From contig NZ_JAAHBQ010000008.1 in NCBI RefSeq assembly GCF_020144665.1, forward strand, positions 1-64,000: a DNA stretch of 64,000 nucleotides, written 5' to 3'. Below are positions 1 through 64,000 of the stretch, one piece after another; position 1 is the stretch's first letter; the number at the start of each line of letters is the position of its first letter. Source of the DNA: Oscillatoria salina IIICB1 (GTDB lineage: Bacteria > Cyanobacteriota > Cyanobacteriia > Cyanobacteriales > SIO1D9). The notes beneath the pieces were generated by a model. The model worked only from the letters and a program-made list of their open reading frames with translations, ran no database searches and was not told the DNA's origin. Position numbers and translations under genes: made by a program.

Positions 1-115
1 CTACCACTCCCCGATAAACTACAGTGCGTTTACCCAGGTAAAGTTCCTCTATTAAACGGTATTTACCTAACCGTTGATTTAAATGGATGACCTCTTGTGG
101 ATTATTTTCTTTCAT
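1..115 (-). CDS. Serine/threonine protein kinase N-terminus (partial, runs off left edge)
   Basis: An ATG at 115 opens a frame that is still open at base 1, giving 38 codons. The residues after the first 15 (GKYRLIEELYLGKRTVVYRG) match the start of a Hanks-type kinase domain, where the glycine-rich loop is replaced by an L-x-G-x-R-T-x-V-Y-R-G pattern. In cyanobacteria this N-terminus is typical of very large kinases that continue with an AAA ATPase, GAF and histidine kinase domains. That architecture is inferred from the family; only the N-lobe is visible here. The catalytic loop lies outside the window. Confidence 0.6.
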   Translation of the reverse strand, partial: MKENNPQEVIHLNQRLGKYRLIEELYLGKRTVVYRGVV

Positions 116-640
116 ATCAAGAATTGTAATTATCTGACAATGGGTAGTTGAGTTTACCCTCGGTAGCTGAATCGCTCGATTAAAAGCCCTTGGGTAGTCT
201 TTTTATTGTAAGAAGAAGTTGTGAAAAACTTGTGAAGGTCATCCTCGTAAAACTAAGAGATTTTCTAATAGCAACATTAGCTAAGAAAATACAGATAATC
301 GTGATTATTATTTTCTTGAATGGCGATCGGGACTAAGAGTTTTGTTAGATTAGAAGCGAAAATTTTCCGAAAAGCTTTCTGAGTTTTCAATCCAAGCCCC
401 ACGGTCAGCAATAAGCGGTAGATTCGGGTTAAACAGTACCATGAAACCGCAAAGCTGAACGATAGATTCTTCCAGTAGCGATCGCCCCGTCAAGATCTAA
501 GACTAGTAAACGAATGTCTATTGGTAGTACGTTAGTTAAGAGGTTTGAGGTGGGTTGTGGAGTTGTGGGTTGGAATTCTCCACTCAGCGATCGCCTTTCA
601 ATTCTACTGATAACCGAATCACTGGTAAAAGGCGGAGGTT
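116..640. other. Gene-poor intergenic region between divergent genes
   Basis: This 525-base stretch separates the leftward kinase from the rightward CDF-like gene, so it should hold both promoters. It carries several CGATCG cores of HIP1 type. No convincing coding frame, hairpin terminator or RNA gene was seen. The overlapping frame opening at 514 runs into the next gene out of frame and has no recognisable protein features. Confidence 0.5.
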
Positions 641-1546
641 ATGTCCCAAGGAAAAAATTCCTACCAGACGAGTCGTTTGGTATTGTTAGCGATGCTCTGG
701 CTGACTATATTTGTCTTGTCAGTCAAAATTTTTGCTGCTTGGAAGACGTTCTCGCTGACTTTGTTGTCTCAATCGTTACATACTTTAATCGCTGGTTTTA
801 GCATTCTTTTAAGCTTACTAGCCGCGATCGCAACCGATCGTCCTTCTGGACGCGAAATTTACGGTCACGGGAAAAAAGAAACGGCGATCGCGTTTCTTTT
901 GGCGGTATTTTTTGGCTTTGCTTGTTTGCATTTACTCTGGATGTCTGGAGTCCAACTAATTAGTGCGTTGCAACAAGAAACTCCCCAAATCTCGGTCGAG
1001 GTTACTCTTCCTCTGATTCAGATGTTAGGAGTAATTGTCTTCACTAACTTAGCTTTTGCGATTCTGGGTTCGATCGAAGCGAGAATTTTACGCAATCCCA
1101 GTCTGCGTTTGAATAGTCAACAGCTACTCAAAGATGCTGGCTTAACTTTCTTGGTTTTGGGTAGTTTCTTAGGAATCTGGTGGGGTTTAATTTGGGTTGA
1201 CCTTTTGCTACCATTTTTTCTCATTCTCTTGGCAGTGTCGAGTTTTCGACAAACTCTGCTCCGACAATTACCTTTAATGGTCGAACAAGTCGCGATCGCC
1301 CCAGAAGTCCTCGCCAAAATTGCTTACTCTACTGGTGCAGTCAGTCAGTGCGATCGCGTTCAGTCACGAGGAATTGTCGGTCGTTTTGTTTACGTGCAAA
1401 TGCACTTGGTTCTCTATTCTGAATTTGCTGACGCTGCGGGATCTCTGGCTGAAGAAATCGAAGCTAGTATTCGAGAACGTTTTGGTCCAGTGCAAATTAC
1501 TTTTTTCATCGATCGTGAAGATCCCGAAGATGAAGAACTGGATTAA
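641..1546 (+). CDS. Cation-efflux (CDF)-like membrane protein with degenerate metal site
   Basis: 301 residues with about six hydrophobic segments (roughly 12-33, 40-62, 81-108, 122-145, 163-183, 184-203) and a C-terminal soluble domain (about 215-290), the layout of cation diffusion facilitators. A GHGKKE motif at 75-80 matches the conserved YGHG-K/R-x-E element after TM2. The four metal-binding positions are poorly kept: TM2 has His47 but Ala51 where Asp is expected, and TM5 has Gln161 in place of His/Asp with Asp165 retained. Zinc or manganese export by the usual mechanism is therefore uncertain. GGAGG lies just before the ATG. It converges on the peptidoglycan-binding gene with only 9 bases between them. 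Confidence 0.75.
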   Translation: MSQGKNSYQTSRLVLLAMLWLTIFVLSVKIFAAWKTFSLTLLSQSLHTLIAGFSILLSLLAAIATDRPSGREIYGHGKKETAIAFLLAVFFGFACLHLLWMSGVQLISALQQETPQISVEVTLPLIQMLGVIVFTNLAFAILGSIEARILRNPSLRLNSQQLLKDAGLTFLVLGSFLGIWWGLIWVDLLLPFFLILLAVSSFRQTLLRQLPLMVEQVAIAPEVLAKIAYSTGAVSQCDRVQSRGIVGRFVYVQMHLVLYSEFADAAGSLAEEIEASIRERFGPVQITFFIDREDPEDEELD

Positions 1547-1555
1547 TTTAAATGA

Positions 1556-2251
1556 CTACCTTTGGTTTAATAGCGCCCTCCAAGTCGCAGGTCCGACAAC
1601 TCCATCTATTTCTAAGCCAAATTTTTCTTGCGCTGCTTTGACAGCCGCTAAGGTTTCCGTTCCAAAATCGCCATCAGCTAACCCTTCCAGAAAGCCCAGA
1701 GTACGGAGTCGTTGTTGCAACTGAGTAACTGCTGGTCCGCGCATTCCCTCTCGCAAAATCGGTAAAGTTACTGCGGCTGAGGAGGAAGTAGCGACGGTGG
1801 CTTGATTTTCATCTTCGTTATTCGTCGTTACAATTGTCGCCGCAGGAGCAGTATTTTCGTTATTACTCGCACTCGGCGACGGCGATGCAGTTGCAGTTGT
1901 TTGGGGTGGAGTCATCGGAAATAAGCGATTCCAAGTGGTTTGACCCACGATCCCATCAACATTTAAACCTGCGGCTTGTTGAAATTTAGACACAGCAATT
2001 ACGGTACTTTCAGCATAAGTACCGTCTACAGTATCCTCAAAGTACCCTAACAGCTTTAATGCTGCTTGAATTTGAGATACTTCGGTTCCCCTAGAACCAA
2101 CTCTTAAGGTTGGGCGATTAATTTGGGTTGAGGTATTTGGCTGGGCGAAAATAGGTTGAAGGGGAAATAGTGGCAGCGTGGCTACTAATCCAAGGGAAAG
2201 TAAACTCTGCCAAATTTTTACCTGTGGGAATGGTTTTTCTTTGCGGTTCAT
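1556..2251 (-). CDS. Exported peptidoglycan-binding protein with two PG_binding_1 domains
   Basis: 231 residues. An N-terminal basic stretch and hydrophobic core (13-35, ending IFAQ) form a signal peptide. Two PG_binding_1 repeats follow at about 48-111 and 164-230; each has the L-R-x-G-x-x-G-x-x-V-x-x-L-Q start and the DG-x-x-G-x-x-T-W end. A Ser/Thr/Ala/Asn-rich linker (about 112-162) separates them. No catalytic domain is present, so it probably only anchors to the cell wall, or a partner enzyme supplies activity. It is transcribed toward the CDF-like gene and has its own upstream region. Confidence 0.85.
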   Translation of the reverse strand: MNRKEKPFPQVKIWQSLLSLGLVATLPLFPLQPIFAQPNTSTQINRPTLRVGSRGTEVSQIQAALKLLGYFEDTVDGTYAESTVIAVSKFQQAAGLNVDGIVGQTTWNRLFPMTPPQTTATASPSPSASNNENTAPAATIVTTNNEDENQATVATSSSAAVTLPILREGMRGPAVTQLQQRLRTLGFLEGLADGDFGTETLAAVKAAQEKFGLEIDGVVGPATWRALLNQR

Positions 2252-2338
2252 CTCATCCCTCGTTACTTGTTGGACGATCGAAAAAGTTAATCAAATTATA
2301 TTTAACATTTGCTGGAAGGAAAGAAAAACCAAATTGCC

Positions 2339-3637
2339 TCATTGGGGTAGGGAATGTCCTTCGACTGCTTCTGCTGGTCCAACTATCGATAAGTAGGGAG
2401 ATTCGTGAAAATAGCGACAAGCTACTTGTTGAGCAATTTCTGGGGTAATATTAGCGATCGCGTTCTGAAAATAACTGTCAAATTCAATTCCTAAGCCAAT
2501 TGTTTCATACCAACCGAAAATTTGTGCGATTTCGGAATTGCTTTGCTTACCTAGGGCATATTGTCCTAAGAGTTTATTTTTTGCTGCTTGTAGTTCCTCT
2601 GCGGTTAACTCAGTTTGACAAAGGCGTTTGAGTTCTGTGTGTAACCCCTCAATTGATGTGGCTGTATTTCCTGGTGCTGTCCCGATATAAACTACAAAGT
2701 TAGATTTGTCCATCCTCGTCGGATAAAAAGCCGAGACATCGTAAGCTAATCCTCGCTTTTCCCGTAATTCCACAAATAACCGACTCGAAAGTCCGTTCCC
2801 CAGATAAGTATTCAACAATTTCAGCGCAAAATAATCTTTCTCTTTGATTGAGGGAGTCAGATAACCCAGCATGATAATTGACTGCTGAGTTTCTTGCGGT
2901 GTGATTTCTAGAGAAGGTTGAGAAGTTAACTCAGCTAACTTTGGTATGGGTAATGAGGTGTTCGGAGCTTGCCAATCGCCAAAAGTATGCTCTACTAATT
3001 TAACTGCCTCTGCTTGTGTCAAACGACCCGACAAGCTAATCACCATGTTATCGGGACGAAAATAAATTTGGTGGTGTTGTTCTAAATCAGCACGACTCAA
3101 ACCGGAAACAGTTTCTTCTCTACCTAAGATTGAGACACCATAAGGATGATGGGGATACATTGCTTGTCGTAGTTGGTTGAAAGCAACGTTAAAAGGTTGT
3201 TCTTGCTGGGAGCGAATGTTTTGTAAGCTGAGATTTTTTTCTAATTCTACTTCTTCGGTCGGGAAAGTCGGCGATCGCAACATCTGTGCTGTTAGCTGTA
3301 ACATTTGAGCAAAATCAGCCGAAACTGTTTTTAAACTCACTAAAAAATAATCTGACGCTGCATCTGCACCCAGACTTGCTCCCACAGATTCAACTTTTTC
3401 CGCAATTTCTAACGAAGATAGTTCTCCACATCCTTTAGTTATTGTCGCTGACAGCAGGTGAGCGCGTCCAGCCGCCTCTCTTGCTTCCCCAGTTGCACCT
3501 GCATTTTTGAAAAAAATTCGCCCAGCAACAATATCTGCTGCCATATTTTCGGCGGAAATTACAGTGATACCGTTGTTTAACACGCAGCGATTAATTTTTT
3601 GCTTTGGCTGTCTAGTTGTTGGGGATTTTTGGTGCAT
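2339..3637 (-). CDS. M16 family peptidase-like protein, non-catalytic subunit
   Basis: An insulinase/processing-peptidase family protein of 432 residues from the ATG at 3637. A TTG nine codons upstream would extend it, but GAGAG lies just before this ATG. The zinc motif HxxEH is broken: it reads H60-L-L-S63-A64, so the glutamate and second histidine are missing. The C-terminal M16 half keeps the R/Y-type segment around 291-305 (LREKRGLAYDVSAFY), usual in the substrate-binding subunit. It lies downstream of, and co-directional with, the catalytic M16 gene at 3920-5194. In bacterial M16B pairs the inactive and active subunits form a heterodimer, which is the inferred role. Confidence 0.88.
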   Translation of the reverse strand: MHQKSPTTRQPKQKINRCVLNNGITVISAENMAADIVAGRIFFKNAGATGEAREAAGRAHLLSATITKGCGELSSLEIAEKVESVGASLGADAASDYFLVSLKTVSADFAQMLQLTAQMLRSPTFPTEEVELEKNLSLQNIRSQQEQPFNVAFNQLRQAMYPHHPYGVSILGREETVSGLSRADLEQHHQIYFRPDNMVISLSGRLTQAEAVKLVEHTFGDWQAPNTSLPIPKLAELTSQPSLEITPQETQQSIIMLGYLTPSIKEKDYFALKLLNTYLGNGLSSRLFVELREKRGLAYDVSAFYPTRMDKSNFVVYIGTAPGNTATSIEGLHTELKRLCQTELTAEELQAAKNKLLGQYALGKQSNSEIAQIFGWYETIGLGIEFDSYFQNAIANITPEIAQQVACRYFHESPYLSIVGPAEAVEGHSLPQ

Positions 3638-3835
3638 TATTTCTCTCGTCAAATAGTCAAGCAAAGTTGCTTGAGTTTTTCTGTTCTATTTTCGCTCAAA
3701 CTCTTTTGTACTGTATCATTTGCTTCCTAATTTTGACATCTGAACTCTGGAGAGAGAAAGATTGCCAAAATTTTCTTATCATAATCAAAATATTTTGTCA
3801 AACCCCAGTTAAATTAATTATTTTTTTTTAACATC

Positions 3836-3858
3836 AAAAGGTGCGTTCGGAACGCACC
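3836..3858 (-). terminator. Hairpin with short T-run after catalytic M16 gene
   Basis: GGTGCGTT (3840-3847) and AACGCACC (3851-3858) form a perfect 8-bp stem with a CGG loop. Reading leftward it is followed by TTTTG. It lies between the two M16 genes, so it may terminate or attenuate the upstream catalytic gene. On the plus strand the hairpin is followed by an A-run, which does not suit termination in that direction. Confidence 0.5.
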
Positions 3859-3919
3859 TCAAAAAAATTAATCTTCTCTTTATTTTAAAAATGAAGATTG
3901 TGGCGTATTTAATTCTCGA

Positions 3920-5194
3920 TTACATCGGTTTTAACACTGTGGCTGCATAACGTTCTGGAGAAAGATATTGACGAGCAAATCGTTGAATATCTTCTACTTT
4001 CACAGCACGAATCTTGTCTGGATAAGTAACCGAGGTTTCTGGTGTAGCGATCGCATTATAGTAACCGTATAAACCAGCTAGTTGTCCTGGAGTTTCCGTC
4101 GAGAAAGCATAATCATTACATAAAAGCCGTTGCGATCGGGTTAATTCCGCTTCTGTAATTGATTTTTCCTGCAATTCCCAGAGGAGATCGCGCAAAATTT
4201 CTTCGACTACCTCGACATATTCTGGCAGTAACCAAGCATTAATCGTCAATAAACTCGAATCACGCTGTAAAGAAAAATCACTGCTAATATCCAAAACTAA
4301 TTGTTGTTCCTCCCGTAATTGTCTCACCAAACGCGAAGAACGACCGCTCGCTAACACTGCTGAAAGTAAATCTAAACCAAAAGCATTATCTAAATTATCT
4401 ACTCCCGGTCCGCTCCAACCCAGCGACAAACGAGCTATTTCTAATCTTGGCAAACCCAGTTCGAGCCGGCGAATTTCTGTTAGTGGCGGTTCGGCTTCAA
4501 CGATCGTTGGAGGACATTCCGAGCGCGTAGTAAACTCGCTAAAAGCTTGCTCAACCAAATTTAACGCTGTTTCTTGTTCGACGCCACCAACAATCACCAC
4601 TGTCATATTTTCTGGTTGGTAATGAGTAGCGTGAAAACAGCGCATCATATTCGGTGAATGCTGCAATAATATTCCTTCTTCTCCTAAAATCGAACGCCCG
4701 TAGGGATGACGTTGATACAAACACTGACATAACGCTTGGAAACCCAACCAATCGGGATCGTCATAACTACTATGCAGTTCTTCTAAAACTACATCTCGTT
4801 CGCGGAAAAATTCCTCATCAGGGATGCTAGCGTGTAAGAGAATATCTGCCAAACAAGCTAAAGTTTCCGGTAAATAACGAGCGGCTGTAGTCAAGAAAAA
4901 GTGAGCATAATCGTGGCTAGTAGCCGCATTTGCCATCCCACCACTATTTTCAATGATGCGATCGAATATTCCCGGAGCAGTATTTTTACTGCCTTTAAAA
5001 ATCATGTGTTCCAAAAAATGAGCCATTCCCGACCATTCTTCGGGTTCCGCGATCGCTCCCGCTCTTACCCAAACATCAACGACGACTACAGGCGTAGCTG
5101 GCAAGTGCTGGTGGATAATAGTTAAGCCATTGCCTAGTTTAAAGATTTGTGCTGGAAACGCGATCTGGTTGCTTCGCTCTGATAATAGTTGCAA
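3920..5194 (-). CDS. M16 family zinc metallopeptidase, catalytic subunit
   Basis: 424 residues with an intact inverted zinc motif H59-F-L-E62-H63 and a downstream Glu near 139 (RERDVVLEE), the HxxEH-x76-E arrangement of active M16 peptidases. The C-terminal half carries the SSRLVRQLREEQ region. The start is TTG, preceded by GAGAG at close spacing. No ATG precedes the conserved NGLTIIHQHLP strand, so TTG is the best start. It pairs with the inactive subunit immediately downstream. Activity is probably processing or degradation of peptides, and no signal peptide is evident. Confidence 0.9.
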   Translation of the reverse strand: MQLLSERSNQIAFPAQIFKLGNGLTIIHQHLPATPVVVVDVWVRAGAIAEPEEWSGMAHFLEHMIFKGSKNTAPGIFDRIIENSGGMANAATSHDYAHFFLTTAARYLPETLACLADILLHASIPDEEFFRERDVVLEELHSSYDDPDWLGFQALCQCLYQRHPYGRSILGEEGILLQHSPNMMRCFHATHYQPENMTVVIVGGVEQETALNLVEQAFSEFTTRSECPPTIVEAEPPLTEIRRLELGLPRLEIARLSLGWSGPGVDNLDNAFGLDLLSAVLASGRSSRLVRQLREEQQLVLDISSDFSLQRDSSLLTINAWLLPEYVEVVEEILRDLLWELQEKSITEAELTRSQRLLCNDYAFSTETPGQLAGLYGYYNAIATPETSVTYPDKIRAVKVEDIQRFARQYLSPERYAATVLKPM

Positions 5195-5304
5195 TTTTCT
5201 CTCGCCAAGTTCAGAGTTTTATGATATATTACCTTTTTTTAGGTTGGTAATTTAGCATACAGTTATACAGAAAAGTTTAACTTTAAGTCGTAGGAGAGTA
5301 ATAG

Positions 5305-5772
5305 ATGGGAAAAACACCATCAGGAATTAAAGTAGTCAGCGATAATCGCCAAGCCCGCTATCTGTACGAGATTCTGGAAACTTACGAAGCGGGAATTTGC
5401 CTGACAGGGACAGAAATCAAATCAGTGCGGGAGGGAAGAGTGAACTTGCGCGATGGCTACGCGATTCTTCGGGGGGGAGAAGCTTGGTTGCTAAACGTTC
5501 ATATTTCGCCTTATCAAGCGAGTAGCGACTATTTCAACCACGATCCCACACGCAGCCGAAAATTACTGCTGCACCGCCGAGAAATCAATAAACTGATCGG
5601 ACAAGTGCAGCAGAAAGGATTAACATTAGTGCCTTTGAAAATGTATATGAAAGGCAACTGGGCGAAAGTAAGTATTGGCTTGGGTAAAGGTAAAAAGATT
5701 TATGACAAGCGCGAAACGATTAAGAAACGTCAAGATAAGCGAGAGATGGAAAGAGTCATCAAGCGTTATTAA
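5305..5772 (+). CDS. smpB: SsrA-binding protein SmpB
   Basis: 155 residues matching SmpB along its whole length: VSDNRQARYLYEI near the start, the GTEIKSVREGRVNLRDGY core, the LLLHRREI segment, and the basic tail with KKIYDKRETIKKRQDKRE. SmpB binds tmRNA and delivers it to stalled ribosomes for trans-translation. TAGGAGAG precedes the ATG at good spacing. It is divergent from the M16 pair and converges on ictB, whose stop codon lies 3 bases downstream. The tmRNA gene is not in this window. Confidence 0.97.
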   Translation: MGKTPSGIKVVSDNRQARYLYEILETYEAGICLTGTEIKSVREGRVNLRDGYAILRGGEAWLLNVHISPYQASSDYFNHDPTRSRKLLLHRREINKLIGQVQQKGLTLVPLKMYMKGNWAKVSIGLGKGKKIYDKRETIKKRQDKREMERVIKRY

Positions 5773-5775
5773 ACT

Positions 5776-7155
5776 TTAACGACGTTCCGGGAGATTTTCA
5801 CGGCGGTAATAGAAACTAGCAACGATCGCCACCATTAGCCACCAGAGGACATTAATTTGAGGGCGATACCAAACCGTATCGAACAAACCTTGAGCAAGCA
5901 TTCCCGACATGGCGGCTAAAGCTCCCACCAACCAAAAAGCCTCCCGATTCATTGTCTGACGCAGGTGTAAGATCAAACGGACACCTTGATTGTATGTCAC
6001 CACAATCAGCCAGAGAAAAACAGCAAAACCAATAAAGCCTGTTTCGACGACAATCTCCAGAAAAATCGAATAAGCACTCAAAGCAGTGTATTTCGGGCGC
6101 ATATACAGAGGATAGATTTTATTGAAAGCATCATTCCCTGGACCGATGCCAATAATCGGGCGATCGCCGATCATCTCAAACACAGCTTCCCAAACATTGA
6201 GGCGAAAATTATTACTACTATCCTCACGCCCGGCAAAAATAGTCATTACCCGCAAGCGTAAAGGTTCGACAAGCGCGATCCCCAACAGCAAAACACCTGC
6301 CATCGTGCCAAAAACTAGAGGTAGCAACCATTTACGCCAAAAAGGAGAAAGATAAGCATCCCACCAAAAACGTAGTAGCACTCCAAAAGTCAACAATAGC
6401 GCCAACATTCCCATCCAACCGCCGCGACTGTCAGTGTAATACAAGCAAGCCGAATTAACCAATACCATTGTCACAGCTAAAATTCGTGGTAAAAGCCTGC
6501 GCCAGACAAAAACAGCAGCCAGACTAAGCGCGATCGCGCTCATCAGATAACCCGCCAGCAAATTAGGATTACCCAGATAACTATAAACCCTCGTACTTCC
6601 TGCTAGCTCAGAAGTAGGGTCATTCCAAGTCGCCAACTGTTCCACACCAAAACGCTCTTGACGAATGCCATAAAGACTCACCAGCAAAGCCACATGGAGA
6701 TAAACGCCAACGATCCAAGAGCGTAGCCTCTGGTGACGCAAGATCGCCGAACCAAGAGCAAACAGAAGCAAATAAAGAGTTAACTTTTCCCAACCAGAAA
6801 AAGCCGCCGACTTCACCGGAGAAAAAGCCGTCGCCACCGTCGCGATCGCCCAATACAATAACACCAACACATGAATTGGAGTCACCGCAGTCGGCGTATC
6901 ATCCGAAACCGTCAGCAGCATCCAGTAACCAGCACAAGCAATTAACAAAACCCCGATCAAACTTGTTGAGACAAAAGGACTTAGCCCAATAACCAAACTA
7001 ATCAGCAAAGCCCCGATCGGTTCTGCCCATTGTAGCAGCCAGCTACCTTCGCGCCAGAGCCGCAACCAACCCACTAATTTATATAAATAGCTGGAACCGC
7101 ACCAGCGATCGAAGCGCAAATTTGAAAGCGTAAATGTTTGCCAAGCAGCATTCAT
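5776..7155 (-). CDS. ictB: IctB-type polytopic membrane protein (O-antigen ligase-like superfamily)
   Basis: 459 residues from the ATG at 7155; this start matches the family N-terminus (M-x-x-x-WQT-x-T). The longer frame opens with TTG at 7191. About ten hydrophobic segments flank a long periplasmic-type loop carrying the IctB signature VYSYLGNPNLLAGYL, SRGGWMG, then GREDSSNNFR and IGIGPGNDAFNKIYPLY. IctB was proposed to act in bicarbonate accumulation in Synechococcus and Synechocystis. The Wzy_C/O-antigen-ligase fold leaves its biochemical role open. The gene converges on smpB. Confidence 0.92.
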   Translation of the reverse strand: MNAAWQTFTLSNLRFDRWCGSSYLYKLVGWLRLWREGSWLLQWAEPIGALLISLVIGLSPFVSTSLIGVLLIACAGYWMLLTVSDDTPTAVTPIHVLVLLYWAIATVATAFSPVKSAAFSGWEKLTLYLLLFALGSAILRHQRLRSWIVGVYLHVALLVSLYGIRQERFGVEQLATWNDPTSELAGSTRVYSYLGNPNLLAGYLMSAIALSLAAVFVWRRLLPRILAVTMVLVNSACLYYTDSRGGWMGMLALLLTFGVLLRFWWDAYLSPFWRKWLLPLVFGTMAGVLLLGIALVEPLRLRVMTIFAGREDSSNNFRLNVWEAVFEMIGDRPIIGIGPGNDAFNKIYPLYMRPKYTALSAYSIFLEIVVETGFIGFAVFLWLIVVTYNQGVRLILHLRQTMNREAFWLVGALAAMSGMLAQGLFDTVWYRPQINVLWWLMVAIVASFYYRRENLPERR

Positions 7156-7255
7156 GGGTTTGTGATTTGAAGAAATTTTTTCCACTAACAATCTACAACT
7201 TTCAAGTTTAGATTCTTCTTCTTTAAAGACGTAATTTCCAACTCTAATTCTCTCA

Positions 7256-8806
7256 TTATGCTTCTGTTGGCTTCATTTGGGGCAAATTAATCATGTAGCG
7301 ATAGCCATTTTCGCGAGAACCGCGAACAAAAACCGTACCTCCGTGCATTTCCGTAAGATGACAACAAAGTAATAACCCTAAAATTTCCCGCGATTTATCT
7401 GTAGTAGACTTATCCTGAACTTTTTCAGCCTCGATCAAAGCAGCATACAGAGAAGCACTCGATAGAGTCGAACAATTACCCATTTTCACCCCAACAGAAC
7501 CCAAATCGTTTAATCCTTGTGCTTCCAGAACAGTAGAATAAAATTCTTGTTCCGGCAAACCTTCTCCTAACCAAGGGTGAGAAACCCAAACAGCAATATT
7601 CAAGTTTTTATTTTTACGAGAAACGTGAATCCGCACCTCACTACCTGCCTCTGCCGAAGCGATCGTGCTAGCAATTAGATAGTATAGTGCTTGTCGCACC
7701 TTATCTTTATCTAGCAACCAAATTCTATTTCCCGGTTCGACTGATAAACGAATCTCCTGCTGGCGATGCTTTGCTACTCGTTCCAAGTTATTAACTGCTT
7801 GCTGGCAAAGCATTTCAATATCTACAGAATTCAATTCTAATTGTTGAGAATGTTCGTTAGCAATGCCGAGATTGACAATTTCTTCGACTAGTGACAACAG
7901 TCGTTCGCCGCTATTGTGAATGACCTCCAAATATTCCTTCTGTTTGTGAGTTAACGGACCGTAAACTTCCCGCGTTAAAACACTTGTCATACCCATGACA
8001 GAAGTCAAAGGAGTCTTGAGTTCCTGTGCTAGTTGCATTAGCAATTTAGCTTTAATATGGTTGGTTGAGTTGCAGGTAGCCTGAGAATGAGACTCCCATT
8101 CAACTTGATTTGCTTGTGAATGAGTAATCCTCTGTTGGTAAAGAGCATCCCCTAATCCATAAGGGAAAAATGACGAGCATTCAGTTCCTTTAAGCGTCGA
8201 GGAGGAAACAGAAGTTAGTTTCACCAAGCGATTGCGTTCGTGTTCGCTCAAACACCAACGAGCAGTAATTGTCAAAAATTCTACATCACGAGGCGTAAAC
8301 TGGCGAGGCATTGCGTCCATTACTGCTAGCGTACCCAGACAAACTCCTTCTGCTGTCAGCAGGGGAACGCCCAAATAAGCACGTATTCCGTAGTGTTGAG
8401 CTAGGATAGTTTGAGCAAAAACTGGATTAGTTGTAGCATCAGCGATCGCTAAATAGTTTTGAGAGTCCACGACATAACTACAAAATGATTCGTTGCGAGG
8501 TAACTGACGAGACGTCGCTAACTGATTCATTAAGCCAATGCTGGATAAACCTACCGTTGATTTAAGCCACACCACATCTTCAACCATCAAGCCCAAAAAA
8601 CAAATTTGCGCTTCGAGATAGTTAGCCGCAGTTTGAATCGCTTCCTCAAACACTGGAGGTGTCTCAGTTTCTAACAAACCTAAATTTTTCAGAACTGCTA
8701 ATCTTTGCTTTTCTCGCGCAACTGGTGCTAAACCATCTAGACGACAAAAAAGTTTGTGATTGTGGTTAACCATGCTTACCCCTACCCTTACATCTGCTAC
8801 TTGCAT
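7256..8806 (-). CDS. GAF domain protein with degenerate histidine kinase core
   Basis: 516 residues: a GAF domain (about 50-195, with NESFCSYVV and YLGVPLLTAEG), a linker, a HisKA-like helix pair (about 252-310) and a HATPase-like end (about 345-512). The phospho-acceptor position reads LAQ261-ELKTPLTS, with Gln instead of His; the codon is clearly CAG. The N-box lacks its usual Asn pair (RQALYYLIAST) and the G2 box reads ILGLLLCCHLTEMHGG. It is probably a pseudokinase or signalling scaffold rather than an autophosphorylating kinase. An alternative ATG 11 codons in, at 8773, is preceded by AGGGG. No response regulator is adjacent. Confidence 0.8.
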   Translation of the reverse strand: MQVADVRVGVSMVNHNHKLFCRLDGLAPVAREKQRLAVLKNLGLLETETPPVFEEAIQTAANYLEAQICFLGLMVEDVVWLKSTVGLSSIGLMNQLATSRQLPRNESFCSYVVDSQNYLAIADATTNPVFAQTILAQHYGIRAYLGVPLLTAEGVCLGTLAVMDAMPRQFTPRDVEFLTITARWCLSEHERNRLVKLTSVSSSTLKGTECSSFFPYGLGDALYQQRITHSQANQVEWESHSQATCNSTNHIKAKLLMQLAQELKTPLTSVMGMTSVLTREVYGPLTHKQKEYLEVIHNSGERLLSLVEEIVNLGIANEHSQQLELNSVDIEMLCQQAVNNLERVAKHRQQEIRLSVEPGNRIWLLDKDKVRQALYYLIASTIASAEAGSEVRIHVSRKNKNLNIAVWVSHPWLGEGLPEQEFYSTVLEAQGLNDLGSVGVKMGNCSTLSSASLYAALIEAEKVQDKSTTDKSREILGLLLCCHLTEMHGGTVFVRGSRENGYRYMINLPQMKPTEA

Positions 8807-8937
8807 CTCTTGCGCTCTTATAGTGTTTCGGGATTAATTTGCTTATACTTAACTTTCCCGTTTCCGTAGCCACAATCAACATCTTCAGAAATATTGGGGA
8901 TGGGGGAAGGGAGAGGGGGTTATCAGTTAGTCGTTTA

Positions 8938-9663
8938 CTAATCTAAACTCCAAGCAGGATGAGTAAGTAAAGAAGCAAAAACCCTAACCCCTCTGAGTTG
9001 GTTAGATAACGGTAGATGACCTTTTGGTGCAGATAAATCCCAGGTAAACTCGCGAGGATAGGTAGTCCATTTGTTACCAGATTTCCAACCAATTTTGGGC
9101 CAAAGTTTAGCAAAGTCTTTTCCAACAGCTAGCCACAAGTCTCGTTGGACGGAAAAGCCAAATTTCCCTTCAGAATAAATAAACCAAAGCCGATCGATTG
9201 TTTGTAGATCGCTAACGGGAAAGCTTTCGACTTCAGTAAAATAAAGCCACTTACGCGCGATCGCTGCTTCTCCGGCTAATTCACATAATTTGGCTAAAGT
9301 CAAGCGATCGGCTTTTTGATAATCACCTTTCGCTAGCGATTTTTGGATCGGGAGATAATCAATATTCCGTTCTGATACAAGCGGTACTACACCTTGAGGA
9401 AATTTAGTTTGGAGAAATTCTTCAGTTGTAGGGCTATTTGCTTGATACAGAAGCTGGTATGCTTTCCCCACAACTAAATTAGGGGGAGAAGACTGATGCT
9501 GTTGCAAAAATTCCCTTAATATTGCTAAACCTGGATCGCCGAAAGCGACGAACTTAGAAACAAGCTGGAGTTGATTTTTTTCAGACTCAGACTGAAAAAG
9601 TTCTCGTAACTCTTCTAAATCGGTCTTGGTATCTTTTACTGAGGCGGTGTTTTGGTCAGTCAT
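8938..9663 (-). CDS. gun4: GUN4 tetrapyrrole-binding regulator of Mg-chelatase
   Basis: 241 residues: an N-terminal alpha-helical domain (about 15-95) followed by the GUN4 core (about 98-238) with NIDYLPIQKSLAKGDYQKAD, LPIQ-type helices, DRLWFIYSEGKFGFSVQ and the GHLPLSNQLRGVRVFASLL end. Length and the helical N-domain match Synechocystis-type GUN4, not the shorter GUN4-only domains fused to kinases. GUN4 binds protoporphyrin IX and Mg-protoporphyrin and stimulates Mg-chelatase. The stop codon lies in GATTAG followed by AACTGATAAC, a repeat-like tail seen after other genes here. Confidence 0.93.
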   Translation of the reverse strand: MTDQNTASVKDTKTDLEELRELFQSESEKNQLQLVSKFVAFGDPGLAILREFLQQHQSSPPNLVVGKAYQLLYQANSPTTEEFLQTKFPQGVVPLVSERNIDYLPIQKSLAKGDYQKADRLTLAKLCELAGEAAIARKWLYFTEVESFPVSDLQTIDRLWFIYSEGKFGFSVQRDLWLAVGKDFAKLWPKIGWKSGNKWTTYPREFTWDLSAPKGHLPLSNQLRGVRVFASLLTHPAWSLD

Positions 9664-10090
9664 AAATAATTAGTTGACCGTCGGAACGATTAAATCTGAC
9701 ACTACAACTTTAGAGGTCAAGGCTTCCACCAAACAACGAGGAAAGCGCGAGTAATAGTAACATAAATTCTTACTACCCGTGCAAATACAAGCAAATACCT
9801 TAATTCACGGCAGATAGCTGTGGAAGACGATCGTGCGATCGCTTTGGCTAGCTCTGGAAGTAGAACTTGTTACTTTGACCAAGATCGATTTTACAGCGAT
9901 CGCGTTCCCTAGTTGAAGTGGCAAGGAAATTATCGTTACAGTATTTAAGCATCTTCAGGCAATTCACTGCTAAATCTCTAAGATCGGGAATTGATTGTCA
10001 CGAAGTCTTTACGCTTGTTGAGTGTTGGTGATTCCTGAATAAAAAATATCTGGTAGTCTACCAATAATAAATTACTTAGCGAATAAACTG
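9664..10090. other. Intergenic region between gun4 and icd (divergent promoters)
   Basis: 427 bases between two divergently read genes. It contains several CGATCG cores and a perfect palindrome TGGTAG-T-CTACCA at 10051-10063, about 28 bases before icd. I looked for the NtcA consensus GTA-N8-TAC and found none. No coding frame or RNA gene was recognised. Confidence 0.45.
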
Positions 10091-11518
10091 ATGTACGAAA
10101 AAATTACTCCTCCTACGGTTGGTGCGAAAATTAGCTTCAAAGATGGGGAACCTATAGTTCCCGACGATCCCATTATTCCCTTTATTCGTGGCGACGGTAC
10201 GGGAGTTGATATTTGGCCTGCGACGCAAAATGTCCTTGATGCTGCGGTAGCTACTGCTTACGCTGGAAAAAGGAAAATTAATTGGTTTAAAATCTACGCT
10301 GGTGATGAAGCTTGTGATCTTTACGGGACTTACCAATATTTACCCGAAGATACTCTCAAAGCCATTCAAGAATACGGTGTCGCGATTAAAGGTCCTTTGA
10401 CTACTCCGGTGGGTGGTGGTATTCGTTCGCTGAATGTCGCTTTACGACAAATTAATGACCTTTACGCTTGTGTTCGTCCCTGCCGCTACTATAGTGGTAC
10501 TCCTTCTCCTCATAAATATCCAGAAAAGCTGGATGCGATCGTCTATCGGGAAAATACTGAAGATATTTATTTGGGTATTGAATGGAAACAGGGAACCGAA
10601 ATCGCCGCTCGATTAATTAAAATACTCAATGGTGAATTAATTCCCGCGACACCGGAACACGGTAAAAAACAGATTCCTCTCGATTCGGGAATTGGCATCA
10701 AACCAATTAGCAAAAATGGTTCCCAACGTTTGGTACGCCGCGCGATGAAACACGCCCTCACGCTGCCAAAAAACAAGCAAATGGTTACTTTGGTGCATAA
10801 GGGTAATATCATGAAGTACACTGAAGGCGCTTTTCGCGATTGGGGCTACGAACTAACCACAACTGAGTTTCGGGCGGAATCGGTGACGGAACGAGAATCT
10901 TGGATTTTGAGTAATAAGGAAAGTAATCCAGAAATTAGTATTGAAGCAAATGCGCGTAAAGTTGAACCAGGTTACGATTCTCTCACTCCTGCTAAACAGG
11001 AAGAAGTTTGCGCCGAAGTTAAAGCAGTTCTCGATGCAATTTGGGAGAGTCACGGAAATGGAAAATGGAAAGATAAAATAATGGTCAACGATCGCATCGC
11101 TGATAGTATTTTCCAACAAATTCAAACTCGCCCTGATGAATACTCGATTCTCGCGACAATGAACCTTAACGGTGATTATCTCTCGGATGCTGCCGCCGCG
11201 ATCGTTGGTGGTTTGGGTATGGGTCCGGGAGCCAATATCGGCGATAATTGTGCTATTTTTGAAGCCACCCACGGTACAGCCCCGAAACACGCTGGTTTAG
11301 ACCGGATTAATCCTGGTTCTTTGATTTTATCCGGTGCAATGATGCTTGATTATCTCGGTTGGCAAGAAGCTGCTGAATTGATTAGAAATGGAATTGGAGG
11401 TGCGATCGCTAATCGTGAGGTTACTTACGATTTAGCCCGAATGATGAATCCACCTGTCAAACCACCTTTGAAATGTTCTGAATTCGCCCAAGCAATTATC
11501 AAACATTTCCAAGATTAG
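10091..11518 (+). CDS. icd: NADP-dependent isocitrate dehydrogenase
   Basis: 475 residues of the long cyanobacterial ICDH form. Visible motifs include the phosphorylation/substrate loop with [27 protein letters not shown], the lysine segment [19 protein letters not shown], and [20 protein letters not shown] with GANIGDN and [11 protein letters not shown] for NADP and metal binding. It oxidises isocitrate to 2-oxoglutarate, the carbon skeleton for ammonium assimilation and the NtcA/PII signal. The stop codon TAG lies inside GATTAGGGATTGGG, where a heptamer array begins. Confidence 0.97.
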
Positions 11519-11671
11519 GGATTGGGTTCAGTTATCAGTTACCAGTTACCAGTTATCAGTTACCAGTTATCAGTTATCAGTTTATTCCTTTTGTCTCCCT
11601 TGTCTCCCTTGTCTTTCCCCTCCTCATTGTCTTCCCAATCCCAACTGTTCACTGGTAACTGATAACTGATC
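11519..11671. repeat. Heptanucleotide repeat array after icd
   Basis: Directly after the icd stop codon GGATTGGG leads into about seven tandem heptamers of AGTTATC and AGTTACC (11529-11581). A pyrimidine-rich stretch follows, then inverted copies (ACTGGTAACTGATAACTGAT, 11652-11671), so the two ends could pair. The 7-base unit resembles the short tandemly repeated repetitive (STRR) sequences described in cyanobacteria. Confidence 0.8.
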
Positions 11672-11693
11672 GCTGAAAACCCCAATCCCCAAA

Positions 11694-12893
11694 TTAAGGA
11701 TTAGAAAAAGTATTAATCTCACCACCACCGATATAACGACCGGGAATCCGACGGCGACGATTAGAATTAGAGTTAGGATTGGGATTTAATTGACTCGGTT
11801 GAACTTGACTAGGTTGTACAGTTGAACCATTCAAACTCGCATTGTAAGGATTAGTTCCTGTGGTTCTTTGGTTAGAAAATTGACCGTAAGTATTCGCACT
11901 TCCCGGTGCTACTTGTACTGGAGAAGGTGCAAGATTTGGTGCTTGAGGTTGGGTAAAATAAGTGAAAGAATTGACTTGAGTTGGATAATTTCCTTGACCG
12001 TAAGAACTATAATTATTGACACGATTAAAGGGAGTTACTCCGGATTGATAGCCATTTCTGGCATCGATTTGTAAGTTATTTCCTGGTGAATTTTGGGCGA
12101 GAGATTCCCTTTCACTATCTTCTTCTCTGATTTGATTTTCCCCTGTCTGGGACTCAGAATCGACTGCTGTCAAGGCGTTAAGGGCTTGTTGCAAAGAATT
12201 TAGTTCAGTTGACTGCTGTTGAGTTGTCTTGTTATTCACTGTAGTTGATTCGGTATTTGAACTTAGTAAAGAGTTTCCTTGAGAATTATTAGGGTTGAGA
12301 TATAAGCCTGATTCATTATAACCATTAGTATTCAACCAAGCTTGTGACTCTTCCAGAAAAGGATTAGTTGGTTTAGAAATTGACTTTTGTTTCGGTGGTT
12401 GAGGAATCAGTTGAACTTTGTTGGCGTTAGCTTCTTGTTCTCGCACTAATTGGTCGTATAATGTTTCTCGTTCGGGAGTTGAAGATTTATCGGACTTTTT
12501 CTTCTGGTTACTAGGTTGAGGAAGTGTTTCTACAGGAGTTTGTGATTCTAATCCTTTCAGAAGTAAATCCACATTATCAATATCCGCGATCGCTGCTAGT
12601 TCTTCGCTAGTATATCCTGACTCGGCAGCGAGAATGTCTGGATCGCTATATTTCAATTGCTCTGTGAATGCGGTTTCAGGTTCGGTTGTGGCTACAGTTT
12701 CGTTATTTTCTGTTCCTGGCGATAATTCCAGTAGTGCCTTCTGCCAGCTTGGATTGTGCCAATATTCCCACACTACCACTAGCAGCAACGATAGGAAACC
12801 TGCCGATACCCAGAATGCAGGTTGCACTAAGGGTTGGAATTGGGCTTTAAAATAACGAAGTTTGGTTGGTACTTTGCTTTTAGCTGATGACAT
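11694..12893 (-). CDS. Single-pass membrane protein with long Gln/Asn/Ser/Pro-rich tail, function unknown
   Basis: 399 residues, not recognised. A basic N-terminus and one hydrophobic helix (about 26-46, FWVSAGFLSLLLVVVWEYW) anchor it. The rest is low-complexity and rich in Gln, Asn, Ser, Thr and Pro, with an acidic part at about 60-110 and an Asn/Pro-rich end finishing RRRRIPGRYIGGGEINTFSNP. The RRRRIPGRYIGGGEI stretch looks conserved-like against the variable body. Topology suggests a short cytoplasmic end and a long disordered periplasmic tail, possibly a cell-envelope linker. It lies near the Lpt genes on the same strand, with a 248-base gap before them. Confidence 0.75.
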   Translation of the reverse strand: MSSAKSKVPTKLRYFKAQFQPLVQPAFWVSAGFLSLLLVVVWEYWHNPSWQKALLELSPGTENNETVATTEPETAFTEQLKYSDPDILAAESGYTSEELAAIADIDNVDLLLKGLESQTPVETLPQPSNQKKKSDKSSTPERETLYDQLVREQEANANKVQLIPQPPKQKSISKPTNPFLEESQAWLNTNGYNESGLYLNPNNSQGNSLLSSNTESTTVNNKTTQQQSTELNSLQQALNALTAVDSESQTGENQIREEDSERESLAQNSPGNNLQIDARNGYQSGVTPFNRVNNYSSYGQGNYPTQVNSFTYFTQPQAPNLAPSPVQVAPGSANTYGQFSNQRTTGTNPYNASLNGSTVQPSQVQPSQLNPNPNSNSNRRRRIPGRYIGGGEINTFSNP

Positions 12894-13141
12894 TATTTTA
12901 CGGAGAATATATTTTTAGGAGTATATAGAAGTTTATTTCTTCTTTAAATTTATCTTAGTTTGCACTCAGGTTGTGTACTAAATTGCCAAAACAGTGGAAA
13001 TCTTTACTTTACTTTCCGCATTTGGTTGAGATGGGAAGGTATTGGCGATCGGGGTTTCAGTTAGCAGTTATTTGTTATCAGTCAGATGAAAGAAGGTGAA
13101 ATTAGAAAAATTGAGCATGAGAGGCTAAACTAATTACTGAT

Positions 13142-14308
13142 TTAATTCGCTGCTTTAACTAATAATAATCCTCCTGCTGTTAAACCAAAAAAGTTCGGCA
13201 ACCAAGCTGCCATAAATGGCGAAAAAACACCTAAAATTCCCATCGAACTTGTTAAAAATGCTAGCAAATAATAACTAAATATAACTACAACACAAATACC
13301 AAAACTGGTTGCTTTGCCTTTATTTTGCGGTCTACAACCCATCGCTGCACCTAGGACACCCATTACCAAACAAACAAAAGGTAAAGCAATTTTCTCTTGA
13401 ATTCTTACTTTTAATTTCCGAATTTTTTTCTCGTCGCCACTCAAGCGCAGGATATTTAAATATTCATAAGATTGAACCAAATTCATTTCATTATAATCTC
13501 GACCCTTATTTGCTAAATTTAATGGTGTTTTTGGTAGTTGTAGTTTCTGGCGTTCAAAACGCACGATATTACGATAAGAACCATCGGGAGCGATTAAATA
13601 AATCGTGCCATTAAAGAAATCACAAGTATTATCGCCAAAATCACAAATAGCTGATTGTGCAGTAATAATTTGGTTTACTTCTTCTTGAGAACGGTCGAGA
13701 ATAGTTAAACCTTGCATTTCTTTACCGTTGAATTGTTCAGCGTAAAATAAACGACTCAAAACTCGTCGTTTTTCACCGTTTTCTGCTTCTACTTTCCGAT
13801 ATTCGGGATAAAAAATATTCTCTTCTTTAAAAGCAGGTTCTTCTTCATTTAAAGCTCTTTCTAGGGTGATTGTTGCTTGATAATTAGCCGCAGGAGCAAC
13901 AAAATTATTAAATAAAAACGTTAAAACTGTAATTAAGAGACTAAAAATAATTGCGGGAATTACTAAGCGATAAACATTAACGCCAACGCTACGCAAAGCA
14001 ATCAATTCGCTGTCACTAGAAAGACGACTGTATGCCATTAAACTTGCTAGTAATACTGCCATTGGAAAGGCTAAAACAATAAATTCTGGCATTTTCAGCA
14101 ACAGCACTTTTACTGCTATATGTAAAACTAATCCTGATTCGGTTACTTTACGGACTAAATCAAATAAAGTGCCGATCGCTATTCCTAAGGAAGTAAATAA
14201 ACCCATGCCAAATAAAAAGGGCATAATTAATTCACGACTTATGTAGCGATCCATAACCGAAAAGCCGGGAAAAGAGCTACCAAAATAGTTATAGTTGCTT
14301 AAGGTCAT
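13142..14308 (-). CDS. LptF/LptG family LPS-export permease
   Basis: 388 residues of the YjgP/YjgQ family: MDRYISRELIMPFLFGMGLF at the start, three hydrophobic segments in the N-terminal third, a large periplasmic beta-jellyroll region (about 150-270), and three more transmembrane helices at the C-terminus. The coupling stretch SLMAYSRLSSDSELIALRSVGVN is intact. With LptB it would extract lipopolysaccharide from the inner membrane. Only one LptF/G-type gene is present here; cyanobacteria often encode one such protein, which may work as a homodimer. It follows lptB and the lptA-like gene on the same strand. Confidence 0.9.
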   Translation of the reverse strand: MTLSNYNYFGSSFPGFSVMDRYISRELIMPFLFGMGLFTSLGIAIGTLFDLVRKVTESGLVLHIAVKVLLLKMPEFIVLAFPMAVLLASLMAYSRLSSDSELIALRSVGVNVYRLVIPAIIFSLLITVLTFLFNNFVAPAANYQATITLERALNEEEPAFKEENIFYPEYRKVEAENGEKRRVLSRLFYAEQFNGKEMQGLTILDRSQEEVNQIITAQSAICDFGDNTCDFFNGTIYLIAPDGSYRNIVRFERQKLQLPKTPLNLANKGRDYNEMNLVQSYEYLNILRLSGDEKKIRKLKVRIQEKIALPFVCLVMGVLGAAMGCRPQNKGKATSFGICVVVIFSYYLLAFLTSSMGILGVFSPFMAAWLPNFFGLTAGGLLLVKAAN

Positions 14309-14473
14309 AAATTTTTGCTAGTAATAATTTGTTGGTTATTAATGACTGAAATTACTGCCCGAATTAATTTAAGCTGAAATAGTTGATTTTTGGCTACAAA
14401 TAAGCAAAACCAGGATTATATTAGTCATTGGGCAAGAATTCTCTTGATTTTAGCGAAAAAAATTGCCCAATGA

Positions 14474-15202
14474 TTAAATTTGAAAATCTTCTCCGAGATA
14501 ATATTGCCGTACTAAATGGTTGTTGTAAAGTTCTTCTGGAGTACCGGAGGCGAGGATTTGTCCGTCGCGCATGATATAAGCGCGATCGACAATTTCGAGA
14601 GTTTCGCGGACGTTGTGATCGGTGATTAAAATACCCATGTGGCGATCGCTTAAATCGGCGATAATTTTCTGGATCTCGGAAACGGCGATCGGATCGACTC
14701 CGGCGAAGGGTTCGTCTAAAAGTAAAAATTTTGGTCCGGATCTCCCGGCGGCTAACGCCCTGGCTAATTCTGTCCTCCGCCTTTCCCCACCAGAAACGAA
14801 ACTTCCTTGCGTAGAAGCAACTTTCTCTAAACGAAATTCTTCTAACAAACGAGCCAGACGTTTTTTTCTTTCTCGTAAGGGTACGTTTGTTTGTTCTAAA
14901 ACAAGGCGGATATTGTCGGCTACGCTGAGATTACGAAAAATACTGGCTTGCTGGGTTAGATAGCCAATTCCCAGATGCGCCCTTTGGTCGATTGGTAATT
15001 TGGTGATCTCTCGGCGATCGAGCCAAACTGAGCCTTCGTTAGGCTTAATTAAACCCGTAGCGATGTAAAAGGTTGTTGTTTTTCCGGCTCCGTTGGGACC
15101 AAGTAAGCCGACAATTTCTCCTTGGTCAACCATGAGGTTAACTCGATTGACAACAACCCGCTTACCATAAGATTTGTGAATGTTTTTCAGGATTATTTTC
15201 AC
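14474..15202 (-). CDS. lptB: LPS-export ABC transporter ATPase LptB
   Basis: 242 residues, the normal LptB length. Walker A GPNGAGKT at 35-42, Q-loop GYLTQQASIF near 80-89, signature SGGE at 137-140, Walker B FLLLDEP at 159-165 and switch His196 (ITDHN) are all present. The start is GTG, and the protein begins KIILKNIHKSYGKRVV as expected for the family. It lies between the lptA-like gene and the LptF/G permease, all leftward, with gaps of 137 and 165 bases, consistent with one LPS-transport cluster. Confidence 0.95.
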   Translation of the reverse strand: MKIILKNIHKSYGKRVVVNRVNLMVDQGEIVGLLGPNGAGKTTTFYIATGLIKPNEGSVWLDRREITKLPIDQRAHLGIGYLTQQASIFRNLSVADNIRLVLEQTNVPLRERKKRLARLLEEFRLEKVASTQGSFVSGGERRRTELARALAAGRSGPKFLLLDEPFAGVDPIAVSEIQKIIADLSDRHMGILITDHNVRETLEIVDRAYIMRDGQILASGTPEELYNNHLVRQYYLGEDFQI

Positions 15203-15339
15203 TTCCGCCGCACCAAGAAGCTTTCAGCTTGTTAATTGCTGGTTTTACTCTTGACAAAACCAACTTTTTACTATCCAAATTTGCTCACGATTGAAGATTT
15301 TGACTGAAAATCTCCAATCCCAAATCTTAAATTAGCAGA

Positions 15340-15810
15340 TTAACGCGGGCTAGAAGTGACTGTCGGTGAAGTAGAAACTTCGGGATCGGTAACGATGTAG
15401 ATAGATTCTACTTGTCGATTGTCTTTCGGGGTAGCCACAAAGCGTCCTTCATCGACTAAATAGGTAATTGTCTCTGCCCGCATACTGTTACCTGCTTGCA
15501 AGACATAAACGTTACCTGTAAGTACCAACATCCGTTCGCGACTGAAATATTGAGCTTGGGCGGCAGTAGCTTGAATTTGTCGAGCAGGATAATTAACTTG
15601 GACGTTACCGCGTGCGGTAATTACACCTGTTTCCGAGTTAGCTTCTTGGATGTCCGAACGAACCGAAAGGGCGCGTCCATCGGCGGCAGTTTGGGCTTGG
15701 GCTACCTTTAGTTGGGGAAAAGTAGCGATCGCGCCAGCAATCATTGCTGGAACTACTACAGCCATTCCTAATCGACGTTTTAAATGAGCAGGGAATTCAA
15801 AGGAGAGCAT
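15340..15810 (-). CDS. LptA/OstA-like periplasmic LPS-transport protein
   Basis: 156 residues with a signal sequence (about 12-40, ending VAQAQT) and an OstA/LptA beta-jellyroll segment (about 45-135): ARGNVQVNYPARQIQATAAQAQYF and LTGNVYVLQAGNSMRAETITYLVDEGRF. LptA bridges inner and outer membranes for LPS. The gene heads the lptA-lptB-lptF/G row. No separate LptC is seen next to it, so this protein could combine LptC- and LptA-like roles; that is inference. AAGTAAAAATG lacks a strong SD. Confidence 0.88.
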   Translation of the reverse strand: MLSFEFPAHLKRRLGMAVVVPAMIAGAIATFPQLKVAQAQTAADGRALSVRSDIQEANSETGVITARGNVQVNYPARQIQATAAQAQYFSRERMLVLTGNVYVLQAGNSMRAETITYLVDEGRFVATPKDNRQVESIYIVTDPEVSTSPTVTSSPR

Positions 15811-15883
15811 TTTTACTTTTTCCTCTAACTATAAGTTAGTTAAAGTCTTCCACTTTATAGTATCTACGATAGTCTAGCTAATT

Positions 15884-15979
15884 GGGATTAGGGATTGGGG
15901 ATTAGGGATTGGGGATTAGGGATTGGGGATTAGGGATTAGGGATTAGGGATTGGGGATTAGGGATTGGGGATTGGGAAT
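15884..15979. repeat. GGGATTA/GGGATTG heptamer array
   Basis: About thirteen head-to-tail 7-base units alternate between GGGATTA and GGGATTG. They lie upstream of the lptA-like gene and downstream of the DUF309 gene. The regular period of 7 and single-base variation at the last position mark an STRR-type array. Confidence 0.85.
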
Positions 15980-16015
15980 TAATTATTACTACTGATTCGC
16001 GTCGGAGTAAGATTG

Positions 16016-16181
16016 TTTCCAGTTATCAATGACCAGTTATCAGTGACCAGTTATCAGTGAATAGTGAACAGTTAGTAGTTATCAGTGAATAGTGAACAGT
16101 TAGCAGTTTACTCACCCAGTCCCCAGTCCCCAGTCCCCAGTCACCAGTCCCCAATCCCCAGTCCCCAGTCCCTTCCAGTCC
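16016..16181. repeat. Composite heptamer array: AGTTATC/AGTGACC type, then CCCCAGT (STRR1 type)
   Basis: The first part (16016-16106) carries degenerate AGTTATC, AGTGACC and AGTGAAT heptamers. The second (about 16114-16172) is CCCCAGT repeated with a few CACCAGT and CCCCAAT variants. CCCCAGT is the published STRR1 unit of heterocystous cyanobacteria. The array ends at the stop codon of the DUF309 gene. Confidence 0.85.
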
Positions 16182-16592
16182 CTAATCCTCGGCGGGGAGG
16201 ATCTTTGGTAAACGACAAACCTCACCAGCGACAGTAACTTCACCTGTTTTTTCTAGCTGTTCGACGAACTCGCTAACTTGTTCTGGGGGCGTTTGTTGGA
16301 GTGCAATCAACAGTTGGCTACTCTCATCCACCAACTCAGTAACGTCAATTCCTTCGCAGACAGGTTGAAAGTCTCGAATGCGTCTAATTCCTTCTCCCAA
16401 AGAAATTACTGCACCACGCCAGTTATGATTACCGAGGTGGTAACAGCCGACTGCAATTTGCAGAACTCCTTGATAAAACTTTTTTTGTGGCTCTAGAGAC
16501 TCCATCCAGAGAGCCTCTAAAGTGTCGTGACAGGCATAAAATTCCTGTCGATTAAACTCCTCAACACCTTGCCAAAATTCGGATAAGGGCAT
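16182..16592 (-). CDS. DUF309 domain protein
   Basis: 136 residues from the ATG at 16592, preceded by TGAGG at 6 bases; the longer frame opens with TTG inside the end of ftrC. The DUF309 core is clear: FWQGVEEFNRQEFYACHDTLEALWM, then QKKFYQGVLQIAVGCYHLGN and NWRGAVISLGEGIRRI. The family is all-helical with conserved Glu, His and Asp but has no established function. It starts 8 bases after the ftrC stop, so the two are probably cotranscribed. Its own stop (GAGGATTAG) merges into the heptamer array. Confidence 0.88.
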   Translation of the reverse strand: MPLSEFWQGVEEFNRQEFYACHDTLEALWMESLEPQKKFYQGVLQIAVGCYHLGNHNWRGAVISLGEGIRRIRDFQPVCEGIDVTELVDESSQLLIALQQTPPEQVSEFVEQLEKTGEVTVAGEVCRLPKILPAED

Positions 16593-16600
16593 AATTAGCC

Positions 16601-16969
16601 TCAAGAAGCCATGCTTTCGCGTACTTTGATGATTTCTTCCATTTCAATGTCTTGCTGTTCGCCAGCAAATTCATTATCTGGAGTGATAAATAACATACAG
16701 TGGCACTCTTTGCGTTCCCGCATTGGCACGCAGGGACAGTTCCAGAAGCTAGCTTTGACTTCTGCTTCCTTATCTTCGTAATGGCGACAAGGACATAAAG
16801 GTGCGCCTAATTCGTCTTTGTGACGTGCTAGTCCTTCAATTACCACAGCAGTTACCGAAGGGTCTAGGCAAAAGAAGGTGTCGGTACGTTTTGCGTATTG
16901 CTCGGCAAAATTTTTCATTGCCTGTAAAGTTTTATCGCTTTGATTTTTATTAGTTTTTGCTGAAGTCAT
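16601..16969 (-). CDS. ftrC: Ferredoxin-thioredoxin reductase catalytic (beta) subunit
   Basis: 122 residues with the family cysteine signature CPC-x16-CPC-x8-CHC: Cys59/61, Cys78/80 and Cys89/91. These hold the [4Fe-4S] cluster and the redox-active disulfide. The enzyme takes electrons from photosystem-I-reduced ferredoxin and reduces thioredoxin, switching Calvin-cycle enzymes in the light. The variable subunit (ftrV) is not beside it. A DUF309 gene follows closely on the same strand. Confidence 0.96.
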   Translation of the reverse strand: MTSAKTNKNQSDKTLQAMKNFAEQYAKRTDTFFCLDPSVTAVVIEGLARHKDELGAPLCPCRHYEDKEAEVKASFWNCPCVPMRERKECHCMLFITPDNEFAGEQQDIEMEEIIKVRESMAS

Positions 16970-17066
16970 AAATTAAATATGGTACGAGTATGAACTAAAC
17001 AATTTTTTTAGTATTCTAACGTACAGTGGTTTTTTCTCCTTAACAAGTCAGTTGCTGCTCGAGTTT

Positions 17067-17708
17067 ATGTGGAAAACCTTACTTGCGCTATTTCTTCAGG
17101 ATAATTGTCCGCTTTGCGATCGCCAAACTTCGGAAATTATCTGTAGATATTGTTACCAGCAGTTGCAATGCTGTCAGTTTCCTGCTCAAAGTCAATGTCG
17201 GCGTGCAGAAGTACCTTTGTTTGTTTGGGGTAAATATGGCGGTAGCTTAAAAGCCGCGATCGCCGCTTTTAAATACGAGAACCATCCCCAACTCGGTCAA
17301 CCCCTAGGATTTTGGTTAGGAGAAGCTTGGTTACAGTCGTCTTTCGCTACCAAAAATCAAAAAATGACTGTTGTGCCGATTCCGCTACATCCTGAGAAAT
17401 TACGACAGCGAGGTTTTAATCAAGCTGAATTAATTGCTCGCAGTTTTTGTCAGTATACTGGCTATCCTTTGCAGCCACAAGTTTTGACACGAGTCCGCAA
17501 TACCGAAGCAATGTTTGGTTTAACTGCTAGCCACAGAGAAGAAAACGTAAAAAATGCCTTTACAGTGAGAAAAATCCCTCGTTTACCAGTATTGCTCTTA
17601 GATGATATTTATACCACTGGAGCCACTGTCCGCGCGGCTAAAAGTGCCTTACAAGCTTCTGGAATTAAAGTAGCAGGAGTTGCGGCGATCGCGACTACTC
17701 TGACATAA
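17067..17708 (+). CDS. ComF-family phosphoribosyltransferase-like protein
   Basis: 213 residues from the ATG at 17067; the longest frame opens five codons earlier with TTG. An N-terminal zinc-ribbon-like set, Cys14, Cys17, Cys26 and Cys29, precedes the phosphoribosyltransferase domain, which ends with the PRPP loop VLLLDDIYTTGATV. The segment RQRGFNQAELIARSF is typical of ComF/GntX. ComF is needed for DNA uptake in naturally competent bacteria, including transformable cyanobacteria. A wider role in nucleotide metabolism is possible. Confidence 0.9.
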   Translation: MWKTLLALFLQDNCPLCDRQTSEIICRYCYQQLQCCQFPAQSQCRRAEVPLFVWGKYGGSLKAAIAAFKYENHPQLGQPLGFWLGEAWLQSSFATKNQKMTVVPIPLHPEKLRQRGFNQAELIARSFCQYTGYPLQPQVLTRVRNTEAMFGLTASHREENVKNAFTVRKIPRLPVLLLDDIYTTGATVRAAKSALQASGIKVAGVAAIATTLT

Positions 17709-17807
17709 GTCGAACAATAGCAGTTACTTTTTGCGGGAATCCCTCATGACACTCCCCCTAACTGGAGAGTCTAAACTAAAAGTGTAGTTTCACTTCAGGT
17801 TTAAACC

Positions 17808-18377
17808 ATGAATAATTTCCTGAAATGGTCTGTTTTCTTTGTCTCAGTCACGGCTGTCGGATTAGCAGCAATAATTTACTTTCCCTTCCAGAAAAAAAAT
17901 GACTTAGCTAGCAGCAATCTTCCTACCCTGGAAAATAACCCTAATTCAGTGGTAGCAGTTAGTGTTTGGGATCGAAACATCAAACCTTATACCGGAAACT
18001 CAGAGTTAACCGTTTATCGCAGCCCCTCTTGTGGTTGCTGTGGTGAATGGGTCAAACATATGCAAAAACACGGTTTCCAAGTCAAAGATATTCAAACCGA
18101 CGAAATGGAAACACTCAAACAACAATACAATCTACCCGAAGAACTTGCCTCATGTCATACAGCGATCGTTGATGGTTACGTCGTTGAAGGACATATCCCT
18201 GGTAATGATGTTAAACGTTTGCTGCAACAAAAGCCAGATATCGCCGGAATTGCTGTACCGGGAATGCCCCTTGGTAGTCCGGGAATGGAAGCTGGAGACA
18301 GAAAAGAAGCTTTCGCCGTTATTTCTTTTAATCAAAGTGGTGAAACCGAAATATTTGCAGAACATCTTTCTTATTAA
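17808..18377 (+). CDS. DUF411 metal-binding protein, membrane-anchored
   Basis: 189 residues: an N-terminal transmembrane or signal segment (about 7-26), then a DUF411 domain (about 65-185). The motif SPSC75-G-C77-C78-GEW, plus Cys116-His117 and His129, are candidate metal ligands in a thioredoxin-like fold. The segment IAVPGMPLGSPGME is typical of the family. DUF411 proteins often sit beside copper-resistance genes, and the multicopper oxidase starts 56 bases downstream on the same strand. A periplasmic copper-binding role is inferred. Confidence 0.88.
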   Translation: MNNFLKWSVFFVSVTAVGLAAIIYFPFQKKNDLASSNLPTLENNPNSVVAVSVWDRNIKPYTGNSELTVYRSPSCGCCGEWVKHMQKHGFQVKDIQTDEMETLKQQYNLPEELASCHTAIVDGYVVEGHIPGNDVKRLLQQKPDIAGIAVPGMPLGSPGMEAGDRKEAFAVISFNQSGETEIFAEHLSY

Positions 18378-18432
18378 CCTGAGTTGAAAATTTAACAGTC
18401 AAAATTAAGTCGCAGTTATCCAACTTTCTTTC

Positions 18433-19917
18433 ATGCAAAAACTCAACCGCAGACAATTCTTGGTGCTGAGTGCGAGTAGTACAGGAGCAGTATTGCTGTC
18501 TCAATGTGGCAGAGGGCAAAGCCAAGAAAATAACGATTATAAAAGATCTCTCGCTCCCGTCTACACCAGTCAGAATAATTTGTTAGAGCTTGATTTAGAA
18601 GCAAGTTCTCGTCCCGTTCAATTAGGAACTCAACAAGCAGATCTTTTAACTTATAACGGACAAGTTCCTGCCCCCCGCTTAGAAGCTAAACCAGGAGATC
18701 GAGTTCGGATTCACTTTATAAATAACTTAGCTAAACCTACTAACCTTCACTATCACGGACTCCATATTCCTCCAACTGGAAACGCAGATAACGTTTTTCT
18801 CCATATTTCACCAGGAGAAAAATTGACTTATGAATTTGTCATTCCTGACAATCATCCCGCCGGAACATTTTGGTATCATCCGCACCTACACGGCTTAGTT
18901 GCCGAACAAGTGTTTGGTGGGTTAGCAGGTTTATTTATTGTGCGAGGGGAATTGGATGAGATTCCTGAAGTTAAAGCCGCCAAAGAAGAATTTCTAGTGC
19001 TACAAGATTTTGCTTTGGATGAACAAGGAAAGCCTTTATCTTCCGCGCAAATGTCAATTATGACCGGACGAGAAGGAAATATCTTAACGGTTAACGGTCA
19101 AACAAATCCCCGTTTCTCTATACCTAAAAATGGCTTAGTGCGCTGGCGCATTCTCAATGCTTCTCCGTCTCGTTTCTATCAGCTAAGTCTCGAAAATCAT
19201 CCTTTTTATCTAATTGCCACTGATGGGGGAGCATTAGATAAACCTGTGAAAATGTCTGAGTTGCTGCTGACTCCTGGGGAACGAGTGGAAGTTTTGATTC
19301 GAGGAGATGCGGAACCTAGAGAATATCGTTTGCTTAATTTACCCTACGATCGCGGAGGTATGGGGATGATGGGAGGCGGTATGATGAGGGGAAGAGGTAT
19401 GATGAGGGGAAGGGGTATGATGGGCAGAAGCCTTAATCGTCAAACACCAATGGTTCTCGCCACTGTGAGTTATGATGCGGCGGTTGAACCGATGGCGTTA
19501 CCCACTGCTGTTTCTACAGTTGAAGTTTTACCTGAATCTCAGCAGATACGACGGTTTCAACTCAATCATGGGATGACTCCGGGAATGGGAATGGCATTTT
19601 TGATTAATGGTCAACCTTATCAAAGCGATCTGATTCAGACTCAAGTTAATCTTAATCGAGTTGAAGATTGGGAAATTACTAATACAGGGGTGATGGATCA
19701 TCCTTTCCACCTTCACATTAATTCATTTCAAGTTATTAGTCGCAATGGTCAACCTGAACCCTATCGTAGTTGGAAAGATACAATCTTAGTTCGTGCTGGG
19801 GAAACGGTTCGCATTCGGATACCGTTTCGGGACTTTACAGGTAAAACGGTTTACCATTGTCATATTCTCGACCATGAAGATTTGGGGATGATGGGTAATT
19901 TGGTCATTGATAGCTGA
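18433..19917 (+). CDS. Multicopper oxidase (CueO/laccase-like) with Met-rich insert
   Basis: 494 residues. The N-terminus has a twin-arginine signal (NRRQFLVLSAS, Arg6-Arg7) and a possible but atypical lipobox at Cys25. All four copper motifs are present: H106-Y-H108, H149-P-H151-L-H153, H423-PF-H426-L-H428 and H475-C476-H477-ILD-H481-EDLGM486. The type 1 site thus has Cys476 with Met486 as axial ligand. A Met/Gly/Arg-rich loop (about 310-331, repeated G-M-M) resembles the copper-binding insert of CueO-type cuprous oxidases. It forms a pair with the upstream DUF411 gene, suggesting periplasmic copper tolerance. Confidence 0.94.
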   Translation: MQKLNRRQFLVLSASSTGAVLLSQCGRGQSQENNDYKRSLAPVYTSQNNLLELDLEASSRPVQLGTQQADLLTYNGQVPAPRLEAKPGDRVRIHFINNLAKPTNLHYHGLHIPPTGNADNVFLHISPGEKLTYEFVIPDNHPAGTFWYHPHLHGLVAEQVFGGLAGLFIVRGELDEIPEVKAAKEEFLVLQDFALDEQGKPLSSAQMSIMTGREGNILTVNGQTNPRFSIPKNGLVRWRILNASPSRFYQLSLENHPFYLIATDGGALDKPVKMSELLLTPGERVEVLIRGDAEPREYRLLNLPYDRGGMGMMGGGMMRGRGMMRGRGMMGRSLNRQTPMVLATVSYDAAVEPMALPTAVSTVEVLPESQQIRRFQLNHGMTPGMGMAFLINGQPYQSDLIQTQVNLNRVEDWEITNTGVMDHPFHLHINSFQVISRNGQPEPYRSWKDTILVRAGETVRIRIPFRDFTGKTVYHCHILDHEDLGMMGNLVIDS

Positions 19918-19984
19918 ATTCGATTCTCGGAAAGAGAGTTGCTGAATGTTTGACGAGTTTATCTTCAGTTATCCTCATAGCCTC

Positions 19985-20017
19985 AAAAAAAAAATTCCCC
20001 AGTCCAATGACTAGGGG
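19985..20017 (-). terminator. Rho-independent terminator of the purK / structured-RNA transcript
   Basis: Reading leftward, CCCCTAGTC (20017-20009) pairs with GACTGGGG (20004-19997) and is followed by AA and ten T residues (19994-19985). This is a strong intrinsic terminator on the minus strand. On the plus strand no T-run follows the stem, so it does not serve the multicopper oxidase gene. Confidence 0.85.
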
Positions 20018-20212
20018 TTGAGAGTCTACCGCAACGCCGTCTTACCTCAGTTTCCGACCTGGGTAAACCAGGTGGGTATCGACGCTATCCGCTTGAAGTT
20101 TCCGGGTACAAGCCCGGTTTACTGCCACGAAGCTGTTGATTCCCTTTTACGAAAAGCATAGATCGTAAAACTATGTTGGCAGTCACCAACGTCGCAGTAG
20201 AACTCACTCTTT
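20018..20212 (-). ncRNA. ssaA: Probable 6S RNA (SsaA) downstream of purK
   Basis: About 195 bases between purK and a strong leftward terminator with no coding frame. Both ends pair: UCUACUGCGACG near the 5' end is fully complementary (with G-U pairs) to CGUUGCGGUAGA near the 3' end, and the flanking GAG/CUC extend the stem. Inside are hairpins with UUUUACGA/UCGUAAAA, CCGGG/CCCGG and ACCUGG/CCAGGU stems. The long closing stem, central region and size near 185-200 nt fit 6S RNA, which mimics an open promoter and sequesters RNA polymerase. The cyanobacterial 6S gene ssaA is known to be linked to purK. Exact ends are estimates. Confidence 0.75.
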
Positions 20213-20220
20213 TATCTTAA

Positions 20221-21381
20221 TCAATTTTGCCTGGATTGTGGCAAGGGCGATCGACCGTACCAAATAAATTCGATGTTATTGGCTAATGCTTGTTCCTCTG
20301 ATAAGCCGCGATCGCCGACTAAAATGGTAACGTGACCCATTTTTCTCCCTGGACGAGATTCGGTTTTCCCGTACCAGTGCACCTTGGTTTGAGGAATTTG
20401 GGCTAGTTTTTGCCGTTTTTCGCTGTAGTCTTCTTCAGAGTGTTCGTAACCAAGTAAATTAACCATTACTGCACCGCTACAGTTTAATTTTGGAGAAGGT
20501 AATGGTAAACCTGCTACTGCTCTGAGGTGCATCTCGAATTGGGAAATTTCGCACGCATCAAGGGTATAATGTCCGGAGTTATGGGTACGAGGTGCAATTT
20601 CATTGACTAAAACTTTACCTTCTTTGCTTAGAAATAGTTCAATCCCAAAAACACCAACTACTTCGAGTTTATTAAGTAGATGAGTGGCGATTTTTTCTAC
20701 TTCTGCTGTTACTTCTGGCGTGACTTTAGCCGGGACAATAACTCGATGACAAACTTGTTCTTCTTGTTGGGTTTCTACTACTGGATATACTACTACTTCT
20801 CCTCTTACACCTCGCGCTGCAATTACGGCTAATTCTTTGGCAAAGGGGATAAATTCTTCTACCAGCATTGACTCGGAAGATTTTTGCTGCCAGAATTCCT
20901 CTAATTCGGCTTGGTTTTTAATAATAAATGTTCCTCGACCATCGTAGCCGTGGCGACGGGCTTTGATAACTACGGGAAAGTCGAATTCAAATTCAATATT
21001 TGACCTTTCGTTTAATAGTTTGAATTTGGGTACTGCTAAACCAATTTTTTGTAAATAACAGCGTTGTTTGTATTTGTCTAACAAAGGTTCTAAGGCTTCT
21101 AAATGAGGTCGAAAACAAGTTCTCTGGGCAGCTATTTTTTTTAAAGCTTCGAGATTAATAAACTCGTTTTCAAAGGTGATGACATCACAAATTTGGGCTA
21201 ATTTTGCTGTTGCGTTTGCGTCATTTATCGCAGCTAAAATTACTTCGTCAGATAAAGCTACTGCTGGATCGTCTTTTTTGGGCGTTTGCACGATTAAATC
21301 TATGCCTAATTTTTGGGCTGCACCCGCCATCATCCACGCTAATTGTCCTCCGCCGATTACGCCAACTCTTTTTCCTAACAT
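20221..21381 (-). CDS. purK: 5-(carboxyamino)imidazole ribonucleotide synthase (N5-CAIR synthetase)
   Basis: 386 residues from the ATG at 21381; the longer frame would begin with TTG at 21435. The protein starts LGKRVGVIGGGQLAWMM, the PurK dinucleotide-like fold, followed by an ATP-grasp domain with FPVVIKARRHGYDGRGTF, VEEFIPFAKELAVI and VNEIAPRTHNSGHYTLDAC. It converts AIR plus bicarbonate and ATP to N5-CAIR in purine synthesis. The 3' end is 8 bases from the probable 6S RNA on the same strand, so the RNA may be read through from purK or have its own promoter within it. Confidence 0.96.
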   Translation of the reverse strand: MLGKRVGVIGGGQLAWMMAGAAQKLGIDLIVQTPKKDDPAVALSDEVILAAINDANATAKLAQICDVITFENEFINLEALKKIAAQRTCFRPHLEALEPLLDKYKQRCYLQKIGLAVPKFKLLNERSNIEFEFDFPVVIKARRHGYDGRGTFIIKNQAELEEFWQQKSSESMLVEEFIPFAKELAVIAARGVRGEVVVYPVVETQQEEQVCHRVIVPAKVTPEVTAEVEKIATHLLNKLEVVGVFGIELFLSKEGKVLVNEIAPRTHNSGHYTLDACEISQFEMHLRAVAGLPLPSPKLNCSGAVMVNLLGYEHSEEDYSEKRQKLAQIPQTKVHWYGKTESRPGRKMGHVTILVGDRGLSEEQALANNIEFIWYGRSPLPQSRQN

Positions 21382-21592
21382 ATCTTTCTGTTTACTGTCA
21401 TTTTTTAGCTTAACTTGCTTGACTCTTTCTGACAATTTTGTGTTACTATGTATATAGTGGGAAAGGTGTGCGCCTATAGGGGGTGGTTAGGAGATTCCTA
21501 ACTGGTTAGTGGGAAGACAAGTTAAGACAAAAAAGTCAGACACCAACTACCCACTCTAAAGTAATAACTGGTAAATGCGAGTACGGAAATAA

Positions 21593-22138
21593 TTAGCTAC
21601 ATCCGAGAGACTTACGAGTATCGACTCCAGTGGTAGGATTTACGCCAGAAGCAGTTTGGCAAAGCTTTTTTACTTCGATACGGTCTAAAATAGCATCGGT
21701 AAAATCAGCACCAGTAGCATCTACATTATTAAAAGTAGAGCGAAGGAGAATTGCTTCGGTAAAAATAGAATTGCGTAAATCAGCACCATCAAATTCTACT
21801 AAATAACCGATCCCGTTACCAAAATTAGCGCCGTTGAAATTAGCATTATGGAGGATACAAGTATTAAAAACCGCCCCTCGTAAGTCAGCATTGCTAAAAT
21901 CAGCACCAACTAATTTTACCTGAGTAAACTGTCCCTCGATTAAATTTTTACCAGCAAAGTCACTACCGCTAAGATCCTGGTTAACATAAGCATCAAGGGA
22001 AGAAGACGTAACCGCAGATGAACTAGCAGCGATCGCACTTGGAGAAAAGCATAGCAGAGCGATCGCCATTCCCCAAACTACTACTAGGGAAAAATACTTC
22101 TTGAATAAATTATCTAAGCCTTGAGACAGAAAAAGCAT
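21593..22138 (-). CDS. Exported pentapeptide-repeat protein (probably lumenal or periplasmic)
   Basis: 181 residues from the ATG at 22138; the longer frame begins with TTG at 22180. A signal peptide (hydrophobic core [13 protein letters not shown], cleavage near SAIAA-S) is followed by about 16 pentapeptide-type units, A(D/N)LXX, at roughly 55-150: [28 protein letters not shown] and so on. The C-terminus has two cysteines (in KKLCQT and LGCS) that could form a disulfide, as in known thylakoid-lumen pentapeptide proteins. It is divergent from the GH13 gene. Confidence 0.85.
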
Positions 22139-22203
22139 GGCGTAAAGATCGTTACTCTCTTTAATGGGGATAAATTGCAAATTAAGTAAGTCCGAACAAA
22201 TCG

Positions 22204-23655
22204 ATGGAAGTTAAAACACCAGATTGGGTCAAACACGCCATATTTTACCAGATCTTCCCCGACCGTTTCGCCAAAAGCCAGCAAAACCGCAAACGGTTGC
22301 TAAAAAATGCTACCTGGGAAGCTTGGGAAGCTTTACCAACATTTCAAGGTTACAAAGGTGGCGATCTTTGGGGGGTAAGCGAAAAGTTAGACTATTTACA
22401 GGACTTAGGCATTACTGCCATTTATTTTACACCCATTTTTCAATCCGCCTCTAACCACCGCTATCATACCCACGACTATTATCAAGTAGATCCGATGTTA
22501 GGGGGAAATACTGCTTTCTGTGATTTACTCGCAGCAGCACATCAAAGGAATATAAAGATTGTACTCGATGGCGTATTCAATCACGCCAGTCGCGGGATTT
22601 TCTTTTTTCACGATATTTTGGAAAATGGTCCTTATTCTCCTTGGTTGGATTGGTTCAAGATCCAAGGTTGGCCTGTTTCGGCTTATGATGGCAGTAAACC
22701 AGCTAATTATGTAGGTTGGGCTGGTAATCGCGCTTTACCCCAGTTTAATCACGATAACCCAGAAGTACGCGAATATATTATGGAAATTGCTGAGTTTTGG
22801 GTTAAGCAAGGAATTGACGGTTGGCGCTTGGATGTACCATTTGAAATTACTACCCCTGGTTTTTGGCAAGAATTTCGCTCTCGTGTAAAATCAGTTAATC
22901 CAGATGCTTATATTGTTGGTGAGGTTTGGAGAGATTCCCGTCAGTGGTTGGATGGTACTCAGTTTGATGGGGTGATGAATTATTTGTTTACTGCGCCAAC
23001 TATTGCTTTTACTGCTGGATCTCGCGTAGATTTAGAATTGGTTGAGGAACCTTCTTACGAACCTTATCCGGCTTTGTCTGCTAGCGAGTATGCTGAGAAA
23101 ATTCAGCAATTACTCAAGTTGTATCCTTGGGAAATTCAGCTTACTCAGCTTAATTTACTTGATTCTCACGATACTGCCAGATTGTTGACTATTGCAAATG
23201 GCGATCGCGCTTCGGTTGAGCTTGCTACTCTGTTATTAATGACTTATCCGGGTGCGCCTAGTATCTATTATGGTGATGAGGTGGGTTTACCAGGAAAATT
23301 CGATCCTGATTCTCGTCGTGGTTTTCCTCCTGAGAGTGATTGGGATCTCGAAACTTTAGCTTACCACAAGCAGTTGATTGGTTTGCGATCGCGCTATCCG
23401 GCTTTGCAAATTGGTGAGTATCAAATACTTTTTGCTGAAGGAACTATTTACGTTTTTGCCCGAATTTTAGATAATGAAGAGGTTATTGTTGCTGTTAATA
23501 TTGGTACTGAACCTGTTCGAGCAAATGTTAATGCAGCAAAGCTTCATTCTCAGCCGGATAAGTTAGTTTATGGTGATGCTAACGTGACTTGGAATCAAGG
23601 TTATTTGCACTTAAGTCTTCCTTCTCGCAGTGGTTGCATTTTGGGGGTTGGTTGA
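22204..23655 (+). CDS. GH13 alpha-amylase family enzyme (cyclomaltodextrinase / neopullulanase-like)
   Basis: 483 residues. The catalytic triad of GH13 is visible: nucleophile Asp210 in [10 protein letters not shown], acid/base Glu240 in YIVGEVW, and Asp323 in [10 protein letters not shown], with [11 protein letters not shown] near 121-131 as the first conserved region. There is no long N-terminal domain and no signal peptide, so it is likely cytoplasmic. The VPFE tail after the nucleophile resembles neopullulanase/cyclomaltodextrinase types acting on maltodextrins. Substrate is not settled by sequence. Confidence 0.92.
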
Positions 23656-23708
23656 TTTTTCTCGTTTGGGCGGATTTTTCGCCCATTATGTTCTTATTTT
23701 CACCCAAA

Positions 23709-23937
23709 TACGCCAAGTCGCAAAGAAAGATAAAGAAGTTTTTAGGTAAGTTTGATGATTGATTACCCCCGAAAAAAAAAATTTCGCCCAGGTCTTGTGT
23801 TTAATTGCTTTTTCGGTTATTCTTTAATTAGTTCGCTTCATAATGGAAAATATTGACAATTTTAGAGATAAAAGGATAGAGTCTCCCTTAAAAAATAATA
23901 CCTGAAATTTGCCAAGAAGTAAAGAGAAAAATTAACT
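23709..23937. repeat. Intergenic direct repeat, copy 1
   Basis: This segment recurs at 24041-24262 with only a few substitutions and small indels, mainly in the first 60 bases (A-run length, AAGTCGCAAAG against AAGTCACCAAG). The central part from TTAATTGCTTTTTCGG to AAAGAGAAAAATTAAC is identical in both copies. No terminal inverted repeats or open frame were found. Confidence 0.9.
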
Positions 23938-24040
23938 TAGTTTGGCGATAAGCCTCCGGCATAGCTCCGCTTACCGCGATCGAAGTATTTTCGTCTTTTC
24001 CCTCGCCGATTATTACTTTAGCCCATTGAGAGATTTTCTT

Positions 24041-24262
24041 CACGCCAAGTCACCAAGATAAAGAAGTTTTTAGTTAAGCTTGATGATTGATTACCCCGAA
24101 AAAAAATTTCGCCCAGGTCTTGCGTTTAATTGCTTTTTCGGTTATTCTTTAATTAGTTCGCTTCATAATGGAAAATATTGACAATTTTAGAGATAAAAGG
24201 ATAGAGTCTCCCTTAAAAAATAATACCTGAAATTTGCCAAGAAGTAAAGAGAAAAATTAACC
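24041..24262. repeat. Intergenic direct repeat, copy 2
   Basis: Second copy of the segment at 23709-23937, about 330 bases further on. It ends about 120 bases before the trpD start and so may form part of its 5' region. The near-identity suggests a recent local duplication that carried a little over 100 bases of spacer. Confidence 0.9.
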
Positions 24263-24380
24263 TAATTTTGAGGCAGAGTTAAAAAAGAGTCTAAAGAAAC
24301 AAATTAGACTTTTGAGCTTGGGGAAAATCCCATCTTCGATTAGACTAGAAAATGCTCCACCGAGTCACTGCCTCTCAACT

Positions 24381-25439
24381 ATGGTGCAAGAATTAACAAC
24401 CACAACTACTAATTGGTCCGAATTACTGCAACAGCTACTAGACAAACAATCCCTTACCCAAACACAAGCATCAGAGTTGATGAAGGGATGGTTAAACGAA
24501 GAAATTCCCCCAGTCTTATCAGGGGCAATTTTAGCGGCAATTCAAGCTAAAGGAGTTTCCGCCGCCGAATTAGCAGGAATGGCGCAGGTATTGCAGTCTC
24601 AGTCGAAACAACAAGCAGAAATTCAACATAATCAGCCAGTAATTGATACTTGTGGGACTGGCGGAGACGGTGCCTCAACGTTTAATATTTCCACAGCCGT
24701 AGCCTTTGTTTGCGCGGCGGCAGGAGTAAAAGTCGCCAAACATGGAAATCGTTCGGCTTCGAGTAAAGTAGGTTCAGCCGACGTTTTAGAATATTTAGGA
24801 ATAGACCTTACCACAGCGACAGAAAATGTGCAAGCAGCAATTGAGGAAGTAGGAATTACGTTTTTGTTCGCCCCTGGTTGGCATCCAGCAATGAAAGCTG
24901 TAGCCCCACTGCGGCGTACTTTGAAAGTTAGGACAGTATTTAATCTCCTCGGACCTTTGGTTAATCCTTTGCGTCCTACGGGACAAGTTATTGGTGTTTA
25001 TGATGCTCAGTTTTTAGCAAATATTGCTCATGCTTTGCAAGAATTAGGAGTAGAAAAAGCGATTGTTCTTCATGGTAGAGAAAAACTTGATGAAGCTGGA
25101 TTAGCTGCGGAAACTGATTTAGCTATCCTATCAGAGGAAAAAGTACGTCTTAGTAGTCTCAATCCGTTAGATTTGGGCTTAAAAAGTGCTTCTACTGGTG
25201 AACTTCGTGGCGGAAATGTCGAGGAAAATGCGACAATTTTGCGTAATGTTTTACAAGGAAAAGGAACTGTTGCTCAGCAAGATGTAGTGGCTTTAAATAG
25301 TTCTTTGGCGCTACAAGTTGCTGGCGTTGTCCCTCTGGGAGATGGTGTTAAGGGCATTGAGAAAGCAAGGGAAATTATTAATAGTGGTACTGCTTGGTTA
25401 AAATTAGAGGAACTGGTCAAGTTTTTCCAGAAAAATTAG
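24381..25439 (+). CDS. trpD: Anthranilate phosphoribosyltransferase
   Basis: 352 residues from the ATG at 24381; a TTG-opened extension of 23 codons is unlikely. The PRPP-binding motif [17 protein letters not shown] and the anthranilate-binding [21 protein letters not shown] are intact, as are [10 protein letters not shown] and [13 protein letters not shown]. It transfers phosphoribose to anthranilate, the second committed step to tryptophan. No other trp genes are adjacent, which is usual in cyanobacteria. Confidence 0.96.
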
Positions 25440-25494
25440 TAGCGTTATTGTGAGCCGATCTACAAATATAAATTAATTTACCAATCCCCAATCC

Positions 25495-26013
25495 CTAATC
25501 CCCTTCAGGTTGGCTGAAATCAGGTAATGGAGTGAAGGTTGTATTGTCAGAACTGGGATCGGGGATAATGAGATTGGGATTGCTAAGATTAGCTTTTTCT
25601 TGGGCAGATTTTAAGTTAGCTTGATATTGAAGAATTTGTTCTTGAGCAGCGTCGTAATAAGGGCTATCTGGAGGAATAGTTTGTAAAGTAGCGATCGCTT
25701 CTTGCCAAAGTTCGCTAATAAACTGCCACTCTTCGGGTGTTTGGGCAGATTCGGCGCTGAAAGTGGCTACATAAGCCGCTCCTTGGGCGCGTTCGTAAAT
25801 TGCGGCGATTTCTTTGTCGGCTTCAGTTTCAAGTGTTGGGACGACTTCGGGAGTTGCTGTAGGAGTTGGGGTAGGAGTATCAATAGAAGAAAAAGATAGC
25901 TGCGATCGCAGTGAATCCCAAAAAGAGTTAAACTCGCTACAGCCAGCGATCGCGAAAGCGAGAGAAACTGCAAGTAAGAAAGTTGCTCGGTGGTGAGAAG
26001 AAAGAAGTATCAT
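25495..26013 (-). CDS. Putative lipoprotein of unknown function
   Basis: 172 residues. A signal sequence ends in a lipobox (FAIAG-C25), predicting a lipid-anchored protein. A Thr/Pro-rich linker (about 45-60) precedes a helical segment (about 62-145) with the pattern EEWQ...LWQEAIATLQTIPPDSPYYDAAQEQILQY; the WQ-AI-L-IP-S-Y-A-I-Y spacing resembles a TPR-like helical hairpin seen in cyanobacterial envelope proteins. The last codons and the stop (GGGGATTAG) come from a GGGATTA heptamer that continues downstream. Confidence 0.78.
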   Translation of the reverse strand: MILLSSHHRATFLLAVSLAFAIAGCSEFNSFWDSLRSQLSFSSIDTPTPTPTATPEVVPTLETEADKEIAAIYERAQGAAYVATFSAESAQTPEEWQFISELWQEAIATLQTIPPDSPYYDAAQEQILQYQANLKSAQEKANLSNPNLIIPDPSSDNTTFTPLPDFSQPEGD

Positions 26014-26183
26014 CGTTGTACGTGGGATGTTCTTCTAGTGTAAACATCAACTTGGAGATCTAGCACTAAACCAGTGCCAGGAATAGGGCGATCGCTGCTA
26101 GAGTAATACTTCCAGAGCGTAATTATATCTGTTTGTAGAGATGCTATTCTACGAATTAGTAAAAGTTTTACAGTGAAACAAAT

Positions 26184-27125
26184 ATGGCAACTGGAATGAT
26201 GATCGACGGTGAATGGCGCACCGAAGGTTATGAAAAAGACGAAAAAGGTAGATTCAAACGTAATCCTACCACATTCCGTAATTGGGTGACAGCCGATGGC
26301 TCAAGCGGTTTCAAAGCTGAATCAGGGCGCTATCATCTTTATGTTTCTTTTGCTTGTCCTTGGGCGCATCGGACTTTAATTATGCGTCAATTGAAAGGTT
26401 TAACTGAGGCAATTTCTCTTTCTGTTGTCGATCCTTATATGGGCGATAATGGTTGGCAATTTTCTGATGCTCCCGGGACAATTCCCGATCCAATTTTTCA
26501 GGCTCAATATTTGCGGGAAGTGTATAAAAAAGCCGATCCAAATTATACGGGACGGGTGACTGTGCCGATTTTATGGGATACACAAAAAGGGACAATTGTC
26601 AATAATGAATCTCGCGAAATTATCCGGATGTTTGACCGCGAGTTTAACGAGATTGCGAACAACAAAATTGATTTATGTCCCTCAGATTTAGAAGCAGAAA
26701 TAGAGAAAACTATCGAGGCTATTTATCAACCAATTAATAATGGCGTTTATCGTGCAGGTTTTGCTCAATCTCAAACAGCTTATGAAGAAGCAGTAACGGA
26801 ACTTTTTGAAGCTTTAGATTACTGGGAAACTGTCTTAGCAAAGCAGCGTTATTTGTGTGGTTCTCAACTAACAGAAGCCGATCTGTGTATGTTTACTACT
26901 TTGCTGCGTTTTGATGTTGTATATTATGTACATTTTAAATGTAATTTGCGCCATATTTACGAGTATGAGAATTTGTGGAATTATCTCAAGGATTTATATC
27001 AGCATCCAGGGGTAAAGGAAACTTGTAATTTGGCTCATATCAAGCAACATTATTATCAAAGTCATCCTCATATTAATCCGAGTGGAATTGTGGCTAAAGG
27101 TCCAATAATTAATTTTGACGAATAA
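26184..27125 (+). CDS. Glutathionyl-hydroquinone reductase (Xi-class glutathione transferase, YqjG/ECM4 type)
   Basis: 313 residues. The catalytic motif Cys58-Pro-Trp-Ala in SFACPWAHRT defines the family. An N-terminal thioredoxin fold contains VPILWDTQKGTIVNNESREIIRMF, and the C-terminal helical domain includes LCGSQLTEADLCMFTTLLRFD and KCNLRHI. These enzymes reduce glutathionyl-hydroquinones using glutathione and help detoxify quinones. The gene stands alone. Confidence 0.93.
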   Translation: MATGMMIDGEWRTEGYEKDEKGRFKRNPTTFRNWVTADGSSGFKAESGRYHLYVSFACPWAHRTLIMRQLKGLTEAISLSVVDPYMGDNGWQFSDAPGTIPDPIFQAQYLREVYKKADPNYTGRVTVPILWDTQKGTIVNNESREIIRMFDREFNEIANNKIDLCPSDLEAEIEKTIEAIYQPINNGVYRAGFAQSQTAYEEAVTELFEALDYWETVLAKQRYLCGSQLTEADLCMFTTLLRFDVVYYVHFKCNLRHIYEYENLWNYLKDLYQHPGVKETCNLAHIKQHYYQSHPHINPSGIVAKGPIINFDE

Positions 27126-27160
27126 GCGCGATCGCCACAAGTTTGCTCGATAAACTTAAA

Positions 27161-28513
27161 TTAAGATTCGCAGATTCCTTGTAAGGTAGTGACAAAGTCA
27201 GGATAAGAGATTGCGGCGGCTTCCGCACCGTGGATTGTGGTCGTACCCTTGGCGTTGAGGGCAGCAATTGCTAAACTCATGGCAATGCGATGGTCTGTGC
27301 AACTATCTACTTCGGTTCCGATTAAGGTTGTACCTCCGGTAATTTCTAAGCCGTCAGGTAATTCGTGAATCTTTGCACCCATGCGATTGAGTTGGTTGGC
27401 AGTGACAGCAAGGCGATCGCTTTCTTTCACTCGCAATTCGGCTGCATCTTTAATTATAGTTGTCCCTTCGGCAAAAATTGCGGCGACGGCTAAAATAGGG
27501 ATTTCATCGATTAAACGAGGTATAATATCGCCAGAAATTGTACAACTTTGCAACTTACTCGAACGCACTCGCAAATCGGCTACAGGTTCTCCGGCTACTT
27601 CTCTTTCATTTTCCTTGGTAATATTAGCACCCATCATCGCCAAAGCTTCTAAAATTCCGGTACGAGTGGGATTAACACCAACATTTTCAATTAATAACTC
27701 CGAGTCAGGAACGATCGCACCCGCAATTAACCAAAACGCGGCGGAACTAATATCTCCTGGTACAATTACAGTTTGTCCCTCTAATTTGGGTCTACCTTGA
27801 ATAGTGACAGAATTAGTTTCCGGGTCTACCTTGATTTTTGCCCCAAATGCTTGTAACATTCTCTCACTATGATCGCGGGATAAAGCAGGTTCAGTAACAG
27901 TAGTTTCACCCGTTGTCATCAAACCAGCGAGAAGAACACAAGATTTAACTTGTGCAGACGCGATCGGCGAGTGATAATGAATTGGTTGTAATTCCGTCCC
28001 GCGAACAGCCAGAGGTGCGAGAGAATCACCCTTGCGTCCCCAAATTTTCGCACCCATTTGCTGTAAAGGTTTCACCACACGGGACATCGGACGCGATCGC
28101 AGCGAGTTATCCCCAGTAACAGTAAAAAAGCGTCCCGGTTGGGAAGCAAGAATACCTAACATCAATCTGAGAGTAGTACCAGAATTACCAGCATTCAAGA
28201 CTTCATTAGGTTCTTGTAACAAACCCAAACCGACACCTTTAACAATAACTTCATCGGTATTTAAAGGCGAAATTTCTGCCCCCATCTGACGAAAACAACT
28301 CGCCGTACTGCGAGGGTCTTCACCCAATAATAAACCTTTGATGCGAGTTTCTCCCGACGCGATCGCACCCAACATCAACGCGCGATGGGAAATTGATTTA
28401 TCACCCGGAATTTGAATCCTACCTTGTAAAGATAAACCAGCTTCCGGTCTGCGGACAATCAAGTTTTGCTGATTCGCGATATTTTTCAGTGTAACGACGA
28501 CATTGTTTGACAT
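27161..28513 (-). CDS. aroA: 3-phosphoshikimate 1-carboxyvinyltransferase (EPSP synthase)
   Basis: 450 residues. It has the [14 protein letters not shown] motif near 38, [16 protein letters not shown] (the LNAGNSGT signature), the [11 protein letters not shown] segment, and the second signature [15 protein letters not shown]. This is the glyphosate-target enzyme of the shikimate pathway, making EPSP from shikimate-3-phosphate and phosphoenolpyruvate. A heptamer repeat array begins just upstream of its start codon, within the promoter region. Confidence 0.97.
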
Positions 28514-28520
28514 AGTAGAG

Positions 28521-28648
28521 ACAGTTATCAGTTAGCAGTTACCAGTTAGCAGTTATCAGTTATCAGTTAGTGACTGGGGACTGGGGATTTCAGTTATCAG
28601 TTAACAGTTATTAGTTACCAGTTATCAGTTACCAGTTATCAGTTATCA
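28521..28648. repeat. AGTTATC/AGTTACC heptamer array upstream of aroA
   Basis: About fifteen heptamers of AGTTATC, AGTTACC and AGTTAGC type, broken once by TGACTGGGGACTGGGGATT. The array starts about 8 bases upstream of the aroA start codon, so the aroA leader or promoter must lie within or beyond it. Confidence 0.8.
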
Positions 28649-28705
28649 ATTTGTCCAAACATTCCCACCCTTCTCACTTGTCTTCCCCCTCTCCCAAGTC
28701 TCCCT

Positions 28706-28739
28706 TCCCAGTCCCCAATCACCAATCACCAGTCCCCAA
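28706..28739. repeat. CCCCAGT/CACCAAT heptamers ending at a stop codon
   Basis: Units CCCAGTC, CCCAATC, ACCAATC and ACCAGTC repeat at a 7-base period and run directly into the stop codon of the leftward gene at 28740. Confidence 0.7.
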
Positions 28740-29111
28740 TCACTTAAAAACATCTAAATCCAAAGCTTCGGAACCACCTTCTTCGAGTTGTTCTAAAACA
28801 TTACCGAGTTGGACCCAAATCAGCAAGCCTATAAACGCCGTCATGGGAAACGCGATCGCATAAGCTACTGCGCGATCGAAGATAAAGATTTCGACACCAG
28901 AAGCGAGAAACAAACAAATTCCCAGACAAATACCTAAATAAGGTAACACTAAGCGAAACCCTCTCATTTCCGCTAGTGTCCGCGTCGAACCACTTTCAGC
29001 CCACTGTTGCACTTTTTGTTTGAGAATAGCGCTAAAAGCAGACCCACAAGTCAGTCCAATAAATAAACCCAACACAAGTAAAAAATAAGGCGGTTCCGGT
29101 AGATTGTACAT
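28740..29111 (-). CDS. Conserved small membrane protein, function unknown
   Basis: 123 residues with three hydrophobic helices: about 8-29 (YFLLVLGLFIGLTCGSAFSAI), 52-70 and 76-102. An arginine-bearing stretch between the first two (STRTLAEMRGFRLVLPY) should face the cytoplasm. The C-terminus is acidic (LEQLEEGGSEALDLDVF). Not recognised beyond resemblance to cyanobacterial conserved hypothetical proteins. The stop codon TGA begins the adjoining heptamer repeat. Confidence 0.72.
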   Translation of the reverse strand: MYNLPEPPYFLLVLGLFIGLTCGSAFSAILKQKVQQWAESGSTRTLAEMRGFRLVLPYLGICLGICLFLASGVEIFIFDRAVAYAIAFPMTAFIGLLIWVQLGNVLEQLEEGGSEALDLDVFK

Positions 29112-29195
29112 AAGTGGTTAAGAGTTAGTAAAGTGGCAACAAGATAGTCGGTAGTTAATTATGCCACGACCGACTACCTTATAGTTAGTACCCGA

Positions 29196-30905
29196 TTATT
29201 TAATCAAGGGTGCTTTCGTTTTGGGGATGGGGGTAGGTACTGTTTCGTTAGAGAAACTGCGGATCGCAGTTAGCGCAACGTTAAACAATTGTCCGGGTTG
29301 AAGGTCATCTTTAACTAAATTCCACAAGCGCTGAACTTCTTCTGTATGCAGGCGATCGTTTTCAGTCAAAGCGAGTAACAACTGACGGCGTAGATACTGA
29401 CCTTCATCAGACAGTAAGTATTGTAAACCGAGTTGGGCGGTAGGTAAGAGGTTAAATTTACTATCCAAACGCGCGATCGCGATCATATTTTCCAATCTCT
29501 GCCACTGAAATGTCCCGTCTTTAAACAAGACATCAATTAAACGCCGCCGCATTTGAGGAGATTCTCCAGTTAGCAACCGTCGTGCTACATAAGGATAGGA
29601 AACTTCGATAATTTTAAACTCTGGATTTAAAGAAAGTGCTAATCCTTCCTGAGTTACCAACGAACGAATAATTAAAGCGAATTTAGCGGGAACTCGGAAA
29701 GGATAATCGTACATCAATTCCGAAAACTCGTCGGTAATCGTTTTAAAGTTGAAGTTAGCGACGCTTTCTCCCATTGCTTTTCCTAACACTTGTTCCAAAG
29801 CTGGGATAATTGGTTCGATTTGGGTATCTGGAGTTAAAAAGCCGAGGTTAACAAAATCAGCAGCTAAACCGTAGTAATCTTTGTTAATTAAATGAACGAC
29901 TGAACTAGCGATCGTTTCTTTGGTAAATTCTTCTAACTGATCCATCATCCCGAAGTCAATAAACGCCATGCGACCATCGGGAAGGGCGAATAAATTACCA
30001 GGATGGGGATCGGCATGAAAAAAGCCAAATTCTAATAATTGTCGCAACCCTGCGGTTACACCAATTTCTATTAGTTTGTTTTGGTCGAGATTTGCTGCTT
30101 TAATTTTGGCAGTATCGGTCAGTTTAAATCCGTCAATCCATTCTAAAGTTAGGACGCGAGTGTTAGTATAGCGCCAATAAATTGTGGGAACTTTAACGTG
30201 AGGATCGTCACGGAAATTGGTTGCAAATTTTTCGGCATTCCGCGCTTCGTTGAGATAATCTATTTCTTCAAATAACTTACAGCCGAATTCATCGACAATT
30301 AAAGTGAGATCGTGACCGAGATTTAATGGTAGCCAGGGTGCTAGCAAACTTGCACCCCAGCGCATTAAATAGAGATCTAGGGTGACGATCGGTAATAAAT
30401 CCGGTCGCTGTACTTTCACTGCGACTTCTTCACCACTATGGAGAAAAGCGCGATATACTTGACCTAGACTCGCTGCGGCTACTGGTTGGGGCGCAATTTC
30501 TTGATATAATTCGCTTACTTTGCGACTTAACTCGGTTTCGATAATCTTAAAGGCGCGATCGCTGTCAAAGGGTGGCAGTTGGTCTTGGAGTTTTGTTAAT
30601 TCCTGTAAAAAATCTTTGCGAATTAAGTCTGGTCTGGTCGAAAGTGCTTGTCCTACTTTGATAAATGTTGGACCCAAGCGGGTAAGAATCTGACGTAGCT
30701 GTCGGGCGCGTTTGTATTTATCGATTTCTTGCTGACCGCGCCATTTGTCTAATTGTAAAGCGATTATGAAAGTACCAAAAAACCAGGCAATTGTCAAGGC
30801 TCTACCAATAACTTTCCACAGATGGCGGCGACAATAACGAGCGATTTCCTGCGCGTCGTAGCGCCTGATTCCTTCCTCAGACGTAATATTCGGATATCTA
30901 CTCAC
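29196..30905 (-). CDS. ABC1/UbiB-family atypical protein kinase
   Basis: 569 residues, GTG start. The ABC1 domain shows RQILTRLGPTFIKVGQALSTRPDL (KxGQ motif), AAASLGQVYRAFL (Ala-rich loop), VAVKVQRPDL (catalytic Lys), HADPHPGNLF (catalytic loop) and FIDFGMMDQL (metal-binding DFG). The family (UbiB/AarF/ADCK) supports quinone synthesis and, in plants and cyanobacteria, thylakoid lipid and stress functions. Cyanobacteria carry several paralogues, so the specific role is open. Confidence 0.93.
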   Translation of the reverse strand: MSRYPNITSEEGIRRYDAQEIARYCRRHLWKVIGRALTIAWFFGTFIIALQLDKWRGQQEIDKYKRARQLRQILTRLGPTFIKVGQALSTRPDLIRKDFLQELTKLQDQLPPFDSDRAFKIIETELSRKVSELYQEIAPQPVAAASLGQVYRAFLHSGEEVAVKVQRPDLLPIVTLDLYLMRWGASLLAPWLPLNLGHDLTLIVDEFGCKLFEEIDYLNEARNAEKFATNFRDDPHVKVPTIYWRYTNTRVLTLEWIDGFKLTDTAKIKAANLDQNKLIEIGVTAGLRQLLEFGFFHADPHPGNLFALPDGRMAFIDFGMMDQLEEFTKETIASSVVHLINKDYYGLAADFVNLGFLTPDTQIEPIIPALEQVLGKAMGESVANFNFKTITDEFSELMYDYPFRVPAKFALIIRSLVTQEGLALSLNPEFKIIEVSYPYVARRLLTGESPQMRRRLIDVLFKDGTFQWQRLENMIAIARLDSKFNLLPTAQLGLQYLLSDEGQYLRRQLLLALTENDRLHTEEVQRLWNLVKDDLQPGQLFNVALTAIRSFSNETVPTPIPKTKAPLIK

Positions 30906-31144
30906 GAACTCTTCTATTGCCTCTTAAGTTAAACAGTTTTAGTTAAATCTTAACTCTAGTATACAAAAATACACTTTTTTTTTCATTTAATTGCCATCTA
31001 TCGTTAGGTAGATTGCTCGCTACCAAGTTAACCTGTCTTTGGTGTTTTGCCAAGAGAAGTTGAGAAGCGAGATCCGAGAGAATCTCCCTAGGCTCAAATG
31101 CGATCGTCTAAAATAGAGGTTCAATACCCCTAATTGAGAAAACT

Positions 31145-31333
31145 ATGACTACTACTAAAAAAGAAGTCGAATTTCTGTTAAATAAACTACCTGACGATTG
31201 TTCTATTGAAGATATTCAATATCATCTTTATGTATTGGCTAAAATTCGTCAAGGATTAGAAGTTGCCGATCGAGAAGGTACAATTTCCCAAGTAGAAGCA
31301 GAAGGGCGTTTAAGCAAATGGCTTATCAAGTAA
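31145..31333 (+). CDS. Putative antitoxin of a ParE-type toxin-antitoxin pair
   Basis: 62 residues, mainly helical: KKEVEFLLNKLPDDCSIEDIQYHLYVLAKIRQGLEVADREGTIS. Such sequences usually precede ParE/RelE toxins in cyanobacteria. It overlaps the downstream toxin gene by 16 bases, which implies translational coupling. The segment IRQGLEVADREGTISQVEAE is the usual antitoxin end. DNA-binding capacity is not evident from sequence. Confidence 0.8.
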   Translation: MTTTKKEVEFLLNKLPDDCSIEDIQYHLYVLAKIRQGLEVADREGTISQVEAEGRLSKWLIK

Positions 31334-31617
31334 ATTGGTCTTCTAAAGCATTAGAAGATTTAGACGATCTTGCAGCCTATATTGCTCGTGATTCTGCTGC
31401 TTACGCTGCGACAATTATTCAAAAAATACTCGACACAACCAGAAGTTTAAGTCAGTTTCCGCGATCGGGACGAATTGTTCCTGAATTAGGAGAGGAAAAT
31501 ATTCGAGAAAAGTTTGCTTATAACTATCGGATTATTTATCGGGTTCAAGGAGAAACTGTTACAATCGCGGCAGTTATTCATGGTAAAAGGCAGTTAGAAA
31601 ATTGGGAAGATGTTTAG
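31318..31617 (+). CDS. RelE/ParE-family toxin
   Basis: 99 residues of the ParE fold: VNWSSKALEDLDDLAAYIARDS at the start, the helix pair through AATIIQKILDTTRSLSQFPRSGRIVPEL, and the C-terminal strand segment IREKFAYNYRIIYRVQGETVTIAAVIHGKRQL. Toxins of this family target DNA gyrase (ParE) or ribosome-bound mRNA (RelE); the target is not settled. It is coupled to the 62-residue antitoxin gene before it. Confidence 0.92.
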   Translation: MAYQVNWSSKALEDLDDLAAYIARDSAAYAATIIQKILDTTRSLSQFPRSGRIVPELGEENIREKFAYNYRIIYRVQGETVTIAAVIHGKRQLENWEDV

Positions 31618-31677
31618 TTGTATAATTAGTAGAAACTAGCCAGGGCTAGTTGCTACTAATCCCAACTGAAATAGCGA

Positions 31678-34263
31678 CTATTCTTGTGCTTCTAATTTCG
31701 CTAAACGACTCTTAAGTTCCTGATTTTCTTGTTTGAGTTGATCGAGATCCTCGCGCAACTTTTGCAAAGCTTTATCCGAACCAACTTTTTGCTGGACTTT
31801 TTTCACTGCTTCTTCAGCGCGACGACGCACCCTTCCGTCAGAAGTTTGATTAGCTAAAGCTTGTAATTGCGCGATCGCTTTTTCGGTTTCCATTTGTTCT
31901 AACCCGGAAACTACCGCAACTTGGGTTAAGAAGAAAGTTTCTGCAATAATTGCTTCTAACTGTTCGAGAATTAATTCTAATTTAGCCGGACTTTGACCAG
32001 TAGAAACCGCACCCAAACCACGAATAGCAGCTAAACGTAAAGCTTGGGGAACTCCTGGTTGAGTATATTCGAGAATTATATCCACCGCTTCGGAACAAGT
32101 TTTCATCTTACTCAAACCAGAAATTGCACCACAACGCACAACTTCATTCCAACCAGTTCTTGTCTGCAAAACTTGCTTAAAAAACTCAATTACTTCGGCT
32201 TCTTTCTCTTTTAAATTCCCAGAAACCATCTCACCTAAACAACTAATAGCTGCTGCTTCAGTGTAGTAACTAGCATCTCCTGCTTCAGCTATTTGTTTAA
32301 TTTTTTCGTAACTTTCAGTAGTTTTAAATTTGCTCAAACTACTAATAACTGCGCGACGCACTTTTGTGTCTTCATCTACTAAACCAGAGATTAAAGCTTT
32401 TGCAGCTTGGTCGAGTTTGATTTTACCTAATTCTTTTGCTACCTCAACTCTTACTCCCCAAAAAGCATCATTTTGTAAAGCTTCTGCGAGTGCTTTCACG
32501 GCTTCTAATCCGCTTTTTTTGCTTAAATCAGCAGCAGCATAAATCCGAGAAATTGGATCGGGATCGTGTTTTAATTGTGCTTTTAAATTAGCAACTGGAT
32601 AATCTAAAGTTACAGTTTTAAGAAGATTATTACCTAAATCAAAACTGACAAATTTAGGTTTATTTTCTAAGGGGAAGTAAAAAGATTGTTCCCGTTCGTG
32701 GATGCGAAGAGACATCGTTTTGAAATCTACATTTCCCGACTTATCTACATAGCCGAAAGCCAGGGGAATAGTTAAATCGAATAACTCGCTGTCGCTACCT
32801 GTGGAATCTTTCTTCGCTTGTTTTTGGGTGACGCTTAGTTTAGCGAGTTTACTTTTATTATCCCAGGAATAACTAACTTTGTAATCAGGATGACCACCTC
32901 GAAAAACGTATTGATCGAAAAGCGGCGCTAAATTGCGTCCGGTGGCGTTTTCAATTGCGCGTAATAAATCGATAGTTTCGACAGTTTTGTGAGCATTTTG
33001 GCGGACAAAAGTATGAATTGCTTTGTCAAAAAGTTCGTCTCCGAGAGTCGCCCGAATCATGTGATAAACACAAGCACCTTTTTCGTAAAGATGGCGATCG
33101 TAAAGTTCGATCGCTTCCCGATAAATGTTAGTTACAATGGGGCGACGATAGCGAGAAGTATCTTCAGAAATATAACTTCTGGCTTCGTTTAAAAGGTAAT
33201 AAGCTGCATCGTCTTTTCCATATTCGTTTTCTGTCCACTGAACTTCCGAATAAGAGGCTGCACCTTCTTTAATCCAAGCGTGGGACCAATGTTTAATTAC
33301 GACTAGATCGCCAAACCATTGATGTGCGAGTTCGTGAGCAACTAAACTTTCAGTACGTTGGTTATCAATTTCGGCGCGATCGTCGATCAGACAGCGATCG
33401 GTTAATAAGGTGGTAGAGGTGTTTTCCATCCCGCCGAAAATAAAGTCGGCGACACAAACTTGGGCGTATTTAGGGTAGGGGTAATTATAGCCATATTTTT
33501 CACTAAAAAATTCTAACATTCGTGGAGTTTTGCCCATGCTGCGTCGAGCATCTGCTTCTCTATTTTTGTCTACATAATAAGTGACGGGAATGTTATTCCA
33601 TTCGTCTTTAATTTCGGCAAAATCACCAACTGCTAAGGTCATTAAATAGGTGGGATGGATTTGTTTTTGTCGCCAATGATAGATAATTGTTTTGTTTTTT
33701 TCTTCTCTAGAAATGAGTTCGCCGTTGGAGATAGCTAAGTAAGGTTGGGGGACTTGTACGCGAATTTCAGAAGTAGCTAATTGTCCGGGATAATCAAAAC
33801 AAGGGAACCAAAAACGAGAGTCTTCATCTTCTCCTTGAGTCCAAACTTGAGTGGGTTTGTCAGGATAATCGGAGTCTGGGGTGATAAAATATAAACCTCG
33901 TTGGGGTCGATCGACGCGGTAAGCGATCGCGATTTCCATTTTGGCTTCGGTGGTGGGTTGAAGCAACTGGATTTGGAGTTTTTCGTCGTCGTAGTCAAAG
34001 GGCTGACTGACTTTATCGACTAATACTGAGTCGATTTTAAGATTGACTGCATCGAGAGTTAAGCTGGTTATGCCGGGAACTACAGGCTGGAGAGTAATTG
34101 TACAAGTGCCGTGAAAGCTTTCGTTGGGGATATCGAGAACTAGATCCAGGAAAATATGTTCTACCTGTCCCGGGCGATCGGGGTTATACTGAGGTTTCGC
34201 CCCTGGTAACTCAAAAGAACGCTTGCCGTTATCTTCTGTATCGAAATAATATGAGTGCAACAT
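31678..34263 (-). CDS. M1 family aminopeptidase with HEAT-repeat C-terminus
   Basis: 861 residues. N-terminal beta domain (about 1-215), catalytic domain with the exopeptidase motif GGMEN at 277-281 and zinc site H310-E311-LA-H314 with Glu333 in WIKEGAASY. After about 450 comes a beta region, then HEAT-type helical repeats (about 575-820: AVKALAEALQNDAFWGVRVEVAKELGKIK and similar). The end is a short coiled coil (about 825-858, LREDLDQLKQENQELKSRLAKLE). It resembles TATA-binding-protein-associated-factor-like M1 members. Likely cytoplasmic peptide trimming. Confidence 0.93.
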   Translation of the reverse strand: MLHSYYFDTEDNGKRSFELPGAKPQYNPDRPGQVEHIFLDLVLDIPNESFHGTCTITLQPVVPGITSLTLDAVNLKIDSVLVDKVSQPFDYDDEKLQIQLLQPTTEAKMEIAIAYRVDRPQRGLYFITPDSDYPDKPTQVWTQGEDEDSRFWFPCFDYPGQLATSEIRVQVPQPYLAISNGELISREEKNKTIIYHWRQKQIHPTYLMTLAVGDFAEIKDEWNNIPVTYYVDKNREADARRSMGKTPRMLEFFSEKYGYNYPYPKYAQVCVADFIFGGMENTSTTLLTDRCLIDDRAEIDNQRTESLVAHELAHQWFGDLVVIKHWSHAWIKEGAASYSEVQWTENEYGKDDAAYYLLNEARSYISEDTSRYRRPIVTNIYREAIELYDRHLYEKGACVYHMIRATLGDELFDKAIHTFVRQNAHKTVETIDLLRAIENATGRNLAPLFDQYVFRGGHPDYKVSYSWDNKSKLAKLSVTQKQAKKDSTGSDSELFDLTIPLAFGYVDKSGNVDFKTMSLRIHEREQSFYFPLENKPKFVSFDLGNNLLKTVTLDYPVANLKAQLKHDPDPISRIYAAADLSKKSGLEAVKALAEALQNDAFWGVRVEVAKELGKIKLDQAAKALISGLVDEDTKVRRAVISSLSKFKTTESYEKIKQIAEAGDASYYTEAAAISCLGEMVSGNLKEKEAEVIEFFKQVLQTRTGWNEVVRCGAISGLSKMKTCSEAVDIILEYTQPGVPQALRLAAIRGLGAVSTGQSPAKLELILEQLEAIIAETFFLTQVAVVSGLEQMETEKAIAQLQALANQTSDGRVRRRAEEAVKKVQQKVGSDKALQKLREDLDQLKQENQELKSRLAKLEAQE

Positions 34264-34372
34264 AGATCGAGTTCATTAATTTGCCAATAAGTTACAGAGT
34301 AGCGCAGAACTGCAATGACTAACGGGACGGTAAAATAATCTCATTTGTATTTTTCTGCGGTTTAGCAAACAA

Positions 34373-35290
34373 ATGACTGCAACAACGATTAATAATCCAG
34401 GTTTAGCTTCGCGCTTTGTTAACGGGATACTCGCGATTAAGCCTTTGGCAAGTTTTGCTAAGTACAAGGCACGTGAGATGATGATTAAACGGGCGGAAAA
34501 AATTGGCGTACCTTGGCGTGAAGAGGTACGAAAGTTACGCCAGCATGATTGGGATCGCGAATTTGCGGAGGTGGAAAATCCTCAGTTAGTTTATCCAGAA
34601 TACTATCTGCGATCGTTCCATGCTTACGATCGCGGTAATCTTAGTTGGGATGCTGCTTTAGAGGTGGAAGTTGCTGCTTATGCTGTCCATGCAGGTATTT
34701 GGCAAGATGCAGGGGCGAAGGGCGATCCGAGATTAAGACAAAGTTATCATAATTTGCTGAAAGAACAAATTCCTAGTCAACCGCAAGCTATTTTAGATCT
34801 TGGTTGTAGTGTGGGAATGAGTAGTTTTGCTTTGCAAGCAACTTATCCTAATAGTAAGGTGACGGGAATAGATTTATCGCCTTATTTTTTAGCTGTAGCT
34901 AATTATAAGAATAGACAGCGACAGCAAAATATTAGTTGGTTACACGCTGCGGCGGAAAATACAGGTTTACCCGATCGATCTTTTGATTTAGTTTCGGCAT
35001 TTTTGCTTTTTCATGAGTTACCTCAAAGTGCAGCAACCGAAATTTTAGCGGAAGCACGGCGTTTGTTGCGTCCGGGCGGTTATTTGGGAATTATGGAAAT
35101 GAATCCGCGATCGCAGGTTTATGCCCAAATGCCTCCTTATATCTTAACTTTGCTTAAGAGTACGGAGCCTTATCTGGATCAGTATTTTAGCTTGGATTTG
35201 GCTGACGCGATCGCTGATGCAGGTTTTGAACCACCAACTATTATTTCTAATAGTCCCCGCCATCGCACTGTGATTGCTAAAGTGAAATAA
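34373..35290 (+). CDS. Class I SAM-dependent methyltransferase
   Basis: 305 residues. A helical N-terminal part of about 130 residues precedes a Rossmann-type methyltransferase domain: motif I ILDLGCSVGMSSFAL, VTGIDLSPYFLAVA (motif II acidic end), and FDLVSAFLLFHELP followed by EARRLLRPGGYLGIMEMNP. The HELP and RLLRPGG elements are typical of small-molecule methyltransferases. Substrate unknown. The gene is divergent from the M1 aminopeptidase, 109 bases away. Confidence 0.88.
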   Translation: MTATTINNPGLASRFVNGILAIKPLASFAKYKAREMMIKRAEKIGVPWREEVRKLRQHDWDREFAEVENPQLVYPEYYLRSFHAYDRGNLSWDAALEVEVAAYAVHAGIWQDAGAKGDPRLRQSYHNLLKEQIPSQPQAILDLGCSVGMSSFALQATYPNSKVTGIDLSPYFLAVANYKNRQRQQNISWLHAAAENTGLPDRSFDLVSAFLLFHELPQSAATEILAEARRLLRPGGYLGIMEMNPRSQVYAQMPPYILTLLKSTEPYLDQYFSLDLADAIADAGFEPPTIISNSPRHRTVIAKVK

Positions 35291-35686
35291 ATTACCTAAA
35301 AAAACTACAAAAGTCTGCGGCACTTTTGTAGTTCGATCCTCGAGCCGATATCCCTTCAAAAAATCGTGGTATTTTTGGTAAAAAACGTTGTCAATCAGCC
35401 GCACTGAGATCCTCTTCATCGCTATTCAAAAAGAATTTTTATTTCAATTATTACAGACGATTATCAACTTCAGCGAGATCGTACCCTCATTTATCAGCTA
35501 TCAGTAGATATTGGAGACAAAAAGCAATTAGTGAATCAACTGTGTTAACTGTTCGGGTGGTAACTGTTCGCTGAAACCCTAGTCCAAGGGTTCCCAAAGA
35601 AACATTCGCGAAAATTATGTGCCAAGCTTAACATTAAAAGTGTAGCTACCGAACATAGAATCTATTTACAACAGGAGCGAAGTCCA
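35291..35686. other. Intergenic region with orphan terminator and possible small RNA
   Basis: 396 bases between the methyltransferase and the first tandem kinase. It contains a minus-strand terminator (next entry) with no minus-strand protein gene in front of it, and a TTGACA box 56 bases further upstream. The right part holds degenerate AGTTATC-like repeats and TAACTGTTCG duplications (35540-35570). The kinase SD (AGGAGCG) lies near 35672. Confidence 0.5.
35298..35333 (-). terminator. Strong minus-strand intrinsic terminator without an obvious gene
   Basis: A perfect 12-bp stem, AACTACAAAAGT (35303-35314) with ACTTTTGTAGTT (35322-35333), closes a 7-base loop. Read leftward it is followed by six T residues. 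Read rightward there is no T-run, so it fits poorly as a terminator of the methyltransferase. It may end a short RNA transcribed from the TTGACA-like box at 35389-35394 with TACCAC 17 bases on. The RNA itself is inference. Confidence 0.55.
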
Positions 35687-37300
35687 ATGAGCAACTATCC
35701 AAATTTTGGCAATCCCAGATATCAAATCATCCGAGAATTGGGAAGAAACCGGGAAGGAGGACGAATTACCTATCTTGCTACTGGTGAAACTGAAAAACAA
35801 ATGGTCGCCTTGAAACAGTTTCGCTTTGCTCAAGAGGATTCTAACTGGGAAGGTTACAAAACTTATCAACGCGAACTGCAACTGCTGCAAGAATTAGATT
35901 GTCCGGGTATTCCTCGCTATGTGGATGCTTTTGAGACTCCAGAAGGTTTTTCTTTGGTACAAGAATATATTCCCGCACCTTCTTTAGCTGAAAGACACAG
36001 TTTTAAACCCGATGAAATCAAACATATTGCTGTGTCAACCTTAGAAATTTTAGTGGATTTACAAAATCGCCTTCCTCCGGTTATTCATCGAGATATTAAA
36101 CCAGAAAATATTTTGCTTGACGAGCGCTTAAATGTTTATTTGGTTGATTTTGGTTTAGCTCGAATTGGTTCTCAAGATGTTGCTGCTAGTAGTATAGCGG
36201 CAGGTACGCCCGGCTTTATTGCTCCGGAACAGTTATTTAATCGTCCGCTAAGTTTGGCAACCGATCTATATAGTTTGGGTGCAACTTTATTTTGTTTGCT
36301 TGCTGGTACTCGTTCGGCAGATATTGGTAAGTTAATTGATGAGAATTATCGCTTTGATTTTCAGCTTCTCGATCCGAGATTAAATAAGTCTTTTGTCAAA
36401 TGGCTGAAGAAAATGTTAGAACCAGTTGTTCACAAGCGCTATCCTAATGCAGCTTCGGCTTTGGCAGCATTGAAACCTCTGGAGGTGATGAGTTCCCCAG
36501 TTAATTTAACTAATTGGAAATTAGCTGGTTTAGTTGTTGCTTTAGTCGGGATTAGTTTGGTTGGCAAATTAGAAAAGTTATCCCAACAACCAGTTCCTAC
36601 TTATACACCTCCTGTGAGAGAAACCGATCTAGATTTAGCTGGACAATTTTTCCAAGAAGGGGAAAGATTGAGCGCACAAGGTGCCTATCAAAGAGCTTTA
36701 ATTGCTTATGATGAAGCGATCGCGTTAAAGCCTAATTATGGGGAAGCATTTTCGAGTCGTTGTTGGGTGTTGCAACAAATGGAGCGTTATACTGAAGCAT
36801 TAGCAGCTTGCGATCGCGCGCTCTCGATTAATTCTGGTTCCAAACAAACTTGGAATCGACAAGCAGGTGCTTTAGCAGGTTTGGGTAGAAATCGCGAAGC
36901 GATCGCTACTTATACTCGCGCATTGCAAATCGATCCCGATTATTATTGGGCTTGGAATGACCTCGGAGCGATCTACAATCAGGAGGGACGCTACGCTGAA
37001 GCCCTAGCTGCGGCACAAAGAGCGACAGAACTCGATCCTGACACTTATAATGCTTGGAAGGTACGCGGTGAAGCTGAACTTGGTTTACAACGTTATTCAG
37101 CCGCACTCAATTCCTTTAAGTCAGCAATTAAAATAAATCCAGAGGAATATTGGAGTTGGTATGGGCAAGGGGTAGCATTAGAAAAAATGGGTGCGCGCGC
37201 GGACGCGATCGCCTCTTACAATCGAGCAATTACTCTTAATCCTGAGTTCTATTTAGCCATCGAGAAGAAAAGGCAATTAGTGGAGAAATTAGCACCATAA
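35687..37300 (+). CDS. Hanks-type Ser/Thr protein kinase with C-terminal TPR repeats
   Basis: 537 residues: kinase domain (about 12-270) with invariant Lys43 (VALKQF), catalytic Asp136 in HRDIKPEN and Asp154 in DFG. The glycine loop reads GRNREGGRITYLA. A transmembrane helix (about 276-293) follows, then about six TPR units (about 312-532, for example AYQRALIAYDEAIALKPNYGEA). The TPR part should lie outside the cytoplasm or bind partners. It is the first of three paralogous kinases in tandem, 53 bases before the next. AGGAGCG precedes the ATG. Confidence 0.95.
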   Translation: MSNYPNFGNPRYQIIRELGRNREGGRITYLATGETEKQMVALKQFRFAQEDSNWEGYKTYQRELQLLQELDCPGIPRYVDAFETPEGFSLVQEYIPAPSLAERHSFKPDEIKHIAVSTLEILVDLQNRLPPVIHRDIKPENILLDERLNVYLVDFGLARIGSQDVAASSIAAGTPGFIAPEQLFNRPLSLATDLYSLGATLFCLLAGTRSADIGKLIDENYRFDFQLLDPRLNKSFVKWLKKMLEPVVHKRYPNAASALAALKPLEVMSSPVNLTNWKLAGLVVALVGISLVGKLEKLSQQPVPTYTPPVRETDLDLAGQFFQEGERLSAQGAYQRALIAYDEAIALKPNYGEAFSSRCWVLQQMERYTEALAACDRALSINSGSKQTWNRQAGALAGLGRNREAIATYTRALQIDPDYYWAWNDLGAIYNQEGRYAEALAAAQRATELDPDTYNAWKVRGEAELGLQRYSAALNSFKSAIKINPEEYWSWYGQGVALEKMGARADAIASYNRAITLNPEFYLAIEKKRQLVEKLAP

Positions 37301-37353
37301 ATGCACGTTTTCATCCTTTTGTCAACAACAAAATTTCACTTCCAAACAGGCAA

Positions 37354-39021
37354 ATGAGTAACTATCCAGACATTTACAGCAGAGGCTATCAAATTGAAAG
37401 CAAGTTAGGGCATAATCGGGCAGGAGGTCGAGTTACTTACAAAGCGACGAATCTCAAAACGAAGCAAACCGTAGTCATCAAACAGTTTCAGTTTGCTCAA
37501 CCGGGGACTAGCTGGATGGATTACGAAGCTTATACCAGAGAAATCGAAGTTTTGATCTCGCTAGTCTCCCCTAATATTCCCCGTTACCTCGATTCCTTTG
37601 AAACCCCCACAGGTTTTTGTTTAGTTCAAGAATACAAACGAGCCTATTCACTTGCCCAACTGCGCCATTTTACTCCCCAAGAAATTAAAGAAATCGCTTT
37701 AGCAGTATTAGACGTTTTAGTTTATCTGCAATCAGTTTCTCCCCCCGTAATTCACCGCGATCTTAAACCAGAAAATATCCTGGTTGACCATTCTCAACCG
37801 CGAAATGTTTACTTGGTGGATTTCGGTTTTGCCCACCAAGGAAATCAAGATGTTGGTGTTAGCAGCGTGGTCAAAGGTACATTGGGATTTATGCCCCCGG
37901 AACAATTATTTAATCGGCAACTAAGCGAAGCCTCCGACTTATATAGCTTAGGTGTCACCTTAATTTGTCTCCTCACCAAAACCAAATCCAGCGAAGTTGG
38001 TAACTTAATTGACGAAGCCTATCGCTTTAAATTTCGCTCCCAACTACCAGAAATTAGCGGGCAATTTGTGCGTTGGTTAGAGAAAATGGTCGCACCCAAC
38101 CCCAAAAAGCGCTATCCCAATGCAGTTGCCGCCAAAGCCGCCTTAAAAAATATTCCCGTCACCGACAAAGGTTTACAACTACAACTAGGCGAGAAATTAG
38201 TTAAACAAATAAAAACAATGTCTGTAGCGATCGCCAAACCCGCAACCACCCTATGCTGGATTTTAACACTCAGCGCGATCGCCTCCTTCAACACCTATCG
38301 AACCCATTCCCCGCAACAAAAATTCACTTCTCACAGTCAAATTATCAATCCCCTCAGTCAATTACGCGACACTGGTAAATGTCCCGGTTGCTATCTACCA
38401 GAAGCCAATCTCGAAGGCGCAAACTTGCAAAATGCCGACTTAGAAGCCGCCTATCTCAGAAGAGTTAATTTCGAGGGTGCATACCTCCGAGGCGCAAACT
38501 TTCGCGATGCCTTTCTTAAAGGTGCTAACCTAGAACAAACTTACCTCCGCGCCGCCAACCTTAATAACGTTAAACTCGAAGGTGCGAACCTCCAAAACGC
38601 TAATTTAGGAGGAGTAAATATGCAATTTGCTAACTTAGTCAAAGCATATTTTAAAAGTGCTAACTTAGAGTTTGCCAACCTCAAAAGTGCCAACCTGAAA
38701 AAGGCTAACCTGGAGTTTGCTAACCTCAAAAGTGCTGACTTAACTAATGCTTATCTCGAAGATGCTTCTCTCGAAGGAGTTCAATTAGAAAACGCCCACT
38801 TAATCGGAGCAAAACTGAAAAATGCCCAGTTACATTCTGCTGACTTAGCAAATGCCGAACTTTCCGGCGCCAACTTAGAAAATGCCAATCTCGAAGGTGC
38901 TGATTTAGCTGGGGCTGACCTCGCTGGAGCAAATCTTAAAAATGCCAATCTTTGGAACGCTAATTTAGTCGGTGCCAAGCTTAAAGGTGCAATCCTTCCT
39001 GATGGAACAAAACATGAATAA
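37354..39021 (+). CDS. Hanks-type Ser/Thr protein kinase with C-terminal pentapeptide repeats (second of three)
   Basis: 555 residues: kinase domain with Lys43, Asp136 (HRDLKPEN) and Asp156 (DFGFA), a transmembrane helix (about 295-312), a CPGC motif (Cys343, Cys346), then about 38 A(N/D)LXX pentapeptide units to the end. The kinase domain is closely related to those of its neighbours, including the first seven residues (MSNYP shared with the first kinase). The right-handed quadrilateral helix of pentapeptides would be outside the membrane or a docking surface. SpkB-type kinases of Synechocystis have a similar pentapeptide tail. Confidence 0.95.
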   Translation: MSNYPDIYSRGYQIESKLGHNRAGGRVTYKATNLKTKQTVVIKQFQFAQPGTSWMDYEAYTREIEVLISLVSPNIPRYLDSFETPTGFCLVQEYKRAYSLAQLRHFTPQEIKEIALAVLDVLVYLQSVSPPVIHRDLKPENILVDHSQPRNVYLVDFGFAHQGNQDVGVSSVVKGTLGFMPPEQLFNRQLSEASDLYSLGVTLICLLTKTKSSEVGNLIDEAYRFKFRSQLPEISGQFVRWLEKMVAPNPKKRYPNAVAAKAALKNIPVTDKGLQLQLGEKLVKQIKTMSVAIAKPATTLCWILTLSAIASFNTYRTHSPQQKFTSHSQIINPLSQLRDTGKCPGCYLPEANLEGANLQNADLEAAYLRRVNFEGAYLRGANFRDAFLKGANLEQTYLRAANLNNVKLEGANLQNANLGGVNMQFANLVKAYFKSANLEFANLKSANLKKANLEFANLKSADLTNAYLEDASLEGVQLENAHLIGAKLKNAQLHSADLANAELSGANLENANLEGADLAGADLAGANLKNANLWNANLVGAKLKGAILPDGTKHE

Positions 39022-39115
39022 ACAGCGCTCGGTTATCAGTAACCAGTTAATAAACATCAACTCCTAAATTATAACCAATAATTCACTATTTCCTAGCCAA
39101 CAACAATTACTAACC

Positions 39116-40867
39116 ATGACACTAAATCGCGACTTTTCTAACTACAACTATCAAATTAGTAAAGAATTAGGCAGAAATCGACAAGGTGGACGAATTACTT
39201 ACCTAGGTAATAATCTCGACTCCGAACAACAAGTAGTAATTAAAGAATTTCGCTTCGCCGATCCTGATTCGAGTTGGGCAGGTTTTAAATCCTGCGAACG
39301 AGAAGTACAAATGCTGCAAAAGCTCGAACATCCAGGCATTCCTCGCTATCTGGATTGCTTTGAAACCGAAACAGGTTTTTGTATCGTTCAAGAATACAAA
39401 CAAGCGCCATCTCTAGCAGAAGTTGACCATTTTACTCCCGAAGAAATCAAGCAAATTGCTGTTGAAATTTTAGAAATTTTAGCTTATCTCCAAGCGCAAG
39501 AACCACCCATAATTCATCGCGATCTTAAACCAGAAAATATTTTAGTTAACTCTACAGAACCACTGGAAGTAACCTTAGTCGATTTTGGTTTTGCTACGGG
39601 CGAAGGCGATGTCACCAGCAGTAGCTTAGTCAAAGGAACAGTTGGCTTTATGCCACCCGAACAATTACTGAATCACGAACTTAGTTTAGCTTCAGATTTA
39701 TACAGTTTAGCGATAACTTTAATTTGCTTATTAACTCAAACAAAAACTAACCAAATCGGCAAATTAATTGACGAAAATTATCGCATCAACTTCAAACATC
39801 TTTGCCCAAATCTCAGCCGAAAGTTTCTTGACTGGCTAGAAAAAATGGCAGCACCAAATCCGAAAAATCGCTTTCCGAATGCAGCCGCAGCCCTGGAAGC
39901 TTTGCAACCAATAGCAGTATTTACACCTTCTTGGCGAGATAATTTAAAACAAAAACAACCTACTTTAGTATTCGGCTTAACTAGCATAACTGCTTTTGCT
40001 TTAGGATTAGGTATTACTGTCGCCAGTTTAGAGCAAAGTTATACAGAAATTGCCGCTCAACAAGAAGTTAGTTCCACCTCTCAAGAATTTAGCGAATATA
40101 CTAACTGTCCTGGTTGTAGTTTAGCAGGATATAATCTCCAAGGTGAAAACCTACGCGACGCTCAATTAGAAGGTGTAGATTTAGAAGGTGCTAATCTGAA
40201 AGGCGCCAATTTGAGTGGGGCAAATTTACGGGGTGCAAATCTCCGTGGAGCGCAACTCCAAGGTGCCGATCTAACTTATGCTCAGTTACATGGTGTAGAC
40301 TTAACTTATGCTCAGTTACAAGGAGCAAAATTGCAAAATTCTGACTTAGAAGGTGCTGATTTAAGTCACGCTCAATTACGGGGTGCTAATTTAGAAAAAG
40401 TTAGTTTACGCGATACGAAAATTAACTATGCGACTCAGTTAACAGATAAGTGGCGTTTGGTTTGGCGGATTGTGAATAATGGTGCTGAAGGTGTCGATCT
40501 AAAAAATGTTGACTTATCAGGTGCAAATCTAAATTTTGCTAATTTACGTTGGGCAAATTTAGAAGGTGTAAATTTAGAAGGTGCTTTTTTGCAAGGTGCT
40601 TTTTTAGAAGGCGCACAACTTCGCAATGCTAGTCTGTTTGCTGCTAATTTAGAAGGAACAAATCTCCAAGATGCTAATTTGGAAAATGTGAATTTGCGAG
40701 AAGCTTTTTTGCAGAATGCCGATCTAGAAAATGCTTATTTGTATCGGGCATTTATGCAAAATGCAATGTTATATGATGCTAATTTGCGAAGTGCTAATTT
40801 GCAGGATGCTGACATTAGTGATGCTAATTTCCAAGGTGCGAATTTGCAAGATACGATTATGCCATAG
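39116..40867 (+). CDS. Hanks-type Ser/Thr protein kinase with C-terminal pentapeptide repeats (third of three)
   Basis: 583 residues: Lys43 (VIKEF), Asp136 (HRDLKPEN), Asp156 (DFGFA), a transmembrane helix (about 283-304), CPGC at 331-334, then two blocks of pentapeptides (about 336-435 and 460-580). The blocks are split by a non-repeat insert around 440-458 (YATQLTDKWRLVWRIVNNGAEG) that recurs in many cyanobacterial pentapeptide proteins. Same strand as the two preceding kinases; gap 94 bases. Likely arose by duplication of the second kinase. Confidence 0.95.
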   Translation: MTLNRDFSNYNYQISKELGRNRQGGRITYLGNNLDSEQQVVIKEFRFADPDSSWAGFKSCEREVQMLQKLEHPGIPRYLDCFETETGFCIVQEYKQAPSLAEVDHFTPEEIKQIAVEILEILAYLQAQEPPIIHRDLKPENILVNSTEPLEVTLVDFGFATGEGDVTSSSLVKGTVGFMPPEQLLNHELSLASDLYSLAITLICLLTQTKTNQIGKLIDENYRINFKHLCPNLSRKFLDWLEKMAAPNPKNRFPNAAAALEALQPIAVFTPSWRDNLKQKQPTLVFGLTSITAFALGLGITVASLEQSYTEIAAQQEVSSTSQEFSEYTNCPGCSLAGYNLQGENLRDAQLEGVDLEGANLKGANLSGANLRGANLRGAQLQGADLTYAQLHGVDLTYAQLQGAKLQNSDLEGADLSHAQLRGANLEKVSLRDTKINYATQLTDKWRLVWRIVNNGAEGVDLKNVDLSGANLNFANLRWANLEGVNLEGAFLQGAFLEGAQLRNASLFAANLEGTNLQDANLENVNLREAFLQNADLENAYLYRAFMQNAMLYDANLRSANLQDADISDANFQGANLQDTIMP

Positions 40868-40913
40868 ATTGCTTGACTCGTAAACGGGCGGCTACACTAA
40901 TATAGACCATAGA

Positions 40914-40935
40914 TTAGCCCGCCTTTGCGGGCTAA
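40914..40935. terminator. Hairpin between convergent kinase and GH57 genes
   Basis: TTAGCCCGC (40914-40922) and GCGGGCTAA (40927-40935) form a perfect 9-bp GC-rich stem with a 4-base loop, between two convergent stop codons. There is no long T-run on either side, so termination would be weak or factor-assisted. The position suits a bidirectional terminator. Confidence 0.45.
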
Positions 40936-40967
40936 ATTGTCTAGAGATTTTCCGCTCGAATAAAGAA

Positions 40968-43214
40968 TTATGGTGCTTGTAAAGCGACCAATTTTTCTTC
41001 TGTCAAGCGCGATCGGAAAATACCATCATCAGCCAGAAGTAAAATCATCTGTAAACGAGAGTCAGGTTGGAGATGCAAATCCGCCCAAGGTACGGCTATT
41101 TCCAAACAGCGATCGACAGCAAAACTTGCTTGTGTCGAACAAGGATACCACTGAAAATGTTCTCCCGCTTCTTCTAGCCAAATTTTGCCTGTGAGGAAAT
41201 TAATTCCTAAATGATGGTGGAACAAATAATTAAGCGGTTCGCGATCGGGTAATTCTGCTAAAGGTGCAGGACTATTGAAACAAATAGCATCAGGATAATA
41301 CCACAGTAAATGTAACTCGCTCGGCAAATTTTGACCGAATTGTACGCCCGATTTGAAATCCAAACGCAGATAAAAATTCAGGTGATCTAAACCATAGAAA
41401 AGTCGTTGAATTTCGCTGCTGCGGTGCATAGTACCTCGCGCCCCACCAATTTCGAGCATTCCCGCTTTATCCCAATCTTGCTCATCGCCTTTACCATCAA
41501 TAATTGGATGAATGAAACTGCGAGGAATTTCTCTATTTTTATGTTCGTGGGGTTCTACTGGTTGATGTAACTGAGGTGGAATTGGTTCATTTAAAGCCTG
41601 ATAAATCGCAGATAAATGTTCGCGAAATAGCCGATCGAACATCGCATCATGGTTAGAAGAATGTCCTTCACCAAACCACCAAAACCAATCCGAACCTTCA
41701 GCCGCATCTAAAGCTGACCAAACTTCAGGATTATTTTCTTCAGTTGCTTCTGGATGTTTAGCTAATATTTGTCTGGCTTGGTAAAGTAAATCCCAAGCGC
41801 GATTTTTAACTGGATCGCCAATCCAAGTGGTAAAACTACCATCGACCCAAGAACCACTGTGTAACTTAGCTGTAGGAATTGTTTCAGTTGGGGGGAACTT
41901 TTCGAGAAATTCAGAGACAGTAACCAATTTGAAACAAGAGCGATCGCTCAATTGTTGATAAAGTGCTTCCAAGAAGGGTTGACCATCTTGTTGATAAAAT
42001 TCCCAACAATTTTCCCCATCGAGAGCGATCGTCACTAACCAAGGTTGTTCTAAACTGGTAGTCGAACCTTTTTGTCGTTCCTGAAGAGTAGAGGCGATCG
42101 CGTCTAAATGTCCGACCAAATCTCTTGCCGCTTCTAACGGTTTCATTGCACCATAGGTAAAACCAATCAAATCTGATAAGCGATGATCCCGAAACACAAT
42201 CGACAAATCTCCGTGAGGAGTTGACAAACGATAAGGACGATAAAGAAATTCCGGTTCCCGGACATTTCCTCGTTCATCGCGGTGGAAAAAGTGATGTAAA
42301 CTCCAACCTAATACCGCCTCATCCGAACAAATCCACTGAAAACCCTGTTTGGCAATATAAGGCAAAATCGCCGGACTAACCGACTGTTCGCTGGGCCACA
42401 ACCCACGGGGAATACAACCAAAGCGATCTTGATAATTTTCCCAAGCTTTGCGTAAATGGCGAGAAAGATCTTCTGCCCACTGAAAGCGTTGCTGTGGTAA
42501 ATTCATTTGCGGTACAGCTACCCGTCCCGCATTCGTATCCGCCAATAAAGGTAAAATTGGGTGCGTGTAAGGAGTCGTCGTTACCTCCAACTGACCCGCA
42601 TCTTGCATTTTGCGATGTTGAGGAATAATTCGACTGATAATTTGTCTTTGCTTCGAGTAGATACGCTGTCTATCCGCTAGAGTAAAATCTTTTCCTTGTT
42701 TTAACCAAGTAGCAATTTCTGGATCGTCCCAAAACAGAGGATCGATCCAAGCTAAATTATGCCATGCCAGCAAATCGCTGTAATCCTGGTTTGTCCAATT
42801 CGCCAAACACCAAGGTTCGCCTTTTTCCTGATGCTGTTGGTATAACTGCCTGTAGCGTGGATGGGGATCGATTAAAGTATGATGGTTAGCATCAAAAAAG
42901 TGTCTAACAATAAACTCTCGTTGTTGTTTGTCAAGTTGTTCGGTCGGAGTGAGAGTAACTGCTAGATAAGGGTCCATCGCTTCACCCGCAGCATAATCTT
43001 CTAACTGCAAAATTAGCGAAGGAACCAAATTTACCGTTTGATGCAGCTTAGGATACTTTTCCAGTAATAAGACCAAATCCAAGTAATCCTTTGTACCGTG
43101 TAGCCGCACCCAAGGCAAGCGATACTGTCCCATCGGAGATGAGATTGCTTCGCGAGACTTATAAAGTGGTTGATGCTGATGCCAGATAAAAGCAACGTAG
43201 AGAGGATAAGGCAT
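40968..43214 (-). CDS. Glycoside hydrolase family 57 enzyme
   Basis: 748 residues. The GH57 first conserved region is WHQHQP (His12, His14). GLWPSEQSVSP lies in the third region with the candidate nucleophile Glu, and WICSDEAVLGWS and TIALDGENCWEFY supply further regions, the latter with conserved Asp and Glu. The C-terminal 200 residues (from about SFIHPIIDGKGDEQDWDKAG) form a beta-rich domain like those binding carbohydrate. GH57 includes amylases, pullulanases and branching enzymes; this protein resembles the amylopullulanase-like cyanobacterial group. No signal peptide. Confidence 0.92.
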   Translation of the reverse strand: MPYPLYVAFIWHQHQPLYKSREAISSPMGQYRLPWVRLHGTKDYLDLVLLLEKYPKLHQTVNLVPSLILQLEDYAAGEAMDPYLAVTLTPTEQLDKQQREFIVRHFFDANHHTLIDPHPRYRQLYQQHQEKGEPWCLANWTNQDYSDLLAWHNLAWIDPLFWDDPEIATWLKQGKDFTLADRQRIYSKQRQIISRIIPQHRKMQDAGQLEVTTTPYTHPILPLLADTNAGRVAVPQMNLPQQRFQWAEDLSRHLRKAWENYQDRFGCIPRGLWPSEQSVSPAILPYIAKQGFQWICSDEAVLGWSLHHFFHRDERGNVREPEFLYRPYRLSTPHGDLSIVFRDHRLSDLIGFTYGAMKPLEAARDLVGHLDAIASTLQERQKGSTTSLEQPWLVTIALDGENCWEFYQQDGQPFLEALYQQLSDRSCFKLVTVSEFLEKFPPTETIPTAKLHSGSWVDGSFTTWIGDPVKNRAWDLLYQARQILAKHPEATEENNPEVWSALDAAEGSDWFWWFGEGHSSNHDAMFDRLFREHLSAIYQALNEPIPPQLHQPVEPHEHKNREIPRSFIHPIIDGKGDEQDWDKAGMLEIGGARGTMHRSSEIQRLFYGLDHLNFYLRLDFKSGVQFGQNLPSELHLLWYYPDAICFNSPAPLAELPDREPLNYLFHHHLGINFLTGKIWLEEAGEHFQWYPCSTQASFAVDRCLEIAVPWADLHLQPDSRLQMILLLADDGIFRSRLTEEKLVALQAP

Positions 43215-43239
43215 AGTAATTTTTCCGAACCATAAATAA

Positions 43240-43307
43240 TAAGTTAAGGGCAGACCCCAAGCAAAGTCAAAAGTAAGTGACTTCTCTGGAAGACTGCCCT
43301 TAACTTA
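43240..43307. repeat. Long inverted repeat with nested stem between nifU-type and GH57 genes
   Basis: TAAGTTAAGGGCAG (43240-43253) and CTGCCCTTAACTTA (43294-43307) are perfect 14-bp complements. The 40-base interior contains a second stem, AAGTCA with TGACTT around an 8-base loop. On the minus strand it follows the NifU-type gene and lies before GH57. It could be a terminator/processing element, a leader structure of GH57, or a small palindromic mobile remnant. Confidence 0.7.
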
Positions 43308-43339
43308 AAAGCGACCAAAAAACTTTTGTGTGTTTGAGT

Positions 43340-43579
43340 TTACACTACTTGCTCAACTTCAGCAATTTCCGGGATAAACTCCCGTAAACGTCGTTCGATA
43401 CCCATTCTCAGGGTCATTGCTGAACTGGGGCAAGAACCGCAAGCACCTTGTAAACGCAATTTTACTACTGGTCCTTCGATTTCGACTAACTCGACGTTAC
43501 CGCCGTCAGCCATTAAGTAAGGACGCATATCGTCCAAAACTTGCTCAACGTTATCTGACGTAAGTGCTAATGTTGTCAT
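43340..43579 (-). CDS. NifU C-terminal-domain Fe-S scaffold protein
   Basis: 79 residues, a stand-alone NifU C-terminal domain with Cys47 and Cys50 in GACGSCPSS. Cyanobacterial proteins of this size (NifU-like, sometimes called NfuA or SyNifU) assemble and transfer [2Fe-2S] or [4Fe-4S] clusters, including those for photosystem I in chloroplasts and cyanobacteria. The start [24 protein letters not shown] is the conserved family N-terminus. Leftward, with its own upstream region. Confidence 0.95.
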
Positions 43580-43641
43580 AGTTTACCTAGCTTTTATGTA
43601 TTTTGTTGCTGTTAACTAAATCCTAACTCCAAGTCAAGAAA

Positions 43642-44298
43642 CTAAGCTACTGGGGCAGGTTCTAAAAGTTGAAGATTAGAGAAATTAAACTCAGTGGTAG
43701 TTGTTTGTCCATCTTTGCTAATCGCGTGAATGATTTGACGACTGGGTAAGTAATACTCGCCTACCTTGTCATAAGTTTCTTCAAAGTCACGTTTTCCTTT
43801 TAATTCGTTAGTTTTGGCATCGCGGAAAACGGCGTTATAAGCGGTGGAGACGTAACCATTACCAGTATCGAGGCTTTCTTTGGTATTAATGGTAAACGCC
43901 ATTGGTCCCATAACGCGACTTACTTGAGTAATTTCTTGACCGCGTACTTTGTAGTTTGAACCCATCGCGTCACCAGAAACCAGGATTTCTACTGCACCTG
44001 TGGAGTCTTTTTCCCCTAGTTTAAACTGATTTTTGCCGTGGGCGGCGGCAAAGGTACTGCGTTTGCGGTGGGTGATGATATCCCGCATTTGGTTATAAAC
44101 GCTTTCGCGTACTTTTTCGTCTTCAATACCAGAGATTTCGACACTTAGGTCTGGGTTAACTTTAACTTTACCCTGGTAAGTTTCGTCACCTTGTTTTATT
44201 TCCAGGTTGGCAGTGTAACCCGGAAAATTTTCGTCCCAAGTGTAGCGACTTTCGTAGGCTGACTGAAAAATTTCGCGCGCGTTGTTGGTTTCACTCAT
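43642..44298 (-). CDS. DUF3386 family protein
   Basis: 218 residues that match the cyanobacterial DUF3386 family along its length: AREIFQSAYESRYTWDENFPGY near the start, the HGKNQFKLGEKDSTGAVEILV block and the C-terminal RDFEETYDKVGEYYLPSRQII. No signal peptide or membrane helix; mostly beta-strand. Function is unknown. In plants and cyanobacteria homologues occur with photosynthetic lineages. Leftward, 62 bases upstream of the NifU-type gene, so cotranscription is possible. Confidence 0.9.
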   Translation of the reverse strand: MSETNNAREIFQSAYESRYTWDENFPGYTANLEIKQGDETYQGKVKVNPDLSVEISGIEDEKVRESVYNQMRDIITHRKRSTFAAAHGKNQFKLGEKDSTGAVEILVSGDAMGSNYKVRGQEITQVSRVMGPMAFTINTKESLDTGNGYVSTAYNAVFRDAKTNELKGKRDFEETYDKVGEYYLPSRQIIHAISKDGQTTTTEFNFSNLQLLEPAPVA

Positions 44299-44550
44299 AA
44301 AAGCTGTTGTCGAACGATATAACTTCTTCTAGTCTAATAGTTTAAGTGGAATTACGGTGAGAGTAGATCTGGTGTACGGCTAATTGCTCTTTTGCCAGAA
44401 TCAGTTGAGTGGGTATTTCTGACTAGCGATAATCTTAAATGACCGAACTGCGATCGCGATCTTCAATTGCGCGACGTTAACCGGTATTAGCAGTTGGATA
44501 GGGAGAATTACGCTCGCGACAAATTATCAGTAAAACTATTAACTAAATTA

Positions 44551-45099
44551 TCAATCAGATGCACCACCATGAATTAGTAAACATTTTTTTTGTTTTTGAT
44601 TGAAGAGCAAAAAAGTAAATCCCCAAATAATAAAATCCCAAAGTTCGTCATCTACACCAAAAGCTGGATTATATTGAAAAATTCTCGAGTTTTCATGATC
44701 AATGTACGCCTCTACATTACGCCAAAAACATCTAATAAGATCGTTTTTTTTGTGCTTGCCAACATTTTTAAATCCATCTGAGGGATTTATCCGAGCAATG
44801 AAAGTATTAATTCTTGTTGTTAATAAATAGCGATTACCCTCAACCATTGTTGATAAATGAGGTTTAGTTTTCGGATCAGCTAGTTGTATTAGCTTTTGAA
44901 GTTCGGCTTCGGGAGTTTTTTCCCGATAATTTTTATCAATTGCTAGTCGATTTAATACCTGAGAATCTAAATCGCCATCATCGAGTTCAATACCTCTAGC
45001 ACTAAACCAAATTACATAGTCGCAACCTTTTAAACAATAACTCATGGCTTCCATGTATCCGTTCAATTTAGCAATTTCAGGAGTATTCTCTAATTTCAT
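44551..45099 (-). CDS. Hypothetical protein, unrecognised
   Basis: 182 residues, not recognised. It is soluble, with no signal peptide; a hydrophobic aromatic patch lies at about 153-166 (ELWDFIIWGFTFLLF) and a basic end follows (NQKQKKCLL). Cys22 and Cys26 lie in SYCLKGCDYVIWF. The sequence is more AT-rich than its neighbours, and the gene stands alone between DUF3386 and bciB with gaps of over 250 bases on both sides, which could mean recent acquisition. It may contain an enzyme-like N-terminal half, but I assign no function. Confidence 0.6.
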   Translation of the reverse strand: MKLENTPEIAKLNGYMEAMSYCLKGCDYVIWFSARGIELDDGDLDSQVLNRLAIDKNYREKTPEAELQKLIQLADPKTKPHLSTMVEGNRYLLTTRINTFIARINPSDGFKNVGKHKKNDLIRCFWRNVEAYIDHENSRIFQYNPAFGVDDELWDFIIWGFTFLLFNQKQKKCLLIHGGASD

Positions 45100-45360
45100 A
45101 ATTCCTAAATAAAACTTTTAATTGCTTTTTTCCCTACTGGAAAATCCTTTTCCTAAATACTCAAATTTTCTGCTAATCTAACTGTTTGTACTTGGTCTAA
45201 CTCTAGTATTGTAGATTAAGCTGAAAAAATATTGAGTGGTGTTGAAAGCGACATCCTACCCCAAAATTCATTACAATCATTTACAATTACCTACCACATA
45301 GCCAAATCCTGCTTTACCCTGTTTTGTGGTTATCTTTACTCTCTTAACAAACATTTATAC

Positions 45361-46554
45361 ATGATTGCTCTACGTCCTCATCAAAAAGCTAAAGCCCTCA
45401 AACCCGGTAGCCGTCGCCCTGCGAAGGAACTTTGTAGTGAGTGCGGACTTTGCGATACATATTATGTGCATTATGTCAAGGAAGCTTGCGCTTTTCTTAA
45501 TCAACAAATTGCCGAATTGGAAGCCGAGGCACATGGGCGCAGTCGCAACTTAGATGACGCTGACGACTGGTATTTTGGTGTGCGTCAGGAAATGATGGCG
45601 GCGAGGAAAAAACAGCCTCTAGAGGGCGCACAATGGACGGGTATTGTGAGTAGTATTGCCTGCGAAATGCTTAACCAAGGCAAAGTTGAAGGTGTAGTTT
45701 GCGTTCAGAATACCAAAGAAGACCGCTTTCAACCAATGCCAGTTATTGCAAGAACGCCAGAAGAAGTGTTAGCAGCGAAAGTAAATAAACCTACCTTATC
45801 GCCGAATCTTTCCGTTTTAGAACAAGTGGAAAAATCGGGGATGAAAAGGTTATTAGTTATTGGCGTTGGCTGTCAAATTCAAGCATTGCGGGCTGTTGAG
45901 AAAGAATTAGGTTTAGAAAAGCTTTATGTTTTGGGGACACCTTGTGTGGATAATGTTACTCGCGCTGGGTTACAAAAATTCTTAGAAACGACAAGTAAGT
46001 CTCCGGATACTGTAGTGCATTACGAATTTATGCAAGATTTTCGGGTGCATTTTAAACACGAAGATGGTTCGATTGAAAAAGTACCTTTCTTTGGTTTGAA
46101 AACTAATCAATTAAAAGATGTTTTTGCGCCTTCTTGTATGAGTTGTTTTGACTATGTGAACTCGTTGGCAGATTTGGTTGTGGGTTATATGGGCGCACCT
46201 TTTGGTTGGCAATGGATTTTGGTGCGAAATGATACTGGTAAAGAAATGCTGGAATTAGTTAAAAATCAACTTGATGTGCAGCCTGTGATGTCTTCGGGTT
46301 CTCGTCAACAAGCGGTGCAACAAAGTATTCCGGCTTATGACAAAGGTGTTACTTTGCCGATGTGGGCGGCTAAATTAATGGGAGTTGTGATTGAAAAAAT
46401 TGGTCCGAAGGGTTTAGAATATGCCCGTTTTTCGATTGATTCTCACTTTACCAGGAATTATTTATATCTCAAGCGCAATCATCCGGAAAAGTTAGAGGCG
46501 CACGTCCCTGATTATGCTAAACGTATTGTGGGACAGTATCAATTACCTGAGTGA
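45361..46554 (+). CDS. bciB: Ferredoxin-dependent divinyl (proto)chlorophyllide a 8-vinyl reductase, BciB type
   Basis: 397 residues from the ATG at 45361; a TTG-opened extension of 43 codons has no family support. Cysteines C25-xx-C28-xx-C31 with a later Cys43 hold an Fe-S cluster, and SCMSCFDYVN (near 260) holds more. FrhB-type N- and C-domains are clear (GVGCQIQALRAVEKELG, GTPCVDNVTRAG, VVGYMGAPFGWQW). This matches Synechocystis slr1923, the ferredoxin-dependent 8-vinyl reductase, and plant 7-hydroxymethyl chlorophyll a reductase. The stop TGA begins a GATTAGGGATTGGGG repeat. Confidence 0.88.
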   Translation: MIALRPHQKAKALKPGSRRPAKELCSECGLCDTYYVHYVKEACAFLNQQIAELEAEAHGRSRNLDDADDWYFGVRQEMMAARKKQPLEGAQWTGIVSSIACEMLNQGKVEGVVCVQNTKEDRFQPMPVIARTPEEVLAAKVNKPTLSPNLSVLEQVEKSGMKRLLVIGVGCQIQALRAVEKELGLEKLYVLGTPCVDNVTRAGLQKFLETTSKSPDTVVHYEFMQDFRVHFKHEDGSIEKVPFFGLKTNQLKDVFAPSCMSCFDYVNSLADLVVGYMGAPFGWQWILVRNDTGKEMLELVKNQLDVQPVMSSGSRQQAVQQSIPAYDKGVTLPMWAAKLMGVVIEKIGPKGLEYARFSIDSHFTRNYLYLKRNHPEKLEAHVPDYAKRIVGQYQLPE

Positions 46555-46650
46555 TTAGGGATTGGGGAATGGGGATTGGGTTCAGTTATCAGTAAACAGT
46601 AAACAGTTACCAGTTACCAGTTACCAGTTACCAGTGAACAGTTATTAGTT
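46555..46650. repeat. Heptamer array after bciB
   Basis: TTAGGGATTGGGG and GGATTGGG units directly after the bciB stop are followed by AGTTATC, AGTAAAC, AGTTACC (four in a row) and AGTGAAC heptamers. The array ends about 60 bases before the RimB-like gene and separates it from bciB. Confidence 0.8.
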
Positions 46651-46711
46651 TATCCTCAATTACTAACTAGCAATCACTAACTACCGACCAAACACCACAA
46701 ACCAGATACTA

Positions 46712-47188
46712 ATGAAGCAGGAACGATTACTGATTATAGGGTGGCGAGAGAGAATTGCTTTACCAGAATTAGGAATTTCTCAAGTTAAGGCGAAAATAGA
46801 TACAGGGGCGCGATCGTCTGCTTTACACGCTTTTGATGTGGAAATTTTTCCGCGAGATGGTCAAGAGATGGTGCGTTTTCAGGTGCATCCTTACCAACGG
46901 GATAGCAAAACTACAGTAGTCGCTGAAGCGAAACTTTTAGATCGGCGAGAGGTACGGAATTCCGGGGGGGTAGCCCAACTACGACCAGCGATCGCGACTG
47001 TTGTAGAATTGGGTGGCATTCAGTGGCAAATTGAACTTACCTTAACTAATCGCGATGTCATGGGTTTTCGGATGCTACTGGGTCGTCAGGCGTTGCGGAG
47101 GAGATTTTTGGTAGATCCAGGAAATTCGTTCGTCCAAAGTCGCCGTTACCATCAAAAAGGTCACGAAAATCAACAACAACAGTTATGA
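46712..47188 (+). CDS. Retropepsin-like aspartic protease (ATP-dependent zinc protease / RimB family)
   Basis: 158 residues of the retropepsin-like family linked with RimK. Asp30 in [15 protein letters not shown] is the DTG catalytic aspartate; [18 protein letters not shown] is the conserved C-terminal strand. No signal peptide. Members of this family lie next to glutamate ligases, and RimB has been reported to remove glutamate tails added by RimK to ribosomal protein S6. The stop overlaps the next start (ATGA, 4 bases), so it is translationally coupled to the ligase. Confidence 0.9.
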
Positions 47189-48090
47189 AAATTGCTATCC
47201 TCTCGCAAGATCCGACTCTTTATTCCACTAAGCGTCTGAAGGAGGCTGGGGAAGAAAGGGGACATGAAATGCGGGTGATTAATTATCTGCGTTGCTATAT
47301 GAATATTACTTCGAGTAAACCAGCGATCGTGTATAAGGGGAAACCTTTAGAAAATTTTGATGCGATTATTCCTCGAATTGGTGCGTCTAGAACGTTTTAC
47401 GGTACGGCGGTGGTACGCCAGTTTGAGGTGATGGGGGTGTTTACGCCGAATGAGTCGCAAGCTATTTCTCGTTCTCGCGATAAACTGCGCTGTTTGCAAA
47501 TTCTCGCCCGTCAAGGTATCGGTTTACCTGTGACTGGTTTTGCTCATGCAACGGAAGATATTGATGGTTTAATCGAAACTGTGGGTGGTGCGCCTTTGGT
47601 GATTAAGCTGTTGGAAGGAACGCAGGGTATTGGTGTGGTTTTGGCGGAAACTACCCAAGCGGCGAAGTCTGTGATTGAGGCTTTTCGCGGTTTGGATGCG
47701 AATATTTTGGTGCAGGAGTTTATTAAGGAGGCTGCGGGTGCAGATATTCGCTGTTTTGTGATTGGCGATAAGGTGATTGCTTCGATGAAACGACAGGGTG
47801 CCGAAGGTGAATTTCGCTCGAATTTGCATCGGGGTGGAAAGGCGGAGAAAATTAAGTTAACTCCGGAGGAACGTAGTACCGCCGTGCGTTCGGCGAAGGC
47901 GATGGGTTTACGGGTGGCTGGAGTGGATTTGCTGCGTTCTAATCACGGTCCGGTGGTTATGGAGGTCAATTCTTCTCCGGGATTAGAAGGAATTGAGAGG
48001 GCGACGGAAATCGATGTGGCTGGGAAAATTATTGGCTATTTGGAGAAAAATGCGGTTCCGGGAAAAAGCCGCGATCGCATTCAATATTAA
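47185..48090 (+). CDS. rimK: RimK-type alpha-L-glutamate ligase (ATP-grasp)
   Basis: 301 residues, the usual RimK length. It starts [27 protein letters not shown], then ATP-grasp elements [39 protein letters not shown] and [28 protein letters not shown] (metal-binding Glu and Asn). RimK adds glutamate residues to the C-terminus of ribosomal protein S6 and can make short poly-glutamate. Second in the run, coupled to the upstream protease. High-confidence family; target in cyanobacteria not fixed. Confidence 0.93.
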
Positions 48091-48149
48091 TTCTCCGAAG
48101 AAGGACATCGCTATTCTAGATCGGGAGGTTGTATCCAAGCTAACATCGC

Positions 48150-49124
48150 GTGACAGATAATACTTTTGAACTGAAACAAGAGGCAAAGGCAACCGATGCT
48201 TTTGCCTATTTTCCCGCCACTCGCCGTCGTTTGGAAATTCCGGTGGCACGTCTTCCTACTCAGACGATGATTTCGCTTCCGGTGACGGTGGTTCACGGGA
48301 TTGAACCGGGACCGAAACTTTGGTTAAGTGCTGCGATTCATGGTGACGAACTTAATGGCGTAGAGATTATACATCAAGTATTGTCAAAAGTCAACCCCCA
48401 AGAGTTACGGGGGACGTTAATTGCTGTACCTGTGGTTAATGTTTTTGGCTTTATCGAACAATCTCGCTATCTTCCCGATAGAAGAGACTTAAATCGTTCT
48501 TTTCCTGGTTCCGCAACGGGTTCATTAGCTTCCCGTTTAGCCTGTTTATTTATGAAGGAAATTGTCAGCCGTTGTACCCACGGAATTGACTTGCATACTG
48601 CTTCCCATCATCGCATAAATTTGCCGCAAATTCGAGCTAATTTAGATGACTCGGAAACTTATCGCTGTGCGAAAGCTTTTGGCGCACCAATTATTATTCA
48701 TGCTACCACTCGTGACGGTTCTTTGCGCCAAGCAGCTACCAGAAGAGGCATTCCCATTTTACTTTATGAAGCTGGGGAAGCACTTAGGTTTGACCCCGAA
48801 GCAATTCGCGTTGGGGTGGAAGGCATTTTGCGGGTGATGAATGTGCTAGAAATGTATTCTGTACCTCATTTACTACCACCAAAAAATCCCCAAGAAGTCT
48901 CGGAAAGTAAATGGATCAGAGCATCTCGTAGTGGCATTTTACACCTGAAAATAAGTTTGGGAGATTTTGTTGACAAAAAACAAATTTTATGTTCAATTAA
49001 TGATGCTTTTGGGGAGACAAGCGTCAAAATTCGCGCTGGGGTGCGGGGAATAGTCATCGGTCATACGCAAAATCCCTTGGTAAATCAAGGAGATGGTATC
49101 GTGCATTTAGCAATTGTTCAATGA
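48150..49124 (+). CDS. Succinylglutamate desuccinylase / aspartoacylase family metallohydrolase
   Basis: 324 residues, GTG start, no nearby ATG. Zinc-binding H64-xx-E67 in AAIHGDELNG and a later His in GIDLHTASHHRIN identify the M14-like AstE/ASPA fold. A beta-strand C-domain (about 250-320, GILHLKISLGDFVDKKQILCSINDAFGE) is of the swapped-hybrid type. Family members cleave N-acyl or glutamyl amides. Following protease and ligase genes by 59 bases, it could act on glutamylated products. Substrate is inferred from context only. Confidence 0.85.
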   Translation: MTDNTFELKQEAKATDAFAYFPATRRRLEIPVARLPTQTMISLPVTVVHGIEPGPKLWLSAAIHGDELNGVEIIHQVLSKVNPQELRGTLIAVPVVNVFGFIEQSRYLPDRRDLNRSFPGSATGSLASRLACLFMKEIVSRCTHGIDLHTASHHRINLPQIRANLDDSETYRCAKAFGAPIIIHATTRDGSLRQAATRRGIPILLYEAGEALRFDPEAIRVGVEGILRVMNVLEMYSVPHLLPPKNPQEVSESKWIRASRSGILHLKISLGDFVDKKQILCSINDAFGETSVKIRAGVRGIVIGHTQNPLVNQGDGIVHLAIVQ

Positions 49125-49137
49125 GGAGAGAGTCTCT

Positions 49138-50559
49138 GTGCTGATGGTAACAGTTTCCGATGTATTTTTTGCCGCGATCGCTGTCGGTTTACTCATTTTA
49201 CTAGGAAGCTGGATTAAGCAGCGCCTACCAATCTTACAAAAATTATACCTACCGGAATCAATTATTGCAGGGACAATAGGATTATTACTCGGACCCGATG
49301 TTTTAGGAAGTATAATTGCGGCTGCGGGTGGAGAAGGTTATTTGGTGAAAAATGGTTTATTTCCCGAATCAATTCGCACTGTTTGGGAGCAAGTTCCGGG
49401 GATTTTAATTATCCTCGTCTTCGCGGCTTTATTTTTAGGCGAAAATATTCCTGATTGGCAAGAAATTTGGCGCAAAACTTCCCCACAAGTCGCTTTTGCA
49501 CAAACTTTGGCTTGGGGACAATATGTAACTGGAATTGGCGTAACTTTATTAATTTTAATTCCTTTTTTTCAAGCTGACCCTTTAGCAGGAATTTTAATCG
49601 AAATTGCCTTTGAAGGAGGACATGGAACCGCCGCAGGAATGGCAGGTACTTTTGAGGAATTAGGATTTTTAGCAGCTTCGGAATTAGGTTTATCTTTGGC
49701 AACAGTAGGGATTGTTTCGGCTGTGGTTGCGGGAACTATTTTAGTTAATTGGGGTATTCGCCAAGGTCACGTCCAAGTTGATTCTGCTGTAGTTGAAGAT
49801 GTAGAATTACTGACCGATCGAAAACCAATTATTAAGACAAAAGAAAGTAATTTGCTTGTCGATTCGTTGTCTTTTAACTTTGGTTTTACCGCCATAGCAA
49901 TCGCCCTTGCTTGGGCAATTTTAGAGTTACTACAATGGTTAGAGATATATCTGGATTTAGGTTTTAGATTGTTTAAATTTGTGCCTTTATTTCCGATTGC
50001 CATGTTAGGAGGCTTGATAGTTCAATTAGTAATGGAACGTTTTGAGTTAGATTATTTAATCGAACGCAGGTTACAAGAACATATTGGTGGAGTAGCACTA
50101 GATTTAGTAGTTGTTACTGCATTGGCGACGATTAATTTAAAGGTATTGGAAGCCAATATTGAAGTATTTTTAATTCTTGCAATAGTTGGAATTGCTTGGA
50201 ATGTACTTGCTTTTGTTTACCTCGCACCGCGTCTGTTACCTAACTATTGGTTTGAAAGAGGAATTTGCGATTTAGGGCAATCAATGGGAGTAACACCCAC
50301 AGGGCTTTTATTATTACGCATGGTTGACCCGCAAAACAAGAGTGGTGCGTTTGAAAGTTTTGCTTACAAACAGTTACTTTTTACGCCTATTGTCGGTGGA
50401 GGAATTTTTACGGCTGCTGCACCAATTTTAATGAGACAATTTGGTGCAGTGGGCGTTTTGTTAATTACGGGAAGTTTACTAATTTTTTGGTTAATTTTTG
50501 GTTTCTGGAATTATCAAAAAATTAAGTCAACTGTAGTTTATACTAAACAAGATGCTTAG
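49138..50559 (+). CDS. GltS-type sodium:glutamate symporter-like permease
   Basis: 473 residues from the GTG at 49138, which has GAGGAG 9 bases upstream; ATG at 49144 is the alternative. The longest frame opens with TTG inside the previous gene. About ten or eleven transmembrane helices include LPESIIAGTIGLLLGP and the GltS hallmark IAFEGGHGTAAGMAGTFEELGF. A second hydrophobic repeat has DLGQSMGVTPTGLLLLRMVD. Na+/glutamate uptake is the family role. The stop of the upstream gene is only 13 bases before the start, so it belongs to the same run. Confidence 0.88.
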   Translation: MLMVTVSDVFFAAIAVGLLILLGSWIKQRLPILQKLYLPESIIAGTIGLLLGPDVLGSIIAAAGGEGYLVKNGLFPESIRTVWEQVPGILIILVFAALFLGENIPDWQEIWRKTSPQVAFAQTLAWGQYVTGIGVTLLILIPFFQADPLAGILIEIAFEGGHGTAAGMAGTFEELGFLAASELGLSLATVGIVSAVVAGTILVNWGIRQGHVQVDSAVVEDVELLTDRKPIIKTKESNLLVDSLSFNFGFTAIAIALAWAILELLQWLEIYLDLGFRLFKFVPLFPIAMLGGLIVQLVMERFELDYLIERRLQEHIGGVALDLVVVTALATINLKVLEANIEVFLILAIVGIAWNVLAFVYLAPRLLPNYWFERGICDLGQSMGVTPTGLLLLRMVDPQNKSGAFESFAYKQLLFTPIVGGGIFTAAAPILMRQFGAVGVLLITGSLLIFWLIFGFWNYQKIKSTVVYTKQDA

Positions 50560-50602
50560 ATAAAATTGGGCAATGAGAGGACTAAAGTCCTCACTATGAA
50601 GT

Positions 50603-51100
50603 TTAATCACACCATTCAATCGACCATTCAGTTTGATTGGGATATGCAGGTAAACTTCTAAAGCCTTGAGGAACGATCGCTGCTTGAGTTGTAGTAATTG
50701 TAGTTGCTGTTCGCAGTCTTTGGGCTTGGGCTACCCAGTTCCGAACTTGAGATAATGAAGGTGGTTGCTTGACTCGCTGTTGGCGATCGTTTTCGGCGAT
50801 CATTTTATCATATAAAGTATCGGGAGAACGACGCTTAAGTTCTTCAACGGTATCTACTCCTGTAGCTTGCAACAATTCGGAATATTCTCCTCCTACGCCT
50901 TTAATTCGGCATAAATCGGCAATATTCACGAATTTGAGGATTTTTCCCTTATCGATACCAGTGGTTTTTACCAGTTCCTCTCTACCTTCTTTGGAAGTGC
51001 CTTTTTCAAACAATTCTTCGGTAGTTGTGATTCCAACTGCTGCTAGTTTGTCAGCTTCTGACGCATCGATACTTTCTATTTCACGAATATAATGTGGCAT
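50603..51100 (-). CDS. DUF4332 helix-hairpin-helix protein
   Basis: 165 residues from the ATG at 51100. It contains tandem helix-hairpin-helix-like elements: IDASEADKLAAVGITTTEELFEKG (about 10-35) and LCRIKGVGGEYSELLQATGVDTVEELKRR (about 64-92). This is the DUF4332 pattern of proteins that may bind DNA. C-terminal residues (about 112-160) are variable. No catalytic residues seen. It is convergent with the symporter and divergent in order from purU, which is on the same strand upstream. Confidence 0.85.
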   Translation of the reverse strand: MPHYIREIESIDASEADKLAAVGITTTEELFEKGTSKEGREELVKTTGIDKGKILKFVNIADLCRIKGVGGEYSELLQATGVDTVEELKRRSPDTLYDKMIAENDRQQRVKQPPSLSQVRNWVAQAQRLRTATTITTTQAAIVPQGFRSLPAYPNQTEWSIEWCD

Positions 51101-51174
51101 TGTCACTGCTCATAAAATCTTATCTGTAATATATTTTACCTTACGGTATTTCATCTCAGTTTCTTATTAAAAAT

Positions 51175-52029
51175 TTAGGCAAAAACTACAGTCCGATTGT
51201 CATAAACTAAGACGCGATTTTGTAAGTGCAAGCGTACTGCACGAGCGAGAACTAATCTTTCTAAGTCTCTACCTTTGCGAATCAAATCTTTAACATTATC
51301 GCGATGAGTTACGGGAATGACATCTTGTTCGATAATTGGACCTTCATCTAAATCGCTAGTTACATAATGGGCGGTTGCACCGATTACTTTTACTCCTCTT
51401 TCATAGGCACGTTGATAAGGATTTGCCCCGGCAAATGCAGGTAAAAATGAGTGATGAATATTGATAATATTGGGGAATTGTGCGATAAAATTGGGGCTAA
51501 GAATTTGCATATATTTAGCAAGAACTACCAAATCTATGTTATAATCTTTAATTAGTTCTAATTGTTTAGCTTCGGCTTCGGCTTTAGTTTCTTTGGTGAC
51601 AGAAATGTGGTGGAAATCAATATTAAATTGTTGGGCAATTTCAGCGAGATTAGCATGATTACTAATAATTAAAGGTATCTCGGCGCTGATTTCTTTGGCT
51701 TGTTTTCGCCAGAGAAGATCGAACAAACAATGATCTTGTTTTGTTACCCAAATTGCCATGCGAGGAATGGTATCAGAAAAGTGAATTTGCCAGTCTGCAT
51801 CGAGAGGTTTAGCGATCGCGCTAAATGCAGGTTTAATCACGTCGTGAGGTAGGTTAAATCCGGCTAACTGCCATTCGATGCGGGTGAAAAACATTCCTGC
51901 TGCTAAATCAGTATGTTGATCCGCATGGATGATGTTACCACCATTTGAGTAAATAAAATTAACAATTTTTGCCACGAGTCCCCGGCGATCGCGGCAGGAT
52001 AATAATAAGGTTGCAGTTGAATTAGACAT
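51175..52029 (-). CDS. purU: Formyltetrahydrofolate deformylase
   Basis: 284 residues from the ATG at 52029; the longer frame begins with TTG. An N-terminal ACT domain (about 1-80: LLLSCRDRRGLVAKIVNFIYSNGGNI) and a formyltransferase-like C-domain with VVLAKYMQILS, INIHHSFLPAFAGANPYQRAYERGVK and GATAHYVTSDLDEGPIIEQD are clear. PurU releases formate from 10-formyl-THF and balances one-carbon pools. Divergent from the ABC ATPase gene. Confidence 0.96.
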   Translation of the reverse strand: MSNSTATLLLSCRDRRGLVAKIVNFIYSNGGNIIHADQHTDLAAGMFFTRIEWQLAGFNLPHDVIKPAFSAIAKPLDADWQIHFSDTIPRMAIWVTKQDHCLFDLLWRKQAKEISAEIPLIISNHANLAEIAQQFNIDFHHISVTKETKAEAEAKQLELIKDYNIDLVVLAKYMQILSPNFIAQFPNIINIHHSFLPAFAGANPYQRAYERGVKVIGATAHYVTSDLDEGPIIEQDVIPVTHRDNVKDLIRKGRDLERLVLARAVRLHLQNRVLVYDNRTVVFA

Positions 52030-52061
52030 AATAATTAAAGAAAACAATTATCAAGCATCCG

Positions 52062-52829
52062 ATGAGCGAACAACTAACAGCAGATAACCTAGCATACACT
52101 AACGACGAGTATCAGCCGATTATTATTCGCATCGAAGATATTTATAAAGTATACGGTACTGGTAATGCCGAAGTTCGCGCTTTAGCTGGAGTCGATTTAA
52201 TTGTCAAGAAAGGCGAATATTGTTCGATTATGGGACCTTCTGGTAGTGGTAAGTCTACAGCAATGAATGTCATCGGTTGTTTAGATCGTCCCACTTCCGG
52301 AAGCTATTATTTGGATGGTGTGGATGTTTCCCAATTACCAGACAGCGAGTTAGCGACAATTCGCAACCGCAAAATCGGCTTTGTGTTTCAGCAATTTCAC
52401 CTGCTGTCGCAAATGACAGCCTTGGAAAATGTTATGCTACCGATGGTTTATGCTGGTGTAGGTAGTGGAGAAAGGCGCGATCGCGCGGTTGCTGCTTTAA
52501 CTAAAGTAGGTTTGTCAAACCGTCTCCACAATAAACCCACTCAACTTTCTGGGGGACAACAACAAAGGGTAGCGATCGCACGCGCGATCGTCAATCAACC
52601 TGTTCTACTTTTAGCAGATGAACCCACCGGAGCGCTAGATTCTCGCACTACTCAAGAAGTTTTAGATATTTTTACCGAATTAAATGCTACTGGAATCACT
52701 GTAGTTATGGTAACTCACGAACCAGAAGTTGCTCGTCTTACCAAGCGAATTGTTTGGTTTCGCGACGGTAAAGTTATTCATTCTCACCTTACCCCAGAAG
52801 AAATGTTAGCAGTAGCTTTTTCTCATTAA
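52062..52829 (+). CDS. LolD/MacB-type ABC transporter ATPase
   Basis: 255 residues. Walker A GPSGSGKST starts at Gly58, Q-loop FVFQQFHLLSQM follows, signature LSGGQQQRVAIARA and Walker B LLADEPTGALDS are intact, with switch His in VTHEPEVAR. The family (MPN/MacB/LolD) powers mechanotransmission export or lipoprotein release. No permease gene lies next to it, so the partner is elsewhere. Similar to DevA-type ATPases of cyanobacteria, but the devBC genes are missing here. Confidence 0.92.
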   Translation: MSEQLTADNLAYTNDEYQPIIIRIEDIYKVYGTGNAEVRALAGVDLIVKKGEYCSIMGPSGSGKSTAMNVIGCLDRPTSGSYYLDGVDVSQLPDSELATIRNRKIGFVFQQFHLLSQMTALENVMLPMVYAGVGSGERRDRAVAALTKVGLSNRLHNKPTQLSGGQQQRVAIARAIVNQPVLLLADEPTGALDSRTTQEVLDIFTELNATGITVVMVTHEPEVARLTKRIVWFRDGKVIHSHLTPEEMLAVAFSH

Positions 52830-52864
52830 TAGTATACCACCCTCTTGAAAGAATTTTCTTAGCT

Positions 52865-52894
52865 TGTAGAGACATTAAATTCAACATCTCTACA
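52865..52894. repeat. Degenerate copy of a TGTAGAGACGTT-type palindrome
   Basis: TGTAGAGA (52865-52872) pairs with TCTCTACA (52887-52894). The whole 30-base unit looks like a decayed TGTAGAGACGTT ... AACGTCTCTACA palindrome, a motif dispersed in cyanobacterial genomes, with two CG-to-CA changes. It lies between the ABC ATPase and the lipoprotein gene. Confidence 0.55.
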
Positions 52895-52901
52895 GCTATT
52901 T

Positions 52902-53450
52902 TTAACCAGGTAGCCAGCCCACTTTCACCGTTACAGGAGACAACTTCTCGAAAGTTAATACTTCACCAGACTCAGACTCAAAAACTACGTCAGAAAACGT
53001 GAAAATTGCAGTTGAATTCGCACCCTTTCTTCCATCACCATCATCAGGAATAATTTCCACCGTTGCTTGTCCAGAAATTGCTTGATAAGTACCTTTAACT
53101 AAGGGACGAGAATCATCAATAACTACATCATTGCAAATTTCCGTTGTCAATCTTTCCCCAGTTTCTAGCCGTAGCCGACTATTTTCTTCACTTAAATCTA
53201 ACTCAAAAGTTTCGGTATCTCCAGCTTCCACGGCTGCGGCTACCAAACCTGGAGACTCGAAAAACCACGCGATCGTATCTTCAGAATTTTTGCCATAAAT
53301 GTAAACATCATTACAGCCTCCCGTCGTCCATTCTAAGTTATTAATTAATTCTTTCGAGAGAGTTTTTTCTCCGATATTAGCGCAACTATTCAAACTCAGG
53401 GATAAAGCGAGTAAAATTGCACTTCCCCAACGATATCTAGCAAGCTTCAT
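52902..53450 (-). CDS. Putative lipoprotein, function unknown
   Basis: 182 residues from the ATG at 53450 (a GTG two codons earlier is the alternative). Signal sequence ends in LSLNSC with the lipobox Cys near 25. Mature part is beta-rich: TTGGCNDVYIYGKNSEDTIAWFFE, then GQATVEIIPDDGDGRKGANSTAIF with an acidic GDGRKG turn. Two further cysteines (NDVYIY side and TEICNDV) could pair. Not recognised beyond conserved hypothetical. Confidence 0.72.
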   Translation of the reverse strand: MKLARYRWGSAILLALSLSLNSCANIGEKTLSKELINNLEWTTGGCNDVYIYGKNSEDTIAWFFESPGLVAAAVEAGDTETFELDLSEENSRLRLETGERLTTEICNDVVIDDSRPLVKGTYQAISGQATVEIIPDDGDGRKGANSTAIFTFSDVVFESESGEVLTFEKLSPVTVKVGWLPG

Positions 53451-53594
53451 TTTCACGATTAAAAGCTAAACAACGCTTCTAACTTAGCTGGGACATTGGG
53501 TAAAACTAAATCTAGTTACTAAATTGGTAACACAAGTTGAGAATTACGCGATCGCACAGGCTATAATCTCAATTATGTTAATTATAATCGAGTT

Positions 53595-53834
53595 ATGCAA
53601 GAAAAACTAATTGATGTAGAAAATTTTGCAGTCTGTATTAATAACGAAGGATATCAAGCTTCACTGGAAATAGGAAAACTATATCGTATTATACCCGATG
53701 CAGAAGCTAAAACTCACGGACTTATTCGCATTGTCGATAACAGTGGTGAAGATTATGCTTTCTCAGTAAATCGTTTTTATCCAATTAAATTACCTCAAAA
53801 TGTAGAAGAAGTTTTACTAGCAGTTTTTCAATAA
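53595..53834 (+). CDS. Small conserved hypothetical protein
   Basis: 79 residues, beta-rich: NFAVCINNEGYQASLEIGKLYRIIPDAEAKTHGLIRIVDNSGEDYAFSVNRF resembles SH3-like small proteins that often accompany Uma2 or toxin-antitoxin loci in cyanobacteria. No function assigned. It stands alone, 138 bases from the lipoprotein and converging on the Uma2 gene. Confidence 0.7.
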   Translation: MQEKLIDVENFAVCINNEGYQASLEIGKLYRIIPDAEAKTHGLIRIVDNSGEDYAFSVNRFYPIKLPQNVEEVLLAVFQ

Positions 53835-53866
53835 TTTATAAATTTAATATAATTTAATCTTCGCTT

Positions 53867-53895
53867 TGTAGAGACGTTAAATGCAACGTCTTCTA
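53867..53895. repeat. Second degenerate TGTAGAGACGTT-type palindrome
   Basis: TGTAGAGACGTT followed by AAATGC and AACGTCTTCTA: GACGTT (53873-53878) pairs with AACGTC (53885-53890). It matches the element at 52865-52894 in core and orientation. Located between the small hypothetical gene and Uma2. Confidence 0.55.
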
Positions 53896-53926
53896 GTCAC
53901 GATAAATACTCAAATTGTCCCATTTT

Positions 53927-54511
53927 TTAAGCTTCAGACTGCAATTCAAAAGATACATCTTCATAAAGACTTGCCAAACTACCTTCAAAATCAACACTTT
54001 TTAGTTGAAATACAGATTCTTCTTCGGTGTAAAACTGCAAAATCCATAACCCATTATCCCCACGTCGAAAACATTCTACTCGCTGACGTTTAGAATTAAT
54101 TAAAACATACTCCTGTAAAGTAGCTAAGGTTTGATAATCAGCAAATTTATCACCTCTATCAAAAGCTTCTGTAGAATCAGAAAGAACTTCCACAATTAGA
54201 CAAGGAAAACTTTTGTAATGAGTAGTTTCTTGGTCGCGTTCGTCACAAGTTACGATTACATCAGGATAATAAAATCTATTCTTAGTTTCAATTCTGGCTT
54301 TCATATCAGAAATATAAACCCGACAACCAGTACCTCTAACGTGATTACGGAGGAGAGATGCTAAATTAAGAGATATTGTTACATGAACATCGCTTGCACC
54401 TGCCATTGCATAAACTTCACCATCAATGTATTCGTGTTTAGTAGGGCTTTGTGCTTCCATCTGAAGATATTCTTCGGAGGTAATACTGAAATTTTCAGGA
54501 GAGGCAATCAT
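53927..54511 (-). CDS. Uma2 family (DUF820) endonuclease-like protein
   Basis: 194 residues of the Uma2/DUF820 family, a PD-(D/E)XK nuclease-fold group expanded in cyanobacteria. Visible family blocks: SEEYLQMEAQSPTKHEYIDGEVYAMAG (Glu and Gly conserved), YPDVIVTCD (Pro-Asp of the PD motif) and PCLIVEVLSDSTEAFDRGDKF (Glu-x-Leu/Val catalytic site), then KFADYQTLATLQEYVLIN. Nuclease activity is predicted by fold only. Isolated gene. Confidence 0.9.
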   Translation of the reverse strand: MIASPENFSITSEEYLQMEAQSPTKHEYIDGEVYAMAGASDVHVTISLNLASLLRNHVRGTGCRVYISDMKARIETKNRFYYPDVIVTCDERDQETTHYKSFPCLIVEVLSDSTEAFDRGDKFADYQTLATLQEYVLINSKRQRVECFRRGDNGLWILQFYTEEESVFQLKSVDFEGSLASLYEDVSFELQSEA

Positions 54512-54643
54512 AGTTAAACTGAAAAAACTAAACCATAACTCATTATACCACTTGGATAGCAGTTATATTTTTCATTAATTATTTTAGTAAGCTATGCGAT
54601 ATATATATCTATAAAATAGCTTGGGTAATCAAGATAAAACCCT

Positions 54644-56137
54644 TTAATCATCTTGCCAATTTTTCGCTCGCTCGACCGCTTTTTGCCAAATAATAAAGTT
54701 ATCTTGAGCTTGATTTGCACCTACTCCAGGATCGAAGATTCTATCTACTTTTCTACTGGCAATCAATTCGCGATAATCTTGATAGAAACCCACCGCTAAA
54801 CCCGCACCAAAAGCTGTTCCTTGAGCGGTTGCATCAAGGATAGCGGGACGTTCGACAGGAACACCTAAAATATCAGCTTGAAACTGCATTAAAAAGTCAT
54901 TTTTGCAAGCACCACCATCAACTTTTAAAAGCTTAACTGCTGTGTCGCTATCTTGATTAATTGCTTCGACAACTTCTTTGACTTGATAAGCTATTGATTC
55001 GAGTACCGATCGCACGATATGCTCTCTTTGTACGCCCCCGGTAATTCCCAAGAAAGCCCCACGTGCGCTCATATCCCAATGAGGTGTCCCTAAACCACTT
55101 AATGCTGGTACAAAATAAACGCCATTGCTGTCTTTTACTTGAGTAGCTAAAGTCTCAGTTTCGGCGGCGGATTTAATTAATTTTAACCCGTCTCGCAACC
55201 ATTGAATACAAGCCCCAGTGGTAAACATCGCTCCTTCGAGAGCATAGTTTGTTTTCTCTGCTGTAGTCCAAGCTACAGTAGCCAGAAGTTGATGTTGAGA
55301 AAGTGTGAGATTGTCTTCAGTTTGGGCTACAAGAAAGCAGCCTGTACCGTAGGTGCATTTTAACATCCCGGCGCGATCGCAGCCGTGAGCAAATAAGGCT
55401 GCTTGTTGGTCGCCAAATATCGCCGTAATCGGTATTTCTGCGCCGAATAACTCCGGATCTGTTTTGCCAAACAAACCTATGCTAGGCTTAATTTCAGGCA
55501 TCATCTGACGGGGAATTGCAAACAAGTCTAATAACTCTTCGTCCCAGTCTTTTGCTGCTAAATTCATCAACATCGTTCGACTCGCATTGCTATGGTCTGT
55601 TGCATGAATTTTGCCATTTGTCAAGTTCCACAAAATCCAACTATCGACAGTACCAGCAATAACGTTATTTAAGTTAACATTTGGTTGATTTTCGCGCAGC
55701 CAACTCAGTAACCAAGCGAGTTTCGTTGCGGAGAAATAAGCATCGACAACTAAACCTGTGCGTTGTTGAATTTCCGCAGCTTTACCTTGAGCAATTAATT
55801 GGCGACAATGAGCAGCAGTACGTCGATCTTGCCAGACGATCGCCTTATGCAACGGTTCGCCTGTAACCTTATCCCAAAGTAAACAAGTTTCGCGCTGCAC
55901 AGTCAAACCAAGCGCAACTATTTGTTGAGGAGAAATACTCTTTTTGGCTAAAGCTTGTTGAATTACAGTACAAGTATCCTGCCAAATTTCTGTAGGGTCG
56001 TGTTCCAACCATCCAGGTTTAGGGTAATATTGCTTTAATTCTTGGTAAGCTTGGGTAACAAGATCGCCAGACGCATCGAAAACGATTGCACGGCTGCCTG
56101 TAGTACCGAGATCGAGAGCTAAAATATAATTTGTCAT
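54644..56137 (-). CDS. glpK: Glycerol kinase
   Basis: 497 residues, full length. FGGY-kinase hallmarks: LALDLGTTGSRAIVFD (phosphate 1), WQDRRTAAHC, GTVDSWILWNLT, FGDQQAALFAHGC, KCTYGTGCFLV, and the C-terminal LKVDGGACKNDFLMQFQADILGVPVERP. It makes glycerol-3-phosphate from glycerol and ATP. Leftward; no glpF or glpD adjacent. Confidence 0.97.
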   Translation of the reverse strand: MTNYILALDLGTTGSRAIVFDASGDLVTQAYQELKQYYPKPGWLEHDPTEIWQDTCTVIQQALAKKSISPQQIVALGLTVQRETCLLWDKVTGEPLHKAIVWQDRRTAAHCRQLIAQGKAAEIQQRTGLVVDAYFSATKLAWLLSWLRENQPNVNLNNVIAGTVDSWILWNLTNGKIHATDHSNASRTMLMNLAAKDWDEELLDLFAIPRQMMPEIKPSIGLFGKTDPELFGAEIPITAIFGDQQAALFAHGCDRAGMLKCTYGTGCFLVAQTEDNLTLSQHQLLATVAWTTAEKTNYALEGAMFTTGACIQWLRDGLKLIKSAAETETLATQVKDSNGVYFVPALSGLGTPHWDMSARGAFLGITGGVQREHIVRSVLESIAYQVKEVVEAINQDSDTAVKLLKVDGGACKNDFLMQFQADILGVPVERPAILDATAQGTAFGAGLAVGFYQDYRELIASRKVDRIFDPGVGANQAQDNFIIWQKAVERAKNWQDD

Positions 56138-56278
56138 CGCTAGAAAAATTAGCGCTTGGTATTCTGGGATACTTAATAGCTTACAATCTCGTTACTTGCC
56201 GATCCATTTCTTTTTTTTAAGTGACTCAAAAAGTGATGTTATAATCTCTACCGTTAGAGAGATGAATTTTTGAGCAAA

Positions 56279-56437
56279 ATGGATCGTCAAGACCCCAGAA
56301 AAGACACAAAAACCTTAATTTTGGTAGCCCTGATTACCAGTTCTTCTGTAGCGATCGGCTTTAATAATCTCAGATGGTTTTTGGGAAATGTATTGGTAGA
56401 AGGAAAACAAGTTTTAGAACAAATAGATCGTCAATAA
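56279..56437 (+). CDS. Short single-pass membrane protein (52 residues), putative
   Basis: An ATG-led frame of 52 residues starting MDRQDPRKDTKTLIL and ending LEQIDRQ. A hydrophobic stretch of about 15 residues (TLILVALITSSSVAIG) is followed by a polar end with FNNLRWFLGNVLVEGKQVLEQ. A TATAAT hexamer lies 34 bases upstream (56240-56245). The frame contains HIP1-like CGATCG. It stands between divergent genes with no competing reading frame. Plausible but short; coding status is uncertain. Confidence 0.45.
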   Translation: MDRQDPRKDTKTLILVALITSSSVAIGFNNLRWFLGNVLVEGKQVLEQIDRQ

Positions 56438-56484
56438 TTCAGGATAAATTCCGCGAAAGAAAGACATTTGCATCGAAAAAATAT

Positions 56485-56679
56485 CTATCTAGCATTGCGT
56501 TCTTCCTGCGAAGGAATTTCATCTAGAGAAACTTGATTTTCTCTGTATCGCTTGACAAAATCGCGTCTAGATTTTAACCGAGAGTCACTTATTTCCGCAG
56601 ATTGAAGAGAAAGAGAAGCCAAAAAAGACTTTGCTTGTTCTAATTCTGCATCATTATCAACTTCAATAATTAATCGCAT
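56485..56679 (-). CDS. Small antitoxin-like hypothetical protein downstream of xisI
   Basis: 64 residues from the ATG at 56679, chosen because GAGGA lies 8 bases upstream; an ATG at 56697 gives 70. The sequence starts MRLIIEVDNDAELEQAKSFLASLSL and ends in a charged helix (RRDFVKRYRENQVSLDEIPSQEERNAR). Such small proteins in cyanobacteria look like orphan antitoxins that precede PIN toxins, but no toxin follows here. It is on the same strand as xisH-xisI, 32 bases after xisI. Confidence 0.65.
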   Translation of the reverse strand: MRLIIEVDNDAELEQAKSFLASLSLQSAEISDSRLKSRRDFVKRYRENQVSLDEIPSQEERNAR

Positions 56680-56711
56680 CTGATACTTCCTCAGCATTTA
56701 TTAGTTCAATT

Positions 56712-57050
56712 TTACCCTAAAGCAAAGTCTGTGTACTTGCGTACATGAGGAGCATGATATGCTAACACTATATCTTGCTTTGGAACACCCTTCTCAACTA
56801 ATTGAGACGCGATCGCGTTTTCCGTTCCATCATATTGAACCCAGATTTTTCCCTCAATAATGTCAACGTGCAAAATACAGCCATAAATTCGCGTACTGCT
56901 GTTTTTCCACCCTAAGTTAACCAGTTGATAACGATCTCTCTCTCGGTCAAAAATAACCTGACTTTTAACTGGGTCATTCGGAGAGCGAAGTTTAGTTCTT
57001 TCGAGCAATAATTCTTGAATTAATTGGCGGTATAAATCTAATTTATCCAT
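56712..57050 (-). CDS. xisI: XisI protein (fdxN element excision controlling factor family)
   Basis: 112 residues. Family features are clear: MDKLDLYRQLIQELLLER start, the central VIFDRERDRYQLVNLGWKNSSTRIYGCILHVDI, and GVPKQDIVLAYHAPHVRKYTDFA at the end. In Anabaena XisI with XisH is needed for XisF-driven excision of the fdxN element. Such pairs are abundant in cyanobacteria outside any element, so the role here is uncertain. It overlaps the end of xisH by 13 bases, indicating coupling. Confidence 0.93.
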   Translation of the reverse strand: MDKLDLYRQLIQELLLERTKLRSPNDPVKSQVIFDRERDRYQLVNLGWKNSSTRIYGCILHVDIIEGKIWVQYDGTENAIASQLVEKGVPKQDIVLAYHAPHVRKYTDFALG

Positions 57051-57454
57051 TGCACAATTTCCTCTTTGTCTGTACTGTAAACCAATAAAGGAATCTGGTT
57101 TCGACGCAGCACGGTTTGAATAAATGAATACTTGAAAAATCGTTTATAAATCTCTGATGGAATCGCTAGATACAAGCGTCTATCAGCTTCCTCTTCTTCT
57201 AAAGCAATCCGATAATTAATAAATTGACCAATAGCAGTATGAAACTCAGAAATAGTTGAAGGTGAGAGAAATGTTTTAATCTCTACGGCAATTTTATCAC
57301 CATCTTTCGTTGCTGCAATTAATCTTTCTGCCCCTAGATCGATGTAAAAATCAACAAATCCTAAATCAATATGATACGGATCGTGAGTAATTGTCCACCC
57401 CTCATTCTCAAGTGCAGTTCTAACTAACTCGTGAAACGCATCTTTTGCACGCAT
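57038..57454 (-). CDS. xisH: XisH protein (fdxN element excision controlling factor family, nuclease-like fold)
   Basis: 138 residues. Starts RAKDAFHELVRTALENEGWTITHDP; the segment YIDLGAERLIAATKDGDKIAVEIKTF gives Asp39, then Glu58-Ile-Lys60, matching a PD-(D/E)xK-type nuclease core. XisH has been described as endonuclease-like, but its activity is not established. It is the first gene of a leftward trio xisH-xisI-small ORF. The site-specific recombinase xisF is not nearby. Confidence 0.93.
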   Translation of the reverse strand: MRAKDAFHELVRTALENEGWTITHDPYHIDLGFVDFYIDLGAERLIAATKDGDKIAVEIKTFLSPSTISEFHTAIGQFINYRIALEEEEADRRLYLAIPSEIYKRFFKYSFIQTVLRRNQIPLLVYSTDKEEIVQWIN

Positions 57455-57612
57455 AATCGTGAGTTATGGGACTTAAACTGTTTATGTCAATTTTATCGTG
57501 TATTGTCGTCCCGCCTCGATGCTGAGAGCAAGGGTAACAGAAATTTAGTCAAAACCGAATGGCGATCGCCGCGCTATACTAGAAAATTGTCAAGTAAATT
57601 TATCTTTAGTAT

Positions 57613-59205
57613 ATGTTTTGGGCTGATAAAATCGCAGCAGGTACGCAAGGCGAACAATTAGTTAATGATTCTAAGACTCCTTCTGGTAGAGTTCACGTAG
57701 GGTCTTTGCGGGGTGTAATTATCCACGATGTAATTTATCGTGCCTTGAAACGTGCTGACAAGCCCGTTAAATTTATGTATGGTGTGGATGACTACGATGC
57801 ACTCGATACCGTACCCAAATATTTAGACCAAGCCAAGTTTTCTCCTTATCTCGGTTATCCTCTGTGTAATGTTCCTTCTCCCAATGATACTGCTAGCGAT
57901 TACGCGAAGTATTTTATGGGTGAATTTCTCGAAGTTTTTGACTATTTGGGAGTTAAACCCGAAGAAGTTTATTATTTGCGGGATTTATATCGCAGTGGCA
58001 AACTGAATAAATATATCGATATTTTCCTGAATAATGCTCATTTAGTCCGCGAAGCTTATCTCGAAGTAAGTAAAGCCGAACGTCCGGATAATTGGTATCC
58101 TTTTCAAGTTATTTGCGAAAATTGTGGCAAAATTGCTACTACTGTGGTAACAGATTATCAGGATGGAGAAGTCTTTTATACTTGTCAGCCAGAAGCAACA
58201 AACTATGTAGATGGTTGCGGACATTCTGGTTGGATTTCTCCTTTTGATGGTAATGGTAAATTACCTTGGAAAGTTGAGTGGGTAGCGAAGTGGGAACTTG
58301 TGGGTGTAACTATTGAGTTAGCTGGAAAAGATCACTCGCAAAAAGGCGGTTCCAGGGATGTCGCTAATGCAATTTGTCGGAAAGTTTTACGGGAAAAGCC
58401 TCCTTTCCACGCACCTTATGAATTTATCTTAGTTGGGGGAACCAAGATGAGTTCTTCTAAAGGTGTGGGTTCGAGTGCGAAGGAAATTTCTGCTTTACTT
58501 CCGCCAGAATTATTGCGCTTTTTGATGTTACGAACTCAACCGAAAACGGTAATTAATTTTGAGCCAAATTACGAAACAATTACTCGTTTATTTCGCGACT
58601 ATGACGCGCTCAATGATAAGTATAAAGCAGAGGTTGAGTCAGCCGCCGAGAAACCCGAAGAACTTAGTAAAGAATTTATGCCGCTAGTTTATTCGCAACT
58701 AGATGGTGAAGTCAAAACTTATCAAGCTTTTGATTTTAGTACGCTAATTTCTTTACTACAAATTCCCGGTTTAGATCTCAAAGAAGAAGTGGAAAAGCGC
58801 AGCGAAGCACCTTTAACTGACTCCGATTGGCAAATAATTAATCGTCGTATTGAAGTGGCGAAAAAGTGGCTAGAAGACTATGCTGATGAGGAAGAAAAGT
58901 TAGTTATTTATTGGGATTCTGTACCGGAAAAAACGCAAGAATTGAGCGAAGAACAAGTAAATTATTTGCAAAATTTGCAGGAGAATTTAGCAGGAACAAG
59001 TAATTGGGAAGCCGAAGAGTTACAAACTACTTTGTTCTCGACGGCTAAGGCTTTACCAATTAAACCAGGTAAGGCTTTTCCGGCGGTTTATTACTCGTTT
59101 TTAGGGAAAGAACGCGGTCCAAAAGCAGGCGGTTTGTTATCTTATTTGAATAAGGATTTTGTGTTGCAGCGTTTGCAGGATGTAGTTGCCATGAAAAAAA
59201 GTTAG
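57613..59205 (+). CDS. lysS: Class I lysyl-tRNA synthetase
   Basis: 530 residues of the class I (archaeal-type) LysRS. HIGH-like motif in TPSGRVHVGS (Pro23-Ser-Gly-Arg-Val-His28-Val-Gly30), KMSSSK at 278-283, and a zinc-like insert with Cys168, Cys171, Cys191 and Cys202. GKDHSQKGGSRDVANAICRKVL and the C-terminal helical domain (from about 330) are conserved. It charges tRNA-Lys with lysine. Most cyanobacteria use the unrelated class II enzyme, so this form is unusual. No second LysRS is in the window. Confidence 0.94.
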   Translation: MFWADKIAAGTQGEQLVNDSKTPSGRVHVGSLRGVIIHDVIYRALKRADKPVKFMYGVDDYDALDTVPKYLDQAKFSPYLGYPLCNVPSPNDTASDYAKYFMGEFLEVFDYLGVKPEEVYYLRDLYRSGKLNKYIDIFLNNAHLVREAYLEVSKAERPDNWYPFQVICENCGKIATTVVTDYQDGEVFYTCQPEATNYVDGCGHSGWISPFDGNGKLPWKVEWVAKWELVGVTIELAGKDHSQKGGSRDVANAICRKVLREKPPFHAPYEFILVGGTKMSSSKGVGSSAKEISALLPPELLRFLMLRTQPKTVINFEPNYETITRLFRDYDALNDKYKAEVESAAEKPEELSKEFMPLVYSQLDGEVKTYQAFDFSTLISLLQIPGLDLKEEVEKRSEAPLTDSDWQIINRRIEVAKKWLEDYADEEEKLVIYWDSVPEKTQELSEEQVNYLQNLQENLAGTSNWEAEELQTTLFSTAKALPIKPGKAFPAVYYSFLGKERGPKAGGLLSYLNKDFVLQRLQDVVAMKKS

Positions 59206-59531
59206 AGCTATACTTAGGTTTGTTTCATTTTCTCTTAGAAATTGTTTAACCTAACCCCCCTACCCCCTTCCCTACGAGGGAAGGGGGAGTAATTAATTAA
59301 TAATTTTCAACTCAAAATAATTATCAAAATGCTCCCCTCTCCTTGTCGGAGAGGGGTTGGGGGAGAGGTAATAATCAAATGTTTACAATATTAGAAATTG
59401 TCTAACCTAACCCCCCTACCCTACGAGGGAAGGGGGAGTAATTAATTAATAATTTTCAACTCAAAATAATTATCAAAATGCTCCCCTCTCCTTGTCGGAG
59501 AGGGGTTGGGGGAGAGGTGATAATCAAATGT
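59206..59531. other. Non-coding region filled by a tandem duplication
   Basis: 326 bases between the converging lysyl-tRNA synthetase and membrane-protein genes. Almost all of it is two head-to-tail copies listed below. Each copy contains a GC-rich hairpin, CCCCTCTCC with GGAGAGGGG around TTGTC, which may serve as a terminator for both flanking genes. Confidence 0.7.
59235..59390. repeat. Tandem intergenic repeat, copy 1
   Basis: 156-base unit from TTAGAAATTG to GTTTACAATA. It differs from the copy at 59391-59540 by a CCCCCTTC-like 8-base insertion, one substitution near the start and one near the end. Contains TAATTAATTAATAATTTTC and two GC-rich hairpins. Confidence 0.92.
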
Positions 59532-59540
59532 TTACAATAA
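59391..59540. repeat. Tandem intergenic repeat, copy 2
   Basis: 150-base unit directly abutting copy 1. Its last 9 bases overlap the 3' end of the leftward membrane-protein gene, supplying its stop codon (TAA at 59534-59532) and the final codon. Confidence 0.92.
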
Positions 59541-60002
59541 TTGACCGCCTCGAAAACGCCAGCGAGGAAATAAAAGACGTATAATAGATTGGGAAGCAAG
59601 GAACACCCCTAACCAAACTAAGCTGTAATGAATAGTAAACCAAACTAAAGGTAAATCTTGCTTAATTCCTGGTAATCCAAATAATTTTACCAAACAAGCG
59701 ACAAATATTGCTTCCCAAATTCCTGCTAAAAGTTGAAACGCTGCGGGCCAATCTCGATCCCAACGAAATTGCTGAATGTAATTATAAACTAAATCCCAAA
59801 CTAAGCCAAATAGAGCGATATAGAGCAAGATCCGAAAAAAGATTGCGCCACTATCTGTGCCTGGTCCAATAATGCCAAAAGAGAAAGGTAAGGTGATTAA
59901 AACACCGACAGTTGCTAAAAGAAAGATGCGAGTTTGCCAGCGTCCGAAGAGGGTAGGGGTCATAAATTTGTCGTTGGTTTTAGTAGGATTAATTATTGAC
60001 AT
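59532..60002 (-). CDS. Conserved four-helix membrane protein, function unknown
   Basis: 156 residues with four hydrophobic helices: about 25-44 (IFLLATVGVLITLPFSFGI), 53-72, 87-107 and 121-145. Charged loops (QQFRWDRDW, RLLFPRWRFRGGQLL) fit a small integral membrane protein. Seen as a conserved hypothetical in cyanobacteria. ATG at 60002 chosen; Met14 (MTPTLFGRW) is a possible shorter start. It follows the CHAT gene by 25 bases on the same strand, so the two may be cotranscribed. Confidence 0.75.
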   Translation of the reverse strand: MSIINPTKTNDKFMTPTLFGRWQTRIFLLATVGVLITLPFSFGIIGPGTDSGAIFFRILLYIALFGLVWDLVYNYIQQFRWDRDWPAAFQLLAGIWEAIFVACLVKLFGLPGIKQDLPLVWFTIHYSLVWLGVFLASQSIIRLLFPRWRFRGGQLL

Positions 60003-60027
60003 CTTAGCCGCAAAAATTAGCTATTGC

Positions 60028-62742
60028 CTAGAGCCAGTTACCCACTAAAACAAAAGCCCCCCAAAAATAAGGTACAGAGAATTTTTCGTCTTGTAATACG
60101 GCTACTTGGGCGCGGCGGAGGGCTTCGGCTTTGGTGATTTCCGAGTTGGTTAATTCTTGGTAAAATCGAGTCATTAACTCAGTTGTGGCGAGGTCGCTGA
60201 TTAACCACAAAGAGGCGAGGGTACTACGCGCCCCGGCTTTAACTGCTACTCCGGCTAGTCCTAATGCGGCGCGTTTGTCTCCGGCGGCGGTTTGACAAGC
60301 GCTGAGGACGAGTAGTTCTATGGGGGCAGAGTTAAGTCCTTCTTTACGAATAATTGTATCTAATTCGTTTGCGTTGATGCGATCGCTCCAGGTGAGAATA
60401 AAGGTATCTTCAGCTTGGGAACTAAATTGACCGTGGGTGGCGACGTGAACAACTGGAAAAGGAAGCGAGTCAATTATATCTTCAAAGTTGTCTTTGGTGA
60501 AAGATTGATTGAAGAGAAGTTGGTTTGGTGCGATCGCGTCAATTTTCTCTAATTCTAATTCTACCCCAGGTAATGCGGAAAATCCTTGACGAGCTTCGCT
60601 GAGTCCCGCCATAATAATTTTTACTTCTTGTCTTTGTAAAGGTTGAGGGTCGATTAGTTGTAAGCCTGGCGCGATCGCGATACTATATTTCTCAATTAAA
60701 TATTGTTCGCTGTCGTGCATAACTGCCATGGGAATGTTACGCAAAACTCCATCTAAGACAAAGACTAAGGTTTTGATGTTGCTAGCCGCTAATTCTGTTT
60801 CGATGGGGCGAATTAGCCAGTTATAAACTTCTTGGGATAGTTGTAAAGCAAATCTGTTTTGACGTTTGAAAATTGTGTCGCGTAATTCAAGAACTTGATT
60901 TTCTAGTTCGTTTTGGGGTAAAAATGTGGCGTAGTGACGCAAAGGTTTTCCGGGCAAGGCGACAATTACTTCTAGGCGATCGGGTAAAATAATTGTGGAG
61001 AAAACTGCTGCGGTGGGGTCAATTTGGTCGATTTCTTTGGCTACGGTTTCACGGGTATTGACGCAATTGTCTTGGAAAAAGTTATTTAATTCTGCTAGTC
61101 GGTGAGATTCAATAATTTTTCTCGCTTGAATGATATCTGCTTGAGTTACATTTGCTTCTGGTTGTAATAATAAGTCTACCAGTTGACGATACACTGGTTC
61201 GACTCTTTCTTGGAAGTCAAATCTCGCTTCTGTACTAATATTAACTAGATCGATACCTAAAGAATCAAGGATTTTTACTGCTTCTGAGATAGACGCGATC
61301 GCAGCTTTTCGATCTCCTTTGGCTTTTTGAATTCTTCCTAGTTGCCATAAATATTGATAAGTTATATCTGTGGCACCGAATGCTGGTGCAATATTTAAGG
61401 CTTGGAGAGTAATTGTTTCTGCTCGATCTAGTTGCTGGGTTATTTCGTAAATTTTACCAATCTCTCCAATTGCATATGCTTCTCCTCGTTTGTCTCCTAT
61501 TTTTCTCGCAATTTCTGCGGCTTTTTGGAGGATTAATTCTATTTCTTGAGGGTTTTTTGAGCGCGTTCTTTGTTGAAGTTTTTCTAAGTTTCTGGCAAAA
61601 TTAATTCTCGCTTGAACTGCTATTTTTGTTGGTTTCAAGGCTTCAATTTCTTGTTGAATTAAGGTGACGATCTCTTCAGCTTTGGCATATCTTTCTAGTT
61701 CGATAAAGACATTAAATTTGTTGAGGTGTGCCTTGATTTTTGTGTTCGGCGAGCTTGATAATTCTTGCCCTTGCTGATAGTATTCTAAAGCTTTGTTGAG
61801 TCTTGATTCGATCCAAGTTCCATCGGCTTTTTTCGCAAATGCTCTTTCGGCGTTACCCAAACTGAGATAAATTGTGCCAAGATCTGCTAAATCAGGAAAC
61901 TGCGAATTTAGTCGCAAACTTTCTTGGTAAATAGTTTCCGATAGCTCTAAATTTCCGACTACTTTGAGTAAAAGATCGCCGAGTTTATGTAGTCCAATAA
62001 TTTTGGTTTGAGGATCGGGATAATTGCCGATGATTTTCAGCAATTCTTGAGCAAAATCAACTAATTCTTCAGAAGTTAACTCATTGAGAGAGTCACATTC
62101 AATAATTTCTAAGTTTAAAGATTTGCCCAAAGTAGTAATATCGATGTCGAAAGCAGAAAATAAAGTGTCACAAGCGCGAGGATATAGTCCTAAGTTTTGT
62201 AGGGCTTGGGACTGATTTATTTTACTTTTTGACTCGCCAATTTTATGCTCGATTTGATGATATAATTGAGCCGATTTTTGCCAAGTTTCTAAAGCATTTT
62301 CTCCTTGTCCGATCGCTAGCTGTAAATCGCCTTGAATGTCGAGAGTTTGGGCTAAGATAATCTCGCGGCTCTTGTCTTGGGGTTGATTTTGTAATAAACT
62401 AAGACTGGTTGCTAAATTGGTCTGTGCTGAGGAGATTTCGCCTAGTTCTTTGTAGGTGGCAGCGAGATTGCTTAATGCCGCAGCTTGATTCAAGACATCT
62501 CCTTGCCGTGCAAATTCCTCTGCTGCTTGCTGTAAAACCCCGACTGCGGCTGGAAAATTTCGCTCTTGTAACAAGGTTTTCGCTCGGTCGATTAGCTGGT
62601 ATGCTGTTACTTGAGCTTGAGAAATGGCGATCGCCGAATTTTTGACTTGAGCAACTACAGGTTGTATCCCCACCGCTAAGATAAACAAGCAGACTAACAA
62701 GATTAACTTCGGTTTGTAGTTGAAGAATTTCCGCTTTCGCAT
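60028..62742 (-). CDS. Exported CHAT domain protein with TPR repeats
   Basis: 904 residues from the ATG at 62742; the longest frame opens with TTG. An N-terminal signal segment (about 10-32, LILLVCLFILAVGIQPVVAQ) suggests export. TPR-type helical repeats occupy about 45-520 and a CHAT (caspase HetF associated with TPRs) domain the C-terminal third. The Cys-His dyad is intact: His770 in HVATHGQFS and Cys816 in LSACQTAAG, followed by AVKAGARSTLASLW. Caspase-like peptidase activity is predicted. It stands next to an adhesin-like gene, a common cyanobacterial pairing. Confidence 0.93.
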   Translation of the reverse strand: MRKRKFFNYKPKLILLVCLFILAVGIQPVVAQVKNSAIAISQAQVTAYQLIDRAKTLLQERNFPAAVGVLQQAAEEFARQGDVLNQAAALSNLAATYKELGEISSAQTNLATSLSLLQNQPQDKSREIILAQTLDIQGDLQLAIGQGENALETWQKSAQLYHQIEHKIGESKSKINQSQALQNLGLYPRACDTLFSAFDIDITTLGKSLNLEIIECDSLNELTSEELVDFAQELLKIIGNYPDPQTKIIGLHKLGDLLLKVVGNLELSETIYQESLRLNSQFPDLADLGTIYLSLGNAERAFAKKADGTWIESRLNKALEYYQQGQELSSSPNTKIKAHLNKFNVFIELERYAKAEEIVTLIQQEIEALKPTKIAVQARINFARNLEKLQQRTRSKNPQEIELILQKAAEIARKIGDKRGEAYAIGEIGKIYEITQQLDRAETITLQALNIAPAFGATDITYQYLWQLGRIQKAKGDRKAAIASISEAVKILDSLGIDLVNISTEARFDFQERVEPVYRQLVDLLLQPEANVTQADIIQARKIIESHRLAELNNFFQDNCVNTRETVAKEIDQIDPTAAVFSTIILPDRLEVIVALPGKPLRHYATFLPQNELENQVLELRDTIFKRQNRFALQLSQEVYNWLIRPIETELAASNIKTLVFVLDGVLRNIPMAVMHDSEQYLIEKYSIAIAPGLQLIDPQPLQRQEVKIIMAGLSEARQGFSALPGVELELEKIDAIAPNQLLFNQSFTKDNFEDIIDSLPFPVVHVATHGQFSSQAEDTFILTWSDRINANELDTIIRKEGLNSAPIELLVLSACQTAAGDKRAALGLAGVAVKAGARSTLASLWLISDLATTELMTRFYQELTNSEITKAEALRRAQVAVLQDEKFSVPYFWGAFVLVGNWL

Positions 62743-62948
62743 ACCATATTTACTCTCAAAAGTCAAGGTTTTCGCTCGCCCAATAGCTGAAAAATTTGTC
62801 AGGAAAGGTGGTCGGCGATCGTAGCGCGCTCAAGTAATATTTCACTCCCAATTAATAACATTTTACCTCTAATTTGTGACCTTAAATCTCCAATTAATAA
62901 CCAATCATTTCCGTAAAATTTTACCTTTAATTAACAAAAAATCAGCTC

Positions 62949-64000
62949 TTATTCCTGACACAAAGCAGGATTAACTAAATGACGCTGAATTGGCGTTGTC
63001 GTAGGATCGTAAGCAACTAAAACCACCTCACCTTTGTCATTAACCACCCAACCTCGCGCAGGCGTTTTTCGGGTTGGAGAAGAAACACTAACATTCTCTT
63101 CCTCTTCAACAATTGTGGCACGACTAGGAGCCACAGGATCGATAAAACCCGTAGTAATATTTTCTGCTTCCAAAACTTGATTGGGATTAGTGGGTAAACC
63201 ACCCCTCCCGGTAACAACAAACTCACTTCCCTCACCTTGTTGACAAGCATTAGTAGCCACTTCTTGATTAGGATCTACTTCTTGAGATTGCACGATTTCA
63301 AATGATTCATCATCAAGATCGGTATCAATTTGTAAATCACCGCTAGCATTAATCGTGCTATCTGGAGACTGAAAAACAAATAAATCGTCACCATTGAGAG
63401 GACTAATCACGATGTTACTACCACCTTGAGTAGCAACAGCATCAGTAATAATACTACTAGCTTCTAGTAAAACCAAAGTTTCAGTATTAATAGTAATATT
63501 ACCTTCAAGACTAACATTACCAGCACTACCACCGATCGCCGAAATCGTACTACCATTGCGTAAGCGAATATCTGGCGAAGAAACAGTAATATTACCACCT
63601 TTACCTAACTCTGAAGCAGCCAAAAATGCACCTTCATCCAAGAGTAAACTGTCCGTAGCGGTAACATTAATACTACCAGGATTTCCCGTACCTTGCCCGA
63701 TAACACTAATCTGCGAATTAGAGCGAACAGTCAAAACTTCAGTTTGGATATTAACATCACCTGCATCACCAGAAGCGAAAGTAGCACCAACAATCAAAGC
63801 TTCCTCAAACAGTGACAAACTTTCAGTTTCCAGACGAATATCACCAGCCGCACCAATTCCGGAAGTAGTTGCCGTAATTTGAGCGCGATCGCCGATAATC
63901 AACCTAGGTGTAGACACGAAAATACTTCCGGCATCGCCAATATCTTCCGTTGTCACCGTTAAACTACTAGGATAAACGCCATTTGCCGAAGTCCCCAGAA
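62949..64000 (-). CDS. Haemagglutinin-like / two-partner-secretion adhesin, C-terminal part (partial at right edge)
   Basis: The frame is open to base 64000, giving 349 codons plus two bases before a stop at 62949. A GTG at 63956 is internal, not the true start. The sequence is a beta-helix of imperfect 20-25-residue units: GDIRLETESLSLFEEALIVGA, DVNIQTEVLTVRSNSQISVIG, NPGSINVTATDSLLLDEGAFLAA. This is the C-terminal body of cyanobacterial filamentous haemagglutinin-type proteins. The end (about 290-350) is rich in Glu/Thr, then ARGWVVNDKGEVVLVAYDP, and finishes with a Cys two residues before the stop (NPALCQE). Secretion through a TpsB/ShlB partner is inferred; the N-terminal secretion domain is outside the window. 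Confidence 0.82.
   Translation of the reverse strand, partial: LGTSANGVYPSSLTVTTEDIGDAGSIFVSTPRLIIGDRAQITATTSGIGAAGDIRLETESLSLFEEALIVGATFASGDAGDVNIQTEVLTVRSNSQISVIGQGTGNPGSINVTATDSLLLDEGAFLAASELGKGGNITVSSPDIRLRNGSTISAIGGSAGNVSLEGNITINTETLVLLEASSIITDAVATQGGSNIVISPLNGDDLFVFQSPDSTINASGDLQIDTDLDDESFEIVQSQEVDPNQEVATNACQQGEGSEFVVTGRGGLPTNPNQVLEAENITTGFIDPVAPSRATIVEEEENVSVSSPTRKTPARGWVVNDKGEVVLVAYDPTTTPIQRHLVNPALCQE

What the first reader, a model, noticed from the sequence alone, without database searches (positions are those of the whole stretch)
35687..40867. Tandem array of three paralogous membrane kinases that differ in their C-terminal repeat domains
Three adjacent genes share nearly colinear kinase domains (Lys43 and Asp136 at identical positions) and one membrane helix, but end in TPR, pentapeptide, and two-block pentapeptide tails. 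The second and third also share a CPGC motif directly between the helix and the pentapeptides. This looks like duplication with swapping of the sensing or docking module. The CxxC could bind metal or respond to redox. A further truncated kinase lies at the left edge of the window.
Basis: partly seen in the sequence, partly recalled or inferred. Interest (0 to 1): 0.5.

Follow-up and report, generated by a model that had tools for sequence, protein, structure and literature searches.

The report
Membrane kinases with swappable outer domains
Three neighbouring cyanobacterial genes encode protein kinases anchored in a membrane, each with a different repeat domain predicted to lie outside the cytoplasm, and the cysteine pair shared by two of them looks like a general cap of exported pentapeptide domains rather than a special sensor.

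Summary
In detail: three adjacent same-strand genes (gaps 53 and 94 bp) encode kinases with intact catalytic residues and one predicted membrane helix each, followed by TPRs (K1), CPGC + pentapeptides (K2) and CPGC + two pentapeptide blocks (K3). The left-edge kinase is real but of another type. All three belong to one sharply bounded cyanobacterial kinase subfamily that recurs in tandem arrays and carries varied C-terminal modules. They are not a local expansion of one gene: K2 sits in a supported clade of 15 pentapeptide kinases, the other 14 from other genomes, and holding K1+K2+K3 together is rejected (p-AU 0.003, 42 rows chosen by me). CPGC is not a private junction motif. It is CxxC[DN]L at the start of the first pentapeptide coil, kept by 19 of 21 pentapeptide kinases of the subfamily; among 109 other pentapeptide proteins it goes with a preceding hydrophobic export segment. 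Its middle residues vary and 17 of 19 exported parts hold no other cysteine, which fits a disulfide like that reported for Rfr23 better than a metal site. Cysteines of secreted YjbI can be reactive, so a redox role stays open. Likely role: receptor-like kinases with exchangeable extracytoplasmic domains; ligands and substrates unknown.

The parts
35687..37300 (+). K1: Ser/Thr kinase, one predicted membrane helix, TPR tail (537 aa)
36506..36562 (+). K1 predicted membrane helix (residues 274-292)
   Evidence: hydropathy
36650..37279 (+). K1 TPR region, residues about 322-531, predicted extracytoplasmic
   Evidence: stretches; side of membrane inferred
37354..39021 (+). K2: Ser/Thr kinase, one predicted membrane helix, CPGC cap, pentapeptide tail (555 aa)
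38224..38280 (+). K2 predicted membrane helix (residues 291-309)
   Evidence: hydropathy
38380..38391 (+). K2 CPGC, residues 343-346: N-terminal cap of the pentapeptide helix
38389..39000 (+). K2 pentapeptide beta-helix
39116..40867 (+). K3: Ser/Thr kinase, one predicted membrane helix, CPGC cap, two pentapeptide blocks (583 aa)
39965..40021 (+). K3 predicted membrane helix (residues 284-302)
   Evidence: hydropathy
40106..40117 (+). K3 CPGC, residues 331-334: N-terminal cap
40118..40420 (+). K3 pentapeptide block 1 (residues about 335-435)
40493..40852 (+). K3 pentapeptide block 2 (residues about 460-579)
2..115 (-). N-terminus of a multi-domain kinase cut by the contig end; not part of the array

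Best explanation
The three genes encode single-pass, receptor-like Ser/Thr kinases of one cyanobacterial subfamily. The kinase domain lies in the cytoplasm; the C-terminal module lies across the membrane (periplasm or thylakoid lumen) and works as a binding or sensing domain whose state is passed through the helix to the kinase. The subfamily varies this module widely (Ig-like plus several helices, pentapeptide, TPR, a small beta-type domain, short tails) and often sits in tandem arrays, so neighbouring kinases read different external partners. CPGC in K2 and K3 is the usual CxxC[DN]L cap of an exported pentapeptide helix, most likely a structural disulfide that closes the first coil. Shown by computation: family membership, module variety, recurrence of arrays, link of cap to export. 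Inferred: topology, disulfide state, signal flow.
For: Catalytic residues in place. Sharp family border: members score 312-507 bits and the next kinase 243; the lowest member scores 286 and the next full-length hit 222. Members in 63 of 386 genomes of the phylum, the window's own included (E <= 1e-84, my count). Adjacent members in 9 of 28 member-bearing genomes among 40 relatives, own included (my count). Module classes among the extracted members. Cap in 19 of 21 pentapeptide kinases. Cap against export in 109 other pentapeptide proteins: 28 hydrophobic+cap, 10 hydrophobic only, 3 cap only, 68 neither; Fisher p 1.8e-14. This genome's SpkB-like kinase L011 has pentapeptides but no hydrophobic segment and no cap. 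Middle residues of 50 caps vary (P in 12, G in 22); the following D/N (44 of 50) and L (47 of 50) hardly do. 17 of 19 exported parts have exactly two Cys. AlphaFold models put CPGC between the first two strands of the beta-helix after a short helix. PDB 2O6W (Rfr23) is the only pentapeptide chain among 24 matches whose best match covers both cap cysteines (two unrelated chains at E 0.5 and 0.9 cover them too); a Cys39-Cys42 disulfide bracket is reported for Rfr23 (PMC8145042, passages). Three lumenal pentapeptide proteins of Arabidopsis are listed with disulfides (PMC3842002, passages).
Against: No experiment. Topology rests on hydropathy and on the cap; positive charges lean to the kinase side only modestly (60 against 40 K+R over 20 proteins), and for K1 they lean the other way (1 against 2). 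K1 has no cap, so the side of its TPRs is inferred from the helix alone; TPRs are often cytoplasmic (recalled). Exported-looking pentapeptide proteins without a CxxC cap exist (L214 with C-x7-C; L112, 171 aa; window 21593-22180, minus strand). Cysteines of secreted YjbI were maleimide-reactive on cells (two at once, two more after EGTA), so such pairs need not be permanent disulfides (PMC12864828, section 14). The disulfides described for Rfr32 and At2g44920 in the review's passages sit at the C-terminal end, not at an N-terminal cap. The K2 model is poor between kinase and cap (pLDDT under 50 for residues 273-330).
Confidence: 0.7

Rival explanations
1. The CxxC is a reversible thiol switch: reduction or oxidation on the outer side (for example lumen redox state) alters the cap and so the kinase.
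For: CxxC is a redox-capable motif (recalled); YjbI cysteine pairs react with maleimide on cells; the pair is kept in 19 of 21 pentapeptide kinases.
Against: The same cap is on stand-alone exported pentapeptide proteins with no kinase; middle residues vary freely, unlike a tuned thioredoxin-like site; L146, in K2's clade, has lost both cysteines and L145 keeps one. In YjbI none of the cysteines was needed for zinc-induced turnover.
Confidence: 0.15
2. The CPGC pair binds a metal.
For: CxxC is a common half-site for zinc or iron (recalled).
Against: 17 of 19 exported parts hold only these two cysteines and the number of His ranges from 0 to 7, so no conserved second half-site is visible within one chain. 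A site shared by two chains is not excluded.
Confidence: 0.05
3. Recent local triplication of one gene with module swapping.
For: Adjacency, one strand and 57% identity; close tandem pairs exist elsewhere (the two of L133 are sisters, 100/97; the two of L139 lie in one three-row clade, 99).
Against: K2 lies in a 15-row clade with pentapeptide kinases of other genomes; K1+K2+K3 as one clade rejected, p-AU 0.0033.
Confidence: 0.08
4. The tails are cytoplasmic docking scaffolds held at the membrane face and the hydrophobic stretch is a membrane-associated or reentrant segment.
For: TPR and pentapeptide domains often act in the cytoplasm (recalled); charge bias across the segment is weak.
Against: Cap-export link; the SpkB-like kinase without a helix lacks the cap.
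Confidence: 0.12

Closest known systems
cbSTKII kinases of the cyanobacterial survey (PMC2176072, passages and section 7), including pentapeptide and TPR types
   Same: Kinase domain with TPR or pentapeptide additions; the paper says that some kinases with pentapeptides cluster and speaks of lateral recruitment of additional domains.
   Different: In section 7 and the passages I saw, no single membrane helix or CxxC cap is described for the pentapeptide type; section 7 names helices only for cbSTKI-TM (3 to 6).
SpkB (Slr1697) of Synechocystis
   Same: Kinase plus pentapeptides (PMC2176072).
   Different: The SpkB-like protein of this genome (L011; label by resemblance, recalled) has an N-terminal CxxCG, no membrane helix, no cap.
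Rfr23 (PDB 2O6W), pentapeptide protein of Cyanothece sp. 51142
   Different: No kinase mentioned; original structure paper not held, seen only through passages of the review.
YjbI, secreted pentapeptide protein of Caulobacter crescentus (PMC12864828: passages, section 14)
   Same: Secreted quadrilateral beta-helix with a conserved N-terminal cysteine pair; acts on envelope-stress signalling.
   Different: Has a second, C-terminal pair; cysteines reactive on cells; a separate secreted protein, not described as a kinase fusion in what I saw.
PASTA-type receptor kinases such as Stk1/PknB
   Same: Works like: cytoplasmic Ser/Thr kinase, one helix, exported sensor (recalled). The model's kinase part matches Stk1 (9ymt) and PknE (2h34) among many kinases.
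   Different: NCBIfam PknB_PASTA model far under its cut-off (65-75 bits of 450); no PASTA domain found.

Membership tests
Hanks-type Ser/Thr kinase (Pfam Pkinase) | Score over Pfam cut-off; catalytic Lys, HRD Asp, DFG Asp | tested here: met
   120-133 bits against 31.7; residues. Second glycine of the loop is Asn (N21, invariant in A2).
cbSTKII | Kinase plus at least one further known domain, no histidine kinase domain | tested here: met
SpkB type | N-terminal Cys motif, no membrane helix | tested here: not met
   K1-K3 lack an N-terminal CxxC and have a hydrophobic segment; definition partly recalled
PASTA receptor kinase | PASTA repeats outside the membrane | tested here: not met
Exported Cys-capped pentapeptide domain (Rfr23/YjbI-like) | CxxC at the start of the first coil after an export segment | tested here: met
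   K2, K3
Exported Cys-capped pentapeptide domain (Rfr23/YjbI-like) | Disulfide between the two Cys | not testable with these tools
   needs mass spectrometry or a structure
YjbI family | Second, C-terminal Cys pair | tested here: not met
   only two Cys after the helix in K2 and in K3

The most novel reading that the evidence does not exclude
Cyanobacteria hold a widespread, array-forming family of receptor-like kinases in which a redox-labile cysteine cap on an exported pentapeptide helix reports the thiol state of the lumen or periplasm to the cytoplasm, with sister kinases of the same array reading other external cues through TPR or Ig-like modules.
Probability: 0.1. Interest if true: 0.65.

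Novelty: new variant of a known kind. Interest (0 to 1): 0.33.

Why it matters
It gives a group of kinases, for which I found no study, a testable layout (kinase inside, exchangeable repeat domain outside) and offers CxxC[DN]L as a simple sequence mark that predicts on which side of a membrane a pentapeptide domain lies. The arrays are natural experiments in which related kinases carry different outer domains.

Tried and rejected
Left-edge kinase as a fourth member: rejected, it belongs to a cbSTKIII-like protein.

CPGC as a junction motif private to these kinases: rejected. CPGC as a metal site: disfavoured.

K3's interblock linker as a recurrent motif that I remembered: my pattern hit 1 of 146 sequences, K3 itself; no support.

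My TPR pattern found none even in K1, so 'TPR-like' for L091 and L172 is a hand label; Pfam gave no TPR for L091. The 29 members labelled 'other' are a mix that includes Ig-like ones missed by my pattern. 'betaC' (7) is a hand label too.

Promoter and terminator scan of 35200-41100: 9 promoter-like sites against 11.7 expected; 3 terminator-like sites, all on the minus strand, against 6.3 expected. Co-transcription is possible, not shown.

AU test on the 105-row set did not finish, and the pairs K2+K3 and K1+K3 gave no result. The 42-row set was chosen by me: of 24 pentapeptide, TPR and TPR-like rows I kept 21 (L180, L112 and L137 dropped for long branches or odd placing) and added 21 others, two of them outgroups. 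Before the 105-row tree I dropped 2 of 103 members (one frame-split, one partial copy) and added 4 outgroup rows.

Short profile A6 gave nothing at E 0.5 and only unrelated weak hits at E 10 in the PDB, so the residue-by-residue alignment of 2O6W with the cap was never printed. The cap was not tested in another phylum (one search failed).

Literature: I looked at the listings, at passages of PMC8145042, PMC2176072, PMC10651672, PMC3842002, PMC12864828 and PMC13297417, at section 7 of PMC2176072 and at section 14 of PMC12864828. None of this described single-pass pentapeptide kinases with a CxxC cap; subscription journals are mostly not held.

Full report
What is there. Three genes on the + strand, 35687-37300, 37354-39021 and 39116-40867, separated by 53 and 94 bp. 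Upstream lies a methyltransferase gene (396 bp away) and downstream, 100 bp away, a convergent glycoside hydrolase family 57 gene. The proteins K1, K2 and K3 begin with a kinase domain well over Pfam's cut-off, with Lys43, HRD Asp136 and DFG in place. K2 and K3 are each 57% identical to K1. Each has one hydrophobic segment after the kinase. K1 then carries TPRs, K2 one long pentapeptide array and K3 two arrays. In the models K2's array is a confident beta-helix (pLDDT about 90-98 from residue 341 on); K3's, folded without an alignment, is less sure and shows a break with a helix between the blocks. The genome has 52 Pkinase matches in all.

The family. A profile of five paralogs of this genome (K1-K3, L022 on contig C103, L023 on C52; A2) was run on 386 genomes of the phylum and on 40 relatives, the own genome included in both. 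Members stand apart from other kinases: the lowest member scores 312 bits and the next kinase 243; the lowest member scores 286 bits and the next full-length hit 222 (one split member, in G398, appears as two pieces of 230 and 192 bits). By my count of rows with E <= 1e-84, 63 of 386 genomes hold a member (at most 6 candidates per genome were scored there) and 28 of 40. In 9 of those 28 genomes two or more members are neighbours (my count), so arrays recur. From the loci fetched I extracted 103 different members. Their C-terminal modules differ: an Ig-like region followed by several membrane helices (36 or more), one helix plus pentapeptides (21), a small beta-type domain (7), very short tails (5), TPR-like (2), TPR (K1) and 29 left as 'other' (labels by my patterns and by eye).

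Descent. In a careful tree of 42 kinase domains K2 lies in a clade of 15 rows, all pentapeptide kinases, with 100/97 support; K1 and K3 are unresolved near the base. Two other pentapeptide kinases (L130, L149) lie in a different supported clade with short-tailed and TPR-like ones, so the pentapeptide module has been gained or lost more than once (3 changes; starred branches force 2). The 105-row quick tree agrees on K2 (SH-aLRT 96) and puts K1 in an 11-row group (93). Limits: the row set was my choice, the larger test did not finish, and the outgroup rows are long. So the array looks like a set of old paralogs, not a fresh triplication; how they came to lie side by side is not resolved.

The cysteine pair. 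In the alignment of 20 pentapeptide kinases Cys343, Cys346 and Leu348 of K2 are among the nearly invariant columns. Of 21 pentapeptide kinases 19 have the CxxC; L146 has lost both cysteines and L145 keeps one. The second Cys takes the first place of the first repeat, as in CxxC-[DN]-L. I then looked at pentapeptide proteins outside this kinase family: 32 of this genome, 74 from PF00805 loci and 3 met near the kinases. Of these 109, 28 have a preceding hydrophobic segment and the cap, 10 the segment only, 3 the cap only and 68 neither; Fisher p 1.8e-14 over all, 0.002 for this genome and 1.2e-12 for the PF00805 loci. The 3 cap-only proteins have N-termini of 40-42 residues that look like signal peptides by eye. 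Of the 10 segment-only ones, five are proteins of 865-1086 residues and two have three or four segments upstream; the other three look exported and lack the CxxC (L214 has C-x7-C). The sample favours strong repeat arrays and holds related sequences, so the p value overstates independence. Middle residues of 50 caps, kinases included, vary. After the helix, 17 of 19 capped kinases have exactly two cysteines, one has three and one four.

How it may work. In both models the CPGC spans the first two strands of the beta-helix just after a short helix. A profile of 16 exported caps matches Rfr23 (2O6W) over positions 11-30, chain residues 6-25, which puts the two cysteines at chain positions 15 and 18; an offset of 24 residues would make these the reported Cys39 and Cys42 (the offset is my inference and that alignment was not printed). 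The review reports that pair as a disulfide bracket (passages). I therefore read the cap as a structural disulfide on an exported domain, which in turn says that the tails of K2 and K3 lie outside the cytoplasm while the kinase, which needs ATP, lies inside. The same genome's SpkB-like kinase, with pentapeptides but no helix, has no such cap. For K1 the outside position of the TPRs rests on the helix alone, and its flanking charges do not favour it. Against a fixed disulfide, cysteines of secreted YjbI could be labelled with maleimide on cells, two at once and two more after EGTA (PMC12864828, section 14). A redox role is therefore open but unsupported.

What is known and what is not. Kinase-TPR and kinase-pentapeptide fusions in cyanobacteria were surveyed in 2007 (PMC2176072, passages and section 7), and cysteine pairs flanking a secreted pentapeptide helix are in print for YjbI. 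I saw no description of this single-pass subfamily or of the cap-export rule in the listings and passages, which cover open-licence papers only. I rate it a new variant of a known kind, of modest interest.

Noticed in passing
window 2-115, minus strand: N-terminus of a kinase cut off by the contig end, 89% identical over 38 residues to a 1837-aa Pkinase-AAA-GAF-HisKA-HATPase protein elsewhere in the genome.
   Followed up: yes
L268:2176-3396: Member of the same subfamily (Cyanobacteria bacterium UBA11153) in which a second kinase domain follows directly after the first in one reading frame, cut by the contig end.
   Followed up: partly
K1-K3 residue 21: The second glycine of the nucleotide loop is an asparagine (GxNxxGGR in K1-K3), invariant in the five paralogs of this genome and nearly so in 20 pentapeptide kinases.
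   Followed up: no
L088, L095 tails: Short-tailed members end in a hydrophobic segment plus a small tail with three cysteines, possibly the remnant of a capped domain.
   Followed up: no
window 21593-22180, minus strand: Small exported-looking pentapeptide protein without the CxxC cap, an exception to the rule.
   Followed up: no
window 59263-59539: Tandem duplication of a 149-base unit (about 1.9 copies, 98% matches).
   Followed up: no
window 11528-11582, 15884-16172, 28522-28648, 46583-46644: Several short arrays of 7-base units such as CAGTTAC and GGGATTA between ORFs.
   Followed up: no
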